Of a stretch of 64,000 bases of DNA, positions 1 through 64,000 are shown in pieces. The notes under the pieces are model-generated. The model did not search any database and was not told where the DNA came from. It saw only the letters and a program-made list of their open reading frames with translations. How positions within the stretch are numbered: position 1 is the stretch's first letter; each line of letters opens with the position of its first letter. The stretch comes from Desulfomarina profundi (GTDB taxonomy: Bacteria; Desulfobacterota; Desulfobulbia; Desulfobulbales; Desulfocapsaceae). The position numbers and the translations under genes are program-made. Location of the stretch: NCBI RefSeq assembly GCF_019703855.1, contig NZ_AP024086.1:1-64000 (forward strand). The letters are read 5' to 3'.

Positions 1-100
1 TGCCCTCCTTGAGTTAAGGTTTTTCTGGGTAGTGTTTTTCTAGGGTTGTCAATGTTTGTTACAAGGGTTGGCGGCCTGTAAGCGATGGAAGGGAATATTT

Positions 101-1441
101 ATGGTCTGGGAAAAGGTAAAAGAGAGTCTGAAAAGCACCCTGGCGGGGAATATTTATGATCTTTGGATTGAGCCTTTGCAGTTTGTGCAGCTGCAGGAGG
201 AAAAACTTTACCTATCAAGTCCGGACAGATTTTTCAGTGCTTATGTAAAACAGAATTTTCTTGAAATTATTGAGGAGAAGGCCAGTGAACATGGTCTGTC
301 GTCACTTCGCATTGTTTTCTGCGAATCGGGTTCAAAAAGTCTCCCGACTCCAATCGCAATGAAACATACTCCCAAAAGAGGACAGTTGCGGCTGCCGTCG
401 GTTCCTGTGAACAAATCCAGGTTCAAGGCTCTTCATCCCAGGTATACCTTCGATGAGTTTATGGTGGGAGAGAGTAATATTCTGGCTGAATCAGCATGTC
501 GTTCCATGGTGGCTCAGGACGACTCCGTCGGTCCCTGTCTTTATATCAACAGCTCCACAGGGCTTGGGAAAAGCCATCTGACCCATGCGGTTGCCCATCA
601 GGTTCTGGCCCAGTCGCCGATGACGAGACTTCATTATGTGACTGCCAGGCAGTTTGCTGCGGAGATGGTACGTGGTATCAAAACCAATACTATGGATGAT
701 TTCAAATCAAAATACCTGGAACATTGCGATATTCTTCTTGTGGAGGATGTTCACTCGCTTACGGGGAAGAAGAAAACCCAGGAAGAGCTGAATGAGGTTC
801 TTGATTCTCTGATTAAATCCGGAAAAAGGGTGATCGTTACAGCCAACAGTGCTCCAAGGGATCTGGTAGGGATTGATAATGAGTTCAGATCCCGGATGAC
901 TTCCGGGCTTGTCACCAGCATCCAGCCACCTGACATTGCTACACGGACTCGTATTGTTGAGAAAAAAGCGGCCCAGCAGCAGCTGTGTCTCGATGAGGAA
1001 CTGGTGCAGTACCTGGCGAATAATATTCGCGGAGATGTCCGGCAGATAGAGTCGGCCCTGAGGGCCATAAGGGCCAAAGCCAGACTTGTCGGAGGACATG
1101 TGGATCTTGATCTTCTGAGAGAAGTCGTGACCACGATAGTAGGTGTCGAACAGCAGCTTTCTGCTGAGCTTATCTGTGAACTGGTCAGTTGTCAGTTCAA
1201 TGTGAGCATGGATGCCCTGCGATCAAAATCACGAAAGAGGGCGATTACCTTTCCCAGGCAGGTGGCCATGTATCTGGCCCGCAAATATACTGATGATTCT
1301 CTTGCCGATATAGGTAAGGTACTGCACCGTGATCATTCCACGGTGCTGCATGCCATCAAGGTTGTGTCAAACAAGGCTATCCGGGACACATCCATCTCTG
1401 CCCAGCTGGACCTGTTGAGCAATAAGGTAAAGCAGCTTTAG
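101..1441 (+). CDS. dnaA: Chromosomal replication initiator protein DnaA
   Basis: AAA+ ATPase that binds DnaA boxes and opens the origin. The predicted protein has about 446 residues. Seen: a domain I-like N-terminus (MVWEKVKESLKSTLAGN), the Walker A loop STGLGKSHL, the Walker B segment ILLVEDVHSL, and the domain IV DNA-binding signature HRDHSTVLHAIK near the C-terminus. I chose ATG at 101 because GGAAGGG lies 8 bases upstream and the DnaA family starts with this helix; an upstream in-frame ATG at 56 would add 15 unlike residues. The stop codon TAG falls inside the terminal inverted repeat of a family B element. The next gene is convergent (hemG), and no dnaN follows, so this is not the classical dnaA-dnaN arrangement. 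No cluster of DnaA boxes was recognised in the 100 bases upstream. Confidence 0.97.
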   Translation: MVWEKVKESLKSTLAGNIYDLWIEPLQFVQLQEEKLYLSSPDRFFSAYVKQNFLEIIEEKASEHGLSSLRIVFCESGSKSLPTPIAMKHTPKRGQLRLPSVPVNKSRFKALHPRYTFDEFMVGESNILAESACRSMVAQDDSVGPCLYINSSTGLGKSHLTHAVAHQVLAQSPMTRLHYVTARQFAAEMVRGIKTNTMDDFKSKYLEHCDILLVEDVHSLTGKKKTQEELNEVLDSLIKSGKRVIVTANSAPRDLVGIDNEFRSRMTSGLVTSIQPPDIATRTRIVEKKAAQQQLCLDEELVQYLANNIRGDVRQIESALRAIRAKARLVGGHVDLDLLREVVTTIVGVEQQLSAELICELVSCQFNVSMDALRSKSRKRAITFPRQVAMYLARKYTDDSLADIGKVLHRDHSTVLHAIKVVSNKAIRDTSISAQLDLLSNKVKQL

Positions 1442-1501
1442 CCCGCGTTTCCCATGAATATTGTGTTGCTGTTTGCAAATTTATGAGAGAGGTGGGCTAA
1501 A
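1438..1501. repeat. Family B inverted-repeat element, short form (copy 1)
   Basis: An imperfect palindrome of about 63 bp. The left end TTTAGCCCGCGTTTCCCATGA mirrors the right end, which reads TTTTAGCCCACCTCTCTCAT on the minus strand. The TAG in the left end is the dnaA stop and the TAG in the right end is the hemG stop. It lies between two convergent genes and could act as a bidirectional terminator hairpin. The ends match longer family B copies at 16809 and 52376. Confidence 0.7.
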
Positions 1502-2895
1502 AATAAATGCCTTTGACTTCCGCGGCAGTTTCTGCAACTGAATCTCTGGCGAGAATCGCTTCACCAACCCTGCTGCCGTGCTTTATCATGTCGTTAATAC
1601 CGATCCCTTCCCAGCCAAACCCGCAAATATAGAGGCCAGCCAGTGATGACTGGACTGTTGATCGCCAGTTGAGGAGGGCAGGATAACCTCTTTCGAGCTG
1701 GGGAATACCGGACCGGGGTCGGAGAACTTCTGTGAAAACGGGTTCCTCTCTGATCTTGAGTATTGTCCTCACATCATCGTAAGCCTTGGATATCAGAGTT
1801 GGATCGTCCAACTCAAGTTTTTCCGGATGACGTCTGCCACCGACCAGGGTCTCAAAGAGAATATGATTTTCCGGGGCCCGGCCGGGAAACATGTTGGATG
1901 AAAAGAGTGAACCGAGGGTAAAGCGTTTTTCGCATTCGGGAATAAGATAGCCGAAACCGGGCGGGAGTCTTGTTTCACTGGTGAATCCAAAAACAACAGT
2001 GGCTATTTTAGCTTCAGGAATCGAGTTGAGGGGCAAGGCGGAGTGATCGGTCTCAGGAGCTGAAGTGCCTGGTTTACCGGCAGTGCCAGAACCAGATTTT
2101 TTGCCGAAAAAGTTTCTTTTTCCGTACTGACATACCAGTTATTGCCTTCTTTTTTTATCGTCATAGCCCGGCAGGCTGTCTGCAGTTCTTTTCCCTGCTG
2201 TAGTTTTTCCGTCAGTTTCTCCGGGAGTTGTCTCATGCCATTTGAAAAACTGATCATGGCCGGCATTTTCAGGGAGCCTCCTTTTTTCCTTTTTTTCTCT
2301 TCCCTCATTTTTTTAAACAGTCCACGAAGAAGAGAGCCTGCCTCCCGTTCCAGGTGACGAACACCAGGCATGACAGAGTCAATGGTCAGTCTGTCGCAGT
2401 CCCCGGCATAAGTGCCGGTAAAGACGGCATCCACATAAGGTAATAAAGCCGGTCCAAACCTGTGGTGGACCCATTTGGCAACAGTGGGCTCTCCCTCAAG
2501 AGGAGAGCGAAAAAGTTCTCCAAGGATCCGCAACTTTGCGGTCCAGGGAATAAGGGGGCCATTAATATCTTCCGCGGGGTCTGGGGTATGAGGTTCAGTT
2601 TACCGTTCAGGTAGACGTAGCGCACAAAATCGATTAGTGGTGCTTTTACCGTTTCCGCACTCAGTCCCGATTCATTCAGTAATTTTTGACTTTCCGGACA
2701 GTTGTCAAGAAAGCCGTGGGGGCCGATTTCTGCAATAAATCCATCCCGGCAAAAGGAGCGGACAGCTCCGCCTGTGCGGGCTTCTTTTTCAAGAACCACA
2801 AAGCGGTGGCGCGGATTTTTTTGTTTGAGTATATGGGCGGTGGTGAGGCCGGATAGTCCTCCCCCTATAATAACAGTATCGAGTTTTCTGGTCAT
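1497..2895 (-). CDS. hemG: Protoporphyrinogen oxidase, FAD-dependent (read across two frameshifts)
   Basis: Oxidises protoporphyrinogen IX to protoporphyrin IX in haem synthesis; flavoprotein of the HemY/HemG (amine-oxidase-like) family. The gene appears in three frames: 2895 to about 2554, then to about 2049, then to 1497. Joined, it gives about 466 residues, the normal family length. Seen: N-terminal dinucleotide-binding motif VIIGGGLSGLTTAHIL, the EIGPHGFLDN segment, and C-terminal LYICGFGWEGIGINDMIKHG. Adding one base to the G5 run at 2554-2558 and one near GG 2049-2050 restores a continuous frame, so sequencing error is more likely than decay. The start ATG overlaps the stop of the upstream phosphoesterase by 4 bases, indicating an operon. 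The stop TAG is in a family B repeat end. Confidence 0.85.
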
Positions 2896-3575
2896 TGCAG
2901 TGTCACGTGAAGTTGAGAATGTTTGAGATAAAGTGTTACCCAGCCACCATGCTGCAGCATGCCGGGATTGTAAATTCGTGTGTTACCAATCCGGTCTGCA
3001 CCTTTTGATTCGTGAATATGTCCGGTGATACAGATATCAGGTTGGTGCTGTTCTATAAATGTTCTTACCGCTTTGGAACCCACATGGCGGCCACTTCGAA
3101 CCCGGTCTGTTGTCGTGTTGTATGGAGGTGGGTGGGAGACGAGGATCGTGGGTATTTTGTTGCTTGTATCATTTTCTATCTGTTGTAACAGGTTGCTGCC
3201 TTTTTTCCATGCTCCCTGCAGGAGAGTCGCCAGCTCTTTTTCTGAAAATTCCGAAGGTGTGTTAAAGGGGGTGGGATTTGAGCCTCCGACTCCCAGGATG
3301 AGAAGCTTTGAGCCGATCAGTCTTGCCTGGCCATGCAGGTTGATGTCGAGCTGATCGAGGCATGTATTGACAGATTTTCTGTCCAGATTGCCGAACAGGG
3401 CGAGAATCCGGGGGTTAATGGTTATTATCTCGTCCAGCACTTTTCTTACATCAGATTCGGAGCCGTGATTTGTGAGGTCGCCGGTGAGCAGGATCAGATC
3501 AGCTTTTTCGATCTCCGGGATAGTTCCGACCCGGGATGTGGCCATGTGGATATCACCAAAGGCAATTATTTTCAT
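2892..3575 (-). CDS. Calcineurin-like metallophosphoesterase
   Basis: About 227 residues with the metallophosphoesterase metal ligands in order: FGDIHM near the start, LLTGDLTNHG, ALFGNLDRK (GNxD), VSHPPPYN and ITGHIHESKG. This layout matches small two-metal phosphodiesterases of the YfcE/Icc-like group. The natural substrate cannot be told from sequence. It is the first gene of a two-gene minus-strand unit with hemG (ATGA overlap); a functional link to haem synthesis is not evident. Confidence 0.85.
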   Translation of the reverse strand: MKIIAFGDIHMATSRVGTIPEIEKADLILLTGDLTNHGSESDVRKVLDEIITINPRILALFGNLDRKSVNTCLDQLDINLHGQARLIGSKLLILGVGGSNPTPFNTPSEFSEKELATLLQGAWKKGSNLLQQIENDTSNKIPTILVSHPPPYNTTTDRVRSGRHVGSKAVRTFIEQHQPDICITGHIHESKGADRIGNTRIYNPGMLQHGGWVTLYLKHSQLHVTLQ

Positions 3576-3739
3576 AGGTCAGCCGGGAACGTTATTAACA
3601 GTAAGGGACAGCTCAAAAATTCAGCAGGTTTATGAAAACGGGCAGCAAAAACCGTGATCAGTTGCATTTATATGCCGGTTTTCAATGTGTTTAATAAAAG
3701 CTTCAGTATTGTCACGGTTTTTATGGCTCCATAACCAGC

Positions 3740-3815
3740 GTTGCTGGATCAAAATGTGGGTCACAGCTACAACGAACGATGAAAGTAATGCGATAGCCAG
3801 AATTTTTTTTACTCC
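3740..3815 (+). repeat. Family F segment, copy 1 (coding-like WVTATTNDES peptide)
   Basis: Lies in the 424-base gap between the phosphoesterase and htpG. In an open frame from 3685 to 3996 it encodes QRCWIKMWVTATTNDES followed by NAIA. A second copy on the minus strand near 62340-62412 encodes QHSWTKLWITATTNDES and DAIA. Five differences between the copies are synonymous third-position changes, which suggests both descend from a protein-coding sequence. No known family recognised. The rest of the gap shows no gene or clear terminator. Confidence 0.45.
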
Positions 3816-3999
3816 ACTTTCATATAAATCCAAGAGGAAACTGGACTGTCCACAGAGTGTTGAGAAGAAGAGAGTTGACACTACTGAAACTCTTGACAGT
3901 TGTTCTTCGATGCTTAACATTTTGGCCGAAATTATAAAAAAAATCAATGGAAAGGATTTTCTTTTCTTACCTGTACAGACGATAAAAATGAGGTGAAAT

Positions 4000-5871
4000 A
4001 TGGAAACAACTACGCATGAATTCCAGGCGGAAACCAAAAAACTGCTCAATATTGTCATCAATTCACTCTATACCGAGCGTGATATCTTTGTAAGGGAATT
4101 GATTTCGAACGCGGCCGATGCCCTGGAAAAATTCAGGCATGAGTCAATCACAAAAACTGATGTCTTCGATGGTCACGTACCGCTTGAGATCACCATAGAT
4201 GTTGATGAGAAGAAACAGACCCTGACAATTACCGATACCGGAATCGGCATGACTCGTGACGAGCTTGAGCATAATCTCGGCACTATTGCCCATTCAGGAT
4301 CCAATACCTTTCTGTCGGAACTTGTTGAAGCGGCCAGAAAAGATATCAGTCTGATCGGGCAGTTTGGTGTGGGCTTTTACTCTGCCTTCATGGCTGGAAA
4401 AGAGGTTCGGGTCCAGAGTCGTTCCTGGGACGGCAGCGAGGGACATGAGTGGGTTTCCGATGGTTCAGGATCTTTTACCATTACTGAAATGAAGGGGCTG
4501 CACAGGGGAACAAAGATTATTATCGCATTAAAGGATGATGCGAAGGAATATGCGCAGAAATGGAAGATCGAGTCGATCATTAAACAGTATTCGGCCTTTG
4601 TCTCATTTCCCATAAAACTCGAAGGGGAAGTCGTCAACACGGTTCAGGCCCTGTGGACCAGAAACCGAAGTGAGATAACTGAAGAAGAATATACCGATTT
4701 TTATAAGTTCATCGGCAATGCCACCACGGAAGCAATGTACAGGTTGCATTTTTCCGCTGACGCTCCCCTGGCGATTAATGCTCTTCTCTTTGTTCCCCAG
4801 GAGAATTTTGAGGTTCTCGGGTTTGGTCGAGTTGAACCGGGCGTCAATCTCTATTGCCAGAGAATTCTCATTGACCAGCATTCCGAAAATATCCTGCCGG
4901 AATGGCTGAGGTTTTTAAAGGGCGTGGTGGACAGCGAGGATCTACCGCTTAATATTTCCAGGCAGGCACTACAGGATAATGCCCTGGTTGCCAAACTGCG
5001 AAAGGTAATTACCAAGAGATTCTTGAAATACCTGGATGAAGAGGCGAAAAAAGATGAAGAGAAGTATCGTAAATTCTGGTCAACATTTGGTCTTTATCTG
5101 AAAGAAGGTGTAACCAGCGACTACGAATACCAGAAGGAGCTTGGGAAACTGCTTCGCTTTGAATCCTCCAAATCGGAGGATGGCAAACCTGTCGGCCTGG
5201 CGGACTATGTTCTGAGAATGAATCCCGACCAGGAGGAGATCTACTATATCAACGGGCCTTCCAGGGCGGCGATTGAGGCCGGTCCCTATGTGGAAATGTT
5301 CAGGAAAAAGGATATTGAAATTCTTTATACCCTTGAACCAATCGATGATTTTGTTCTCAGTCATCTTGCCGAATTTGATGGCAAAAAACTTGTTTCAGCA
5401 GATCGGGCCGATCTTTCACTGGTAAAGGATGAGGAGGATGCCAGGGAAAATGAGGTCGGTGATGATGGTGACAGCCTTGACAAGGAAGGAATCGATGCAC
5501 TTCTTCAGTGGATGAAGGAGGAACTTGACGCGGTTGTTACCGATGTGGTTGTTTCGAAACGGCTGGTGGATGCGCCGGCCATGATTGTTAATCCTGATGG
5601 TTTCATGACCTCTTCAATGGAACGGATTCTTGCTGCCAGCCGAAAGGACCAGGGGCTTATGGCGGGGGAAAAATCAAAGAAAACCCTGGAAATCAATCCG
5701 AAAAATCCCTTGATTATCAAACTGGCCGGGTTGCGTGAAAAAGATGAGAAGCTGGCTGCCGAGGTGGTGAAGCAGATTCACGATAACGCTATGATTCAGG
5801 CGGGTCTGGTGGTGGATCCCCTTGAAATGGTTGAGAGGAACTATAGGATTCTCAACCGGGTAGTGGATTGA
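4000..5871 (+). CDS. htpG: Molecular chaperone HtpG (Hsp90 family)
   Basis: ATP-dependent chaperone of 623 residues, the usual length. Seen: the GHKL ATPase N-box ELISNAADALEKFR, the ITDTGIGMTRDEL loop, GQFGVGFYSAFMAG, the middle-domain motif LNISRQALQDN, and a C-terminal dimerisation region. The start ATG follows GAGGTG (3991-3996). It is flanked by repeat-rich gaps and appears to be a single-gene unit. A weak GC hairpin follows at about 5893-5918. No convincing heat-shock promoter could be identified upstream. Confidence 0.97.
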   Translation: METTTHEFQAETKKLLNIVINSLYTERDIFVRELISNAADALEKFRHESITKTDVFDGHVPLEITIDVDEKKQTLTITDTGIGMTRDELEHNLGTIAHSGSNTFLSELVEAARKDISLIGQFGVGFYSAFMAGKEVRVQSRSWDGSEGHEWVSDGSGSFTITEMKGLHRGTKIIIALKDDAKEYAQKWKIESIIKQYSAFVSFPIKLEGEVVNTVQALWTRNRSEITEEEYTDFYKFIGNATTEAMYRLHFSADAPLAINALLFVPQENFEVLGFGRVEPGVNLYCQRILIDQHSENILPEWLRFLKGVVDSEDLPLNISRQALQDNALVAKLRKVITKRFLKYLDEEAKKDEEKYRKFWSTFGLYLKEGVTSDYEYQKELGKLLRFESSKSEDGKPVGLADYVLRMNPDQEEIYYINGPSRAAIEAGPYVEMFRKKDIEILYTLEPIDDFVLSHLAEFDGKKLVSADRADLSLVKDEEDARENEVGDDGDSLDKEGIDALLQWMKEELDAVVTDVVVSKRLVDAPAMIVNPDGFMTSSMERILAASRKDQGLMAGEKSKKTLEINPKNPLIIKLAGLREKDEKLAAEVVKQIHDNAMIQAGLVVDPLEMVERNYRILNRVVD

Positions 5872-5892
5872 ACTGATAAGAAATGCGGGCAA

Positions 5893-5918
5893 GCCCGGAA
5901 GCGATATCGTTGCCGGGC
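5893..5918 (+). terminator. GC hairpin after htpG, weak terminator candidate
   Basis: GCCCGG (5893-5898) pairs with CCGGGC (5913-5918) across a 14-base loop, 22 bases after the htpG stop. There is no T run, so an intrinsic terminator is uncertain. Confidence 0.3.
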
Positions 5919-6051
5919 AGGGGCTGTAAAATGAGGGCTTTCACCTCTTGCAGCCTTCTCTTGCAGCCACTTATTCGTTGATAAAAAATATCGTTCAGGC
6001 TATAGAAGTGGCATGGAGTGTAAGGGTAAGGGGCATGGCTTGAAAATTTAC

Positions 6052-6115
6052 ACCTGAATCCTGCAATTGACAATCTTGCCAAAGATACGAGGTATCGAAG
6101 TGCAGGATTTAGGTT
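6052..6115. repeat. Family C palindromic repeat, copy 1
   Basis: A 63-bp element with terminal inverted repeats: ACCTGAATCCTGCA at the left and TGCAGGATTTAGGT at the right. The interior CAATCTTGCCAAAGATACGAGG is nearly identical in the copy at 19583. It sits just upstream of the lipoprotein gene and causes a spurious 5' extension of its open frame. Confidence 0.75.
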
Positions 6116-6138
6116 ACAGATGGATAACCGGAGAGAGT

Positions 6139-6534
6139 ATGTCTTTTTTAAAATTGCGTATTGTTGTGGTTCTGCTGTGCCTGTTGTCCCTTTTGTCCGG
6201 CTGCTATAATAAACCTGTACGACATCTGGCATCTGATGCGGCTTTGTTGAAAGTCGGAGAGTCAACCCGTGAAGATGTCCTGATTTATCTTGGTGATCCA
6301 GATGAGCAGCAGCTTGAGCCTGATGGCACTGAGAAATGGTTGTATACCAAAAAGGATATGACCCTTCTGGAGAGAGTGCCCTACGCCGGAAAATATTTTG
6401 GCTCCCCTGAGTACAGTCGCCTGGTTGTGACTTTGAAAAACGGTATAGTCACGAAGTGCGTCTATCTGCGTACTGATGAGGATGACCTGGATTGGGCTGA
6501 TGATTATTCCTGGCAAGAGAAAAAAAGTGAGTGA
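6139..6534 (+). CDS. BamE/SmpA-like outer-membrane lipoprotein
   Basis: 131 residues starting at ATG 6139 after GGAGAGAG. An N-terminal hydrophobic signal ends in the lipobox LLSLLSGC, so the protein is predicted to be lipidated on this cysteine. The mature part carries the SmpA/OmlA-type pattern LKVGESTREDVLIYLGDPDE and a strand-rich segment ending RLVVTLKNGIVTKCVYL, as in BamE-type barrel-assembly or envelope lipoproteins. The open frame continues upstream to 6067 only because of the family C repeat. It overlaps the start of pcm by 8 bases. An exact role in BAM is inferred, not shown; bamD lies elsewhere in the window. Confidence 0.75.
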   Translation: MSFLKLRIVVVLLCLLSLLSGCYNKPVRHLASDAALLKVGESTREDVLIYLGDPDEQQLEPDGTEKWLYTKKDMTLLERVPYAGKYFGSPEYSRLVVTLKNGIVTKCVYLRTDEDDLDWADDYSWQEKKSE

Positions 6535-7177
6535 TCGGTATGTAACCAGCAGAGAAAAAATGGTGAGAGAACAGCTCGTTAGTCGTAATATAACTGATGA
6601 GCGAACTCTTGCCGCAATGGGTGAAGTCCCCCGGCATTATTTTGTGGATGATGCCATGGGTGGTCGTGCCTACGGGGATTATCCACTGCCCATTGGTGCT
6701 GGACAGACTATTTCCCAACCTTATATTGTAGCCTTCATGACACAATCCCTGCAGCTTGGTGGAAGTGAAAGTGTGCTTGAGATCGGCACAGGATCAGGCT
6801 ATCAGGCCGCCGTTCTCTCCAAGTTGTGCAGGAGAGTTTATACAGTTGAGCGAATTAATTCCCTTCTGGCCGGTGCCCGGAAAGTTTTTGACCGGCTGCG
6901 ATATTTCAATATCAGATCAAAACTGGATGATGGCACATTGGGATGGCCGGAGCATGGCCCCTATGATGCAATAATTGTTACAGCAGGTGGGCCTGAAATT
7001 CCACAACCGCTTATTGATCAGCTCGCCGATCCGGGAAGGCTTGTTATTCCAATTGGGGACAGGCATACCCAGGGGCTTGAACTGCTGGTGAAAAAGGATG
7101 GGCAGGTTGAGACCAGGCGACTTGCAAATGTCCGGTTTGTAGACCTGGTGGGGGAGTATGGCTGGAGTGGAAAGTGA
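6527..7177 (+). CDS. pcm: Protein-L-isoaspartate O-methyltransferase
   Basis: SAM-dependent repair enzyme that methylates isoaspartyl residues in aged proteins. About 216 residues from GTG 6527. Seen: RNITDERTLAAMGEVPRHYFV, the PIGAGQTISQPYIVAFM substrate-loop signature, SAM motif VLEIGTGSGYQAAVLS, and DAIIVTAGGPEIPQPL. The frame is open to 6476, but the GTG at 6527 gives a family-like N-terminus; ATG 6560 is an alternative. It overlaps the lipoprotein gene upstream and the DedA gene downstream, suggesting a translationally coupled three-gene operon. Confidence 0.93.
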   Translation: MSDRYVTSREKMVREQLVSRNITDERTLAAMGEVPRHYFVDDAMGGRAYGDYPLPIGAGQTISQPYIVAFMTQSLQLGGSESVLEIGTGSGYQAAVLSKLCRRVYTVERINSLLAGARKVFDRLRYFNIRSKLDDGTLGWPEHGPYDAIIVTAGGPEIPQPLIDQLADPGRLVIPIGDRHTQGLELLVKKDGQVETRRLANVRFVDLVGEYGWSGK

Positions 7178-7778
7178 AGACATTGGCTCAAAAAGCGTTA
7201 TACATGGACTGTATGACAGGTGTATGGATTGGATCAGTGGTCCATACGGTGCGTATGCACTTTTCCTGATTGCTTTTGTTGAATCTTCTTTTTTTCCCCT
7301 GCCGCCTGATGTTTTTCTTATTGCCATGTGTGTGGCAATCCCACTGAATTCATTTCGCTATGCTGCAATCTGTTCAGTTGGATCGGTTCTTGGGGGTGCT
7401 TTCGGGTATGGCCTGGGCTACTGGTTTATGGATAGCGTTGGTATGCCAATTGTGCAATGGTATGGCTTGTCTGCAAAATATGAAATGGTGCAACACTATT
7501 TCAAGGAGTATGATGTCTGGATAGTGGGTACAGCTGGCTTTACTCCCATTCCGTACAAGCTGTTCACTATTACGGCCGGTTTTGTACACTCTAATTTTTT
7601 TACATTTATGATTGTGTCGCTGGTGGCACGCTCTGCAAGATTTTTCCTGGTGGCAGGGCTTATTCGTAAGTTCGGTCCCTGGATACAGACGTTTATCAAT
7701 CGTTATTTTAATGTTCTTTCCCTTCTTTTTGTTGTTCTTCTTGTCGCGGGTTTTGCCCTGGTTAAGTATTTCCTCTAA
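7158..7778 (+). CDS. DedA/SNARE-associated (VTT domain) membrane protein, YqaA type
   Basis: 206 residues with about five hydrophobic segments. Seen: ALFLIAFVESSFFPLPPDVFLI (the family's membrane-entry glutamate and proline-rich turn), GGAFGYGLGYWF, and the GFTPIPYKLFTITAGF motif with the conserved proline and lysine. Such proteins act in the inner membrane in lipid scrambling or envelope homeostasis; substrate unknown here. It overlaps the 3' end of pcm by 20 bases and probably shares its transcript. Confidence 0.85.
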   Translation: MAGVESEDIGSKSVIHGLYDRCMDWISGPYGAYALFLIAFVESSFFPLPPDVFLIAMCVAIPLNSFRYAAICSVGSVLGGAFGYGLGYWFMDSVGMPIVQWYGLSAKYEMVQHYFKEYDVWIVGTAGFTPIPYKLFTITAGFVHSNFFTFMIVSLVARSARFFLVAGLIRKFGPWIQTFINRYFNVLSLLFVVLLVAGFALVKYFL

Positions 7779-7840
7779 TCGCGATTGGGCAAAAAGTGCC
7801 TATTGGTCTCGTTTTGGCTGCTTGTATTTGTTAGAATCCC

Positions 7841-7853
7841 TTGACACTGTCAA
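7841..7853. promoter_or_regulatory. Perfect 13-bp palindrome upstream of the hydrogenase operon
   Basis: TTGACACTGTCAA is a perfect inverted repeat around a central C, about 190 bases before the first hydrogenase-operon gene. It also contains a TTGACA -35-like hexamer, but no good -10 follows at 16-18 bases. A regulator site is possible; no family is assigned. Confidence 0.35.
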
Positions 7854-7907
7854 TATTGCCTGATTTTTCTTGAATTTCCCATTTTCTTTCTATACCCTGA
7901 ATTTGTG

Positions 7908-7990
7908 AGCGCGCATAAACCGGTATGGCCGGACCGAATGACTCACCTACAACAGGCAATGAAGATCCCAACTCTGGCAAAAACATCTTC
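7908..7990. repeat. Family E repeat-like segment, copy 1
   Basis: Contains ACCGGTATGGCCGGACC and CAACAGGCAATGAAGATCC, which resemble the segments at 62171-62260 (ACCGGCATGACCGGACC, CAACAGGCAAATGAAAATCC) and, more weakly, 31944-32040. It fills the gap between the DedA gene and the hydrogenase operon. Confidence 0.4.
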
Positions 7991-8042
7991 AGTGGTGGGA
8001 TGTTTAATAACCTGATGGAGTTGATGGAAAAAGGAGCAGGGA

Positions 8043-8537
8043 GTGGAAGAAATACTGAAAAAAAGACGAACCCTCCAGGAAACAATGAATTTCATGGCAG
8101 CGTTATCTGCCGGAATAGAACCGATTCTTGGCCGTGGGGCCAACAGTATGACCATGTCGGCAGGGAGAAACCTGGGAAGAAAGTTTTCTGAAGATGCCAG
8201 GAAGACAGATGATTTGCTGGAGGCAGTGGAAGAAGTCAGGAATATACTGGTTGCCAACAGTTGTCTCTGGGGATTCGAACCGTTTAGACCGGAAGGGCAG
8301 GATGAGTTTGTTTTCAGAAATGAGAAGGGTGATTTTGAAATGCTTCTGGTCTTCCGAGACTGCATGATCAGGCAGGCCCTTTTTCGTTTCGGACATCCCC
8401 AGCAGGGTTCCCTGTGCAATATGATGTATGGTTTTTTTGCGGGTGCCCTGGAGTCTATCATGGGGAAAAAAGCGACACTGACGATTAAACATGCCGGTGA
8501 GAACAGTTGCCTGAAAAAACTGACGGTTGCGGCTTGA
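8043..8537 (+). CDS. V4R-like small protein at the head of the hydrogenase operon
   Basis: 164 residues, no signal peptide. The C-terminal half resembles V4R (4-vinyl reductase-like) domains: a cysteine (FRDCMIRQAL), then GSLCNMMYGFFAGALESIMG and a final GENSCLKKLTV, placing three cysteines as in V4R proteins. It is paralogous to the gene at 11158-11634: GRGANSMTMSAGRNL aligns with GKSTPSLAVAAGRKM, and the C-terminal halves also align. The two bracket the hydrogenase subunits. Function is unknown; a hydrogenase-associated sensor, scaffold or metal-cofactor chaperone is inference. Start ATG 8043 follows GGAGCAGGGAGTGG (8033-8046 region), a reasonable ribosome site. Confidence 0.6.
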   Translation: MEEILKKRRTLQETMNFMAALSAGIEPILGRGANSMTMSAGRNLGRKFSEDARKTDDLLEAVEEVRNILVANSCLWGFEPFRPEGQDEFVFRNEKGDFEMLLVFRDCMIRQALFRFGHPQQGSLCNMMYGFFAGALESIMGKKATLTIKHAGENSCLKKLTVAA

Positions 8538-8559
8538 AGGGATCTTTTTGGAGGAAAAG

Positions 8560-9489
8560 ATGAGTGAAAAAAAGGTTCGCCTGAACAGCGAGTGGTTGTG
8601 TGACTGTGGTGGGTGCCATGTGGCGATTGTCGACCTGCATGAGAAAATGCTGCGGGTTATGGAATCCATAGAAATTCAGAAATGCCCGGTACTGACAGAT
8701 GAGAAAGGGTATCCGGAGGCGGATATCGGTATTGTCACCGGTGCCATCAGGACAGAACATGATCGTAAAGCCGCTATTGAAATGCGTGAGAAATGTGAAA
8801 CAATTATTGCTTTTGGTACCTGTGCTGTCTATGGGGGATTCCATGGTGCCGGCCTTGCACACAGCAGGGAAGAAATCCTGAACCATGTCTACAGGAAGAG
8901 CCCTACAACGAAAACAGATCTTATTCCAGGCAACTCCATATCATCCCTGGAAAAAATGGTGATACCGATTGATGAGGTGATAGATGTGGATCTGTACCTT
9001 CCTGGTTGTCCTCCCCATGCCCGGTTTATTTTTGAGGCGCTCTCTTCTCTTGTAAATGGAACAGAACCGAGGGTTGTCCAGGAAACGGTATGCGCAGGCT
9101 GCAACAGGGAAATGGAAAAAAGTGAAGTCACCGCCGTTCGGGATAGTCATGAGGGAATTGCCAGAGACGATGTCTGCTTCCTCAGCCAGGGCTATATCTG
9201 TCTGGGTTCCGTTACCCTCGACCGCTGCCTGTCTCCCTGTCCCTCCCATGGGATTCCCTGTACAGGTTGTGCAGGACCGACTATGCAGATCCTCACTGAA
9301 CCCACCAGGGATATCAGAACAGAGGTGAGCGAGCGTATGTCGAAACTGACTGCAATCTCCTATGATACTATCAGGGAGAAAATGGAAAAATCAGCCAAGA
9401 CATATTATGCCTATGCAATGGCCACAAAAATGATTGGCCAGAAACCTACATTTCTTGTCAGGAAATGGATAGCCGAATCAGAGGAATAA
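8560..9489 (+). CDS. mvhG: [NiFe] hydrogenase small subunit, F420-non-reducing (Mvh/Vhu) type
   Basis: About 309 residues from ATG 8560, chosen because GGAGG (8550-8554) precedes it; the frame opens at 8527. Electron-transfer subunit carrying Fe-S clusters. Seen: WLCDCGGCHVAI (proximal-cluster cysteines), IIAFGTCAVYGG, DLYLPGCPPHARF, and a C-terminal cysteine set ETVCAGCNRE, CLSPCPSHGIPCTGCAGPT. No Tat signal, so cytoplasmic. This matches group 3c hydrogenases, which in methanogens and sulfate reducers pair with MvhD and heterodisulfide reductase. Neither mvhD nor hdr genes lie in the window. Confidence 0.88.
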   Translation: MSEKKVRLNSEWLCDCGGCHVAIVDLHEKMLRVMESIEIQKCPVLTDEKGYPEADIGIVTGAIRTEHDRKAAIEMREKCETIIAFGTCAVYGGFHGAGLAHSREEILNHVYRKSPTTKTDLIPGNSISSLEKMVIPIDEVIDVDLYLPGCPPHARFIFEALSSLVNGTEPRVVQETVCAGCNREMEKSEVTAVRDSHEGIARDDVCFLSQGYICLGSVTLDRCLSPCPSHGIPCTGCAGPTMQILTEPTRDIRTEVSERMSKLTAISYDTIREKMEKSAKTYYAYAMATKMIGQKPTFLVRKWIAESEE

Positions 9490-9492
9490 AAG

Positions 9493-10905
9493 ATGTCCAG
9501 AACAATCAGAATTGATCCTGTAACAAGAATAGAAGGGCATGCCCGTATCCTCCTGGATTGCAATGAAACGGGTCAGGTAGAAGATGCCTTTTTCTGCGTT
9601 AATGAGCTTCGGGGTTTTGAGAGAATATTGGTAGGCATGGAAGCTCATACACTGCCCCAGGTTACAGCGCGTATCTGCGGGGTCTGCCCTACCGCCCACC
9701 ACCTTGTAGCTGCAAAGGCTCTTGATACAGCGGCCGGTGTAACTGTACCGGAGGCGGGGAAGTTGCTGCGGGAGTTTATGTATATGGGGCATGTGATTCA
9801 CTCCCATGCACTGTCCCTCTTTATTCTTGCCGGACCAGATCTGGTTTTTGGTCTGCAGGGAGAGGATGCTGGCAGAAATATTGTCGGGATGGCGGAAGTG
9901 GAACCGGAGCTGACGAAAAAAGGACTCCGCCTTCGCAGCCTGGGACAGAAAATAAATGAGGCTATTGGGGGACGGGGAATTCATCCTGTGACAGCGGTCG
10001 CCGGAGGAATTTCATTTTCTCTCAACGACGGACAATTTTCCCGGCTGCAGGAGTTGACGGCTGAAACGGTGAAACTCTGCTCGGAGCTTGCAGGGCAGAT
10101 CAGGGAATTTTTATTTCGTCTTTTCGATGCCAACCCCCGGCTACTGGAGAGTCAGAATCAGCCGTCATGGTATCTGGGTAATGTCAGTGACGGCAAACTT
10201 GATTTCTATGACGGGATGTTGCGCAGCATGGATGAAAACGGTGCAATCCGAAAAGAGTTTCAGGCAAGTGAATATGATCGGTGTCTGGTGGAGCGTGCCG
10301 TTACCTACTCCTATGCCAAGGAGGTCTATTTTCTCCATGAAAATGTTGAAAACATGTACCGTGTCGGCACTCTTGCCCGGTTGAACGTGATAGATGGAAT
10401 TGAAACTCCCCTGGCCCAGGCTGAATTTGAACAGTTTAGAAACAGTTTTAATTCGCCATGCCATAACAGTGTCGTTCAGATGTATGCCAAACTGGTAGAA
10501 CTGATATATGCCTGTGAGCGGGCGGATCAGTTGATTAATGATCCGGCTTTGCGGGGGGAAACAAGGGTGGAGGCTTCTTTTGCTGGTAAAAGAGGTGTTG
10601 CCCATATCGAGGCACCTCGTGGAACGTTGATTCATGATTATGAAATTGACGAAAGAGGGCTCGTGAAAAAGGCAAATATGATAATTGCCACCCAGCAGAA
10701 TACTGCAGCCATCAACAGTTCACTCAAACAGAGCGGTAACAGCCTTTTAACCAGCAGTAATGATGAACAGGTACTGAATAATCTCGAATTTGTTGTGCGG
10801 TGCTACGATCCCTGCCTGGCCTGTTCCACTCATGCTATAGGAAGAATGGCACTGGAGGTTGAAATACGGTGCAATAACAAGGTGATCAGGAGAATCAGGA
10901 GGTAG
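9493..10905 (+). CDS. mvhA: [NiFe] hydrogenase large (catalytic) subunit, Mvh type
   Basis: 470 residues. Binds the Ni-Fe centre through two cysteine pairs: RICGVCPTAHHL near residue 58 and DPCLACSTHAIG near the C-terminus, both intact. The residues after DPCxxCxxH form the tail normally removed by a maturation protease, consistent with the protease gene at 11631. N-terminal RIDPVTRIEGHARI is typical. The start is 4 bases after the small-subunit stop. No selenocysteine codon is seen in the nickel-binding motifs. Confidence 0.93.
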   Translation: MSRTIRIDPVTRIEGHARILLDCNETGQVEDAFFCVNELRGFERILVGMEAHTLPQVTARICGVCPTAHHLVAAKALDTAAGVTVPEAGKLLREFMYMGHVIHSHALSLFILAGPDLVFGLQGEDAGRNIVGMAEVEPELTKKGLRLRSLGQKINEAIGGRGIHPVTAVAGGISFSLNDGQFSRLQELTAETVKLCSELAGQIREFLFRLFDANPRLLESQNQPSWYLGNVSDGKLDFYDGMLRSMDENGAIRKEFQASEYDRCLVERAVTYSYAKEVYFLHENVENMYRVGTLARLNVIDGIETPLAQAEFEQFRNSFNSPCHNSVVQMYAKLVELIYACERADQLINDPALRGETRVEASFAGKRGVAHIEAPRGTLIHDYEIDERGLVKKANMIIATQQNTAAINSSLKQSGNSLLTSSNDEQVLNNLEFVVRCYDPCLACSTHAIGRMALEVEIRCNNKVIRRIRR

Positions 10906-10909
10906 TGAG

Positions 10910-11161
10910 ATGCTGGAAATGACTATTCATGAGAAGGCCTGCCGTGGTTGCCGGTTATGTCTTGAAGTTTGTCCGACTGACTGTTTTGAGTTTGACGAGG
11001 AAAGCAGGAAAGCAGTTGTGGCAAGGATTGCGAGTTGTATTGAGTGTCTGAGTTGTGCCTATATCTGCCCGTCACTCGCTATCACCCATAGAAATCATCA
11101 TGTTGTGAAGAATTTTTATCGTAACATACAATTCAGTCGTCGGATGGGGAAATTTTTATGA
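10910..11161 (+). CDS. Two-[4Fe-4S] ferredoxin of the hydrogenase operon
   Basis: 83 residues with two cluster motifs: CRGCRLCLEVCPTDCF and CIECLSCAYICPSL. A basic tail (NFYRNIQFSRRMGKF) follows. Likely electron carrier between the hydrogenase and an unknown partner. It starts 5 bases after mvhA and overlaps the next gene by 4 bases (ATGA), so it is translated as part of the operon. It may stand in for MvhD, which is absent. Confidence 0.88.
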   Translation: MLEMTIHEKACRGCRLCLEVCPTDCFEFDEESRKAVVARIASCIECLSCAYICPSLAITHRNHHVVKNFYRNIQFSRRMGKFL

Positions 11162-11634
11162 TAACGGAAAATGAGTTGAACCTGACTCTGGAAGACTATG
11201 ACAAGGCGTTTACAGAGGTCTCGTTTCTCCTTGATATGTTTGTGGAGACCATCACTATTTTCGTCGGTAAATCAACGCCGTCACTGGCGGTCGCAGCCGG
11301 GAGGAAAATGGCGGTAAATCTACCGGTCTACCTGACCGATAACAGCCCCGAGCAGGTTATTCAGGAGCTTGTCCGTGTTTTTTCAATGCAGGAGCTGGAG
11401 TTGAGTGGACATTTTGATGGGACGGAAGCCGCAATTACTATCAACCAGTGTCCCATCGGCAGCGTGTGTGAGAACAGGAAAATGGAGATAGACGGGCAGA
11501 CCTGTCAAATGTTTCACTACTATATTGCGGGAATAGTGGCTGAACTGGTCGGTATGCCGGTACGACCACGAACTGTTTCCACCGGTGAACAGTGCACCTT
11601 TAATTTGGTATTCAGCGGGTTGAAGAGGCGATGA
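11158..11634 (+). CDS. Second V4R-like small protein of the hydrogenase operon
   Basis: 158 residues, paralogous to the gene at 8043. Seen: VGKSTPSLAVAAGRKMAV near the N-terminus, then NQCPIGSVCENR and QTCQMFHYYIAGIVAELVG with a terminal TGEQCTFNLVF. The cysteine placement and the helix-strand end match V4R-like folds. It overlaps both neighbours by 4 bases. Tight coupling to the ferredoxin and protease genes implies a hydrogenase-related role; the specific function is unknown. Confidence 0.6.
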   Translation: MITENELNLTLEDYDKAFTEVSFLLDMFVETITIFVGKSTPSLAVAAGRKMAVNLPVYLTDNSPEQVIQELVRVFSMQELELSGHFDGTEAAITINQCPIGSVCENRKMEIDGQTCQMFHYYIAGIVAELVGMPVRPRTVSTGEQCTFNLVFSGLKRR

Positions 11635-12160
11635 CTGAAGGTCTTGTCATATGTATCGGTAATGATTTTGTCGGTGATGACGGTGTCGGTGCTGCTGTCT
11701 ATAAGCGACTGAAACTGCACGGTGTACCCTCAGGTGTCCGAGTAGAATATCTTGGTCTCGGGGAATGGATTTGCTGGAACATTTGCGGGGAGAGCGGATT
11801 CTCGTGGTGGTTGACAGTGTCCAGCTGGGATTTCCCCCGGGAACAGTGCATCAATTACCCTGGGATAAAATCCCATCTCTCGGGAGCCGTCCTGTCAGCG
11901 GGCATGGAATCGGAATACGGGAAGCTGTAGAGGTTGCTTTCAGGATCTATCCGAAAAAGGTGCCGGCTGAAATGTACCTGGTGGGAATAGAGGGACACCG
12001 GTTTGATCAGTTGGGAGCGGAGATGAGTGATGAAGTTGCTGCGGCAATTGATCCTGCCATGGGTCAGGTGCTTGATCTCCTGTCCCCCATTTCTTCTGAA
12101 TTCAGGCGGCGTCAGGTTCAAAGTTTTTCTGAGTCTTCCCTTACCTGTAGTAAACAATAG
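11631..12160 (+). CDS. Hydrogenase maturation protease, HyaD/HycI family (read across one frameshift)
   Basis: Endopeptidase that trims the C-terminal tail of the large subunit after nickel insertion. Seen: CIGNDFVGDDGVGAAV (nickel-sensing Asp region), then after a frame change LDLLEHLRGERILVVVDSVQ, and GHGIGIREAVEVA. One added G in GGGG at 11760-11763 joins the frames as LGLGGMDLLEHL. The last 20 or so residues (from FRRRQVQ) are encoded by a family B repeat beginning at about 12096, so the native 3' end was probably replaced. The start overlaps the previous gene by 4 bases. Confidence 0.8.
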
Positions 12161-12266
12161 TATCCTGTATTTCCAGTAAAAAATACTGAAGCCAGCCAGG
12201 CTGACTTTGTAAATGTATAAGGCCATATCAGAATTGCCACAATGCTCATGGGAAATGCGGACTACT
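12096..12266. repeat. Family B element, copy 5 (diverged)
   Basis: Left part GAATTCAGGCGGCGTCAGGTTCAAAG matches copies at 13781 and 44430. The right end CATGGGAAATGCGGACTA is a variant of the CATGAGAAATGCGGGCTA end. It lies between the convergent protease gene and yaaA. It supplies the protease gene's last codons and stop, and its right end supplies the TAG stop of yaaA on the minus strand. Confidence 0.6.
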
Positions 12267-13029
12267 TGCTTTGCCTGAATACCCAGCACAGTTCTGTTGA
12301 ATCCCGGGAGTGAAATCTGTAACCTTCGAGGTCGAATTTTTTGAGGTCTTCTGCTTTTTCAATGGCATTGTTGATGACAAAATGCGTCATATATCCCCTG
12401 GCCCGTTTGGAATGGATGGGAATTGTCTTGTAAACAGAGTTTTTTTTCTGTTGAAAAACCACATCCACTCTTTTTCCACGCAGCTTTTTCTTGAGAATTG
12501 TTCTGGAATATTCGGTTGAAGCGAGATTGACGACCGTGGTTGACCCCGTATCTTTAAGTGTTCTGTTTATTTCTTCAGTGATGGTATCACTCCAGAAATG
12601 ATAGAGGTTTTTTCCCCTGCTCGTGGCCAGTTTTGTTCCCATTTCCAGTCTGTATGGATGCATGAGGTCAAGAGGACGCAGAATTCCATACAGTCCCGAC
12701 AGAATAAAGATATGATCCTGGCAGTACAGGAGTTGGCTTTTGCTGTATGACTCTGCTGCTATTCCACTGTAAACATCTCCCTGGAAGGTGAAAAAGGCCT
12801 GGTGAACATGGCCTTTCTGCAGGGGTAATTCGAAACTGTGGATACGCTCGTAAGTTGTTTCCGTCAGTTTTCTGCTGGTTTTCAAAATGGTTGCCAGTTC
12901 ATCCTTTGACATGGTCTGGAGTTGGTTTACCAGAAACTCAGTTTTGTCTGGAAAGAGTGGCTGAAAATAGAGGGGGAAATCCCGTCCATTGAAGGTCTGT
13001 GTTTTGGAAGGTGCAAGAATAAGGAGCAT
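12262..13029 (-). CDS. yaaA: Peroxide stress protein YaaA (DUF328/UPF0246)
   Basis: 255 residues from ATG 13029; the frame continues upstream to 13107, but MLLILAPSKTQTF is the family start. Seen: LLYCQDHIFILSGLYGILRPLDLMHPYRLEMGTKL, which is cut here at ILSGLYGILRPLDLM as the signature, followed by NLASTEYSRTI and GYMTHFVINNAI. In E. coli YaaA limits intracellular iron and protects against hydrogen peroxide. The stop TAG lies in a family B repeat end. No operon partner. Confidence 0.9.
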   Translation of the reverse strand: MLLILAPSKTQTFNGRDFPLYFQPLFPDKTEFLVNQLQTMSKDELATILKTSRKLTETTYERIHSFELPLQKGHVHQAFFTFQGDVYSGIAAESYSKSQLLYCQDHIFILSGLYGILRPLDLMHPYRLEMGTKLATSRGKNLYHFWSDTITEEINRTLKDTGSTTVVNLASTEYSRTILKKKLRGKRVDVVFQQKKNSVYKTIPIHSKRARGYMTHFVINNAIEKAEDLKKFDLEGYRFHSRDSTELCWVFRQSK

Positions 13030-13265
13030 TGTAGCGAATTCGGATAAATTGTGTTGGCAACTGGACACAGGGCTTTTACTGCCCGTTTTTTGCCTGGCTG
13101 CCAACAATGAAAAGGAGTGGTGATTGTCTTGAAAAAACCTGTCTTACACAGTACTCTATTTTCAGTAGATTCTTCAAAAGAAAATCATCAAGATATTACG
13201 GGGCCAGGTTGTTTTTGGTATGAAAAGAGGAGCTGTATTATAGTAAGTGATCAGGGGTAAGGTAG

Positions 13266-13349
13266 ATGAAAACACAGAGTTACAAATCCTGTGACCAGTT
13301 ACGTTTCCAGGGGTATCAGATCATTTTAAATATATGGAGGGTAAAATGA
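13266..13349 (+). CDS. Possible 27-residue leader peptide coupled to the next gene
   Basis: ATG 13266 after GGGGTAAGG opens a short frame that ends in TGA overlapping the ATG of the next gene (ATGA at 13346-13349). It ends LNIWRVK. The overlap suggests translational coupling; no family is recognised, and chance is possible. The rest of the 316-base gap (13030-13345) holds no other recognisable feature. Confidence 0.3.
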   Translation: MKTQSYKSCDQLRFQGYQIILNIWRVK

Positions 13350-13774
13350 CGGAAAAGAAAGCGGTGGAATCAGAAATCGAAGCATTCCTCGGTGAATGGG
13401 GCGGTGAAGGGGAGCAGCCGATGAAGAACTGGTTTCAGGTTTTTTTTGATACTGTAAAAACCATGGAGGATGTAGAGCTTACGTTTGTCGCCCGGCCCGG
13501 TGTCAGTTTTTCCATCAGGCCAAAGCATATCAGACAGACCGACAGAGAGTTGTTTGCCATTATTGATGTTATTGATGATGACCCTGCAGAACGTTGGTTG
13601 TCCGTTTGTTTTTACGGCGATATGATCACGGACCCAGAAGGGAGAGGAGAGGTTATTCCGGGTGGGCTTTCCGGAAGCGATGGGTACTGTTTTGATATGT
13701 TTGAAGATGATAAACAGTTTGCTGCCTACCTTGTTGACCGGTTGAAAGAAGCGGGAATGGCCGCGGGAAAATAA
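13346..13774 (+). CDS. Uncharacterised small acidic protein
   Basis: 142 residues from ATG 13346 with GGAGGG just upstream (13337-13341); an ATG at 13334 is in frame but lies before this ribosome site. Acidic, no signal peptide or membrane segment. Alternating strands and a helix at each end are suggested (FFDTVKTMEDVELTFVARPG, SVCFYGDMITDPEGRGEVIP, FAAYLVDRLKEAG). I do not recognise the family. It is monocistronic apart from the possible leader peptide and is followed by a family B element. Confidence 0.7.
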   Translation: MTEKKAVESEIEAFLGEWGGEGEQPMKNWFQVFFDTVKTMEDVELTFVARPGVSFSIRPKHIRQTDRELFAIIDVIDDDPAERWLSVCFYGDMITDPEGRGEVIPGGLSGSDGYCFDMFEDDKQFAAYLVDRLKEAGMAAGK

Positions 13775-13780
13775 TGGAAC

Positions 13781-13890
13781 TTCAGGCGGTCTCAGGTTCA
13801 AAGTTCCTGGAGTCTTCCCCTACCTGGTGGTTAATTAGTGACCTGTATTTACTGTCGAAACAGTACAGAAGACGGTCGTACGTCATCAGC
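13781..13890. repeat. Family B element, copy 6 (left part)
   Basis: TTCAGGCGGTCTCAGGTTCAAAG and TGACCTGTATTTACTGTCGAAACAGTACAGAAGACGG (positions 13781-13880) match the left half of copies at 16809 and 12096. It lies between the gene at 13346 and the convergent chemoreceptor remnant. Confidence 0.55.
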
Positions 13891-13892
13891 TA

Positions 13893-13934
13893 AACAGGAA
13901 AGTGGTCACAGGTAGTTGTGACCACTTTCCTGTT
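13893..13934. terminator. Perfect 18-bp hairpin, probable bidirectional terminator
   Basis: AACAGGAAAGTGGTCACA (13893-13910) is the exact reverse complement of 13917-13934 across a 6-base loop. It lies 7 bases beyond the stop of the chemoreceptor remnant on the minus strand and downstream of the gene at 13346. T runs are short. Confidence 0.6.
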
Positions 13935-13940
13935 AATGAA

Positions 13941-14249
13941 TTATAACTTGAATTGATTTATCATTTCGGCCAATTGTCCGGCCAGTTTTCTTAAATCTTC
14001 AGAGCTTATATTCACCTTTTCACTATTTGAGTTGTTTCCTCCCGATGTTTGCCCTGCCAGATCTTTGATTTCGTTGACAACCACTGCAAATCCCTTGCCC
14101 GCTTCACCAGCCCAGGTGGCTTCAAAAGTCGCATTGGGTGCCAGAAGATTTGTTTGTTCCGATATTTCGGTTATCGCCTCATTAACCTAACTTGTTTCCT
14201 GGGTAGCGTTCTCCAGGGTCTGAATTTTGATATCCTTCATTCAGTTTTA
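13941..14249 (-). pseudogene. Methyl-accepting chemotaxis protein, 3' remnant
   Basis: Reading the minus strand gives [19 protein letters not shown], then [19 protein letters not shown] and a short C-terminus, which is the signalling hairpin tip of a chemoreceptor (canonical [29 protein letters not shown]). An in-frame TAG lies at about 14188-14190 (QETS*VNEA), substitutions hit near-invariant positions ([11 protein letters not shown]), and the ligand-binding part is missing. A decayed fragment, not a sequencing artefact. The remaining gap to 14608 holds only AT-rich DNA and the operator candidate. Confidence 0.7.
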
Positions 14250-14544
14250 ACATGTTTGCTCATTGTATGTGCCGGGCACCGTGTGAATATGTTTATTCAC
14301 GTTGTTTCAGATATGTATATACGAGTGTCAAGTAAAGAAGAATTATTGTCAAATTATATTTGGTAGCTTTTTCACCCCTGATCAATTTAAGGAGTGGGAA
14401 ATCACGGGTATTTGTGTCGTATTTTCGGTTAACAATTTAAAATAATAAGAAAATATTTTTCTCTTTAAGAAGGTGTGAGCAGTGTTAAAGAATTTAAGAA
14501 TATTTTAACATTTCTTTTTCTCTTCACATATTCCAAAGAGTGTG

Positions 14545-14574
14545 CTACTACATGGTAGTATTACTACATGGTGG
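14545..14574. promoter_or_regulatory. Twin CTACTACATGGTAG-like motif upstream of the DUF1641-SQR operon
   Basis: CTACTACATGGTAG (14545-14558, with CTAC/GTAG symmetry) is followed 16 bases later by TTACTACATGGTGG (14561-14574), 35 bases before the DUF1641 start. Tandem half-palindromes this close to a start codon resemble an operator. The regulator is unknown. Confidence 0.4.
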
Positions 14575-14608
14575 TTCTTCTGCAATTCTAACCGGTGAGT
14601 GAAATACG

Positions 14609-15538
14609 ATGAATGAAGCGTTGATTCTGGAGAAGCTGGATGCTCTCAGCGATGAAGTGAGATCATTGAAAAAAGATGTTCTTCAGGAGTTGAGGCGTGA
14701 TCTTGAACCTGTTCTCGAATCAACTCGTCCTGCGACAGTCGGATTCCTGCAGGATGTTGAAAACGGACAGGCAAAGGAAAGGCTCCTGAAATTGTCCTCG
14801 ACACTGCTTGCAAGTGTGGAGGAGTTGAGCGAAGCTGTGAGGTGTGTCAGCAGTGAAGACGGGGAAAAGAGTACGGCTTTTCCCAAAAGTGTACAGTTCC
14901 TGACTGATGTGGAGAGTGAATTCCATATTGATGAACTGGCTATTCTGATGCGCAAGGCCATAACAAACCTGGATACCATGGGAGAAGGTCTGGATATGCT
15001 GAAGGCCGGGGTGGAATTCAGGGATGAGATGGCTCCGGTTCTCCGGCTTATGTATCCCAAAATTGTCAGGTTTCTGAATTCTCTCCATGAGGGTGAATTC
15101 CAGGCGGAAAAGCTCGGGGATCTGCTGCATACGGTTCTGTTGAACATTCATACTCTGAGCGATCTGTTGAATATGATTCAGCCGTTTACTGAGCTGGTCA
15201 AGGAGGTCGGTGTCCTGATGAAGGAGACGGATATTATTAATGGAATGAATATCTGGCTTGACAGCCTGCAGCAGGAAAGTGGCCTTGTCAGGTTGGCCGG
15301 AACGTCCATGGCGGCACTCAGGAAACTGGACTGCAGTGAAGAACAGGTCAACGAAATCTGTCGGGCCATTGAAAATCTGGACCTGTCGAGTGCTGAGCCG
15401 GTGGGGCTCATGGGCATGGTTAAACAGATGAACGATCCCAAGGTCAAAGAAGCAATCGGCTTTATTTTCATGATTCTGCAGACAATTGGAGCCTGTCTTC
15501 ATACGTGCAGAATGAATGGAGAAAAGCAGAAGATATAA
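14609..15538 (+). CDS. DUF1641-containing helical protein
   Basis: 309 residues, almost entirely helical, no membrane segment. The C-terminal part (SAEPVGLMGMVKQMNDPKVKEA, then IGFIFMILQTIGACL) matches the DUF1641 pattern GLxGLLxxLxDPDVQRGLGFLLEFLKxLG. The first two thirds contain two related segments (GFLQDVENGQAKERLLKLSS and QFLTDVESEFHIDELAILM, then RFLNSLHEGEFQAEKLGDLL), so an internal repeat is likely. DUF1641 proteins are known to be encoded beside sulfide:quinone oxidoreductases; the SQR-like gene follows after 33 bases. A partner or adaptor role in sulfur oxidation-reduction is inference. Confidence 0.75.
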   Translation: MNEALILEKLDALSDEVRSLKKDVLQELRRDLEPVLESTRPATVGFLQDVENGQAKERLLKLSSTLLASVEELSEAVRCVSSEDGEKSTAFPKSVQFLTDVESEFHIDELAILMRKAITNLDTMGEGLDMLKAGVEFRDEMAPVLRLMYPKIVRFLNSLHEGEFQAEKLGDLLHTVLLNIHTLSDLLNMIQPFTELVKEVGVLMKETDIINGMNIWLDSLQQESGLVRLAGTSMAALRKLDCSEEQVNEICRAIENLDLSSAEPVGLMGMVKQMNDPKVKEAIGFIFMILQTIGACLHTCRMNGEKQKI

Positions 15539-15571
15539 AAGGGCACGAACGATAAGGAGAATAAAGGAATC

Positions 15572-16795
15572 ATGAAAAAATTAGTCATACTCGGTGCGGG
15601 ATCAGGAGGCACCATGATGGCCAACAAGATGCGGGGCGACCTGGATGAAGAATGGTCCATTACCCTGATCGACAAGGATAATGTTCACTATTACCAGCCC
15701 GGCTTTCTTTTTGTGCCGTTTGATATCAATAAACCAAAGGATATCAGGAGGAGCCGGCGGGAGTTTATCAAGCCGGGAATTGATTTTGTTATCTCTGAAA
15801 TTACAGGAGTTGACTGGGACAAGCAGGAGATTACAACGGCTACTGAAGGAATCTTCAAGTATGATATTCTCGTGATGTCCACAGGCTGTGATATCAGGCC
15901 GGAGGAAGTTGAAGGTCTTCAGGAGGGTTGGGGAAAGGATATTTACGGTTACTACCGCTACAATGACTGTCAGGTACTCGGCAGGGCGCTGAAAAAATTT
16001 ACCGGTGGAAAACTGGTGGTGAATATTGCGGAGATGCCGATAAAATGCCCTGTGGCGCCCCTTGAATTTGCCTTTCTGGCTGACTGGTATTTCCATGAAA
16101 GAGGTATTCGGGACAAGGTGGAGATTGAGTTTGTAACACCTCTTGCCGGGGCCTTTACCAAGCCCGTGGCAACAAAAGTCCTGACCAGTGCCTGTCACGA
16201 TAAAAACATTAAAATTACGCCAAACTTTTCCCTGGGATCGGTGGATCATGAGAAGAAGGTCATTCAGGCCTACGATGGTACCGAGGTTGATTACGATATG
16301 CTGGTGTCCATTCCGCCGAATTTCGGCGCCCAGGTTATGATCGATTCGGATGTTTCTGATCCCATGGGTTATATCCCTGTGGATAAACATACCTTGCAAC
16401 CTGAAGGCTATGACAACGTATGGGTTCTGGGTGACGGGACAGACGTACCCACTTCAAAAGCGGGAGCTGTTGCCCATTTCCAGGGTGATGTGCTTCATGA
16501 GAATATCATGGCTTTCATTTCCGGAGGTGAACAACATGCCCGGTCCGACGGGCATGCGGTCTGATTTATAGAATCAGGCTTCGGGAAAGCCTACATAATT
16601 GATTTTAACTATGACACTGAACCTCTTACAGGAAAATATCCATTTCCGGCAGTTGGTCCGCTGAACCTGCTCAGGGAAACGGAACTTAACCATATGGCCA
16701 AGCTGATGTTCAAATGGGCCTATTTTAATCTGCTGCTGAAAGGTACCTGGCTTGGGCCGCCGGATCTGATGATGGAAGGAAAGGACCGGGGCTGA
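15572..16795 (+). CDS. sqr: Sulfide:quinone-oxidoreductase-like flavoprotein with in-frame TGA, probable selenocysteine
   Basis: FAD enzyme of the pyridine nucleotide-disulfide oxidoreductase superfamily, SQR group; expected to oxidise sulfide or persulfides at the membrane. 407 residues if TGA 16562-16564 is decoded. Seen: FAD motif ILGAGSGGTMMANKM, Cys106 (VMSTGCDIRPEEVEG), Cys159 (PIKCPVAPLEFAF), and VLGDGTDVPTSKAGAVAHFQ. The frame then reads GHAV-TGA-FIESGFGKAYIID, where SQR relatives have GHANCFIE.GFGKA, so TGA sits at the third redox cysteine, residue 331. The same frame continues with family-like sequence to TGA 16793. A SECIS-like hairpin follows (16576-16592). The alternative is a simple stop, giving 330 residues, or a base error. 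Second gene of an operon with DUF1641. Confidence 0.75.
16562..16592 (+). promoter_or_regulatory. Candidate bacterial SECIS element with its UGA codon
   Basis: AGGCTT (16576-16581) pairs fully with AAGCCT (16587-16592), with loop CGGGA. The loop starts 18 bases after the TGA, and has G in its second position. This fits the published bacterial SECIS model (loop of 3-14 bases, G among the first two, 16-37 bases from UGA) as I recall it. The stem is only 6 bp. Confidence 0.55.
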
Positions 16796-16808
16796 TATTC
16801 AGGCGTTC

Positions 16809-17034
16809 TAACCCGCATTTTTCATCAGTTCAGGCGGCGTCAGCTACAAAATTTTCAAGAGTAAATAATAGTGGCCTATATTTACTGTTGAAATATTGCA
16901 GAAGATGGCGTCGCCTGGGCTGACCTTGGGTGAACATTGTGTCAATTTTGTTCGACTACTGATAGTTGGCTAATTATTTGTATTCTACAGCTCATCTCAA
17001 AATTGACACAATGTTCATGAGAAATGCGGGCTAA
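16809..17034. repeat. Family B element, full-length copy 2
   Basis: About 226 bp with terminal inverted repeats: TAACCCGCATTTTTCATCAG at the left and, read on the minus strand, TAGCCCGCATTTCTCATGAA at the right. No coding capacity, so MITE-like. The copy at 52376 matches it over its full length. It lies between the SQR gene and the convergent UPF0210 gene. Confidence 0.8.
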
Positions 17035-17060
17035 AAGTAAAGAGTAAGGTGCGAGGAGTA

Positions 17061-17095
17061 AGGGGTGAGAGAGTTTATGCTCACCCCTTTTTTTT
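17061..17095 (+). terminator. Rho-independent terminator after the SQR operon
   Basis: GGGGTGAG (17062-17069) pairs with CTCACCCC (17080-17087) and is followed by eight T. It is oriented for plus-strand transcripts and so ends the DUF1641-SQR unit beyond the repeat. Confidence 0.88.
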
Positions 17096-17149
17096 GTCCA
17101 TCGGGAATTCAAAAAACTCCTTTTAACTGCATTTCTCCTGATCTTTGTG

Positions 17150-18532
17150 TTAATTTTTAAAGCTGTGAATGGGGGCTGGAATTCGTCCGCCCCAACTTAT
17201 AAAACGGCCGGACTGTCCTGCGTTTTTCACTTCAATAATGGGGCTTGCTCCAAAGAGCCCGCCGAAACTGACATGTTCCCCTGCTTCCTTGCCGGGAACT
17301 GGAATGAGCCGTGCCGCAGTGGTTTTTGAGTTGACCATTCCCAAGGCCATTTCATCGGCGATGATTGCGGAGATGGTATCACTGTCAACGGAGCCCGGGA
17401 TGGCCACCATGTCAAGCCCCACAGAGCAGACACAGGTCATTGCTTCCAGTTTTTCAATGCAGAGGGAGCCGTTGCCAACAGCTTCCGCGAGGACTGCGTC
17501 TTCCATTACCGGAATAAAGGCACCGCTCAACCCTCCCACTGTTTTACTGGCGAAGATGCCACCTTTTTTCACGGCATCATTGAGCATGGCAAGAATGGCT
17601 GTGGATCCAGGGGCACCCACGGCATCAACGCCGAGAATCTTGAAAATCTCCCCGACGCTGTCCCCGATGGTGGGTGTGGGGGCAAGGGAGAGGTCAACTA
17701 CACCAAATTCTATCCCCAGGGATTTTGATACAGCCCGTCCGATCAACTCTCCGCAGCGGGTGACCCGGAAGGTGGTCTGCTTGATTTCTTCTGCCAGTTC
17801 ATCCAGCTGGAGTGTTCCGTTTTCAGGATGATTGTCGATGAGCCGTTCAAGGGATCGGGCGATGACACCCGGCCCGCTGACGCCGACATTGAGAACCGCA
17901 TCCGCCTCTTCAAGTCCATGAATGGCACCTGCCATAAAAGGGTTATCCCCGGGCTGATTGCAGAATACAACGAATTTGGCGGCCCCGAAGCCACCGGAAT
18001 CGGCCGTTCTTTCAGCGAGTTCCTTGATGGTGGTACCCATCATGGCCAGAGCGTCCATGTTAATGCCCTTCTGAGTCGTGGCAATATTGACTGAAGCGCA
18101 GATTTTATCAGTTTCGGCAATAGCCTCAGGCAGAGCAGCGATAAATTCCCGGTCAGTGGCTGTCATTCCCTTCTCGAGCTGGGCTGAGAAACCTCCGAGA
18201 ATATCGATGCCGATATCGGTGGCAGCCTCATCGAGGCTTTTTGCGATCGAGATAAAACCGTCTCTTTTAAAACCGGCTCCCACAAAGGCGATGGGGGTTA
18301 CGGAAATTCTTTTGTTGACAACGGGAATGCCGTATTTTCTACTGATCGCATCACAGGTCGGCACAAAATTTCCTGCCAGGGTATTGATTCGTTTTTTAAT
18401 ATTTTCACAGGTACTTTGTACCGACTCCCCCCGGCAATCAAGGAGATTTATACCCATGGTCACCGTACGGACATCCAGATTTTCTTTCTGGATCATCTCC
18501 ACGGTTGCAATTATCTGGTCTGAACGGAGCAT
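17150..18532 (-). CDS. UPF0210 (DUF711, PFL-like) protein
   Basis: 460 residues, full length for UPF0210. Glycyl-radical-enzyme-related fold of unknown biochemical role. Seen: the start MLRSDQIIATVEMIQKENLD, VNIATTQKGINMDALAMMG, NVGVSGPGVIARSLE, LAPTPTIGDSVGEI, and a C-terminal SGRFISWGGRIPAPIHS. In many bacteria it is encoded with a small ACT-domain protein (UPF0237); here the ACT gene lies upstream on the same strand, separated by a family C repeat. Ligand unknown. Confidence 0.9.
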   Translation of the reverse strand: MLRSDQIIATVEMIQKENLDVRTVTMGINLLDCRGESVQSTCENIKKRINTLAGNFVPTCDAISRKYGIPVVNKRISVTPIAFVGAGFKRDGFISIAKSLDEAATDIGIDILGGFSAQLEKGMTATDREFIAALPEAIAETDKICASVNIATTQKGINMDALAMMGTTIKELAERTADSGGFGAAKFVVFCNQPGDNPFMAGAIHGLEEADAVLNVGVSGPGVIARSLERLIDNHPENGTLQLDELAEEIKQTTFRVTRCGELIGRAVSKSLGIEFGVVDLSLAPTPTIGDSVGEIFKILGVDAVGAPGSTAILAMLNDAVKKGGIFASKTVGGLSGAFIPVMEDAVLAEAVGNGSLCIEKLEAMTCVCSVGLDMVAIPGSVDSDTISAIIADEMALGMVNSKTTAARLIPVPGKEAGEHVSFGGLFGASPIIEVKNAGQSGRFISWGGRIPAPIHSFKN

Positions 18533-18554
18533 ACCGGCTTTCTCCTGTTTCTGT

Positions 18555-18800
18555 TACCTAAATCCTGCAATCAGTGAGTTTATCGAAGATGCGAGGCATC
18601 AATGGCGCTGACGTATTTGCATACTTCAAGCCATTAGATAACAAAGCAGATTCGGTAAAGTCGCTAATCCCGCAGGGCAAAGAAAATGAAAAAATCGTTT
18701 CACCTTATCGGTGAATGAACTTGCCTTCTGTTTTTACATAATACTTTGATATAAAATAAAAAGTTATCTTTTTCATTTTCTGAAGTGCAGGATTTAGGTG
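18555..18800. repeat. Family C repeat, long form (copy 2)
   Basis: Starts TTACCTAAATCCTGCAATC and ends AGTGCAGGATTTAGGT, with matching inverted ends, but holds about 180 extra bases inside compared with the 63-bp copies. It fills the gap between the ACT and UPF0210 genes and may separate a once tight operon. Confidence 0.6.
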
Positions 18801-19355
18801 TTAATGAAAGGTGACTTCATTGGTCACCTGAAAAATATCGCTGTGCTGCATCATGACATTCTGGCCGCTCTGTTTCGAATACTCTTCCAGTGCTTCCTGG
18901 ATCTGTTTGAGTGAAACTGTACAGTTCTTTAAGTCAAGCTGGAGTGCCATGGTGTACTGGTCGTCTTTCAGGGTGGTTACCAGGTCCAGGATATTGATAT
19001 TATAGTCGTAGCAGAACTGACTGATGCCATGCACAAGACCACCCCTGTTGGGGCCCTGGACGGTCATGATATATGTCTCCTCCGGCGGCTGAACTTTTTC
19101 CTCTTCGGGGCTGATTTCCTTTATGGAAACTTCGAACCTGCATTCTGTTTCGATATGGGAAATGGCTGCGATAAGATCTTCCTTGTTGACATTTTCGGGG
19201 AAGGAGACACTTAAAATCATACTGAGATAATTACAGAGAACGGATTGGTTCAGATCTGCCACGTCACCGTTCAGCTTGAAAATCGCGCCGGTAATGGAGG
19301 CAATAATTCCAGGCCTGTCCTTTGACATTACCGATATAATCATTTGTTTTTTCAT
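18801..19355 (-). CDS. ACT-domain (glycine-cleavage-repressor-like) regulatory protein
   Basis: 184 residues with two ACT domains in tandem: the first begins MIISVMSKDRPGIIASITGA, the second YIMTVQGPNRGGLVHGISQF. This resembles GcvR-type proteins that bind amino acids, rather than the 90-residue single-ACT UPF0237 partner usual for UPF0210. It lies upstream of the UPF0210 gene on the same strand, with a repeat between. Likely a ligand-sensing regulator; the ligand is not evident. Confidence 0.8.
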   Translation of the reverse strand: MKKQMIISVMSKDRPGIIASITGAIFKLNGDVADLNQSVLCNYLSMILSVSFPENVNKEDLIAAISHIETECRFEVSIKEISPEEEKVQPPEETYIMTVQGPNRGGLVHGISQFCYDYNINILDLVTTLKDDQYTMALQLDLKNCTVSLKQIQEALEEYSKQSGQNVMMQHSDIFQVTNEVTFH

Positions 19356-19582
19356 TAGAAGTATGATGAGTTCTATTGTTTTTCTCGGTCCTGCATTTTT
19401 AAAGTTCAGGATTGATGTATTATGAATTCAAGATTCCGGTATGACGGAGTCAGCCATTATTGCATTGATTCCTGATTTGATCAAGACCTGAATATGATAC
19501 CTTTGAAAAATACAAAAAGTTTTTTTCAGACGAAAGAAGGAAAAATAGGATATTTTGACGGTTTTTCGGTTAATTTATTTTC

Positions 19583-19645
19583 GCCTGAATCCTGCAATTG
19601 GCAATCTTGCCAAAGATACGAGGCACCGAAGTGCAGGATTCAGGT
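19583..19645. repeat. Family C palindromic repeat, copy 3
   Basis: GCCTGAATCCTGCAATTGG at the left and GTGCAGGATTCAGG at the right form inverted ends; the interior CAATCTTGCCAAAGATACGAGG matches copy 1 at 6052. It lies in the 568-base gap between the ACT gene and yhaM. Confidence 0.78.
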
Positions 19646-19698
19646 TCCATTCTTGCTTTTTTGTTTTTACAGAGGTTATTATCCGCAAATATTTACTG

Positions 19699-19862
19699 TG
19701 ATGGACTCGTAAAAACTCCGATCTACTGCGTTGTGGGGTGATCGTGTAATGCTCGACGTACTCTATGTACGCCTGCGCTTACACGACACCGCCACGCCTT
19801 GTATATCGAAGTTTTTCCAGAGTCCATCTGAGAACGTTGAACGACTTTTTACGAGATCATCT
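19699..19862. repeat. Family A repeat, copy 1
   Basis: About 163 bp, almost identical to copies at 45370 and 58940. Ends are inverted: TGATGGACTCGTAAAAA at the left versus TTTTTACGAGATCATC at the right. An internal palindrome TCGTGTAATGCTCGACGTAC pairs with GTACGCCTGCGCTTACACGA, and a third arm is formed by GGACTC and GAGTCC. No open frame of its own is conserved, so it is a foldable MITE- or REP-like element. Confidence 0.85.
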
Positions 19863-19923
19863 ACTGTAACGTGTTGCCAAATTGATGGGAATCGTTTTCG
19901 AACGAATTGTAATCCGGGGTAGA

Positions 19924-20964
19924 ATGAAAAAAAAGATATTTATTGAGCAGCTGAAACAGGGAGATCGGATTGATGATCTCTTCCTTGTCAAGTCGGCACG
20001 CCTCGCAGAGACGAAGGCGGGGAAGCCGTATCTCATCCTGGCTGTAATGGACAGAAGTGGTGAGGTCAGTGGTCCTGTGTGGGAAAATGCTCTTGAAATG
20101 CAGAAAATATGCCAGCCCGGAATTATAATAAAAATTTCCGGTGTGATACAGTCGTACCGGGATGCACTTCAGCTGAAAGTTGAGCGGGTTCAGTCTGTAC
20201 CCCGTGGGGAAGTGGATCTAGGGGAATTCCTCCCGGTTTCACCCAGGAACAGGAAGGAAATGGCGGATGAGCTGTCTTCACTTATCAGGACCATCAGTAA
20301 CCCGTACCTTAAAAAACTTCTGGGTCGCTTTTTCGGCAGGGAAGATGATCTGCTGATTTTTCGTGATGCCCCCGCAGCAAAAGGAATTCACCATGCCTAT
20401 ATCGGTGGCCTGCTCGAACACTCTCTTTCCATGGCCAGACTCTGTCATCTCCTGGCGGATCATTACGATGGTGTGAACCGTTCCCTTCTCCTTACCGGAG
20501 CTCTGCTCCATGATATCGGCAAATTGAAGGAACTTCAGGCAAATGATGGTGTGGTGGAGTATACTGTGCCAGGCAGGCTGAAGGGGCATCTTGTTATCGG
20601 TTGCGAACTGGTGGGAAGAACGGCAGAACGCATAAAGAATTTTCCGGGAGACCTGCTTGTACAGTTGCAGCATCTGATTCTCAGCCACCATGGTCGGCAG
20701 GAATTCGGTTCTCCTGTTGTGCCGATGACTGTTGAGGCTATGATACTCAGTTTTGTTGATGATCTTGACGCGAAGATGAACCTGATAGAACAGTTGCGTC
20801 GGAAGATGAACAGCGAAGATATGGAATGGACTGAATATCAGAGAACTCTCGAGAGGTATCTCTACCTTGGAGGTTTCAAGGAAAAAACTGAGCAGACAGA
20901 CACGAAGAAAAAGGATGTCAATCGTCGTCAACCGTCTCTTTTTCCTGGACCGGAACCAGATTGA
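19924..20964 (+). CDS. YhaM-like 3'-5' exoribonuclease, OB-fold plus HD domain
   Basis: 346 residues from ATG 19924; an upstream ATG at 19882 lies in repeat-adjacent DNA and lacks family sequence. An N-terminal OB-fold nucleic-acid-binding part (GKPYLILAVMDRSGEVSGPV) precedes an HD phosphohydrolase core: HHAYIGGLLEHSLSMARL, LLTGALLHDIGKLKEL and LILSHHG. The pairing matches the YhaM/CBF1 family of exonucleases acting on RNA and DNA. It starts the run yhaM-holB-PSP1-metG, with 15 bases to holB. Confidence 0.85.
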   Translation: MKKKIFIEQLKQGDRIDDLFLVKSARLAETKAGKPYLILAVMDRSGEVSGPVWENALEMQKICQPGIIIKISGVIQSYRDALQLKVERVQSVPRGEVDLGEFLPVSPRNRKEMADELSSLIRTISNPYLKKLLGRFFGREDDLLIFRDAPAAKGIHHAYIGGLLEHSLSMARLCHLLADHYDGVNRSLLLTGALLHDIGKLKELQANDGVVEYTVPGRLKGHLVIGCELVGRTAERIKNFPGDLLVQLQHLILSHHGRQEFGSPVVPMTVEAMILSFVDDLDAKMNLIEQLRRKMNSEDMEWTEYQRTLERYLYLGGFKEKTEQTDTKKKDVNRRQPSLFPGPEPD

Positions 20965-20979
20965 CAGGATACAAGATTA

Positions 20980-22014
20980 ATGAATCGCTCCATACTCTGT
21001 TATACTCAGCTTCTGGGCCAGGAAAAGGCAAAAAAGATGGTCCGCCGTTCTCTTGCTGGAGGCCGGATTCCCCATGCTTATATATTTCGGGGGCCGGATG
21101 GAATCGGGAGAAAACTCTTTGCCCGGGGATTGGCTGCGGCCCTGAACTGCCGAACAGGAGAAGCTTCAACAGCCTGTGGGGAATGTGCCTCGTGCAGAAA
21201 ATATCTCTCGGCAAATCATCCTGATTTCCTGGTTGTGAGTCCTGAAAAAAACGGCATCAGCATTGGCAGGGTCCGGGAATTGAGCCGGGAACTGACCTAT
21301 CCGCCATACGAGGCCGCCAGACGTGTGGTTGTCCTGGAAGATGTCCATCTGATGCGCAGGGAGGCGGCAAACAGTCTTCTGAAAACTCTGGAAGAACCGC
21401 CGGAAAACAACCTGTTGATTTTGACCGCCGAATCTTCCAGGGAGATTCTGCCTACCCTGATATCCCGTTGTCAGGTGGTTCCGTTTTTTCGCCTGTCAGA
21501 GGGAGAGACTCGCTTGATTCTTGAACAGTTTGGAATCAGTGGTGACGAGAGTTATCTCTACGCCAGGTTTGCAGAGGGGAGTCCTGGGAAGGCGCTTATG
21601 CTGAAACAGACAAAGCTGATTGAGCTCTGGCGGGAGATCATCGGGCATTTGTCGCATCAACCCAGGGAAACAGGGATGGATCTTGACGTGACCCTGGATC
21701 TGGCGGAAAAAATGGCCGCATTGAAAGATGACCTGGGTGAACTGCTTATTTTTCTTAAAATGTGGCTTCGTGATATGCTGGTTCGTGGACAGAATACTTC
21801 CCTGGCTGGGAAAGGTCTCGGGGAATCGTTGGGCAATGGGCAGAGAGTGTCGAAAAGCTGGAGTTCCGAGCTGGTTTTTGCTAAACTGCAGGCCATTGAA
21901 ATGGCTGAAAAAGCGTTGGCCAGGAACTGCAACAGACTCCTGGTGTGTGAAATAGTGTTGTTCAGGTTACTGGAATCTGGTAAAACAGGCGTGACTTTAA
22001 TGCCTTACTCATAA
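20980..22014 (+). CDS. holB: DNA polymerase III subunit delta-prime
   Basis: 344 residues; clamp-loader subunit. Seen: LGQEKAKKMVRRSLAGGRIPHAYIF cut to the signature GRIPHAYIFRGPDGIGRK, zinc-binding CGECASCRKY, VLEDVHLMRREAANSLLKTL (Walker B-like and SRC-linked region) and TLISRCQVVPF. The Walker A-like segment RGPDGIGRKLFAR has Arg in place of Lys, as expected for a delta-prime that does not hydrolyse ATP. It lies between yhaM and the PSP1 gene, which often follows holB. Confidence 0.92.
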   Translation: MNRSILCYTQLLGQEKAKKMVRRSLAGGRIPHAYIFRGPDGIGRKLFARGLAAALNCRTGEASTACGECASCRKYLSANHPDFLVVSPEKNGISIGRVRELSRELTYPPYEAARRVVVLEDVHLMRREAANSLLKTLEEPPENNLLILTAESSREILPTLISRCQVVPFFRLSEGETRLILEQFGISGDESYLYARFAEGSPGKALMLKQTKLIELWREIIGHLSHQPRETGMDLDVTLDLAEKMAALKDDLGELLIFLKMWLRDMLVRGQNTSLAGKGLGESLGNGQRVSKSWSSELVFAKLQAIEMAEKALARNCNRLLVCEIVLFRLLESGKTGVTLMPYS

Positions 22015-22021
22015 TGGTGAA

Positions 22022-22067
22022 GCCTAAACCCTGCAATTGGCAGTTTGTCGAAGTGCAGGATTCAGGT
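22022..22067. repeat. Family C palindromic repeat, short copy 4
   Basis: GCCTAAACCCTGCAATTGGCAG at the left and AAGTGCAGGATTCAGG at the right; a shortened form of the 63-bp repeat. It sits between holB and the PSP1 gene. Confidence 0.65.
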
Positions 22068-22126
22068 GAAAAGGTAATTTCAGGGGTAGTCTGAAAGTGC
22101 AGGCTCCAAATGATCTCAGGTACTAT

Positions 22127-23041
22127 ATGACGGAAATGAGTGAAGAAGAATCGAGTGTGAGGTCGGAAACTGGAGAAGGAAAGACCTTTTACCGGATACA
22201 GTTCCGGGAGGAGGGTCAGCAGTTTTCGGCTTCCTTTCCTGAACCGGATCTTGCCGCAGGCAATGTGGTGATGGTTGATACGGATCATGGTCTCGAGCCT
22301 GCCGAGATTGTCGGAAGGCCGTCCCTTACAGGATGCCGAGGGCAGGTCAGCAGGGCAACCTTTGAAATCAGTCGTCTGGCCAGTGATGAAGAAAGAGAAA
22401 AGTACAGCCATCTCGCTGAGCATGAAGCTCGGGCCTTTTCCATCTGCAGGGGCTTGATTGAAAAGCATGAGCTCAGTATGCAGCTGGTGAGGGTGGAGCG
22501 GTTTTTCAACGGCAGTAAGATGGTTTTTTATTTTACAGCTGACAATCGTGTTGATTTCAGAGCGTTGGTCAAAGACCTGGTTCAGGAATTTCGTACCAGG
22601 GTGGAAATGCGCCAGGTTGGTGTTCGGCATGAAACGAAAATGATCGGCGGGATCGGTACTTGCGGCAGGGAACTCTGCTGTTCTTCTTTTATTAAAAAAT
22701 TTGATTCTGTCTCAATTAAAATGGCCAAAGAGCAGGATCTGCCTCTGAATCCTGCGAAAATATCCGGTGTCTGTAACCGGCTTCTCTGCTGTTTGACCTA
22801 CGAGTATGATACCTATAAGAAGCAGAGAAAAGGTATGCCCAGACCGGGGAAACGAATTGTTATAAACAATGAACATTTTCGGGTCAAACGGCAAAATCCT
22901 CTGCAGGAAACGATACTGGTTGAAAATGAATCGGGAGAAGAGATTACTCTGCCCAGGGACCAGTGGAAGCAGTACCGGCATCAGAAAAGAAAAACGACAG
23001 GCAGGGACAGGAAAAAAAAGAAGGACAGGGGTAACTCTTAA
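22127..23041 (+). CDS. PSP1-domain protein (YaaT/RicT-like)
   Basis: About 304 residues from ATG 22127; the frame is open from a GTG at 22097. The C-terminal PSP1 domain is clear: KMIGGIGTCGRELCCSSFIK and KISGVCNRLLCCLTYEYD, containing the CGxxLCC and CxRLxCC cysteine motifs that bind an Fe-S cluster in the Bacillus Y-complex. A lysine-rich tail (RKKKKDRGN) ends the protein. Such genes commonly sit between holB and metG, as here. In Bacillus it acts with YlbF/YmcA on RNA maturation; the role here is inferred. Confidence 0.88.
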   Translation: MTEMSEEESSVRSETGEGKTFYRIQFREEGQQFSASFPEPDLAAGNVVMVDTDHGLEPAEIVGRPSLTGCRGQVSRATFEISRLASDEEREKYSHLAEHEARAFSICRGLIEKHELSMQLVRVERFFNGSKMVFYFTADNRVDFRALVKDLVQEFRTRVEMRQVGVRHETKMIGGIGTCGRELCCSSFIKKFDSVSIKMAKEQDLPLNPAKISGVCNRLLCCLTYEYDTYKKQRKGMPRPGKRIVINNEHFRVKRQNPLQETILVENESGEEITLPRDQWKQYRHQKRKTTGRDRKKKKDRGNS

Positions 23042-23100
23042 TCTGCATCTTTTTGCAGAATCAGGGGGATAATCATACAGCAATAAAAATGAGTTTTTTT

Positions 23101-25040
23101 ATGACGACATATATAACTACACCCATCTATTATGTGAATGCTCAACCCCATCTTGGTCATGCATATACGACTGTTGTTGCTGATACCTACAGCCGTTTCA
23201 GGCGCCTGTGCGGGGAAAATGTCAGATTCCAGACGGGGACGGATGAACATGGTGATAAAATCGCGGAAGCCGCTGAAAATGAAGGTATAGAACCAAAAGA
23301 ATATGTGGATAAGATCAGCGCCATGTTCCGGGATACCTGGCCGCTGCTGATGGTGGAACCGGACAATATCATCCGCACCACGGACCCGGATCATATGGCC
23401 AATGTGCAGGCTATACTGCAACAGGTTTACGATAAGGGTGATATCTATTTTGATGAATATACGGGCCTGTATTGTACGGGGTGTGAACGGTTTCTTACGG
23501 AAAAGGAACTGGTTGACGGGAATTGCCCCGATCACCAGAAACCACCGAAGGAAATTGCTGAACAGAATTATTTTTTCCGGATGTCCAACTATCAACAGCA
23601 GCTAATTGATCATATCAAAAACAATCCGGAGTTTATCACTCCGGAGAGATATCGTAACGAGGTGCTCTCTTTTCTCAGTGAACCGCTTGAAGACCTCTGT
23701 ATTTCAAGGCCAAAATCCCGATTGACCTGGGGAATAGAATTGCCGTTTGATGAGAATTTTGTCACCTATGTCTGGTTTGACGCCCTGATAAATTATGTCA
23801 CCGGCCTGAATTATCCTGATGGAGAAAACTATAAAACGTTCTGGCCCGCGGCGGAACATCTGATTGCCAAGGATATTTTAAAACCTCACGCGATCTACTG
23901 GCCCACGATGTTGATGGCCATGGAGGCCCCGCTTTACAAAAAGCTTCACGTCCACGGTTACTGGAATGTGGACAATACCAAGATGTCAAAAAGTATCGGT
24001 AATGTGGTTCGCCCGCGTCAGCTGGTGGAAGAATATGGTATTGATACATTCAGGTATTTTGTGCTCCGTGAAATGTCTTTCGGGCTTGATTCATCTTTCA
24101 GTTCGGAGGCGATCATTGCCAGGCAGAATGCTGATCTTGCCAATGATCTTGGTAATCTCTACTCCAGGACCATGGCCATGGTGAAAAAATACCGTGGCGG
24201 CAAAGTCCCTGTTGTGAACGGTGGAAAAGATGATGACAGCCTGCTGCGGGAGGCCGTGGAAAAGATGATTCCTCTTTATCGGAGGGCTATGGCAGATTTC
24301 CAGTTTCATCGCGCATTGGGGTTGTCTGGGAGGTTGTGGGACTGGCCAATAAATATATTGTCACTAATGAACCTTGGAGTCTTGCCGGTGCACCGGAAAA
24401 AAGTGAACGGCTTGATCATGTGCTTTACAATCTGCTTGAGTGTCTGCGTGTTATTGCCCTGGTAGTGCAACCGGTGATGCCCGGGGCCGCCGCCAGGATG
24501 TTTGAAGGACTCGGACTTGACACGACTGGAAATGATGTCCACCTGCTTGAGCAGGGTGGAAAATGGGGTGTACTTACAGCAGGCGCAGAGTTGAAGCCTG
24601 TAAAAGCCTTGTTTCCCCGATTGGTTCGGGAGAAAAAGGATTCCGGAAAACCCCGGAAAAAAGCAGAGCAGAAAAAGAAGTCGAAAAAAAAGGAATCGGG
24701 ACAGGACGGCCTTGTTACAATCGATACTTTCCGCCAGCTGGATCTCAGGGTTGCTGAGATTATGACGGCCGAGCCTGTGAAAAAATCGAACCGACTGCTG
24801 AAATTGATCGTCAGGGCTCCGGAAGAACGAACAATTGTGGCAGGAATTGCTGAATTCTATTCACCTGCGGATCTGGTTGGTCGTCTGGTTATTATTGCGG
24901 CCAATCTCAAACCTGTGAAACTGATGGGTATTGAATCCCAGGGAATGGTTCTTGCCGCAAAGGAAAAAAGAGATGGAAAGGAACGCCTCGTGCTTACAAG
25001 TGTAGGCGAACATGTTGCTGCTGGAACTGCTGTCAGCTGA
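23101..25040 (+). CDS. metG: Methionyl-tRNA synthetase with C-terminal tRNA-binding domain (read across one frameshift)
   Basis: Charges tRNA-Met. Seen: TTPIYYVNAQPHLGHAYTT (HIGH-like HLGH), zinc-binding segment CTGCERFLTEKELVDGNCP, ATP loop KMSKSIGNV, then after a frame change VVGLANKYIVTNEPW and a lysine-rich linker leading to the EMAP-like domain (TFRQLDLRVAEIMTAEPVK). One extra G in GGGG at 24318-24321 restores the frame (ALGVVWEVVGLANKY). Total about 646 residues, normal for the long form. Start at ATG 23101; ATG 23089 is in frame but adds only MSFF. Confidence 0.93.
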
Positions 25041-25062
25041 TTTTGGAAGTGCAGGATTTAGG

Positions 25063-25210
25063 TAGTGCCTGTCCATAAATGGCCTTTTTGCCCGATTTCT
25101 GCGTCGCTACGAAAAATAAAAATGCTCACATCTGCCTAATATGCTGCGCTTTTTATTTTCCTATGCTCCATGAACTTGAACAAATAAATCTCATTTCTGG
25201 ACAGACACTA
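25063..25210. repeat. Family D inverted-repeat element, copy 1
   Basis: About 148 bp between metG and the YggT gene. Inverted ends: TAGTGCCTGTCCATAAAT at the left and ATTTCTGGACAGACACTA at the right. No open frame. A partial family C end (GAAGTGCAGGATTTAGG, 25046-25062) abuts it on the left, as if D had inserted into C. Right-end fragments recur at 27417-27434 and 52277-52297. Confidence 0.7.
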
Positions 25211-25235
25211 GGTATAAAATATAGAGGAGAGCTGG

Positions 25236-25534
25236 ATGTTTGTAGTGAATAATTTTTTGATGGCTGTGGCCAAACTTATGGATTTTCTTTTGACACTGTA
25301 CATGTGGGCCATTATCGGAAGAGCTGTTATATCCTGGGTGGGGGCTGACCCGTACAATCCCATTGTCAGGTTCCTTGTTGAGATTACCGAACCTGTGTTA
25401 AGTAAAATACGAAGAATTCTGCCCATGAGCATGGGCGGAATGGATTTCTCCCGATGGTTCTCATTTTAATCATCATGTTTCTCCAGAGTTTTCTGGTGCA
25501 GACTTTAAAGCAGATAGCAATGGGAATGGGATAG
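25236..25534 (+). CDS. YggT family membrane protein (read across one frameshift)
   Basis: About 99 residues with two hydrophobic segments: MDFLLTLYMWAIIGRAVISW and, after the frame change, MVLILIIMFLQSFLVQTL. The family signature SWVGADPYNPIVRFLVEITEP and RILPMSMGGMDFSPM are present. Adding one C to CCC at 25450-25452 joins the two parts. YggT proteins are inner-membrane proteins often encoded beside DivIVA, as here. Function poorly known. Confidence 0.82.
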
Positions 25535-25567
25535 AAACTACGTTTTAAACTCAAATTGGAGGCAGAC

Positions 25568-26416
25568 ATGCTAACACCTCAGGCAATAAAAGATCAGGAG
25601 TTTCAGATAAAGTTCAGAGGATATGATGCTATCGAAGTACGGTCGTATCTGGAGCTGCTTGCCGAAGATTATTTTGAGCTGCATGAGCAGAACCGTGTCC
25701 AGGCGGAAGAGATTGAATCCTTCACCACGGAGCAGGAAACATGGCGGGAAGAAAAAGAAAAGCTTGAAAATGAACTCCGGGAAAACCAGGAGAGCAATGA
25801 GGTTGTTCAGGCTGAAATCCGGGAAGGGTACAGACAGAAAGATGAACAAATAGACCAGTTGAAGGTCCGGGTTGAGGAACTGGAAGGTATGGTGGCAACC
25901 CTGGAGAGTGAAAAGCGTGAAGCCTCTGAAAAAATAGTAAAACTGGAAGAGGAACTCGGCGCCAGGAGTGAAAGCTTTGCCGAAGAAAAAGAAGAGATCG
26001 AAAGATTGCGAACCAGGTTGGAGCAGCTGGAGGAGAAAAACAGGGAGCTGCAACAGGAAGGACTTGATTTCAAAACAACTATTCTTGCTGCCCAGAAATT
26101 CGCTGACAATCTCAAGATGACCAGTGAACAGGAAGCCGCGGCACTCATGGAGCAGGCACGGGCCGATGTGGCAAAATTCCGAAAAGAGGCCCAGGCGGAA
26201 CTGGCCCATCTTCCAAAAGAAATTGAAGAATTACAGCAGAAGAAAATTCAGGTTCGGGATGAACTGAAAGCGGTACTCAACACCTATCTGCAGAAGCTTG
26301 ACAGCTTCGGTGAAACGGATGATGATTTTTCAGATCTTTTCCAATCCATACAGATTCCTGAGGTCGAAAGTGTTGATCCCGATGATATAGACAATATTGA
26401 CATGGAACTGCCTTGA
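25568..26416 (+). CDS. DivIVA-domain coiled-coil protein
   Basis: 282 residues from ATG 25568 after GGAGG. N-terminal DivIVA motif LTPQAIKDQEFQIKFRGYDA followed by long glutamate- and lysine-rich coiled coil (about residues 40-225) and an acidic C-terminus. DivIVA proteins sit at negatively curved membrane such as poles and septa and recruit partners. It follows the YggT gene and overlaps the region of the DUF167 gene start, an arrangement common in bacteria with DivIVA. Confidence 0.85.
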   Translation: MLTPQAIKDQEFQIKFRGYDAIEVRSYLELLAEDYFELHEQNRVQAEEIESFTTEQETWREEKEKLENELRENQESNEVVQAEIREGYRQKDEQIDQLKVRVEELEGMVATLESEKREASEKIVKLEEELGARSESFAEEKEEIERLRTRLEQLEEKNRELQQEGLDFKTTILAAQKFADNLKMTSEQEAAALMEQARADVAKFRKEAQAELAHLPKEIEELQQKKIQVRDELKAVLNTYLQKLDSFGETDDDFSDLFQSIQIPEVESVDPDDIDNIDMELP

Positions 26417-26433
26417 CCAGGCGGGAAGGAAAA

Positions 26434-26730
26434 ATGTCTTTTCTTTCCACTGCAAAGGATGGCTCCCTGCTTCTTCGGGTCCATATTCAACCAAGGGCAT
26501 CAAAAACAAAAATTGTCGGATTGTATGACGGGACATTGAAAATTGCTGTCAGTGCCCCTCCTGTTGAAGGTCGGGCCAACAAAGAAATCATTCAGTTTCT
26601 GGCGAAAAAAATGAAAATCCCTAGAAGTGATGTCCGGGTGAAGTCCGGGCTGCAGTCCAGGCGTAAGAGTCTGGAACTCAAAAATATCCGGGAAAGTGAA
26701 GTCCGTCGGCTGCTGGAGGTAAAAGAATGA
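26434..26730 (+). CDS. DUF167/UPF0235 (YggU) family protein
   Basis: 98 residues from ATG 26434 behind GGGAAGGA; the frame can be read back to 26413. Seen: LLLRVHIQPRASKTKIVG, KIAVSAPPVEGRANKEII and VRVKSGLQSRRKSLEL, which match the YggU fold. Function unknown in the family. It overlaps the following tpiA-like gene by 4 bases (ATGA). Confidence 0.88.
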   Translation: MSFLSTAKDGSLLLRVHIQPRASKTKIVGLYDGTLKIAVSAPPVEGRANKEIIQFLAKKMKIPRSDVRVKSGLQSRRKSLELKNIRESEVRRLLEVKE

Positions 26731-27409
26731 AACAATACGTGGTTGGCAACTGGAAATGTCACAAGAAAACCGATGATGCAAGGGCGTGGTTTGATGCTTT
26801 TGCCCAACATTGCAGCCTGAGAGATGACCTGGAAGTGATTGTTGCTCCTTCTTTCGTCTGTCTGGAAAGCACGGCTTCATACTTGGAGAAACTTGGCCTG
26901 GAAAATGTGCGTCTTGCCGCCCAGAATGTGTCTCCCTTTCCCCGGGGGCTTACACGGGAGAAATTGCAGCAGATATGTTGAGAGGACTTGTTGATTATGT
27001 GATCATTGGTCATTCTGAGCGGAAACGATATTTTCATGAAACGGATCAGGATATTATCAATAAGGTCAATGAAACGGTAGATGCCGGTCTGATTCCCATT
27101 GTTTGCGTGGACGGTTCTTCGTTATCATCACGGCTGGCATCACTACAGGATATTGATATTGACCGGATGATCATAGCATATACCCCTGTCGATGCCCTGA
27201 CATTCAAAATCCCCGAGTCCCCGGAAAAAGTGAAGGAAACTCTTGAGGAAAAAAAATATCACCTGGGGAAATGGCCGGTTATTTACGGGGGAGCACTGCT
27301 CGCATCCAATGTAAGGGACTACTCTTCTCTCCCGGTACTGTCCGGTGTTTTTGTGGCCAGTGCAAGTCTGGATCCCAGGGATTTTGCCGAAGTTTGTCAA
27401 CAGGTGTGA
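26727..27409 (+). CDS. tpiA: Triosephosphate isomerase-like protein lacking the catalytic glutamate (read across one frameshift)
   Basis: About 227 residues after adding one G to GGGGG at 26944-26948; family members have about 250. Kept: GNWKCHK (Asn and Lys of the active site), AYTGEIAADML, IIGHSERK (electrophilic His), and VIYGGALLASNV (phosphate loop). Lost: the catalytic-Glu segment, normally AYEPVWAIGTG, reads AYTPVDALTFKIPESPEK, and CVGE reads CVDGSS. It is therefore doubtful as an isomerase and may be a paralogue with another role. Overlaps the DUF167 gene by 4 bases. The symbol follows the family only. Confidence 0.72.
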
Positions 27410-27531
27410 GTTCTCTTATTTCTGGACAGACACTATTTTAATACCGGACTACTGAACTTAAGGTTTGGCAATTTCAGATACAGCAGGTGCATTTCCGGGC
27501 TCGCAAATATCAGGCAGAATTCCGTATGTGA

Positions 27532-29225
27532 TCAGGGTTTTTTTTTCTTCTGGAAGAGAAATGAAAAAATAAAAATGGTTGTGTTGATTCCTGCCAGTAA
27601 CAGGCCCAGTATGCCGATAGTGCCGATTATGCCGGGTTTTTTAGAAATACTGTCAGCCAGGATAAGGATGGAAGAACCGACGATAAGGGCTGCGCTGATC
27701 ATGGCAATGCCCATGATCCTGCTGGCTGTGTCAATTTTTTCCGACAGATGTTCTATTCGTTTAAGTTCAAGATTCAGTGTAAACCTGCTGTGTTTGGCAT
27801 GGTTGAGAAAACGCTGTAGCTCTCCGGGCACTTCTTCCAGCAGTTCCAGGTAACGGGTGAATGATTTGTACATTCGGTTTTTCACAGCCTGAAAACCGTA
27901 CCTGTTCATGACTACTTTTCTAATCTGGGGTTCCACATGGGAGAGGAAGTCAAAAGTCGGATCAAAATATTCCGCAACTCCTTCAATGGTTGTCAGGGCT
28001 TTGGTCAGCAGGAGGAGATCTCCCGGACATTGGATATGGTACCGCTGCAGCATGGCAAAAAAGTCCGACAGCAGCGTTGTGATGTCAAGTTGTTGCAGGC
28101 TTGTGTTCTGCACATGACTGATCAGGTGTTGCAGGTCTGTTCTGAAATCGCGTCTCTCTGTAACCATCGGGTCTGCATCAGTCAGCCCGATGACGACCCT
28201 GCAGAGCTGATCAAGATCTCCCTTAATGATACCGGAGACAAGATTGATCAATTGTTCCGTGGTTTTTTTGTCAAGCTGCCCAGTCATCCCGCAGTCGATG
28301 AAGCAGAGGTTGTTGTCATCAAGCAGGAAAATATTTCCAGGATGGGGATCAGCATGAAAGAATCCGAATTCCAGGCATTGCTTGAAAATGGCATCCGTAC
28401 CGTTGGCGACAATGGCTCTTCTCTGGGCAGGGGTAAGTTCTTCCGGATCAAGGGTGGAGAGCAGTCTTCCCTTGATTTCTTCCAGGGTCAGGACTGAACG
28501 TGTGGTGGCTGACCAATAGACCCTGGGAAAGCAAATCGAAGAATCATCTTCAAAATAACGGCCCAGTCTTTCGGTGGACTGTCCCTCGGTAATCAGATTG
28601 ATTTCCTTGAGAAGTTCCCTGGAAAATTCTTTGGCCACAGCGGTGGGACTGTAACCAAGATCGGAAAAATACTGTTCCATCAACTGGGCGAGACTCTCCA
28701 CCAGGGCCATGTCTTCTTCGACAAGTTGTCGTGCCCCTGGACGGAGCACTTTGATGACAACTTCCCTGTCATCCTGCATGACGGCGCGATGGACCTGAGC
28801 TATGGAGGCAGCAGCGAGAGGCGTTTCCTCTATAGACTTGAACAGCAGGTCAAGACGGCCGGGAAATTCAAGGGCAAGAACCTTGTATATTTCTTCAAAC
28901 TCAACCTGGCTGCAGCGATCCTGCAGTTTTTTGAGTTCGTGGGTCCATTCCTTCGGGATAAGATCAGGTCTGGTGGAGAGCAGTTGACCAAGTTTGATGA
29001 ATGTGGGGCCAAGTTCCTCCAGGACCCGGCGAATTCTGACGGGGAGTGGCAGGGCAAGATTATCTGGGTTAGAATCGTCTTCCATGTCTTCCTTGCCCTG
29101 CCGAGCAAGCGGTGCAGGCCGGTGTCAAGGACCAGTTGCCTGAAGCCAAACATGGAAAGAACCTTGACGATTTCAGCAAATCGTTTTGTATTTCTGATGG
29201 TTCGTTTTATGCTGGTAATTTTCAT
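27532..29225 (-). CDS. UbiB/AarF/ABC1 family atypical kinase (read across one frameshift)
   Basis: About 564 residues when one base is added near 29091-29092 to join MKITSIKRTIRNTKRFAEIV with the kinase-like core. Seen: ELGPTFIKLGQLLSTRPDL (the KxGQ motif), AAASIAQVHRAVM (Ala-rich loop), FFHADPHPGNIFLL (catalytic) and FIDCGMTGQL. Two C-terminal membrane segments (about IMGIAMISAALIVGSSILIL and IGTIGILGLLLAGINTTIFI). Family members support quinone synthesis and lipid homeostasis. Overlaps the HDOD gene upstream by 4 bases, forming a three-gene minus-strand operon. Confidence 0.88.
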
Positions 29226-30112
29226 GATGAAGTGAAAATATCAAGGATGGCCTGGTCCTGTTCAAAGCGTTCGGCGAGGGTGTTGTACCAGGTGCCGATA
29301 TTGATGATATCCCATTTGAGATCGTTTTCTGCCCAGAGGTCTCGTGTTTCAGGGAGAAAATCCTCAAAGATTTTCATGGTATCTTCAGCTCCTAAAAAAT
29401 CGGGTGAGCAATACATGAGAGACAGGATGTCTGCGGTCTGGATGAGAATTGGAAACTGTTTGTTTGATGGTGCATCCCCGGGACAGTGATGATGACCTAT
29501 TGCCATGGTCAGCTTGCTCGGTAGGAGCCAGCGGTTGGCAAGGAGCAGGCCGACCCTGTCATGACTGATTTTAAATTCCGTCAGTTCTTCTGAGGCGCTG
29601 TCGCTGCGACCGGGATCCGTGAGTTCTCTTAGTAGGGGATATTTATCGCCGAACAGTGTCAGCATGGCCAGTTTGCCGATATCGTGAATCAGGCCGGCCA
29701 CAAAGAGTTCGCTTGGAGAAATTCCCATTGTTTCACCCATTATCTTGGCCGTAAGACCACAGGTGAATGCATGTTGCCAGAAGAGGGTGACAGTCTCCCG
29801 GAATTCCTTGCCAAGCTTCGGGAAAGCGGCAAAAAGAGCTTTTCCAATGACGATATTGCGAACTTCCTCAAAACCGAGGACCATCAAGGCTCTCTCCATT
29901 GTGCTCACTTCCCGGGGGATGCCGAAGAAGGCGGAGTTGGCAATTTTCAAAATGGTGGAACACATGCTCTGGTCAGGAAGAATCACTTTCATCAGGTCTT
30001 CAGCACTGCTTTCCGGGTCAGCGGTAACTGCCATGACCTTTGTTACGATCAGGGGCAGGGCCGGGAAAGAGTTTATCTGTGTCTCTATATTTATCTGTTC
30101 CAGAGTAGTCAT
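29222..30112 (-). CDS. HDOD-domain signalling protein
   Basis: 296 residues. HDOD domain: INSFPALPLIVTKVMAVTAD, ILKIANSAFFGIPREVSTME, and LFVAGLIHDIGKLAML, which keeps an HD pair, with a later IGHHHCPGDA. HDOD proteins act in signalling, often with chemotaxis or second messengers, and usually lack phosphodiesterase activity. It is the middle gene of an operon with the GGDEF protein upstream (1-base overlap) and the ubiB-like kinase downstream. Confidence 0.88.
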   Translation of the reverse strand: MTTLEQINIETQINSFPALPLIVTKVMAVTADPESSAEDLMKVILPDQSMCSTILKIANSAFFGIPREVSTMERALMVLGFEEVRNIVIGKALFAAFPKLGKEFRETVTLFWQHAFTCGLTAKIMGETMGISPSELFVAGLIHDIGKLAMLTLFGDKYPLLRELTDPGRSDSASEELTEFKISHDRVGLLLANRWLLPSKLTMAIGHHHCPGDAPSNKQFPILIQTADILSLMYCSPDFLGAEDTMKIFEDFLPETRDLWAENDLKWDIINIGTWYNTLAERFEQDQAILDIFTSS

Positions 30113-31731
30113 TATCTGATTTCGGGGAAATAAGTTATAAGCTGTCTGCGTTTTTCTTCAAGGTACTTTGCAGGTAACTCCAGGAGGTTATTCTTTTTTA
30201 TCATTTCAATCGTGTGCAGTACGAGATGGGGGTCAAACTGTTTTCCCGCCTGATTGATCAGTTCGTCAACAATAGCTTCAGCTTTCAATCTGGGTCTGAA
30301 GGGACGTTCTGAATTCATAGCGGCAAGGGCGTCAACAACATTGAAAAGCCGTGCTCCAAGGGGGATTTCACTACCCTTCAGGCCATAGGGCGCACCATTG
30401 CCGTCATATCGTTCTCCATGGGAGAGCAGTACGGTGCGTTCGTTGGCAAAAAAATCAAAAATATCGGTTATTTCTGCAAGCTTATATGGAAGGTCGTTCA
30501 TGATCTCCCGCTCATTGCCGCTCAGTTTTGACTGTTTACTGAACAGATCGTTATGGAGGAAAAAACGGATACTGTTGTACAGGGTTATGGCGTTTTGAAA
30601 GGTTGCAACGAGATGAGGGGGAAGCCCGAGCTGTCTGCCGAGCAGGGCTGTATAGTGAGAAACCTGGTCAATATGGTCTTTGTATTCTGTTCCGGCAATT
30701 TCCCTGGCCAGAAGTTGTAGAGAGGAGATGGTTGAATGTCTTGTTTTTTCAAGGATACGATTGATTGTTTCTTTGAGTGTAGCGAGTGACTGCTGGGAAT
30801 TGTATTCTTCGTTAATCCCCAGAGGAGCGAAGACATGAATTCTGTTTCGGCCTCCCGCCTTAGCCATGTACAGGGCTGTTTCCGCCATGGAGATCAATTC
30901 GTCATGATTTTCGAGAGCGTGGGTTTTCAGGGAGGCTATTCCGATGGAAACGGTAATTGATTTATGGATACCGTAATGGATGAAAGGCTTTTCAGAGCAT
31001 GCAATACGAATTTTCTCTGCCGTTTCTTGAGCAAGTTCAAGATCCGCCTCCGGCATCAGAATAACGAAATCTTCACCCGAAAAGCGATAGCAACTGTCGA
31101 TGGGGCGAGTGTTCAAGGTAAGCCTTGCGGACATTTCATTGAGCACCGCATCGCCGAATTCCAGTCCTGAAGATTTATTAATCTCATTGAAGTAGTCAAT
31201 ATTGAGAATAAGTAAGGAGAGATCTTTTTCCCGGGTGATGGCGTGCTGAAATTCATTTTTGAGGATCTCGGTCAGGTGTCGTCTGTTGAATAACCCGGTC
31301 AGGCCATCTCTCTTTGAAAGGGTGTCGAGGACTTTCTGATGAGTCTGAAGGTTTTCGAAATATTCCGCACTGATTTTCTGGATATGGGTAAGAAAAGAGA
31401 TTTTGTAGCGGAGTAATTCACTGCCTACCGGCAGAGGCAGGAAATCAATCAGTCGATTTTTACCAGTAAGGACCAGGGATTTCGGGGGGACCTGTGCCGT
31501 CCCGAGAACCAGGATTGGAACTTGGTCCGGGACCATACCCGGCGTAAGAATTGTTTTTAAAATTTCACTTTTGTCAGTTGTGATAATAAGTGAAGTATTT
31601 GAAATAACAGGTTTTGTAAGTTCGTTGCAGTTGAAAATGCATCTGGCATCGGGGCAGGCTTTAAGAATCAATCGCAGAAAAGTTGAACCGGGTGAAAGCT
31701 GGTTGATATTTTGGAGGAGATCGTTTGTCAT
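30112..31731 (-). CDS. GGDEF protein with degenerate HD-GYP domain
   Basis: 539 residues, soluble. N-terminal part of about 120 residues is unassigned. The GGDEF domain follows (KRDGLTGLFNRRHLTEIL, then CYRFSGEDFVILMPEADLEL), with SGEDF at the active loop in place of GG(D/E)EF. The C-terminal HD-GYP-like domain ends SHGERYDGNGAPYGLKGSEI and ARLFNVVDALAAMNSERPF, but the HDxGK motif is missing (NSIRFFLHNDL at that place) and GYP is GAP. Both domains may therefore be sensory or inactive. First gene of the operon with HDOD and ubiB-like genes. Confidence 0.85.
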   Translation of the reverse strand: MTNDLLQNINQLSPGSTFLRLILKACPDARCIFNCNELTKPVISNTSLIITTDKSEILKTILTPGMVPDQVPILVLGTAQVPPKSLVLTGKNRLIDFLPLPVGSELLRYKISFLTHIQKISAEYFENLQTHQKVLDTLSKRDGLTGLFNRRHLTEILKNEFQHAITREKDLSLLILNIDYFNEINKSSGLEFGDAVLNEMSARLTLNTRPIDSCYRFSGEDFVILMPEADLELAQETAEKIRIACSEKPFIHYGIHKSITVSIGIASLKTHALENHDELISMAETALYMAKAGGRNRIHVFAPLGINEEYNSQQSLATLKETINRILEKTRHSTISSLQLLAREIAGTEYKDHIDQVSHYTALLGRQLGLPPHLVATFQNAITLYNSIRFFLHNDLFSKQSKLSGNEREIMNDLPYKLAEITDIFDFFANERTVLLSHGERYDGNGAPYGLKGSEIPLGARLFNVVDALAAMNSERPFRPRLKAEAIVDELINQAGKQFDPHLVLHTIEMIKKNNLLELPAKYLEEKRRQLITYFPEIR

Positions 31732-31943
31732 TGGTTCAAAAGGCGGAATGATCGCTGATTTGTAAAAAAAGTAATGGCCACAAAGCCTGCATTATAATTA
31801 ACTATACATTTTCATTTTATAAAATTGCAAATGGATAATAGAAATGGATATGTTTTTGTGTTGAGACGGGAAGAATGAAATTCATCAAAATTAATGGTAG
31901 AAAGTGAGACGTTTCAACGAAAAGCAGTTAAAAACTCATCTTC

Positions 31944-32045
31944 AGGTTCGCAAATGCCAGGTTGAATTGATGGCTCAACCATAAAAACAAGTGAAAATCA
32001 GACTGTGGCGAAAATACCTTCTGCACTGCGGATTTTCAGATATGC
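31944..32045. repeat. Family E repeat-like segment, copy 2
   Basis: CAGGTTCGCAAATGCCAGG, GATGGCTCAACC and CAAGTGAAAATCAGACTGTGGCG resemble the segment at 62195-62260. It lies in the 317-base gap before dnaG. The rest of the gap (31732-31943) is AT-rich with no recognised feature. Confidence 0.35.
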
Positions 32046-32048
32046 ACT

Positions 32049-33872
32049 ATGAAAATTATGAACAACAGCTCCAGAGATGATATACCGGCCAGGATAAAGG
32101 AAGAGGCGGATATCGTACAAATAATTGGTGAAGTGGTTGATTTAAAGAAAAGCGGTGTTCGTTATCTGGGACTGTGTCCCTTTCACGGAGAAAAAACTCC
32201 ATCCTTTTCAGTTCATGGCGGGGAGCAGTTTTTCCACTGTTTCGGCTGCGGGGAATCCGGGGATGTGTTCAGTTTTATTATGAAATATCATAATCTTACC
32301 TTTCCTGAGGCCATGAAAGAACTGGCTCGAAGATATAATATTGAACTGCCTGAGAGGCCCCAGTCAAAAGAAGCGGTATTACGGCAGAAAAAACGTGAAC
32401 AGTTATTCGGGATCAATAAAAAATGTGCAGAACTCTATGCTCGTTACCTACTGGAGGATAAAGGAGCGGAGAGTGCACGTGAGTACCTGCGGAAAAGGGG
32501 TGTCAGTGGTGTAATTGCCGAAAAATATCATCTCGGTTATGCCCCTTCAGTTGAAAGGGAGGGCTGGAATTTTCTCGGTTCAAAGCTAAGCGCGGAAGAA
32601 CAGCTTGCTGCTGTGGATGCTGGACTGCTTGTCCGCAGGGACAAAGGCGGGATGTACGATCGTTTCAGGGACAGGATCCTGTTTCCCATTTTTGATATCA
32701 GTGGCCAGGTCTGCGGTTTTGGCGGTCGTATAGTGGGCGAAGGTCAGCCAAAATATATGAATTCTCCTGAAAGCCCGGTCTTCGACAAGAGCAGGTTGCT
32801 TCTGGGTTTGTATCAGCAGAAGGAGAGTATTCGCAAAGAGAAAAAAGTAATCCTCGTAGAGGGGAATTTTGATCTTATTTCCCTGGTAGTTGCAGGAGTT
32901 CGGAATGTTGTCGCTCCCCTGGGTACTGCATTGACACGGGAGCAGTTGAGAATGCTGAAACGTTTTACCACGGAAATAACCCTGCTTTTCGATGGTGACA
33001 GTGCCGGGGAGAAAGCCGCAGTCCGAGCGGTACCTTTTTTTCTGGCAGAGCAGTTAAGCGGGCAGGTTGCCCTGTTGCCCCGGGAACATGATCCCGACAG
33101 TTTTGTCAGGGAAAAGGGAGCGGAAAAACTGATGCAGTTGCTTGATACAGCGCAATCCCTTCCGGAATTTGTTCTTGCAAGTCTGATCAAACGTCATGGT
33201 CTCTCACTTGACGGAAAAAGCAGAATCATAGATTCTCTGGTGCCTCTGGTACAGGCAGCGACATCTCCCCTGCAGCGGTCGATGTTTATCTCCCATTTTG
33301 CCGATAAGCTAGGAATTTCCGTTGAGTCATTCCAGGCTGTAATACAGTCCGGACAGCGAAGGGAGACTCTTCTGCGGGAAAAAAAAGTGGAGATGGCGGG
33401 AAAATCAGGGGAAAGAACGGCACCTCTCTCCATGGCCCAGAAACGTCTGGTGGAGTACATGGTTCTGAACCCTGTTCACTTCAAAGTTCTGGAGGAGCAT
33501 GGTGTCAGGGATGCGCTGGTGGGAGGGCTGGGAGAGATTCTGTTTCTTCAGTTGAAGGCGATGGTGGAGGAAAAGGGAGAATTTGAACCTGAAGAACTCC
33601 TCTCAAAACTGCCGGGCGGGCAGGAGAGAAAGCTGGTCACGGAATTACTGATGCAGGCCTCTCTCCGGGATGTGCCTGAAAGTAATGGCGATGATATGGA
33701 AAGTGGGAGTGAACTTGGGGATATGTTGTACTATTTGAAAACGATATCCCTGCGTAGACAGTCGGAAAACGTGAAAGTTCAGATGAGGGAAGCTGAACAT
33801 GCCGGAGATATGGAAAAATTGCAGGAACTTGTGCTTAAAATGGTTGAAATCGAGAAAAAATTGCATGAATAA
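32049..33872 (+). CDS. dnaG: DNA primase
   Basis: 607 residues, full length. Seen: CHC2 zinc finger (LGLCPFHGEKTPSFSV, FHCFGCGESGDVFSF), catalytic core with RFRDRILFPIFD, Toprim motifs VEGNFDLISLVVAG and LLFDGDSAGEKAA, and a helical C-terminal helicase-binding region. The start could be ATG 32049 or ATG 32058 (MNNSSRDDIPARI), neither with a strong ribosome site. dnaG-rpoD is the usual pair; a 439-base gap separates them here. Confidence 0.95.
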   Translation: MKIMNNSSRDDIPARIKEEADIVQIIGEVVDLKKSGVRYLGLCPFHGEKTPSFSVHGGEQFFHCFGCGESGDVFSFIMKYHNLTFPEAMKELARRYNIELPERPQSKEAVLRQKKREQLFGINKKCAELYARYLLEDKGAESAREYLRKRGVSGVIAEKYHLGYAPSVEREGWNFLGSKLSAEEQLAAVDAGLLVRRDKGGMYDRFRDRILFPIFDISGQVCGFGGRIVGEGQPKYMNSPESPVFDKSRLLLGLYQQKESIRKEKKVILVEGNFDLISLVVAGVRNVVAPLGTALTREQLRMLKRFTTEITLLFDGDSAGEKAAVRAVPFFLAEQLSGQVALLPREHDPDSFVREKGAEKLMQLLDTAQSLPEFVLASLIKRHGLSLDGKSRIIDSLVPLVQAATSPLQRSMFISHFADKLGISVESFQAVIQSGQRRETLLREKKVEMAGKSGERTAPLSMAQKRLVEYMVLNPVHFKVLEEHGVRDALVGGLGEILFLQLKAMVEEKGEFEPEELLSKLPGGQERKLVTELLMQASLRDVPESNGDDMESGSELGDMLYYLKTISLRRQSENVKVQMREAEHAGDMEKLQELVLKMVEIEKKLHE

Positions 33873-34163
33873 GCAGGTTTTGAGCTGAGCCGGTATGGTT
33901 TAGTCAGATGGCTGAAGTGTTTCGGCCATGGAGGTTTCGAACTGTGGTAAATTTATGGTAAAAGAGAGCAGGAAATTGGAGTTTTTCCCATGAAACGATG
34001 AATTTTCTTGACATTTCCGGTTGTTTGGTTTGATTGTGTAGGATGTATTTGAATTGAGGGTGGTTTTTGTTAAAAGTGGTCCGAAATTGTCCTGCTTCAG
34101 GTTGAGTTGTACTCCTGAAGGGTAAATGATCACGTGTACCTCGGCTTTTCAGGATCTCTCCTG

Positions 34164-34192
34164 TTGACATACGCAGGTTACAACCATAAGAG
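34164..34192 (+). promoter_or_regulatory. Possible sigma-70 promoter for rpoD
   Basis: TTGACA at 34164-34169, 17-base spacer, TAAGAG at 34187-34192. The -35 is perfect, the -10 weak (3 of 6). It lies in the 439-base dnaG-rpoD gap, which otherwise holds no convincing gene; the short minus-strand frames there look like chance. Confidence 0.35.
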
Positions 34193-34311
34193 AGCCTGTG
34201 ACAATTTACACATTTTTAATTTACGAAAACAGGCAGAAAGAAACTCATGATCAGTTATCCTGAAGGAGATATTCCAGGGCGGTTTGACTGTTTGAGCAAA
34301 GGGAGAGTTAT

Positions 34312-35970
34312 ATGAGTTTGACTGGAAGTGATGATGATTTAGTTGGTGATGTGGGTGAACGGGTTCGCGAATATGGCCCCGAAGAAGAAACATCCCTTTT
34401 TGGACTGGCTAACGATGATCACGTGGATGAAGAGGTAACTCCCGTAGATTTCTCGGATGCTCGATATGACAGACGTGGTCGGGGGCCGGGAGATCGTCGT
34501 CGCGGGATTTTCACCGATCGTCGCAAAGGAGACAGGCGCAGAATTTCCCGGGGATCAGCAAAACAGTCTTCCAAATCCAAATCATCCGTTGATCCGATGA
34601 ATATATATCTTCGGGAGATGGGGAGCCTTACTCTGCTCAATCATGAAGAAGAACTGAAACTCGCCAAAATGATGGAAGACGGTAAAAAGAGAGTGCAAAA
34701 TGCCGTTCTCAAGACACCGTTGGCCATTCCGGCCCTCCAGGAAGTTGTGAAAGTGTTGCCCAAGAGTCCGGGGAAGATCTGCCAGGTTCTGGCCGGTATA
34801 CAGGACAACCAGTCCGGAGTTGTGGAGCGGGAGAGCAGAGAACTTCTGGCCGCAGTGGAGAGGGCAGTTGAAATCGACAGGGAGCGAAATGAACTCCTGA
34901 AACAGTATCTGGCCCTTGATGAGACGACAAAAGAGGCGAAAGATCTGTTTGCAGAGGCGCAGGCCAAAGGAGAAGAAATCGCCGGACTGTTTGAAGACAA
35001 AATTCTCTGTTCCGATTGTGTAAATGCGGTTGCCAAGGGCCTTGAAGAGTTGTCAAAACGGTTCAGGAAGGTTTTTGTAACTGTCATTGGAGAATACAGC
35101 CTGGGGGAAAATGAATCCGGTGAAGAAATTTCTCCAGAGGCTATAGAGCGGCAGGTCAACCGGCAGATGCTTGAAGAATCCGGTGTTGACCAGAAGGACC
35201 TTCAGCAGATTCTCCATGAAGTCGATTCAGGCTGGGAAATGTATAAACATGCCCGGGAAGGGCTTGTTCGAGCCAATCTTCGTCTGGTTATTTCCGTATC
35301 GAAAAAATTTGTCAACCGTGGGCTGCAGTTTTCTGATCTCATCCAGGAAGGTAATATCGGCCTGATGAAGGCTGTGGAAAAATTTGATTATCATCGTGGA
35401 TACAAGTTCAGTACCTATGCCACCTGGTGGATAAGACAGGCCATTACAAGGGGTATCGCCGATCAGGGCAGGACTATAAGGCTGCCTGTTCATATGATAG
35501 AGACGATTAATCGACTGCTCAGGGTTTCCAAGGATTTTCTTCTTGAAGAACATAGGGAACCGACGCCGGAAGAGATGGCGGAGCAACTCGGTACGGATGT
35601 GGCCAAGGTGAAGTCGGCCCTGAAAATTGCCAAAGATGCCATTTCTCTCGATACGCCTGTCGGAGATGACGGGGAAAGTCATCTTGGAGATTTCATTGAA
35701 GACAAGGAAAAACTTGGGCCTGATGAAGCGAGCATGGTTACAAGCCTGAGGGAATGTCTGAATCAGGTTATGTCCTCCCTGACGCCCCGGGAAGCAAAAG
35801 TGCTGCGTATGCGTTACGGTATCGATGTTGACTGTGATCATACTTTGGAAGAGGTCGGAAAATGCTTTGCCGTGACAAGGGAGAGAATCCGACAGATTGA
35901 GGCCCAGGCAATTGTCAAGCTCAAACATCCGTCCAGGGTGGAAGAGCTGAGGGTTTTTATGGTCGATTGA
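34312..35970 (+). CDS. rpoD: RNA polymerase sigma factor RpoD (sigma-70)
   Basis: 552 residues. Primary sigma factor. Seen: region 1.2 ([21 protein letters not shown] cut at [15 protein letters not shown]), region 2 ([39 protein letters not shown]), region 3, and region 4.2 ([19 protein letters not shown]). The N-terminus lacks an ordinary region 1.1 and instead has an acidic stretch and an arginine-rich patch ([24 protein letters not shown]). A long non-conserved region sits between 1.2 and 2.1. Start ATG 34312 follows GGGAGAG. Confidence 0.96.
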
Positions 35971-36006
35971 TTTTTTCATCGGCCTGTTGAACAGCAGATA
36001 TTAAAA

Positions 36007-37107
36007 ATGGCTCCTGTTTTGGATTGGATCAGTCTCAGTCTTGTGCCGGGTCTCGGGGTGACTGGTTTATGGAAATTGATTGATCATTTCACAGAACCCG
36101 GCAATGTTTTGCAGGCGTCATCAAAAGAGTTGCGCCAGGTTCCCGGGATCAGATCCAGCCAGATTGAAAACCTGGTTCGCCGTGACGAGAACCTGCAGCG
36201 GGGACGGGACGAACTCTACCGGATGAAACAGGCCGGAGTGCAGGCTTTGACTTGGGATGATGCCTTGTATCCGGAACTTCTCCGCGAAATACCAGATGCA
36301 CCTTCGGTGTTGTATCTCTCAGGAAAAAAAGAACTTCTTCGAAAAAAATGCATTGCAATCGTCGGTTCCAGAGCGGCAACCGGCTATGGCAGGAAGGTGG
36401 CTCATTCCCTGGCAAAGGCACTGGTCAGTCATTCAATGACAGTGGTCTCCGGATTGGCTCTCGGTATTGATGCTCGTGCCCATTGGGGGGCCTTGGATGG
36501 GAGCGGTGATACAATTGGCGTTCTTGGGTGTGGCCTGGATGTTGTTTATCCCAGGCAGAATGAAAAGCTCTCCGGGAAAATCCTTGAGAAGGGAGTGTTG
36601 GTCAGTGAATATCCGCTGGGAACCCGTCCGGAAGGGTTCAGGTTTCCCGCCAGAAACAGAATAATTGCCGGGTTGAGCCGGGGGATTGTCGTGGTGGAAG
36701 CCGCCAGGAAATCTGGCTCCCTGATCACCGCACAGCTGGCGTTGGACTATGGCAGAGAAGTTTTTGCTGTTCCGGGTCAGATTGATTCACACAAAAGTTC
36801 AGGCAGCCATTGGCTGCTGCAGCAAGGCGCCAAGCTGGTTCAGGGGGTGGAGGACATTCTGGAAGAATTTCCCGGTGAGGATACAGCCCATCTTTCTGAG
36901 ACTCTGGAAAACGGTAAGGAGATAGATGGACTGGAACCCGATTCTCTTTTGCTTCTCAATGTGCTTGAGCCATACCCCCAGACCCGGGATCAGGTGATAG
37001 ACAGTGTGGAGCTGCCTGCAGCCAGGGTCAATGAGCTTCTGCTCCTCCTTGAACTGGAGGGTCTTGTTGAAGTTCTGCCAGGTGACAATATAAGGAGTCT
37101 GTTGTAG
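36007..37107 (+). CDS. dprA: DNA-processing protein DprA (Smf)
   Basis: 366 residues. Loads RecA on incoming single-stranded DNA during transformation. Seen: N-terminal SAM-like helices (LVPGLGVTGLWKLIDHF), Rossmann core CIAIVGSRAATGYGRKVA, VVSGLALGIDARAHWGAL, SEYPLGTRPEGFRFPARNRI, VVEAARKSGSLITAQLALD, and the winged-helix tail. The downstream topA is absent; instead rpe and pgi follow. Start ATG 36007 lies 37 bases after rpoD. Confidence 0.94.
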   Translation: MAPVLDWISLSLVPGLGVTGLWKLIDHFTEPGNVLQASSKELRQVPGIRSSQIENLVRRDENLQRGRDELYRMKQAGVQALTWDDALYPELLREIPDAPSVLYLSGKKELLRKKCIAIVGSRAATGYGRKVAHSLAKALVSHSMTVVSGLALGIDARAHWGALDGSGDTIGVLGCGLDVVYPRQNEKLSGKILEKGVLVSEYPLGTRPEGFRFPARNRIIAGLSRGIVVVEAARKSGSLITAQLALDYGREVFAVPGQIDSHKSSGSHWLLQQGAKLVQGVEDILEEFPGEDTAHLSETLENGKEIDGLEPDSLLLLNVLEPYPQTRDQVIDSVELPAARVNELLLLLELEGLVEVLPGDNIRSLL

Positions 37108-37166
37108 GTTTGGGGGTTGTATAGACAGGACAGATACTGGTAAAAAAAAAGAAACGCAGGGAAGAT

Positions 37167-37856
37167 ATGAATAAAACCATACAAATAGCACCATCAATAT
37201 TGTCTGCAGATTTCAGCCGTCTGGGTGAAGAGATCAGAGCTGTGGAAAGTGGCGGAGCAGATGTTATCCATATTGATGTAATGGATGGGCGTTTTGTACC
37301 GAATATTACTATTGGCCCTCTGGTTGTGGAGGCGGCAAGAAGAGTTACGGACAAGGTGCTTGATGTACATCTGATGATTATTGAACCGGACAGGTATCTT
37401 GAGCAGTTTGCTTCTGCCGGGGCAGATTGGATTACGGTACATGTGGAAGTCTGTAACCATCTGCACAGGACCGTGGCGAGAATAAAAGAACTAGGAAAAA
37501 GGGCCGGCGTTGTCCTTAATCCTTCAACTCCCTTGACAACCCTTGATTATATCCTGGAAGATATTGATCTGGTCATGTTCATGTCAGTAAACCCGGGGTT
37601 TGGCGGACAGTCATTTATCCCTTCTACCCTCAGGAAAATAACAGCTCTCCGTCGCCGGATTGATGAGCTGGGTTTGTCCGTCGGTATTGAGGTGGACGGT
37701 GGGATCAGTGAAAAAACAATAGGTTCGGTGGCTGAGGCAGGTGCCAATATTTTTGTTGCTGGATCCGCTGTTTATGGAAGCAAGGATTATGGTAAAACCA
37801 TCAGTCAGCTGAAAAAGAAGGCCGGAAATGGGATAGTCAAATACCGGTCTGAATAG
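37167..37856 (+). CDS. rpe: Ribulose-phosphate 3-epimerase
   Basis: 229 residues; interconverts ribulose-5-phosphate and xylulose-5-phosphate. Seen: IAPSILSADFSRLGEEI, HIDVMDGRFVPNITIGP (metal ligands), VHLMIIEPDRYLEQF, SVNPGFGGQSFIPST and VDGGISEKTIGSVAEAG. All metal and catalytic aspartates are intact. It is followed 15 bases later by pgi, so the two pentose/hexose phosphate genes form a unit. Confidence 0.96.
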   Translation: MNKTIQIAPSILSADFSRLGEEIRAVESGGADVIHIDVMDGRFVPNITIGPLVVEAARRVTDKVLDVHLMIIEPDRYLEQFASAGADWITVHVEVCNHLHRTVARIKELGKRAGVVLNPSTPLTTLDYILEDIDLVMFMSVNPGFGGQSFIPSTLRKITALRRRIDELGLSVGIEVDGGISEKTIGSVAEAGANIFVAGSAVYGSKDYGKTISQLKKKAGNGIVKYRSE

Positions 37857-37871
37857 AGCAGGGGAAAAGAT

Positions 37872-39476
37872 TTGCAGAAAACGATCGATTTGTCGTCCTG
37901 CAGTGTTTTTGAAAAACTGCAGGAACTGGCCGTCAAACCCTACGACCTGACAGAAGAAAAGAGTCTTGAAAGGAATGGTAGATTAGAACGGTATGCCTGT
38001 CGTTCCAAATTGTTGCAGTTGTTTTTTGCTGCTCAGCGGGTCAGTGATGAAGTTCTTGATTGCCTGCAGCAGGTCGCTGATGAACTGAAGCTTGTTGAAC
38101 AGTTCAGAAAGATGCGCCGGGGGGCTGTTCTCAACAGGATTGAGGGGTATGAATCTGAAAATCGACAGGTTCTTCATACAGGGTGCAGGGATATGTTTGC
38201 CGAGAGCCCCGTTGAACCTGAAATCACCCGATTGGCACGACTGGAACTGGAAAAGCTGAAGATTTTTCTGCAAGAGCTTGAAGGTGGCCAGCTCTGCAAT
38301 AGTGAAGGAAAGCCTTTTGATACCTTGGTACAGGTTGGCATAGGCGGCTCCGACCTCGGTCCAAGGTCTGTTGTTGAAGCCTTGAAACAATACTGCCGGC
38401 CGGGAAGAACCGTCCGGTTTATTTCCAATGTGGATCCTGATGACTGTGCCCGGGTGCTTGCGGAAATCTCTCTTGACACTACTCTTGTCAATATTGTTTC
38501 CAAAAGTGGCACCACCCTTGAAACCCTTGCTAATGATCAGCTTGTTCGTTCGGTGATGGAAAAAGCCGGCGTTGATCCTGCACGACACTGTATTGCCGTG
38601 ACGGGTAAGGGAAGCCCGATGGACAACCCGAAACGATATCTGCGTTCCTTTTATATGTTTGATTCCATTGGCGGCCGGTTCAGTACGACTTCAATGGTAG
38701 GTCTGGTTGCCCTTGGATTTGCCCTTGGAATTGCCAGGGTTATGGAGTTTTTACAAGGGGCCGCAGCTGTTGATTACGGAGCGGAAGAGGAAGATATTTT
38801 TAAAAATATTCCCTTGATGATGGCCCTTCTTGGCGTCTGGAACAGGAATTTTCTCGGCTATAATTCCCTTGCTGTTCTTCCGTACAGTCAGGCACTGCAT
38901 CGTTTTTCGGCACATCTTCAGCAGTGTGATATGGAAAGTAACGGGAAATCAGTTTCCAGGTATGGAGAGCCGGTTACCTGCCGGACCGGGCCTCTTGTAT
39001 GGGGGGAGCCGGGTACCAATGGTCAACATGCTTTTTATCAGCTGCTTCACCAGGGGACTGAGGTGGTGCCCATTGAATTTTTAGGTTTTGCGAAATCACA
39101 ATCCGGTCTGGATCGAAGGATTGATGGAACTACTTCCCAGGAAAAACTCTTGGCCAATCTGTTTGCCCAGATGGTTGCCTTTGCAACAGGTTGTGATTCT
39201 GAAAATCCAAACAGGAAATTTGCCGGAAATCGCCCCTCTTCTCTTCTTTTTGCGGATCGATTGACTCCGGAAACCATGGGTGCGATTCTTGCGACCTATG
39301 AAGCGAAAATTGTTTTCCAGGGCTTTATCTGGAATATTAACTCGTTTGATCAGGAGGGAGTACAACTGGGAAAAATTCTTGCATCACGCTTTTTGAGGGC
39401 CATGAAAGGTGACGAGTTGGAACATGGAAGTATTGAAGTTAAATTACTTGACCTGGTAAATACAAGGGCGTTGTAA
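37872..39476 (+). CDS. pgi: Glucose-6-phosphate isomerase
   Basis: 534 residues with a TTG start at 37872 behind GCAGGGGAAAAG. Seen: VQVGIGGSDLGPRSVVEAL, FISNVDPDDCARVLAEI, NIVSKSGTTLETLANDQL, SIGGRFSTTSMVGLVAL, WGEPGTNGQHAFYQLLHQG (family catalytic segment) and GKILASRFLRAMKG near the C-terminus. Full length for the family. Upstream rpe is only 15 bases away. The gap after it leads into the dsr promoter. Confidence 0.95.
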   Translation: MQKTIDLSSCSVFEKLQELAVKPYDLTEEKSLERNGRLERYACRSKLLQLFFAAQRVSDEVLDCLQQVADELKLVEQFRKMRRGAVLNRIEGYESENRQVLHTGCRDMFAESPVEPEITRLARLELEKLKIFLQELEGGQLCNSEGKPFDTLVQVGIGGSDLGPRSVVEALKQYCRPGRTVRFISNVDPDDCARVLAEISLDTTLVNIVSKSGTTLETLANDQLVRSVMEKAGVDPARHCIAVTGKGSPMDNPKRYLRSFYMFDSIGGRFSTTSMVGLVALGFALGIARVMEFLQGAAAVDYGAEEEDIFKNIPLMMALLGVWNRNFLGYNSLAVLPYSQALHRFSAHLQQCDMESNGKSVSRYGEPVTCRTGPLVWGEPGTNGQHAFYQLLHQGTEVVPIEFLGFAKSQSGLDRRIDGTTSQEKLLANLFAQMVAFATGCDSENPNRKFAGNRPSSLLFADRLTPETMGAILATYEAKIVFQGFIWNINSFDQEGVQLGKILASRFLRAMKGDELEHGSIEVKLLDLVNTRAL

Positions 39477-39532
39477 GGAGAATCAGCACTGAATAGCGCT
39501 TCATTTTTGGAGGGTGCGAGGCGGAATTTTTG

Positions 39533-39561
39533 TTGACAAAATAGCACAGCAAAGATATTCT
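39533..39561 (+). promoter_or_regulatory. Sigma-70 promoter of the dsr operon
   Basis: TTGACA (39533-39538), 17-base spacer, TATTCT (39556-39561). Both boxes are strong. The likely start is near 39568, giving a leader of about 260 nt before dsrA. The 352-base gap (39477-39828) holds no gene. Confidence 0.75.
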
Positions 39562-39828
39562 CACACGCTGAATGTGAATTCATAATTGAGTATGTTCATA
39601 ATTGTTTTTCTGCTGTACGGGGGAAATAATTATAAATGGGTATTGAAACCCCGAGTTTTCCTTTTTATCGGGTATTTGTCACCTCTTTCGCGGGCTTGAG
39701 AAAGGCCAGGGAAGTTACAGGGTGAACAAAGAGGAAATAAATAAACCGGAACAGGGTTTTAATTTTTTTTCTGCAAAGTAAAAATGGGTTGAGTTGAAGT
39801 TTAAACTGTAATTTCAAAGGAGGAAATC

Positions 39829-41109
39829 ATGGCAAAACATGAGACGCCCTTGTTGGACCAATTGGAGACTGGCCCGTGGCCAAGCTTCGTGACCGACATA
39901 AAGCGCCAGGCGGAGACCAAGCCGGAGTGTTGGGATATCTTAGGTATCCTGGAACTGTCCTATGAGGACAGAATCACTCACTGGAAGCATGGTGGTATCG
40001 TAGGTGTTTTCGGATATGGTGGTGGTATCGTCGGACGTTACGCGGACGTTCCTGAGCAGTTCCCCGGTGTTGAACATTTTCATACCGTCCGTGTTGCCCA
40101 GCCGGCATCTAAATATTATTCAACCGCTAATCTGCGTCAGTTGATGGACCTGTGGGAGAAGCACGGATCCGGTATGACCAACTTTCACGGATCAACTGGT
40201 GATATCATCCTGCTCGGAACCAGAACTGAAAATCTTGAGCCCCTTTTCTGGGATTTGACTCATGATATGGGACAGGATCTTGGTGGTTCCGGTTCCAACC
40301 TGCGTACTCCGGCAAACTGTGTTGGTCAGTCCAGGTGTGAGTGGGCCTGTTATGATACTGAGGAATGCTGTCATCACCTGACCATGCATTACCAGGATGA
40401 GATTCATCGTCCTGCATTCCCGTACAAATTTAAATTCAAGTTCTCTGGTTGCCCGAATGACTGTGTTGCTGCAATAGCCCGTTCAGATGTGGCGGTTATC
40501 GGTACCTGGCGCGATGATATTCAGATCGACCAGGCTGCCGTGAAAGAGTATGTTGCCGGAAATTACCCGGCAAACGGCGGCGCTCACAGTGATAAAGACT
40601 GGGGTCCTTTTGATATTCAGAAAGAAGTCATAGATCTCTGTCCCACTGAATGTATGTGGATGGAAGGTGATGAACTGAAAATTGATAACAGTGAATGTAC
40701 CCGCTGCATGCATTGTATCAATGTAATGCCCCGTGCTCTTCGTCCGGGACTGGACAAAGGCGCAAGTATCTGTGTTGGTGCCAAGGCTCCTATCCTTGAC
40801 GGTGCACAGTTCTCAACCCTCATTATTCCTTTTATGAAAATATCCAAGGACAATGAGTTTGAAGAACTGATCGATTTTATCGAAACCATTTGGGACTGGT
40901 GGATGGAAGTTGGTAAAAACCGCGAACGTGTTGGTGAGACCATGCAGCGTGTCGGCCTACCGACCTTCCTTTCAGTTATGGGTGTAGAGCCGATCCCGCA
41001 GCATGTGAAAGAACCTCGTTCAAATCCATACGTATTCTGGAAAGAGGAAGAGGTTGAGGGTGGTTTTGAACGCGATATCATTGAGTTCCGTAAGCGTCAC
41101 GCAGCCTGA
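39829..41109 (+). CDS. dsrA: Dissimilatory sulfite reductase subunit alpha
   Basis: 426 residues. With DsrB forms the cytoplasmic sirohaem enzyme that reduces sulfite (or oxidises reduced sulfur in reverse). Seen: cluster and sirohaem cysteines CVGQSRCEWACYDTEECC and FSGCPNDCVAAIARSD, and a ferredoxin insert with CPTECMWMEGDELKI and CTRCMHCINVMP. Strong ribosome site AAAGGAGG 8 bases before ATG. Codon and promoter strength suggest high expression. The reductive direction is favoured by the presence of dsrD downstream, but direction is inference. Confidence 0.98.
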   Translation: MAKHETPLLDQLETGPWPSFVTDIKRQAETKPECWDILGILELSYEDRITHWKHGGIVGVFGYGGGIVGRYADVPEQFPGVEHFHTVRVAQPASKYYSTANLRQLMDLWEKHGSGMTNFHGSTGDIILLGTRTENLEPLFWDLTHDMGQDLGGSGSNLRTPANCVGQSRCEWACYDTEECCHHLTMHYQDEIHRPAFPYKFKFKFSGCPNDCVAAIARSDVAVIGTWRDDIQIDQAAVKEYVAGNYPANGGAHSDKDWGPFDIQKEVIDLCPTECMWMEGDELKIDNSECTRCMHCINVMPRALRPGLDKGASICVGAKAPILDGAQFSTLIIPFMKISKDNEFEELIDFIETIWDWWMEVGKNRERVGETMQRVGLPTFLSVMGVEPIPQHVKEPRSNPYVFWKEEEVEGGFERDIIEFRKRHAA

Positions 41110-41165
41110 TACTGTCAATTATTGAGTTGATAATCCAAATTATTTAATACATAAGGAGATTTACC

Positions 41166-42293
41166 ATGGGTTATAATCCAGACAAACCAATGGATGGCAG
41201 GATCTCAGATCTTGGTCCCCCGCACTATGAGCAGTTTTTCCCGCCGGTAATCAAGGCGAACAAGGGTAAATGGCTTTATCATGAAATTATCCAGCCTGGC
41301 GTCTTGATGCATAAATCGGAAACAGGAGACGAGGTATATTCCATTCGTGTCGGATCCCCCCGTCTGGTTTCCATCGAATATATTCGTGAAGTCTGTGATA
41401 TCGCGGACAAACATTGTGACGGTTTCTTGCGTTTCACCACCAGGAACAATATTGAGTTCATGGTTGATTCCAAGGATAAGGTTCAGCCGCTGCTCGACAC
41501 CCTTGCCAGCTACGGCAACAGTTATCCAGTTGGTGGAACCGGTGCTGGTGTAACTAATATTGTTCATACCCAGGGCTGGGTACATTGCCATACTCCTGCA
41601 ACTGATGCTTCAGGTGTGGTTAAGGCGGTAATGGATGAACTGTTTGACTATTTTACATCCCACAAGCTTCCTGCTCAGGTACGTATCGCTCTGGCATGTT
41701 GTCTGAATATGTGTGGAGCTGTTCACGCCTCTGATATCGCTATCCTCGGTGTTCATCGCAAGCCACCGATGATTGATAATGAGCGTATTACAGGTGTCTG
41801 TGAATTGCCACTCGCCATAGCTTCCTGTCCTCTTGGCGCTGTAAAGCCAGCCAAAGCAGAGGTTAACGGCAAGGAAATCAAGAGCGTTAAGGTTAACGTT
41901 GACCGATGTATGTTCTGTGGTAACTGTTACACCATGTGTCCGGCAATGCCTCTGGCGGATCCTGAAGGTGACGGTATTGCGATTCTTGTTGGTGGAAAGG
42001 TATCCAACTCAAGGACAGCGCCTAAATTCTCTAAACTGGTTATACCTTTTCTGCCGAACAACACCCCGAGATGGCCTGAAGTTGTGGAGGCGATCAAGAA
42101 GATCCTTGAAGCTTATGCGTCTGATGCCAAGAAGTATGAGCGTGTCGGTGAATGGGCCGAGAGAATCGGGTGGGAGAAATTCTTCGAGAAATGTGATATT
42201 CCATTTACTGAGAAGAGCATCGATGACTATCGTCTCGCATATGATACCTGGCGTACTACTACGCAGTTCAAGTACACCAGCCATATCAAATAG
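41166..42293 (+). CDS. dsrB: Dissimilatory sulfite reductase subunit beta
   Basis: 375 residues. Partner of DsrA. Seen: [20 protein letters not shown], sirohaem/cluster motif [19 protein letters not shown], and a ferredoxin domain with [12 protein letters not shown]. Start ATG 41166 has TAAGGAG upstream. It lies 56 bases after dsrA and 93 before dsrD on the same transcript. Confidence 0.98.
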
Positions 42294-42386
42294 TAAGTCA
42301 AGAATGATGTTTGATAACCGGAGGTTGCAAGGGCAGTCTCCGGTTGTTCGATGCTTTCTTCAAAACCTATTAAAGGGAGTTTTATC

Positions 42387-42617
42387 ATGGCCTTGAGTAA
42401 AGAAGAATTGAAGAATGCCATTGAGGAGAAAGCTACGAAATCTCCGAAACCGCAACTGTACATCAAGGATTTCTACAAATGTGATCCTGATTCGAAGCCA
42501 CGTGTTATCAAAAATGTGGCAAACGAGATGGTCAGGGAAGGGCGACTGATGTTCTGGTCTTCCGGATCAACTACGATGTATGGTATTCCAAGTCGTATTC
42601 AGGATGAGGAGGAATAG
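42387..42617 (+). CDS. dsrD: DsrD winged-helix protein
   Basis: 76 residues from ATG 42387 with AAAGGGAG upstream. Seen: KPQLYIKDFYKCDPDSKPRV, then GRLMFWSSGSTTMYGIP, the DsrD winged-helix core. DsrD is found in sulfate- and sulfite-reducing organisms and has been reported to enhance sulfite reduction by DsrAB. Last gene of the operon, followed by a clear terminator. Confidence 0.96.
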   Translation: MALSKEELKNAIEEKATKSPKPQLYIKDFYKCDPDSKPRVIKNVANEMVREGRLMFWSSGSTTMYGIPSRIQDEEE

Positions 42618-42657
42618 CGGAAAGTAACAGCTTTTGGTTATTTCCACTTTATAAAAA

Positions 42658-42694
42658 GGGCACAGGGAGCAAGATTCCCGGTGCCCTTTTTTTT
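42658..42694 (+). terminator. Rho-independent terminator of dsrABD
   Basis: GGGCACAGGGA (42658-42668) pairs with TCCCGGTGCCC (42676-42686) with one bulge, followed by eight T. Confidence 0.92.
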
Positions 42695-43093
42695 AACAAG
42701 TCAGCTGGTGTTTTTAATCTGACAACTAACGAAGCTCAGACTTATCTCAAGTGCTTAAACTGTCAGTCTGGGTTTCGCATGGAATCAGAGTTTTCTCCAT
42801 GCATTTCTTCCATGAGAAGGCTTGTCAAGATATAAGTTCGACGTGGCGAACCATTTTTTAAATAATCCCTGAAACGTCATGCTTCCATTCGCACTCATTT
42901 ATGAACCTCTGCCAAAAAGTTCGGTGCATTGTAGGGTCCGTCCTGGAGCTGCCACCTCATCATCGGTCTTAAAAATTGTCATTGGCATATGACAGACCAG
43001 AGAAATTCACGCAGTCTTCCGGACGGGACGTTCTTTATTCAGGGCTTTATTTTCAAAATGACTTGAAAGTCTCCACTCATTTTACGTTGCTGA

Positions 43094-43122
43094 TAAAAAG
43101 GGAAAATCATTTTTCCCTTTTC
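43094..43122. terminator. A/T-flanked hairpin near the 3' side of the IS110-family gene
   Basis: AAAAGGGAAAA pairs with TTTTCCCTTTT across a short loop. It would terminate transcripts on either strand. It lies 160 bases beyond the transposase stop; the surrounding 42695-43280 region has no gene. Confidence 0.5.
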
Positions 43123-43156
43123 ACAGTTACCGGTTGTACATAACGAACAAAACTGT

Positions 43157-43260
43157 CAAGGAGAATGTTCCTCTATAAATATACTCACCAAGTTCATTTT
43201 AAGTGTCACAGTATGTATTACCGGGTACTTACGGTTCCTGGGGAACATTGTCCTTGACAG
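43157..43260 (-). ncRNA. Structured non-coding segment downstream of the IS110-family transposase, candidate bridge-RNA region
   Basis: GTCAAGGAGAATGTTCC and GGAACATTGTCCTTGAC form a 17-bp inverted repeat with two mismatches, about 67 bases apart, starting 20 bases after the transposase stop. Elements of the IS110/IS1111 family encode a structured guide (bridge) RNA in a non-coding end, downstream of the transposase in the IS1111 group. Assigning this region is inference from position and pairing; exact ends were not determined. Confidence 0.3.
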
Positions 43261-43280
43261 GTGCAGTGAGACTATGTAAC

Positions 43281-44336
43281 TCATGCTGCCTTTCTTCTTG
43301 ATAAAACGTTACGTTTGTAAACCGGGTCATATATTTCTCCATATTTCCACAGACGATGTAGGAGTATTGCTAATTTCCTTCCCACTGCCACTACAGCTTT
43401 ACGTCTTGCATTTTTCCCGCCTCTAGATGCCAGACGTAAACCAAAACGTTGCAGGTTACAGTCCTCTCCAAATGGGCCAAGAATATATTGCGCCGAATTT
43501 ATCAATAGCTTTCGTAAAAACGGACTGCCAGCTTTGGTTATTCGAAGCTGTTTATCTGTCTCTCCAGATTGATCGCGACGAGGTGTCAGCCCGAGATATG
43601 GGCCAATCTGTCTGCTTTTTCCAAATCTACCAGGATCTTCAACCGTCAATACAAATGCCAGAGCTGTTAATGGACCGACTCCTTTCACTCGCCTGAGCAA
43701 CTCTGTCTCAGGATACCGCTCGCTGCTGATACTCTCGATTTCTTTATCCAAAGCTTTAATTTGTTCGTTAAGCTGTGCAATGAGTATCAGTACAGGTCCA
43801 AGGCCAAGCTGCAACTGTTGAGGAATATGGGATATAGCCTTTTTATGAAAACATTCTGTGCTACAACTTGGTAACCGCTCACCAAAGGATTTTACAATGC
43901 CACGAACATGATTAATCTGACTAGAGCGGGTTCTCACCAATAAATCTCTTGAGTGCAATAGTGCAAGATCCGCTTGTACCTGTTCACCTTTATGTTGTAT
44001 CGGATAAAGCAAATTGGGATCGAATCGTGCTATCCTTGCAAGCATTTCAGCATCTCGCTGATCTGTCTTACAATCACTCTCCCATATTGCACGTAGTTTT
44101 CTTGGGTTCCCCACTAAAACATTACAGCCCATGGAGCTCAGGAGTCTACTCATCCATGGGGAATGAGTTCCCGCTTCAATAGCGACCGTAGTTCTTTTAT
44201 ATTTCCTAAAAAATTTTCTTATGGATTCTACATTGTTGTCTATAGATTTACTCAGCAGGATGGTACCTCTGTCACCCACAATACAAACAAAATTTGTTTT
44301 ATCGCCTAAATCCATTCCAATTGTTATACTGTTCAT
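43281..44336 (-). mobile_element. IS110-family transposase (DEDD recombinase)
   Basis: 351 residues, intact. N-terminal RuvC-like DEDD domain: ITIGMDLGDKTNFVCIV, TTVAIEAGTHSPWMSRLL, ESDCKTDQRDAEMLARIA. C-terminal Tnp_20 domain: LLRRVKGVGPLTALAFVL, GPYLGLTPRRDQSGETDKQ and a conserved serine region KAGSPFLRKLLINSAQY. This matches the IS1111/IS110 family. No simple terminal inverted repeats or target duplication were found. The ribosome site is held in a hairpin (44337-44418). It lies between dsrD and birA, next to a family B repeat. Confidence 0.9.
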
Positions 44337-44418
44337 GGCTGGTTCTCCTTTTTTTGCAGCATCATGACTGCGTTTTATAGTTGAGCATGTTCTATAACAT
44401 AGCTCGGGAGAACCAGCC
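44337..44418 (-). promoter_or_regulatory. Hairpin that hides the transposase ribosome site
   Basis: GGCTGGTTCTCC (44337-44348) is the exact reverse complement of GGAGAACCAGCC (44407-44418). In the minus-strand transcript the GGAG ribosome site, immediately before the ATG, would pair with the upstream arm across about 58 bases. Transcripts that start outside would be poorly translated. Confidence 0.6.
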
Positions 44419-44427
44419 TTCTCATTT

Positions 44428-44530
44428 TACCTCATCAGTTCAAGCGGCGTCAGGTTCAAAGTTTTCTGAGTCTGTGCTTACTGGCAGCAAACTGTTTTTA
44501 TCAATGCTCATGGAAATTCGGGTTAAAAAT
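44428..44530. repeat. Family B element, copy 7 (shortened)
   Basis: CTCATCAGTTCAAGCGGCGTCAGGTTCAAAG matches the left end of copies 2, 3 and 5 (positions 44431-44461), and CATGGAAATTCGGGTTAAAA resembles the right end. Lies between the IS and birA. Confidence 0.5.
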
Positions 44531-44549
44531 CTTTGGGCAGGATACCAAA

Positions 44550-45317
44550 ATGAAAACACATTTTTATGCATTAACTGATTCAACTAACAGAATTGCAAAG
44601 ATTAAAGCAGAAGGGGGGGCTGGGCATGGGACTGCAGTTGTGGCGGAAAAACAGACCCATGGTAGAGGGAGACTTGGAAAAGAATGGACTTCCATACCTG
44701 GAAAAGGGTTATATTGTTCAATTATTACCTGCCCGGATGTGTTACCTGGGCAGTATGCACAGTTGACACTCGTGGCTGGTGTAGCTGTTGCTGAGGTTCT
44801 TGAAAAGGTACTGGGCAGAAGATGTCAGCTGAAGTGGCCCAATGACATTTTTTTTGGTGGGAAAAAATGCGGTGGTATTCTCACAGAGTCTATGGAAGTG
44901 AAGAATGGAACCTTGAAAGGAGACAGGGCAGCCATAGTTGGTATCGGTGTGAATGTTAATTCGGAACTCAAAGATTTTCCGGAAAATTTAAGGGATACAG
45001 CGACATCGTTATTTTTAGAAAATGGGAAAAAACACTCAATCAAGGATCTTTTTGAGCTGGTGAGGAAGCAGTTGTTGCAGAAGATTGAGGCTTTTGAACA
45101 TGGTGGATTTCATAAAATTCTGGAAAATTGGCGTTCACGTGACTTCCTGCTGGGAAAATCTATTGAATGTGTTGGATATGACGGTGCAGTTATCAGGGGG
45201 ATTGCATTGGGGCCTGACGAAGACGGAAGAATGCATTTACGGGGACGGGATGGCAGGGACTTCGAAGTTCTCTCAGGTGATTTGCGTCTGGCGGGAACTG
45301 TTTCAAAAGAAGCCTGA
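44550..45317 (+). CDS. birA: Biotin-[acetyl-CoA-carboxylase] ligase, no repressor domain
   Basis: 255 residues; joins biotin to the carboxyl carrier protein through biotinyl-AMP. Seen: LTDSTNRIAKIKAEGG, the GRGRLGKEW loop, KGLYCSIITCP, LKWPNDIFFGGKKCGGIL and VGIGVNVNS. It lacks the N-terminal helix-turn-helix, so it is a group I enzyme without BirA repressor function. Followed by a family A repeat and the convergent ahcY. Confidence 0.93.
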   Translation: MKTHFYALTDSTNRIAKIKAEGGAGHGTAVVAEKQTHGRGRLGKEWTSIPGKGLYCSIITCPDVLPGQYAQLTLVAGVAVAEVLEKVLGRRCQLKWPNDIFFGGKKCGGILTESMEVKNGTLKGDRAAIVGIGVNVNSELKDFPENLRDTATSLFLENGKKHSIKDLFELVRKQLLQKIEAFEHGGFHKILENWRSRDFLLGKSIECVGYDGAVIRGIALGPDEDGRMHLRGRDGRDFEVLSGDLRLAGTVSKEA

Positions 45318-45369
45318 CGGCTTCCAACATTGTTAAGAGGGAAGCCATCAGTTTAAGTAGAAGTATTTT

Positions 45370-45533
45370 TGATGGACTCGTAAAAACTCCGATCTACTGC
45401 GTTGTGGAGTGATCGTGTAATGCTCGACGTACTATATGTACGCCTGCGCTTACACGACACCGCCACGCCTTGTATATCGAAGTTTTTCCAGAGTCCATCT
45501 GAGAACGTTGAACGACTTTTTACGACATCATCA
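45370..45533. repeat. Family A repeat, copy 2
   Basis: Nearly identical to the copy at 19699, starting TGATGGACTCGTAAAAACTCC and ending TTTTTACGACATCATCA. It lies between convergent birA and ahcY and reaches 4 bases from the ahcY stop. Confidence 0.85.
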
Positions 45534-45536
45534 TTT

Positions 45537-46835
45537 TTAATATCGGTAATAATCAGGTTTGAAAGGGCCGGTAACCGGAACCCCGATATATTTAGCCTGT
45601 TCTTCAGTAAGCTTGGTGAGTTTTGCTCCAATATTGTTAAGATGAAGTCTGGCGACCATCTCGTCCAGTTCCTTTGGGAGAAAGTAGACCTTGTTTTCAT
45701 ATTTGGAGTGGTTGTTCCAGAGTTCAATTTGTGCCAGGACTTGATTCGTAAAAGAATTACTCATAACAAAACTGGGGTGTCCTGTGGCACAGCCAAGGTT
45801 AACCAGCCGGCCTTCTGCGAGAATAATAATTCTCTTACCGTCAGGAAAGATAACATGATCAACCTGGGGTTTAATGTTATCCCATTCAAGATCTTTTAAG
45901 CCTGCGATGTCGATTTCTGAATCGAAGTGACCAATATTGCAGACAATGGCCTCATTTGGCATTTGTTCCATATGGGCCCTGGTTATTACATTCAGGTTTC
46001 CAGTACAGGTAACAAAGATGTTACCGATGGAGGCAATATCATCCATGGTGACAACCTGATATCCCTCCATGGCAGCCTGAAGAGCACAGATGGGATCAAT
46101 TTCGGTAATGTAGACGGTCGCACCCATGCCACGCAAGGCCTGTGCGCAACCTTTGCCAACATCACCGTATCCGACAACAACCGCATTTTTACCGGCAATC
46201 ATGACGTCCGTACCACGTTTGATACCATCAATAAGAGACTCTCTGCAGCCATAAAGGTTGTCAAATTTTGATTTTGTTACAGAATCGTTGACGTTGATAG
46301 CCGGGCATTTCAGGGTGCCTTCCGTAGCCATTTCCGAGAGACGGTGCACTCCTGTGGTTGTTTCTTCACTGATTCCCTGGATGTTTTTGAGTTCCTCATG
46401 GTATTTCTCATGGAGAACCAGTGTCAGATCGCCGCCGTCATCGAGAACCATATTCGGCCGCCAGTCTTCAGGTCCGAAGATGGTCTGGTCAATACACCAC
46501 CAGAATTCCTCCTCGCTTTCACCTTTCCAAGCAAAAGTGGGAATTCCGGCTGCAGCCATGGCGGCAGCGGCGTGGTCCTGGGTGGAGAATATATTACAGC
46601 TTGACCAACGTATTTCAGCTCCAAGTTCAACTAAGGTCTCCATCAGGACTGCTGTCTGGATGGTCATATGCAGGCAACCGGCAATACGGGCACCTCGAAG
46701 TGGAGCCTTGTCTCTGTATTCCTTTCGCAGGGCCATAAGGCCAGGCATTTCTGTTTCTGCGATTTTGATTTCCTTCCGTCCCCATTCTGCAAGGGAAATG
46801 TCGGCAACCTTAAAGTCATTTGTGGATGTACTCAT
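45537..46835 (-). CDS. ahcY: S-adenosyl-L-homocysteine hydrolase
   Basis: 432 residues; splits SAH to adenosine and homocysteine with bound NAD. Seen: [55 protein letters not shown] (NAD site), [26 protein letters not shown] and the C-terminal PDYYRY. Shorter than eukaryotic forms, as usual in many bacteria. It follows metK by 27 bases on the same strand, making a SAM-cycle operon. Confidence 0.97.
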
Positions 46836-46862
46836 GTATTTAATACCTTCTCATGTGAATAA

Positions 46863-48029
46863 TCAGGAAAGATTTGCGGCTTTACGGAGTTGCTCAGCCT
46901 TATCCGTCTTTTCCCAGGTGAAATTATCAAGTTCTCTGCCAAAATGGCCGTAGGCCGCTGTTTCGCGGTAAATCGGTCGCAGGAGATCAAGCTGCTGGAC
47001 GATGGCCTTTGGACGCAGGTCAAAGAATTCAGTGATAAGTTGTTTCATTCTGGTATCAGAAATTTTGCCGGTACCAAAACTGTTTACATTGATGGAAACG
47101 GGTTTTGAGATACCAATTGCATAGGCAATCTGCACTTCAAGTTCATCGGCAAGGCCTGCAGCAACGAGATTTTTAGCCACATATCTTCCGTAGTAGGAAC
47201 TGGATCGATCTACTTTGGAAGGATCTTTGCCTGAAAAGGCACCTCCTCCGTGGGAGCCCTTGCCTCCATATGTGTCAACAATAATTTTCCGTCCTGTAAC
47301 TCCGCAGTCCCCAACTGGTCCTCCAATAACAAATCGACCTGTCGGGTTGATAAAAAATTGGGTATTCTTATCAATCATTTCAGCAGGAAGGGCGGGTTTG
47401 ATGATCTCTTCCATAACCCCTTCCTTAAGATCGTCATAACTGACCTCAGCATTATGCTGGGTAGAGAGTACAACTGCATCTATCCGCACTGGTATATCAT
47501 TTTCATATTGTATGGTGACCTGGCTTTTGGCATCAGGACGAAGCCATGGCAATATGTTTTTCTTGCGAACTTCGGCTTGACGCCTGGTCAAAGTGTGGGC
47601 AAATGTTATGGGCATGGGCATGAGCACTTTTGTTTCGTTGCAGGCATAGCCAAACATCAAGCCCTGGTCCCCTGCACCCTGGTCAAGATCCAGTCCTTTT
47701 CCTACATCGACACCCTGGGCTATGTCGGGGGATTGTTTGTCTATTGAAGTTATGATTGCACAAGACTGTGAATCAAATCCCATTTCAGAAGAATTGTATC
47801 CGATTTCTTTAATGGTGTTTCTGACTACATCCGGCATATCTACCCAGGCAGAAGTTGTAATTTCGCCGGCGATTACTGCCATGCCGGTCGTAACCAGAGT
47901 TTCACAGGCAACCCTGGCAGCAGGATCCTGGATGAGGATGGCATCAAGAATGGCATCTGAAATCTGATCGGCAACTTTGTCTGGATGCCCTTCTGAAACC
48001 GATTCGGATGTAAATAAATAATCTGACAT
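46863..48029 (-). CDS. metK: S-adenosylmethionine synthase
   Basis: 388 residues from ATG 48029 ([19 protein letters not shown]); frames extend to 48074 without family sequence. Seen: [52 protein letters not shown] and [13 protein letters not shown]. Makes SAM from methionine and ATP. First gene of the metK-ahcY unit. No SAM or SAH riboswitch structure was recognised in the 400 bases upstream. Confidence 0.97.
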
Positions 48030-48436
48030 AAAAAACTCCATTGAGAGAAAGAAATGCGTTATATCTGAATCCATTTATTGCATGAAAAAATAATTCTTCT
48101 CCGGCGGTGGGAGCTCTGCTGGAGACATTGCAAATTCCTGCGGAAACAAATTGGAGAAAATGCTCTCATTTTCTGAAATTCAGGATTCAGGTTGTAGAAT
48201 GTTCGGTGCAAATCATACGCATTTTGTCCGAAAATTCAAGAAAATTGGGGGAAAAAATGATAATAATTTGTTCTGTTGTACAGGAAAAAGATGAGTAAGT
48301 ATATAAATGGAGCTTGTCCAAAAGATTAAAATGATTAAATTGCGTCTCTGCTCCAGTGTTTCAGGAGATAATGGTGGAGATGAGTCAGAAGTCGGAGACA
48401 CGGCTTTTCAATATTTAAAGGAAATCGGGAAGGAAA

Positions 48437-49408
48437 ATGTCGATAGAGGCAGCAAAGGAAGTATTAATTGTAGAAGAACAGGGGCTTGCAGCAGTTCGCA
48501 AGAGAATAGGCCAAGAATTTGTCAAGGCTGTTGAAACTGTTCAATTGTGCAACGGAAGACTGGTTATTACCGGGATTGGTAAATCGGGTCTGGTAGGACA
48601 GAAAATTTCTGCTACGTTAAACAGTACGGGAACGCCTTCGTTTTTTCTTCATCCGGTTGAAGCTATGCATGGGGATCTTGGAATGGTTATGGCGGCTGAT
48701 GTCGTTCTGGCTATTTCATATTCCGGTGAGACTGTTGAGCTGAACGGGTTGTTGACCAGCCTGAAAAAGAGGGGAAACAGGATTATTGCCATGACCGGTG
48801 GGGCTCACTCGACATTGGCAAGGGCTGCGGATATAGTTCTAGATATCAGTGTCCCCAAAGAGGCGTGTCCACTGGGACTTGCACCTACTGCAAGTACCAC
48901 GGCAACCTTGGCTATGGGAGATGCGCTGGCAGTCGTTTTGCTGAATAGGAAAAAATTCCAGGCGGAGGATTTTCGCTTAAATCACCCGGGGGGGAGTCTG
49001 GGAGAAAGACTGAAGGTAAAAGTATCTGAAGTAATGCTGGTTGGGGAGGATATTCCTGTCATTTCACCGGAAGAAAGGGGTGGAAGGGCAATCAGGGAAT
49101 TGAATGAAAAAAACAAGGGCGCAGTAGTGGTTGTTGACGATGCCCGGTCTGTTCTGGGAATTGTCACCGATGGCGATGTTCGGCGGGCTGTCATGGATAA
49201 TGTGGAACTGGAAAGAACAACTGCTGCAGACCTGATGACAGTTGCGCCTGTATGTATTGAAGGCTCAAGAATGGCCGCAGATGCCCTGAGTATTATGCAG
49301 GAGTATGAGATAACGGCATTGCCGATTGTGGATGAAAAAGGCCGGCTGGAGGGCATGCTGCACCTCCATGATCTTCTGGGAAAAGGGGAGTTCCGTTTCC
49401 TGGTTTAG
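48437..49408 (+). CDS. kdsD: D-arabinose 5-phosphate isomerase (KdsD/KpsF family)
   Basis: 323 residues. Makes arabinose 5-phosphate for KDO in lipopolysaccharide. SIS domain: VITGIGKSGLVGQKISATL, GMVMAADVVLAISYSGETVE, CPLGLAPTASTTATLAMGD; then two CBS domains (VSEVMLVGEDIPVIS, VLGIVTDGDVRRAVM; TVAPVCIEGSRMAADAL, ALPIVDEKGRLEGMLHL). Start chosen at ATG 48437 behind GGGAAGGA. The stop TAG is the first base triplet of a family B repeat. No kdsC follows. The 407-base gap upstream (48030-48436) holds only a family C end fragment near 48170-48192. Confidence 0.94.
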   Translation: MSIEAAKEVLIVEEQGLAAVRKRIGQEFVKAVETVQLCNGRLVITGIGKSGLVGQKISATLNSTGTPSFFLHPVEAMHGDLGMVMAADVVLAISYSGETVELNGLLTSLKKRGNRIIAMTGGAHSTLARAADIVLDISVPKEACPLGLAPTASTTATLAMGDALAVVLLNRKKFQAEDFRLNHPGGSLGERLKVKVSEVMLVGEDIPVISPEERGGRAIRELNEKNKGAVVVVDDARSVLGIVTDGDVRRAVMDNVELERTTAADLMTVAPVCIEGSRMAADALSIMQEYEITALPIVDEKGRLEGMLHLHDLLGKGEFRFLV

Positions 49409-49546
49409 GCGGCGTCGCCTGGACTGGTTTCGGGTGACCATTGCGTAAACTTCGCTCAATCATCAATCACTGATAGTTGCCTGAATATTTGTACTCTATA
49501 ATTATTATCAAAATTGACACAATGGTCATGAGAAATGCGAGCTAAA
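49406..49546. repeat. Family B element, copy 4 (right part)
   Basis: Starts GGCGGCGTCGCCTGGACTGG and ends CATGAGAAATGCGAGCTAAA, matching the right two thirds of copies 2 and 3. Its first TAG ends kdsD on the plus strand; its terminal repeat, read on the minus strand (TTTAGCTCGCATTTCTCATG), supplies the stop of the E2-like gene. Confidence 0.75.
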
Positions 49547-52034
49547 GGTCTCCTGATGAGAAATCCCAGTTCTTTTTCTTTTTATCATAGGCATAAAACA
49601 TGATCAATGAGAGTGGACGACTGCCACTTTTTTCCAGGCATTGAAGTTTAAAAAGAAGTTTTGAAGGTGTTTCTTTAATAAAGGTGATTACGGGATTGCT
49701 GAGTTTTTCGGGCACTGTTGACGGATAGTTCAGCGCAAATAATTTTTTGAAGTTTGTTTCAAGATATTTTTGTTTCTGGTCAAGAAAAATCTCTTGGTCG
49801 AGTGATTGAACCATTCCTCTGGTTTCAGCTGCTATCTCTTGAAATTCAGGGTCTTTTGAAAAAGAGCTGTGTTCAATAACAGAGATAACTTTTCTGTAAG
49901 TATTTCTGGCGGCAGACAGTTTCTTTTTCTCCAGTTGTTTTTTTGCGGCCTGCCTTTCCTTTATTATTGAAGCCTGGAGGGAAATTCTTGCCAGCTTTTT
50001 CATATTGACATCCGAGGCGCCGATATCTTTGAGAATGGTCTGGTCTTTTGAAAGTAGAATCTGCGCATTTCTGTAAGCATCAATAGCTTCCTGCCAGGAA
50101 CCATTACTGAAGGCAAGATTACCTCGTTTTATGGCGTCATAGAGTTTTGCCTTTTTTGCGTGGACTGCTATTTTATTTAACGTTTCCTTTGGTACTACAC
50201 CTTTATTTTCAGCAAGCTGTATTGCTTTTTGATAAAAAGAAGTTGCTTTTTCCCAGTCGGATTCGGCAAACAGAGAGTCGCCCTTTGATTTTAAATCCTC
50301 AAAACGGCTTTTTTCCAGTCCCAACAGAAGTTGCCCTCGGTATTGCTGCTGCATTTCCTGCGGCAGCTCATTGAGGTAAACCAGCGCATCTGTATAGTGT
50401 TTTATGGCAAGTTTCCAGGAATGTTCTTTTTCCTTTTCATCTGCTTTCTGCAGAAACTGCTGTACTTTTGCATGTTGCAGCTTCGACATGAGAATAGGCA
50501 GGACAGTATCGTCAAGAGAAGGAGTATTTCGGGCCACGCTTATGGCTTCCTGCAGTTTGGTGGAGGCCTTTTTCCATTTTCCTTCATCGTAGAGAGAAAA
50601 AGCGGTTTCTTTCAGTTTCTGGAAAAAGAGCAGGGCTTTAACATCTTTTTTTGCAAGATATTGACCATTGAACAAAACTTTGCCGGCTAACCCCATCCGC
50701 ATTTTTTCTGATTGGAGAGTCTGTTGTATTTCTGATTTGAGAACAGCTACTTCAGGCTGGCGTATGAATTGAACCTGGCCAGCCAGCTTCATTGCCTGGT
50801 CGCAGTTTTGTTTCGCACTGATGAAATTGTCTGCTTTCAGTTGTGCCTTGCAAGTGGAAAATGATCTTCGGGCGAAGATGATATTTTGTTGAAGTGTGAA
50901 GTAATAATAACCTGCGGCACCAGCCAAAAGGAGAATAATTCCACCTAGAAAGATATATTTGATTCTCGAATTTCCGGGCGAAGGAGGCGGAGATGATGAA
51001 TTCGGTCTCGTTCTTCTTGTGGGAAAAGCTGGTTTTTTTGTTTTTTCTTTTTTCTGTTTCTGCGGAATATCTGGTGGTTCCGGAGTGTCTGGAACTGTTT
51101 CGGAAGACAATTCTCTAAGCAGCTCAATACTTCTTTTTAGTCTGTCAATATCTATGGATATGTCTGGATAATCTGCAACGGTCTCAGGGATTTTTTCATA
51201 CAGTTTCAGAGCTGTTTCACCATTGCCCCTGTCTTCTTCACTTCTGGCTTTGTTGTGGAATTTCTTGGCAATGTTGATCGCTTTTTTGGCATTTGAAAAA
51301 TAAGGTTCCGTTTCCTGTCGTGTAGACGGGGGGAGATCACTCAACAGGTTGAAAAGTTGAGAGTAGCGATTTTGTTTATCCAGGAGCTGGATAAGAGTGA
51401 AATCGATTTCAGATCCCGTCCCTTCCTCAATTTCAGGAGATTTTTCTGGACGTTTATCCGGAATCAATTCTTCTTCATCGTTTTGTTCGATGGAAAGATA
51501 ATCATATTCAGTTGTCAGGTCTGAATCATCAAGGGTGTCAATTTCTGAAGGAATTGGTTGATTCAGCTGTGTACTTTTTCCTTTTTCCGCCAAAATTGTA
51601 GAAAAAGGCAGCCGGGAGCTGTTATCTGTGAACCAGAGCGCTGCCTCCTCATTAAAGGCATTGTCAATGGAATAGAATTCGCCACAGATCATTCTGCCGA
51701 TATGGATAATCAGTTCAGGCAGTGATTTATTCTGTTCCCAGAAATCACCGAGACAGATGGCGGCTGGATCGAAGTCAGGATGAAAAATCGGAGTCTTAGG
51801 TTTACAGCTCGGAGGAAAATGTGGAAATCCGAAGGGTATGGAACATTCAACGATATGTTTTTCAGCCAGTGTGATTTCACCATTTTCCTGTACCATTCCT
51901 GGAACAGAATACGTTATTTCATACTGATCCGGAGGATCACCCTTTACAGGCTGGATGGAAATGAATTCATGGGCAGAGAATTCCCTTGTGATCCGGCTTA
52001 AAATCTCGCTGAGTTGGTCGGATTGAGCTGTCAT
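49542..52034 (-). CDS. E2/UBC-like domain fused to a transmembrane segment and TPR-like repeats
   Basis: 830 residues. Residues 1-140 match the ubiquitin-conjugating (E2) fold: ISIQPVKGDPPDQYEITY, IPFGFPHFPPSCKPKTPIFH, then HPD (85-87) and catalytic-type Cys94 in AAICLGDFWEQNKSLPELII, and a final amphipathic helix. Eukaryotic E2s read HPN at 85-87 and ICLDIL at the cysteine. An acidic linker follows (about 145-310), then a basic proline-rich stretch (321-358), one membrane helix IFLGGIILLLAGAAGYYYF (361-379), and about 450 residues of helical TPR-like repeats (e.g. LFAESDWEKATSFYQKAIQL, AFSNGSWQEAIDAYRNAQIL). Positive charges before the helix suggest the E2-like part is cytoplasmic. No E1, ubiquitin-like or JAB gene is nearby. 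Bounded by family B repeats on both sides. Substrate unknown. Confidence 0.75.
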   Translation of the reverse strand: MTAQSDQLSEILSRITREFSAHEFISIQPVKGDPPDQYEITYSVPGMVQENGEITLAEKHIVECSIPFGFPHFPPSCKPKTPIFHPDFDPAAICLGDFWEQNKSLPELIIHIGRMICGEFYSIDNAFNEEAALWFTDNSSRLPFSTILAEKGKSTQLNQPIPSEIDTLDDSDLTTEYDYLSIEQNDEEELIPDKRPEKSPEIEEGTGSEIDFTLIQLLDKQNRYSQLFNLLSDLPPSTRQETEPYFSNAKKAINIAKKFHNKARSEEDRGNGETALKLYEKIPETVADYPDISIDIDRLKRSIELLRELSSETVPDTPEPPDIPQKQKKEKTKKPAFPTRRTRPNSSSPPPSPGNSRIKYIFLGGIILLLAGAAGYYYFTLQQNIIFARRSFSTCKAQLKADNFISAKQNCDQAMKLAGQVQFIRQPEVAVLKSEIQQTLQSEKMRMGLAGKVLFNGQYLAKKDVKALLFFQKLKETAFSLYDEGKWKKASTKLQEAISVARNTPSLDDTVLPILMSKLQHAKVQQFLQKADEKEKEHSWKLAIKHYTDALVYLNELPQEMQQQYRGQLLLGLEKSRFEDLKSKGDSLFAESDWEKATSFYQKAIQLAENKGVVPKETLNKIAVHAKKAKLYDAIKRGNLAFSNGSWQEAIDAYRNAQILLSKDQTILKDIGASDVNMKKLARISLQASIIKERQAAKKQLEKKKLSAARNTYRKVISVIEHSSFSKDPEFQEIAAETRGMVQSLDQEIFLDQKQKYLETNFKKLFALNYPSTVPEKLSNPVITFIKETPSKLLFKLQCLEKSGSRPLSLIMFYAYDKKKKNWDFSSGDL

Positions 52035-52249
52035 ATATTATATATATTCATAGTAGGTATATGTGTACAATATCAGATAGTATATCAAGTTCATTACGCA
52101 TTACAAATTAAAAGATTAAATTGGTCTTATTTTTTTCCCTGCAAAAGATGGTTAGCAGACATTTTTTATAGCCACCTGGAAATTTTACTTTTTAATGCTG
52201 CTGAGAAATAAGGAACAGAGGGTTTTATTGTTTTACGTTCCTCGGAGTC

Positions 52250-52297
52250 TACGCATACCTGAATTCGAACAAAAAATCTCATTTCTGGACAAAAACC
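52250..52297. repeat. Family D right-end fragment
   Basis: GAATTCGAACAAAAAATCTCATTTCTGGACA resembles the right end of the family D element at 25063 (GAACAAATAAATCTCATTTCTGGACA). It lies in the 723-base gap upstream of the E2-like gene; the segment 52035-52249 is AT-rich with no recognised feature. Confidence 0.45.
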
Positions 52298-52375
52298 AGT
52301 TATATTCCATAGTCTTATATAAGGAAAAAGTGTGAATTACCCATGAGGTCAAGTCTGATGAGAAATGCAGGATGG

Positions 52376-52603
52376 TTAACTCGCATTTCTCATCAGTTCA
52401 GGCGGCGTTAGCTTCAAAATTTTCAACAGTAAATAATAGTGACCTATATTTGCTGTTGAAATATTGCAGAAGATGGCGTCGCCTGGGCTGACCTTGGGTG
52501 AACATTGTGTAAATTTTGGTCGATTACCGATAGCTGGCAAATTATTTGTATTCTACAGCTATTCTCAAAATTGACACAATATTCATGAGAAATGCGGGTT
52601 AAA
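52376..52603. repeat. Family B element, full-length copy 3
   Basis: About 228 bp, from TTAACTCGCATTTCTCATCAG to CATGAGAAATGCGGGTTAAA, aligning with copy 2 along its whole length. Just outside the left end is CTGATGAGAAATGC (52354-52367), an exact inverse of the left-end GCATTTCTCATCAG. Confidence 0.8.
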
Positions 52604-52757
52604 GCATGGCGAAAAGACTTGTGTGCATTGGTCTGATTGAGTATTACCGATAATGAATAATTGACGGAATCCTGATATACATTCTATCATTGGGGCAGGT
52701 TGGCAGGATTTAGCAATTGTGTTACCCGAAATAAATGTTTGACCTCAGAAAGGAAGT

Positions 52758-53821
52758 ATGAAAGCAATCAACTGGTTTTTTTCCATAGTCGATCAGAAAA
52801 ACTGCCCTCTGTACGAGGTCGGTGAAAAACTGGCCCTGTCTGAAAAAACACTCTCTTGCCCTGACGGGAAGGAGGTTTGCCTTATTCTGGTTCGAGACAT
52901 GACACAGTTGCTGTTTCAGTTACTTGATGAGGCATCCGGGGGGAACTGCCGGAAGATAAGGTTTTCAACTGTAGCGGTTGTACCGGTCTAATAAAATTTT
53001 CACCTTCCGGGGAGAAGGATTCAAAATCTTCTGCCACAAGTACGGAAGCGGTTGTCGGTTCTGTTCTCAAGACGATTTTTTCAAAAATCGGTGCCAGCCC
53101 GTTTCTCAAAGCGCTTCCTACCGATCAAATCGAAAAAATACTGTCACACTTCAGAGAAATAACTTTGATGGAAGGTGCGGTATTGATCCGGAAAGGAGAA
53201 CAAAATTTCAATTTATATCTTATCGTAGAGGGTGAGTTTCAGGTTGAGGATGATGCTGTTATCCTTGATGTCCTCAAGACAGGAGAGTTATGTGGTGAAA
53301 TGAGCTATCTCGGAGCGGATGTGGCTGTGTCTACCGTAAGAGCCGTGAAGAAGTCAAAGGTTCTGGCCATCGAGGGAGATGTTTTTGGTCGCCTTCTCGG
53401 GAACAATGGTTCTGTTCAGGCTTTTGTGGCAAAACTGCTTGCCGCGCGACTCAGAAAATCAAATGCTGCTCGGTCCCGGGACTTTGAATCATGTATGAGC
53501 GGGCGGCTGGATCAGATTGTGCCAGCGGAACTTTTTCAGATCTTCCATATGCACCAGAAAACCGGAGTATTGACGATGGAGTTGCCCGAAGGTGAGGGCA
53601 AGGTTGCTTTCCGTGAAGGCTGTCTGATAAATGCCAGGTATGCCGGGGAGAAGAATCAGGAGGCAATTTTCAAAATTCTCGGCGAAAACAAGGGGCTGTA
53701 CAGGTTTACCACTGGGCTGTCTCCCCGGGAGATGAAGGCAGCGGAAATCGGGGATTTCATGATGCTTCTGATGGAAGGGGTAAAAAGAGTTGATGAGGGT
53801 CTGGAAAATGAGGATTCATAA
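52758..53821 (+). CDS. Cyclic-nucleotide-binding plus DUF4388 signalling protein (read across one frameshift)
   Basis: About 354 residues when one G is added to GGGGGG at 52938-52943. N-terminus (NCPLYEVGEKLALSEKTLSC and, after the shift, VFNCSGCTGLIKF) is cysteine-rich and may bind metal. A cAMP-type effector domain follows (KILSHFREITLMEGAVLIRK, YLIVEGEFQVEDDAV, GELCGEMSYLG), then a DUF4388 domain (SGRLDQIVPAELFQIFHMHQ, GKVAFREGCLINARYAG). DUF4388 proteins are common in deltaproteobacteria with unknown targets. Monocistronic; upstream is the family B repeat, downstream the convergent HAD gene. Confidence 0.78.
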
Positions 53822-53923
53822 AAAAGTTTTTCTGATTACATACAAAACTCGACCTGATAAAAATGTCAAAACTCCAAACAGAATGAAGTTTTACCGGGAT
53901 TGAGGTGAAACGGTAACTGTTCA

Positions 53924-54555
53924 CTAACGTGAAACGTTATGGAAAGGTGGCAGGTCAAGAATCTCCATAAAAGATGACACGTGATATTTCCCGTTTAAGT
54001 CTGGATTTTTGAAAGCAATGAGATCCACATTACACGAAGCTGCATGCTGTTCATCTATGACAGAATCACCGATGAATAGTGCGTTGTCGGGGGACAATTG
54101 TAATAATTGAGAATTTCAAGCAGTGCATCCGGGGCAGGTTTCGGTTTGGTGGTATCGGCTGCTGTCATTACTTTGCCGAAATAGTGAGCAAGGCCATGGG
54201 ATTCGAGAAGAGGTCGCATTGTATTGGTGCGGTTGGTGGAAATGGCCAGAGCGTAATGTGGGCTGACCTGCTCGAGAAAAGGTATAAGGTCAGGCTCCAT
54301 GTTCATGTACCTGAGAAACGGTTCGTAGCTGATTCCCTGCCTGAATCTATGTACATCCGGGATTGAGACATTTTTATATTTCTTGAATATATGGAGAAGC
54401 GATTCATCAACACTGTGCATGTGTACAAAATCGACCTCTTCATCACTCATCTCACAACATTTGAACTCTTTCAAAAGGTAATTATAATATTTTCGGTTTG
54501 CCTCTTTCGAGTCAAACATCACGCCATCACAATCAAATATAATGAGTTTCAGCAT
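53924..54555 (-). CDS. HAD-family phosphatase, phosphoglycolate-phosphatase-like (read across one frameshift)
   Basis: About 210 residues after adding one base to the GGGGG run at 54089-54093. Seen: IFDCDGVMFDSKEANRKYY (nucleophile Asp), ALAISTNRTNTMRPL (motif II), KVMTAADTTKPKPAPDALL (motif III) and, after the shift, NALFIGDSVIDEQHAAS (motif IV). The C-terminus runs to TAG at 53924. Small-molecule phosphatase; substrate unknown. Third gene of a minus-strand unit with secDF and the YkgJ gene (16-base gap). Confidence 0.82.
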
Positions 54556-54571
54556 AGTCTGTTAAGATGGT

Positions 54572-55303
54572 TTAGGAGGAATAAAGTTCCTTTTGAAGAA
54601 AGTCTATGGAGAAGAGCAGGAGCTTTTCATCATCCTGCAGGTCGTTTTTTTCAGTTGCTGTGAGTGTGTTTGTGTATATTCTGCCTGAAAAAAGCTGTTC
54701 CCTGAACGTATCAAGATCGTACAGGGCCAGAATAAAGAGTTCTACCTGACGCTGTGATGGTTGGTAACCATTGCGGACAGCATCATGCTGCAGAATACAG
54801 GCGATAGCATCATTAAACCTGTTGTATTTGAGAAGCCCCTGCTCCCGACTGTAACTGATGGGTGTCTGTTTGTGATTTTCCTCAAAACCCCGGCAGTGTT
54901 TTTCCTTCATGAGGACATGAAATTCCTCGATCCCCTCGCTGTTACGTATAACTGCCCTGCCAAGCGGATAAGCTCGGCAGGCGGATGGGCGATGCCCATA
55001 TATTGAACAGCCTTTTTTGGTGATAAAAACGCAGCTGGCTCGACCGTCATCAACCATGGTCAGGTAGAACTTCGGGAAGGGTTCTCCGGGATCGTGTTCC
55101 ATGAGAATATACTGATCCAGTAATTTCCTGGAAGACATGCCGGTCCCCTTACGCAGGCGCAATACATCGTAGGGTGTGAGTGCCAGCTCCAGCATTCTGC
55201 AGCAGTCGGTAAAACAGGAAACTCCCTTGTGACAGGAAAATGAAAAATCTGTTTCTTTGGTGATTCGTGTTACAAATTCCGGGAGTTGCCTGTCGGTTAT
55301 CAT
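54572..55303 (-). CDS. YkgJ family cysteine-cluster protein (UPF0153)
   Basis: 243 residues. The cysteine cluster is SCHKGVSCFTDCCRMLELAL, with later CVFITKKGCSIYGHRPSACR and KEKHCRGFEEN, which fits the Zn/Fe-chelating YkgJ pattern. Function unknown in the family. It starts 9 bases downstream of secDF on the minus strand and is followed by the HAD gene, so the three are probably co-transcribed. Confidence 0.85.
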   Translation of the reverse strand: MITDRQLPEFVTRITKETDFSFSCHKGVSCFTDCCRMLELALTPYDVLRLRKGTGMSSRKLLDQYILMEHDPGEPFPKFYLTMVDDGRASCVFITKKGCSIYGHRPSACRAYPLGRAVIRNSEGIEEFHVLMKEKHCRGFEENHKQTPISYSREQGLLKYNRFNDAIACILQHDAVRNGYQPSQRQVELFILALYDLDTFREQLFSGRIYTNTLTATEKNDLQDDEKLLLFSIDFLQKELYSS

Positions 55304-55312
55304 GATTAAAAT

Positions 55313-57886
55313 TTATGCTTTTTGGGGCTTCCAGAGAGTGAGCAGCGGGCTTGCGATGAAAATTGAGGAATATGTTCCCACTACTATACCTGTAAGCAGC
55401 GCAAATGAAAAATCATGGATTACAGATCCACCCATGAGAAAAAGTGCCAGTAATGTCAGGGCGGATGTAAGCGAGGTTACAACCGTACGACTGAGCACCT
55501 GATTGATACTGTCATTAATGGTGGAGGTTAGATCCCTGGCACCTGTTTTACGCATATTTTCCCTTATCCTGTCAAAAACGACCACCGAGTCATTGAGTGA
55601 ATAACCGGCAAGAGTCAGGAGAGCGGTTACAATAAGCAGGGTAATTTCAACATTCATAAGCCAACAGATACCTAGAACCACCAGAACGTCATGGAAGGTG
55701 GCGATTGCTGCGGCAAGACCAAAACGGATGTCAAAACGCATGGCCAGGTAAATGATAACTCCGGCAAGAGAAATAATGATAGCCTGAATGGCTTTGTTTC
55801 GCAGGACAGCACTGACTGAGGACCCGATTTCAGACTGGCTTTCCAGGACAAAATGCTTATCGGCAAGATGTTCTGTTTTTGAGAGAATATTGCCAACAGT
55901 TTCACTGAGATTGCCAACTACTTTTTCTGATTTCTTGATTTTGACGATCAGGCGGTGTTCATTTTCAACTTCTTGAAGGTTGACATTTCTCATACCGTTG
56001 TCAGCAAAAGCCTTTCTCACCTCACCCATTTTGAATTCCTGGCTTGCCTTGTACTGGAGAAGGGATCCACCTGAAAAATCAACGCCCATATTGGCTTTGC
56101 CTCTGGCGATCTGGATAAAGGCAATCAGTCCGATGGTCACAAGAACTGCAGAAAGAGTATAAGTGATATTCTTGATTTTCAGATAATCCAGATTCGGCCG
56201 TTTGGAAAACTGGAGAAAATTCAGTTTTTTAATGGGCCTGATGGCGTTGACTGTATCAAACATGAGCCGTGAATAGAACAATGCGGCAAAGAGGTTGAAG
56301 ATAATACCCAGGGAAAGAGTGATGGCAAAACCTTTGATTGGGCCGGTTCCGAACATGAACAGGGCCATAGCTGTGATAAGGGTGGTAACCTGGGAGTCAA
56401 CAATGGTGAGAAATGCCTTGCCAAAGCCCGCATCAATACTTGAGCGTACCGATTTCCCCAGGGCATACTCCTCCCGCATTCGTTCAAAGATGAGGACATT
56501 GGCATCAACCGCCATGCCTATCGAAAGCACAATACCTGCGATACCCGGCAGGGTAAGAGTGGCATTGAGGATTGCCAGACCTGTGAATAAGAGAAGAATA
56601 TTGAGGATCAGAGCACTGTTGGCAATCAGTCCTGAGGTCCTGTAGTAGATCATCATGAAACCGAGAACAAGAATGGAGCCGAACAGGCCGGAATAGATTC
56701 CCTTGGTGATGGAATCCTGGCCGAGGCTGGCTCCAACCGTCATATTCTGTATGATATCAACGGGAGCAGGCAGGGCGCCAACCCTGAGCACAATAGCAAG
56801 ATCTGCAGCCTCTTCATGGGTAAAACTCCCTGAAATCTGGGCCGATCCTCCAAGAATACGCTCTCTGATAACAGGAGCCGAACGGACTATTTCGTCAAGG
56901 ACTATTGCCATTCTTCTGCCCACATTTTTTTCCGTGAGGGTGGCAAAGACCTTGCCTCCCCGACCTGTCATATCAAGGCTGACATATGGCTCATTGAAGG
57001 TGCCGCCGATTCTGACCTGGGCATCCTTGATCATTTCTCCGGTCATGAGAGTTTTATTTTCCAGAAGCAGTGGAGTCATCATCTCCCTGCCGGTTTTTTT
57101 ATCTATATTTTTCTCAAAATGAATGGAAGTGTTTTCAGGCAGTCTTCCCTGGAGGGCACGATTCAGTTTCAGGATTGACTCGCCATCCTTCCATTTGCCC
57201 GAGGCGCGAACCTGGTCCACCAGCTGTTTCAGGTTAAGTCCTGCGCTTTCCGCTACGAGTTTGAACTCAAGCTGGGCAGTATCGCCAAGAAGTTTCAGGG
57301 CGCGCTTCGGATCTTTTACCCCCGGCAGCTGAATGACAATTTCATCATCTCCCTGTCGAATAATCACGGGCTCAGCCACACCAAACTGGTCAATCCTGTT
57401 TCGGAGGATTTCCAGGGATTGTTCCACTGCGTGGGTTTTTATATAATCCTTTTTCTCCTGCTTCAGGGTGAGAAAAATCCGTGGAAAACTCCCTTCCTTC
57501 GTTTCTATACGAGGGGAAATATCCGGAAAGTCCTCGGCAATGATAGTCTTGACCTGTTCCAATGCTCCGCTGTTTGGCAGAGTGAAGATAATAGTATCGG
57601 AAGATGGGGATGATGTTCTGACAGCACTGATTGACTGTTCTGCCAGGGTGTCTTTCAGATCACCGGCTGCAAATTCAAGGGCATTTTCTTCGGCTTTTTT
57701 CAGGTTCACCTTGAGGATCAGGTGCATGCCTCCCTGCAGATCAAGACCGAGTCGCAGTCCTTCCGGCGCCATATAGGTTTTCCACCATGTTGGTGTTTGA
57801 GGATAGAATGACGGGACAATTGTAATAATTGCCAGAAGGAGAACCGAAGCCAGAAAAGCAAGTTTTACTTTAAGTAGAGTGTTCAT
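55313..57886 (-). CDS. secDF: Fused protein translocase SecD-SecF
   Basis: About 857 residues from ATG 57886; the frame extends to 58012 without family sequence. Membrane partner of SecYEG that uses the proton-motive force in export. SecD half: one N-terminal membrane helix, LRLGLDLQGGMHLILKVN, large periplasmic domain, IALRIGSLPAPV-type segment (IVLRVGALPAPVDIIQN) and GIVLSIGMAVDANVLIFERM. SecF half: GVDFSGGSLLQYKASQEF, TLAGYSLNDSVVVFDRIREN. Fusion of D and F occurs in various bacteria. No yajC upstream; larB follows on the same strand upstream after 189 bases. Confidence 0.93.
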   Translation of the reverse strand: MNTLLKVKLAFLASVLLLAIITIVPSFYPQTPTWWKTYMAPEGLRLGLDLQGGMHLILKVNLKKAEENALEFAAGDLKDTLAEQSISAVRTSSPSSDTIIFTLPNSGALEQVKTIIAEDFPDISPRIETKEGSFPRIFLTLKQEKKDYIKTHAVEQSLEILRNRIDQFGVAEPVIIRQGDDEIVIQLPGVKDPKRALKLLGDTAQLEFKLVAESAGLNLKQLVDQVRASGKWKDGESILKLNRALQGRLPENTSIHFEKNIDKKTGREMMTPLLLENKTLMTGEMIKDAQVRIGGTFNEPYVSLDMTGRGGKVFATLTEKNVGRRMAIVLDEIVRSAPVIRERILGGSAQISGSFTHEEAADLAIVLRVGALPAPVDIIQNMTVGASLGQDSITKGIYSGLFGSILVLGFMMIYYRTSGLIANSALILNILLLFTGLAILNATLTLPGIAGIVLSIGMAVDANVLIFERMREEYALGKSVRSSIDAGFGKAFLTIVDSQVTTLITAMALFMFGTGPIKGFAITLSLGIIFNLFAALFYSRLMFDTVNAIRPIKKLNFLQFSKRPNLDYLKIKNITYTLSAVLVTIGLIAFIQIARGKANMGVDFSGGSLLQYKASQEFKMGEVRKAFADNGMRNVNLQEVENEHRLIVKIKKSEKVVGNLSETVGNILSKTEHLADKHFVLESQSEIGSSVSAVLRNKAIQAIIISLAGVIIYLAMRFDIRFGLAAAIATFHDVLVVLGICWLMNVEITLLIVTALLTLAGYSLNDSVVVFDRIRENMRKTGARDLTSTINDSINQVLSRTVVTSLTSALTLLALFLMGGSVIHDFSFALLTGIVVGTYSSIFIASPLLTLWKPQKA

Positions 57887-58075
57887 GATACCCCTGAAGG
57901 TAGGTATAAGTGGAAAAGTAGAAAAATAATTAATCGTTGTAGCTATGTCAAACTCAGCGATTATAACGCAATAACTGAATCTTGCAATACTCTGCCCGTC
58001 AAATTTTCCCATCCTCCCTTAAATTTGTTTCAACGGAGGCTCCAAGACTGTGGTTTTACGGGAGTTGTGCCGTTA

Positions 58076-58828
58076 TTAAATTCTGTTGATTGCCTCGGCC
58101 ATGCAGGCAGCCCCGAATCCATTATCGATATTGACAACAGCAACTCCCGGCGCACAGCTGTTGAGCATACCAAGCAGGGCTGCAATTCCGCTAAAGCTGG
58201 CGCCATAGCCGATGGACGTAGGAACAGCAATGACAGGACGGCTGACCAGGCCGCCGATAACACTTGGGAGCGCGCCTTCCATGCCCGCGGCAACAATGAT
58301 AACTTCAGCAGCGCTGAGCAGGGAACTGTGATTAAGAATCCGGTGCAGGCCAGCCACACCGGCATCGTAGAGGGTTTTTACAGGGTGCCCCAGGGTTGAG
58401 AGGGTTATCCGGGCTTCCTCGGCGACAGGAATGTCTGATGTTCCTGCGCTGATTATTGCCGTATATCCTCTGTAGTTGTCCGGAGATTCACGCTGTTCAT
58501 TACAGGTCAGCATGTGGGCTTCCTGATAGTAGGTGAGTGATGGGAGAGCTTCTGTGACTATGGCCGCTTTCTCTTCATTCACTCTTGTTGCCAACAGAAT
58601 TGTATTCTGTTTGAGAAAGGCGGAAGCGATGGAGATAATCTGCTCCGGTGTTTTTCCAGCACCGAAAATGACTTCAGGGATACCTGTTCGCAGGGTGCGT
58701 TGGTGGTCAAGGCATGCATTATCAAGGGTTTCTGCAGGAAATGTACTGAGCCTGTTGACTGTCTCTTCCAGTGAAAGAGTACCGTTTTTCAGGTCTGTCA
58801 GGAGGGTTGTCAAGATTTGTCTGTTCAT
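58076..58828 (-). CDS. larB: Nickel-pincer cofactor biosynthesis protein LarB
   Basis: 250 residues from ATG 58828. LarB carboxylates and hydrolyses nicotinic acid adenine dinucleotide to start the pincer cofactor of lactate racemase. Seen: IPEVIFGAGKTPEQIISIAS, AIISAGTSDIPVAEEARI, DAGVAGLHRI, VIIVAAGMEGALPSVIGGLV and PTSIGYGASFSGIAALLGML, the AIR-carboxylase-like core. larC, larE and larA are not in the window. An upstream TTG extends the frame to 58936 but lacks family sequence. Confidence 0.92.
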   Translation of the reverse strand: MNRQILTTLLTDLKNGTLSLEETVNRLSTFPAETLDNACLDHQRTLRTGIPEVIFGAGKTPEQIISIASAFLKQNTILLATRVNEEKAAIVTEALPSLTYYQEAHMLTCNEQRESPDNYRGYTAIISAGTSDIPVAEEARITLSTLGHPVKTLYDAGVAGLHRILNHSSLLSAAEVIIVAAGMEGALPSVIGGLVSRPVIAVPTSIGYGASFSGIAALLGMLNSCAPGVAVVNIDNGFGAACMAEAINRI

Positions 58829-58939
58829 GGTTGGTTTATCGCACTGTATTGATAGATTTCCACAGTTTTTACTTAAACGAGTTAAAGGAGCTTGCGAAAA
58901 TGGAAGCCTGAAAGTAGATTTCAAGGGTACTCCCAATCA

Positions 58940-59104
58940 TGATGGACTCGTAAAAACTCCGATCTACTGCGTTGTGGGGTGATCGTGTAATGCTCGACGT
59001 ACTCTATGTACGCCTGCGCTTACACGACACCGCCACGCCTTGTATATCGAAGTTTTTTTTCAGAGTCCATCTGAGAACGTTGAACGACTTTTTACGAGAT
59101 CATC
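58940..59104. repeat. Family A repeat, copy 3
   Basis: Almost identical to copies at 19699 and 45370, from TGATGGACTCGTAAAAACTCC to TTTTTACGAGATCATC, with a longer T run (8 T) inside. Lies between divergent larB and the NIL-ferredoxin gene. Confidence 0.85.
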
Positions 59105-59138
59105 AATCATTATTATTTTATTATTTAAAGAGGTCAGT

Positions 59139-59585
59139 GTGTTTACGCAAATATATTTACTCCGTTTCCCGAAAGATACTTCCGACCAGCCTTTTGTTTA
59201 CAGGCTGGTCAAGGAATATGATATTGAGTTTAATATTCTCAAGGCTGATATCCTGCTGCAGAGAGAAGGGGTTATGATTATTGAGTTGAAGGGCAGCAGT
59301 AAAAGCAATGTCAAGGCCGGCCTTGATTACCTGAGGAAAATGGGAATCAAGATTGAACGACTGGCAGCACGTATCCGTCGGGATGATGGAAAATGCTTCC
59401 AGTGCGGTGCCTGTACGGCGGTATGCACTCCCGGTGCCCTTTACATAAAACGTCCTGAAATGGAAGTGATTTTCGATGCCGAAAAATGTACTGGTTGCAG
59501 TCTCTGCGTCTCTCTATGTCCGGTCAGGGCCATGGAGGTATCCCTGGGGGAAGACTGGGTACTGTTTGAGGCCTTTAAGGTCTGA
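59139..59585 (+). CDS. NIL-domain ferredoxin
   Basis: 148 residues from GTG 59139 with AGAGG upstream; the frame is open from 59040 only because of the repeat. The NIL domain comes first (QIYLLRFPKDTSDQPFVYRL, IIELKGSSKSNVKAGLDYLR), then two [4Fe-4S] motifs CFQCGACTAVCTPGAL and CTGCSLCVSLCPVRA. Such proteins occur near methionine or sulfur metabolism genes in sulfate reducers; the NIL domain may sense or bind a small ligand. No obvious operon partner here. Role unknown. Confidence 0.85.
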   Translation: MFTQIYLLRFPKDTSDQPFVYRLVKEYDIEFNILKADILLQREGVMIIELKGSSKSNVKAGLDYLRKMGIKIERLAARIRRDDGKCFQCGACTAVCTPGALYIKRPEMEVIFDAEKCTGCSLCVSLCPVRAMEVSLGEDWVLFEAFKV

Positions 59586-59641
59586 TCGTTCTATCGGCAA
59601 TCCTGAAGAAGAAACATCAAGGATGAACTTGTGAGATTAAG

Positions 59642-59671
59642 AAAAAGGACCACATGATTGTCACCTTTTTT
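59642..59671. terminator. A/T-flanked hairpin between convergent genes
   Basis: AAAAAGGACCAC and GTCACCTTTTTT form an imperfect stem between the NIL-ferredoxin and bamD stops and would serve both strands. Confidence 0.5.
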
Positions 59672-59678
59672 CAACGAC

Positions 59679-60491
59679 TCAATGCTTGAATTCCTCCGCC
59701 GCAGTGTCTGCTTCATCATTGGCAAAAAATGACCAGTCGGGCAAATCGATTTTCGGGAACCATTTTGTCAACTGAGATCTGGGTGGGTCCCCTGCCTCAA
59801 TTCTTGCCAGAAGTTTTTTTGCTTTATCTGTTATTGACGTATTCGGGTACATGTTCAGAATATATTTAAGACGAATTTCGGCCTGATTGTATTTTTCCGT
59901 TCTGACATAATATTCCGCTACAAAAAATTCATGGTTTGCCAGAAACTCCGTTGCTGAAGCAATAAGAGATTTTGCCTCTTCAGTATAGGGTGATTCGGGA
60001 TAGGCCTTGAGCAGCTGTTTAAACAGTTCAATCGCTTCAACGGCACCCGAGGTATCCCTGTCAATTCTGTCAATACGTTTGTAGTTGCACATGGCTTTCT
60101 GGAACATGACATAGGGAATAGACTCGTTGGTCGGATGGTGATTTTCAAATTCTTCATACAGCAGCAGTGCTTCCTGGTAGCGGCCCAGATGATAGCTGCA
60201 GTCGGCAGCTTTCAGTTCTGCAAGGGTGGCTTCCGGGCTGAAAGGATATCTGTTGAGTATTTCTTCGAAAAATTCTATTGCTGTGAAATATTTTCCGACG
60301 TTGTAATCGTCCATACCTTTTATGGCAAGGCTTTTGGACGGAAGGTCCTGCGGTTCTTCCACCGGTGTATCAGAGATAAAATCAAAGGTGGATTTCAGCT
60401 CGGCACATCCGGCGAGCAGAATAGCTGCCAGACAGGCGAAAACGAAAAGATGAAACAGCCTGACGTACCGTGTTTTTTTTATTCTCTCCAT
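59679..60491 (-). CDS. bamD: Outer membrane assembly lipoprotein BamD
   Basis: 270 residues. Signal peptide and lipobox CLAAILLAGCAE, so a lipoprotein. TPR repeats follow: GKYFTAIEFFEEILNRYPFS, GRYQEALLLYEEFENHHPT, SGAVEAIELFKQLLKAYPES and RTEKYNQAEIRLKYILNMYP. Core subunit of the BAM complex in the outer membrane. Convergent with the NIL-ferredoxin gene; trxB lies upstream on the same strand, 83 bases away. Confidence 0.92.
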   Translation of the reverse strand: MERIKKTRYVRLFHLFVFACLAAILLAGCAELKSTFDFISDTPVEEPQDLPSKSLAIKGMDDYNVGKYFTAIEFFEEILNRYPFSPEATLAELKAADCSYHLGRYQEALLLYEEFENHHPTNESIPYVMFQKAMCNYKRIDRIDRDTSGAVEAIELFKQLLKAYPESPYTEEAKSLIASATEFLANHEFFVAEYYVRTEKYNQAEIRLKYILNMYPNTSITDKAKKLLARIEAGDPPRSQLTKWFPKIDLPDWSFFANDEADTAAEEFKH

Positions 60492-60574
60492 GGTATATTC
60501 TCGTCATATGAAAGTCAGAACCGCCGGGATGCTAAGCAGTTCTGATCGGATTTGCACTGATACACAACCGCAGT

Positions 60575-61521
60575 TTATTTCAGGTTGTTGAGATATTTTT
60601 CCGCTGCCAGTACTGCAACTGCGCCCTCCCCGGCACCATTGACAATCTGGCGGACATCTTTACTGCAGATATCTCCAGCGGCCATTACTCCCGGAACGGC
60701 GGTACGGGATTCTATGTCTGTCGGAATAAACCCCCATTTGTCAGCCTTGAGAAGGTCCAGGGGGAGAACTTCATTATTGGGGGTGACTCCAATCAGGACA
60801 AAGACTCCCTCTACCTCCAGGGTGGATGTGGAACCATCTTTATTGAGAAGCTGGAGTTTTTCAACGCCGTTTTCTCCTTCAATTGCGGTGACCTGTGAGT
60901 TCCAGATAAAATCTATTTTTTCATTGGCAAAAGCAGTTTCCTGGACAATTTTGGTTGCCCGCAGCTCGTCCCTTCTGTGGATTACGGTAACACGACTGGC
61001 GAATTTAGTGAGATAATCAGCTTCCTGGACAGCAGTATTTCCACCACCAATTACAGCCACATGCATGTTCCTGTAAAAAGGTGCATCACATGTACCGCAA
61101 TAGGAGACACCTTTGCCACGCAACTCGTGTTCACCGGGAACGCCCAGGGTATTGGCACTGGCTCCGGTACACAGGATAAGAGAGTCACAACTGACAGTCC
61201 TGTCTCCGGTGAGATGGAGAATCTTTTTCTTTTCATCACTTAAGTCAACCCTGGTGACTTCTTCGGTCATGATATTGAGGTCGAAACGTTTGGCGTGCTG
61301 GGTCATTTTTTCCACCAGGTCAAATCCGGATATTCCCTCAGGAAATCCCGGGTAATTGTCAACCCAGTCAGTGAGAAGAACCTGCCCTCCCGGAGAGCCT
61401 TTTTCGATCAGCACATGATCAAGTCTTGCCCGCGCAGCATAGAGTCCGGCAGAGAGTCCGGCAGGTCCGCCCCCAGTATAACAAGCTCGTAATGGTCTTT
61501 TTCTTTCATCTGTGCATCCAT
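60575..61521 (-). CDS. trxB: Thioredoxin-disulfide reductase (read across one frameshift)
   Basis: About 315 residues when one base is added to the CCCCC run at 61470-61474, which joins ELVILGGGPAGLSAGLYAAR to the rest. Seen: GVSYCGTCDAPFYRN (redox CxxC), VAVIGGGNTAVQEADYL (NADPH site) and PGVMAAGDICSKDVRQIVNG. Start at ATG 61521. Reduces TrxA with NADPH. The trxA gene lies just upstream with a terminator between them. Confidence 0.93.
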
Positions 61522-61540
61522 ATGTTTGGGATATAAACAG

Positions 61541-61590
61541 AAAAATGGCTGCCTGTTTCGTTACAGTTGCAGTGTAAGAAACAGACAGCC
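61541..61590 (-). terminator. Rho-independent terminator of trxA
   Basis: On the minus strand GGCTGTCTGTTTC (61590-61578) pairs with GAAACAGGCAGCC (61559-61547) with one mismatch, followed by A then five T. It separates trxA from trxB. Confidence 0.75.
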
Positions 61591-61604
61591 AGAATCGGAA
61601 TGGA

Positions 61605-61931
61605 TCAACCGGCTTTATTTATAAGGTCAACCAGCTGAGATTTTCCTACTGACCCCGTGATCTGGTCAACTACTTCTCCGTCCTTGAAAAGAATGAGGGT
61701 GGGAATGGCGCGAATGCCGAATTTTCCAGGCGTGACGGGGTTGTCGTCTACATTCATTTTTGCGATAGTGATTTTTCCGTCGTATTCTTCTGCCAGGTCC
61801 TCGATCACCGGCCCAATTGCCTTGCAGGGGCCGCACCAGGGAGCCCAGAAATCCACGAGGGTTGGTTGTTCTGATTTTACTGTAGCATCAAACTCCGCAT
61901 CGTTTAACTGCAGAACCTTATCGCTGGCCAT
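61605..61931 (-). CDS. trxA: Thioredoxin
   Basis: 108 residues from ATG 61931; an upstream ATG adds two residues. Active site WAPWCGPCKAIGPV with VDDNPVTPGKFGIRAIPTLI, the cis-proline after Ile. Small redox protein reduced by TrxB. The encoded redox pair trxA/trxB is adjacent and co-oriented. Confidence 0.96.
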   Translation of the reverse strand: MASDKVLQLNDAEFDATVKSEQPTLVDFWAPWCGPCKAIGPVIEDLAEEYDGKITIAKMNVDDNPVTPGKFGIRAIPTLILFKDGEVVDQITGSVGKSQLVDLINKAG

Positions 61932-62170
61932 GAGCATCTCCTTTGAGTTGGAATCATATATAGTGTTATGAACCGGAAAACGGCAATCTGCATATACTTT
62001 TTCGCCAGTTTACATGGTGCTCATTTTGCTGACAAGGAAAAACAGTTTTGCCAAATGAATTGTTCCGGTTTCTGTCGGTCCGGCCGTGTTCATAACAATT
62101 CTTTCTGTGCTTCTGTATATTGTGCATAAATACGAAAAAATCAAGGGTTCAATATGGAGCTTTTTTCTGA

Positions 62171-62270
62171 TAAACCGGCATGACCGGACCTGATGGCTCA
62201 ACTGCAACAGGCAAATGAAAATCCGACTGCGGCGATTCGACTTTCAGCAGCAGGATTTTCAGAAAAAAAG
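62171..62270. repeat. Family E repeat-like segment, copy 3
   Basis: ACCGGCATGACCGGACCTGATGGCTCAACTGCAACAGGCAAATGAAAATCC (62175-62225) is the best match to the copies at 7908 and 31944. It lies in the 593-base gap upstream of hemL, together with the family F copy. Confidence 0.4.
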
Positions 62271-62339
62271 ATATTTGCCTGCAGTTGTTATGCAGGAATG
62301 GGGTGACAGGAAAACAGCCTCCATGCTATATTGCTCTCC

Positions 62340-62412
62340 AGCCCGCATTTTTCAGCAATCGCATCGCTTTCATCGTTCGTTGTGGCCGTGATCCATAATT
62401 TGGTCCAGCTAT
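62340..62412 (-). repeat. Family F segment, copy 2 (coding-like WITATTNDES peptide)
   Basis: Minus-strand frame 62476-62288 encodes QHSWTKLWITATTNDESDAI, matching the copy at 3740. No known family, and no complete gene is evident. The remaining bases of the gap to hemL have no recognised feature. Confidence 0.45.
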
Positions 62413-62524
62413 GCTGGTGAGTTGATTTAATAATTACTTGCCGGTAGATGCTCACGGGTTCAGTGGAAAAATACAATTTATTAACAACACAGGGGTGTTC
62501 TCATACCCGGAAGAAGGAGCAGTA

Positions 62525-63817
62525 ATGGAAAATTCAGTTTCTCAGGATCTTTTTGGAAAGGCGTGTAAAATAATTCCCGGTGGGGTAAACAGTCCGGTTC
62601 GGGCCTGTCGGTCGGTGGGCTGTGATCCCGTTTTTATCGTCAAAGGTGAGGGAGCATCTGTTTTTGATGCGGACGGCAATGAATATATTGATTTTGTCTG
62701 TTCCTGGGGGCCCATGATACTGGGACATGCTCATCCTTCAACAGTTGCCGCATTGGGTGAGGCGGCAAAAGCAGGTACCAGCTTCGGGGCGCCAACGCCA
62801 TCGGAAATTGACCTGGCTGCCATGGTTGTGGAAGCAGTACCTTCAATTGAGAAAGTTCGGTTTGTGAACTCCGGAACTGAAGCAACCATGAGTGCGGTAA
62901 GACTTGCCCGCGGGTATACAGGTAGAAATGTAGTGGTTAAATTTGATGGCTGTTATCATGGCCACGCTGATTCTTTTCTGGTGAAAGCAGGATCGGGAGT
63001 ACTCACTCTTGGTATTCCGGGCAGTCCCGGTGTCCCTGAAGATATTGTAAAAAATACCATTTCAATTCCCTATAACAACGAAGAGATTCTTGAAAAAACC
63101 CTTCGCGACGAAAATCTTGATATAGCCTGTGTCATTATCGAACCTGTGGCGGGGAACATGGGGTGTGTGATACCCCGGGACGGTTTTCTGAAAAAGCTAA
63201 GGGAGTTGACCCGGGAGCTGGGTATTGTTCTAATCTTTGATGAAGTCATAACCGGATTCCGATTGAGTTATGGAGGTGCTCAGGAATATTTTGATGTCAT
63301 TCCCGATCTCACCTGTCTGGGTAAAATAATAGGTGGCGGTCTTCCTGTGGGTGCCTATGGTGGACGGGCTGAAATAATGAACTATATTGCCCCGGATGGG
63401 CCGGTTTATCAGGCGGGGACCCTGTCCGGCAATCCCCTCGCAATGGCGGCCGGCCGGGCAACACTTGAGTTGCTGCAGCGGCCCGGATTTTATGGTGAGC
63501 TTGAGGAAAAGTCCGCCGGTTTCGCTGAAAAATTGATGGATGTTGCCGAAAAAACAGGTATGGAAGTCAGGTTGAACCGCGTCGGCTCCCTGATGACATC
63601 ATTTTTTACTGCAAATGATGTGTTTGATTTTGAATCAGCAATGAAAGCGGACACGGAACGGTATGCATGTCATTACAGGCAGATGCTTTCCCGGGGAATT
63701 TATCTGGCTCCTTCACAATTTGAAGTGGCTTTCATATCTGCCGCCCAGAGTAAAAATGATCTGGACAAGGCCGTGAAAATGACTGAATGGTCATTCAAAA
63801 AATTGCTGGAAAAGTGA
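62525..63817 (+). CDS. hemL: Glutamate-1-semialdehyde 2,1-aminomutase
   Basis: 430 residues from ATG 62525 behind GAAGGAGC; the frame extends to 62438 without family sequence. PLP enzyme that makes 5-aminolevulinate in the C5 haem pathway. Seen: IPGGVNSPVRACRSVG, FVNSGTEATMSAVRLARGYT, FDGCYHGHADSFLV, LIFDEVITGFRLSYGGAQ, GGGLPVGAYGGRAEIMN and QAGTLSGNPLAMAAG. The PLP lysine sits in LGKIIGGGLPVGAYGG. Followed by the AtpZ-like gene. Confidence 0.97.
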   Translation: MENSVSQDLFGKACKIIPGGVNSPVRACRSVGCDPVFIVKGEGASVFDADGNEYIDFVCSWGPMILGHAHPSTVAALGEAAKAGTSFGAPTPSEIDLAAMVVEAVPSIEKVRFVNSGTEATMSAVRLARGYTGRNVVVKFDGCYHGHADSFLVKAGSGVLTLGIPGSPGVPEDIVKNTISIPYNNEEILEKTLRDENLDIACVIIEPVAGNMGCVIPRDGFLKKLRELTRELGIVLIFDEVITGFRLSYGGAQEYFDVIPDLTCLGKIIGGGLPVGAYGGRAEIMNYIAPDGPVYQAGTLSGNPLAMAAGRATLELLQRPGFYGELEEKSAGFAEKLMDVAEKTGMEVRLNRVGSLMTSFFTANDVFDFESAMKADTERYACHYRQMLSRGIYLAPSQFEVAFISAAQSKNDLDKAVKMTEWSFKKLLEK

Positions 63818-63905
63818 AAATTCATTGACTTTGCGACAGAGTCATGATACCAAACTCCTTTATATTGTATGGAATTGAAGTTGTGTCAACTGAGGGGTGA
63901 ACAGA

Positions 63906-64000
63906 ATGTCTGGTGTGAAAAAAGAATTTGTTCAACTCCTGGCAAATTATGGTCATATTGGCTTTACGTTTGCAGCTTCAATTCTCATAGGTCTCGGCGG
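63906..64000 (+). CDS. AtpZ/AtpI-like membrane protein, partial (window end)
   Basis: The first 31 residues, MSGVKKEFVQLLANYGHIGF then TFAASILIGLGG, match the start of AtpZ-type (F0F1 ATPase-associated) small membrane proteins, whose first helix has an Ala/Gly-rich FAxSIxIGxxxG pattern. Such genes often precede the F0 operon. The window ends within the first helix, so the call is provisional. Confidence 0.55.
   Translation, partial: MSGVKKEFVQLLANYGHIGFTFAASILIGLG

Follow-up and report, generated by a model that had tools for sequence, protein, structure and literature searches.

The 64,000-nucleotide stretch of Desulfomarina profundi DNA analysed here (hereafter, the window) contains a reading frame that resembles sulfide:quinone oxidoreductase (SQR) and has a TGA codon in its interior. 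Is this TGA a stop codon, or is it read as selenocysteine (Sec), and if so, in what enzyme and with what history? The first-pass annotation proposed a Sec-containing SQR with a SECIS-like hairpin downstream of the TGA. From the comparisons below, we consider it very probable that the gene encodes a Sec-containing type III SQR, in which SelB and the hairpin would direct decoding, the enzyme would oxidise sulfide, and the Sec form would have been gained repeatedly, with losses. In particular, a predicted Sec at position 331 is strongly supported.

An in-frame TGA within an SQR-like gene

15572–16795, + strand: type III SQR gene, with TGA codon 331 predicted to be read as Sec; 407 codons, stop codon TGA at 16793–16795.
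16562–16564, + strand: in-frame TGA, codon 331, predicted to be read as Sec and equivalent to human SQOR Cys379 (147-row comparison; alignment to SQOR).

The TGA at codon 331 is the only inner stop of the frame, which is otherwise open until the second TGA ends it. Re-reading the sequence reproduced the frame, the TGA, its context, and the 76 downstream residues as first described. Residues 328–331 read HAVU, an HxxU motif with the TGA at the redox cysteine codon. If a gene caller treats this TGA as terminal, the annotated protein stops at residue 330 and lacks the counterpart of Cys379. The D. profundi genome carries one close SQR copy, and the next match is only 21% identical.

When frames that continue through a TGA were sought across the window, there were 353 candidates, three of which pass, the SQR gene among them, at thresholds loosened after a stricter run had returned nothing, the SQR gene included. 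The second passing frame joins rpoD and dprA and has a weak hairpin; at 34312–37107, only a TGA parts the two genes in one frame, and this ordinary stop served as a contrast. The third passing frame matches no NCBIfam family.

Codon 331 is TGA or a cysteine codon in all relatives compared

The first-pass annotation suggested an alignment of SQR homologues at this codon. Among 147 related sequences (rows) that reach it, codon 331 is TGA in 63 and TGC or TGT in 84; no other codon occurs. The tree set contributes 113 of these rows (50 TGA; 63 Cys, with 49 TGC and 14 TGT), and 34 are further rows (13 TGA; 21 TGC or TGT, three of which repeat other rows). The residues 3′ of codon 331 are conserved between the Sec and Cys forms.

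The in-frame TGA is widespread. Of 257 genomes searched in the class of the window, a close match (E up to 1e-60) is present in 67, and in 40 of the 67 it contains an in-frame TGA. In the class of Syntrophobacterales bacterium DeMMO6_13 (G484), 29 genomes were searched, 21 match, and a single in-frame TGA lies within the match in 16 of these; for the order of G637, the corresponding numbers are 389, 77, and 8. In every locus read, the in-frame TGA sits at the equivalent of codon 331. A partial SQR relative from the order of Ca. Desulfatibia (G671:C356:1460-2287) has one in-frame TAG.

Both a TGA copy and a copy free of inner stops are present in 20 genomes (nine in the class of the window, seven in the class of G484, and four in the order of G637); where the second copy was read, as it was for most, it has Cys. 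Sec and Cys SQRs could thus be compared within one organism. In one contig (L065, G035:C9), a Cys copy and a Sec copy stand in tandem (2242–3456 and 3759–4973), about 300 bases apart, and locus L121 likewise holds a tandem Cys copy and Sec copy.

The hairpin downstream of the TGA is under selection

16576–16592, + strand: SECIS hairpin with a 6-bp stem AGGCTT/AAGCCT and a 5-nt loop CGGGA, identified by the published geometry, its retention in relatives, and frozen wobble positions.

The hairpin consists of AGGCTT (16576–16581), the loop CGGGA (16582–16586), and AAGCCT (16587–16592), with 11 nt between the TGA and the stem and 17 nt between the TGA and the loop. The published SECIS model, as quoted in a review, has a loop of 3–9 nt, a stem of 4–16 bp, a G in the first two loop positions, and a distance of 16–37 nt from the UGA (PMC13188914). 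The window hairpin fits this geometry (5 nt, 6 bp, CG, and 17 nt); a fit here means agreement with these geometry conditions. When the 49-nt stretch is folded alone, the z-score is only −1.68 and 12 of 200 shuffles are at least as stable. Therefore, the hairpin of a single sequence is weak evidence, and the case for Sec rests on comparison.

The geometry fits in 50 of 50 TGA rows of the tree set. As a control, the same geometry was applied to the end of the gene in the 16 Sec rows whose stop codon is TGA: nine have a fitting hairpin, five of them stronger than −5.8 kcal/mol, and some of these may be terminators. Since 9 of 16 terminal TGAs also fit, geometry alone proves little, and it was dropped as stand-alone proof. 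The same geometry finds no fitting hairpin at the terminal TGA of the window gene, and none in the tandem Cys copy L121b.

The Sec rows were grouped by hairpin string, and none of the 63 TGA rows falls outside three types. Sec1 (AGGCTT-CGGGA-AAGCCT at 17 nt) comprises the window and its Desulfobulbales relatives, including Desulforhopalus singaporensis, Desulfopila aestuarii, and Desulfosediminicola flagellatus. Sec2 (CGAGAAGG-GGTC-CCTTCTCG at 25 nt) belongs to family f21 in the class of G484. Sec3 (AGCCAT-GGT-ATGGCT at 18 nt) comprises Candidatus Desulfatibia vada and Desulfobacterales relatives. The hairpin energies are −5.8, −11.5, and −6.9 kcal/mol for Sec1, Sec2, and Sec3, respectively, and the mean of 63 Cys rows is −1.07 kcal/mol. 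All 38 Sec1 rows have the hairpin, 34 with AGGCTT and four with GGGCTT at its start.

Codons with an invariant amino acid were counted as frozen if a single codon is used, within the hairpin versus the rest of the gene. In Sec1 (38 rows), 6 of 7 hairpin codons are frozen, versus 0 of 145 elsewhere. The corresponding counts are 7 of 11 versus 41 of 229 in Sec2, and 6 of 7 versus 138 of 268 in Sec3 (three rows). This wobble evidence for selection on the hairpin carries more weight than the geometry; it is strong for Sec1, moderate for Sec2, and weak for Sec3. The SECIS-like hairpin of the first-pass annotation, weak when taken alone, is borne out by the comparison.

These data bear on whether the TGA is a true stop, the locus then being a truncated SQR, a pseudogene, or a sequencing error. 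TGA is an ordinary end of these genes as well, as it terminates 9 of 9 Sec2 rows and 7 of the 37 Sec1 rows that extend to the end of the gene. However, the same TGA recurs in dozens of genomes, the protein is conserved beyond it, the hairpin is frozen at wobble sites, and the genes for Sec insertion are present (see below). Sequencing error, pseudogene, and plain stop were rejected on the recurrence of the TGA, and we regard a true stop as extremely improbable.

The genome encodes the selenocysteine machinery

The first-pass annotation made its proposal depend on selA, selB, selC, and selD, and all are found in the D. profundi genome: selA, selB, tRNA-Sec (74.9 bits), and two selD genes. Each of the two selD genes (L040 and L041) has one in-frame TGA, so both products may be selenoproteins.

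Of 53 Sec genomes, 51 have selA or selB with a score above the cut-off, as do 25 of 27 Cys-only genomes, the latter picked from the Cys-only set mostly for completeness. The machinery is equally common in both and was discarded as a contrast between Sec and Cys forms. Neither selA nor selB was found in two Sec genomes (G017 and G636). Two Desulfosediminicola genomes of one contig each (G019 and G160) contain a Sec SQR and selB, and selA was not found in them; a looser selA search gave weak matches, and the frames concerned (L231, L232, and L235) look by eye like other PLP-type enzymes. Because stretches of these genomes may read N, a missing selA or selB is no evidence of absence.

UGA 331 might instead be read through as another residue, without selenium. 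This is hardly credible, considering that the other 84 rows have Cys at this codon, that the hairpin is under selection, that SelB and tRNA-Sec are present, and that the terminal TGA of the window gene lacks a model-fitting hairpin. In the preferred reading, the hairpin at 16576–16592 would guide SelB and Sec-tRNA to decode UGA 331 as Sec.

The protein resembles human SQOR

16046–16048, + strand: codon for Cys159, which is the partner cysteine on the side of the flavin and corresponds to Cys201 of human SQOR and Cys156 of Aquifex SQR; Cys in 147 of 147 rows.

The protein matches the NCBIfam family NF049943 (SQR_III_seleno) over residues 2–404 with 665 bits, above the cut-off of 525. Chains of human SQOR are the best match of solved structure by sequence, at nearly full length (1.4e-47 to 5.1e-47). 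An AlphaFold2 model built with 29 relatives has a mean pLDDT of 88.9 and superimposes on human SQOR with a Z-score of 46.8 (393 residues, 2.5 Å). The Z-scores are 40–41 for the SQRs of Acidithiobacillus and Aquifex, about 36 for type II NADH dehydrogenases, and 31.7 for the SQR 3H8I. The SQR-like nature assigned from the first is thereby upheld, both by the family model and by human SQOR as the nearest relative in sequence and fold, and we infer SQR activity from this homology.

In the alignment to human SQOR, C159 and U331 correspond to chain positions 161 and 339. Adding a chain offset of 40 makes these Cys201 and Cys379, with a matching separation of 178 positions. Position 331 is thus a catalytic-cysteine position, as originally claimed. 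In the alignment to Aquifex SQR, Cys156 faces C159, and the third redox cysteine, Cys124, has no counterpart because it faces the conserved Tyr128. The first-pass annotation had listed three redox cysteines. Cys159 and codon 331 correspond to the recognised pair, and each of the two is Cys or Sec in 147 of 147 rows; Cys106 (15887–15889), which faces Pro in Aquifex SQR and Ile in human SQOR, is not the known third redox cysteine. Cys106 may matter in some other role, since it is present in 63 of 63 Sec rows versus 51 of 84 Cys rows (three of the 84 being repeats, and the kinship of rows being uncorrected).

The fold comparison raises the question of whether the selenoprotein could be a different FAD oxidoreductase, such as an NADH:quinone oxidoreductase, and not an SQR, given that the type II NADH dehydrogenases score above one SQR structure, 3H8I. 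However, human SQOR is clearly closer in fold and is the best sequence match, both SQOR redox positions are always Cys or Sec, and one relative from Calditrichota adjoins DsrC and DsrE genes. We therefore consider this alternative improbable and keep the assignment to SQR.

In human SQOR, Cys379 and Cys201 are linked by a trisulfide, which is attacked by sulfide; the sulfane sulfur that departs is carried on Cys379, and Cys201 enters a charge-transfer complex with FAD (PMC12510033, PMC11039317). By analogy, the D. profundi enzyme would oxidise sulfide and pass two electrons via FAD to the quinone pool. Sec331, in place of Cys379, would face the solvent, carry the sulfane sulfur, and hand it to an acceptor, and C159, in place of Cys201, would lie beside the flavin. 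The resting cofactor may be either a selenylsulfide or a selenium analogue of the trisulfide, in which a sulfane sulfur links Sec to Cys. An SQR that carries selenium where sulfur is transferred would serve as a natural experiment on a trisulfide enzyme.

A DUF1641 gene is a conserved neighbour

14609–15538, + strand: DUF1641-domain gene (PF07849, 35.6 bits), immediately upstream of the SQR gene and a conserved neighbour within this family.

Of the 32 Sec1 loci with at least 1 kb of upstream sequence, 31 have a DUF1641 homologue as the next gene upstream. The exception is L121, where the tandem Cys copy stands between the DUF1641 homologue and the Sec copy. Of ten Sec2, Sec3, and Cys-type loci, for each of which one downstream gene was compared with Pfam, nine have DUF1641 there and L177 does not. 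At L127, a Cys row inside Sec1, tblastn gave no DUF1641 match. We know of no tested function of DUF1641, and a literature search for DUF1641 together with SQR found nothing.

Selenocysteine was probably gained more than once

In the trees, each Sec group is a clade among Cys rows, and Sec1 and Sec2 each enclose a few Cys rows. Rows shorter than 380 residues, repeats, the three split or partial loci L030, L083, and L031, and locus L131, which lacks the codon, were dropped. The Sec1 gene is in two pieces in G043:C53 and G068:C11, and both were left out of the trees. With 19 of the 38 Sec1 rows and two long rows left out, and with the Cys rows inside Sec1 and Sec2 grouped with these clades after the first tree had been seen, constraining all Sec rows to one clade costs 67.5 log units (p-AU 0.00043) and uniting Sec2 and Sec3 costs 2.1 (p 0.415); with more rows, the latter cost is 10.1 (p 0.184). 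A single Sec clade is therefore rejected.

Because one common Sec clade is rejected, Sec was likely gained at least twice at the same codon, the trees themselves not telling gain from loss. The unrelated hairpins suggest three gains, Sec2 and Sec3 being inseparable by tree. The Sec form would thus have arisen at least twice, perhaps three times, each time with its own SECIS, and would sometimes have been lost again. For the fuller proposal, namely that type III SQRs of Thermodesulfobacteriota gained Sec three separate times at the residue that carries the sulfane sulfur, each time with a new SECIS, we hold the chances to be evenly balanced. If it is true, it would suggest that a selenium-containing cofactor of the trisulfide type has repeatedly been advantageous for sulfide oxidation. 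In Sec3, the rows have SHGMA where Cys relatives have other residues, e.g., SGYEKA, as if the hairpin had reshaped the protein sequence.

Inside Sec1, the Cys rows are L127, L128, and L121b, the last of which adjoins a Sec copy in tandem; inside Sec2, they are L193, L194, L195, and L221. Their position within Sec clades suggests returns to Cys, a direction that we infer. L195 has TGC and retains an 8-bp hairpin at the Sec2 distance (−8.7 kcal/mol), which is likely a SECIS relic. Relics of this kind are shown for an FdhA and a HesB-like protein in PMC1794560.

A different history, which would leave the identity of the protein untouched, would start from one ancient Sec SQR, with turnover of the SECIS and many losses. 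The Cys rows inside Sec1 and Sec2 accord with such losses, and a joint Sec2 and Sec3 clade is compatible with the trees. This history is nevertheless unlikely: an all-Sec clade is rejected, the three hairpins have different stems, loops, and distances (17, 25, and 18 nt), and no TGA row has a hairpin outside the three types. Repeated gain thus remains the preferred history.

Comparison with known systems

The window protein is like human SQOR (6OI5, 6OI6) in fold, in length, and in the correspondence of C159 and position 331 to Cys201 and Cys379. It differs in having a predicted Sec for Cys379, in sharing only 26–28% identity in fold alignments, and in having Cys106 where human SQOR has Ile. 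The SQRs of Aquifex and Acidithiobacillus (3HYV, 3T31) are also alike in fold (Z about 40), and Aquifex Cys156 pairs with C159; Aquifex Cys124 is the residue without a counterpart.

The first-pass annotation expected a new or little-known selenoprotein. This does not hold for the family, which is already in NCBIfam as NF049943, in a table of a 2026 review, and in the 2025 deep-Sep study. The review table lists NF049943 with the HxxU motif and gives the deep-Sep paper as its source, and the reference list also contains Haft and Tolstoy 2025 (PMC13188914). Deep-Sep describes a TGA protein of two Desulfosediminicola species as an NAD(P)/FAD-dependent oxidoreductase and files such proteins under COG1252 Ndh; its main text does not contain the words quinone, sulfide, or SQR (PMC12013277). 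PMC9312934 mentions neither quinone nor sulfide. The D. flagellatus protein (L116) falls inside the Sec1 clade with the same hairpin, and we take it to be the same predicted selenoprotein. In the accessible portions of the literature on Sec SQR, we found no mention of three hairpin types or of repeated gains.

The window protein matches NF049943 over nearly its full length and shares its HxxU motif. The model also scores Cys forms above the cut-off (5 of 5 tested), and membership was dropped as proof of Sec. Because Cys forms pass, NF049943 does not discriminate between Sec and Cys or among the three Sec clades. What the present analysis adds to the known family is that the Sec forms, all with TGA at this one codon, fall into three clades whose hairpins are unrelated.
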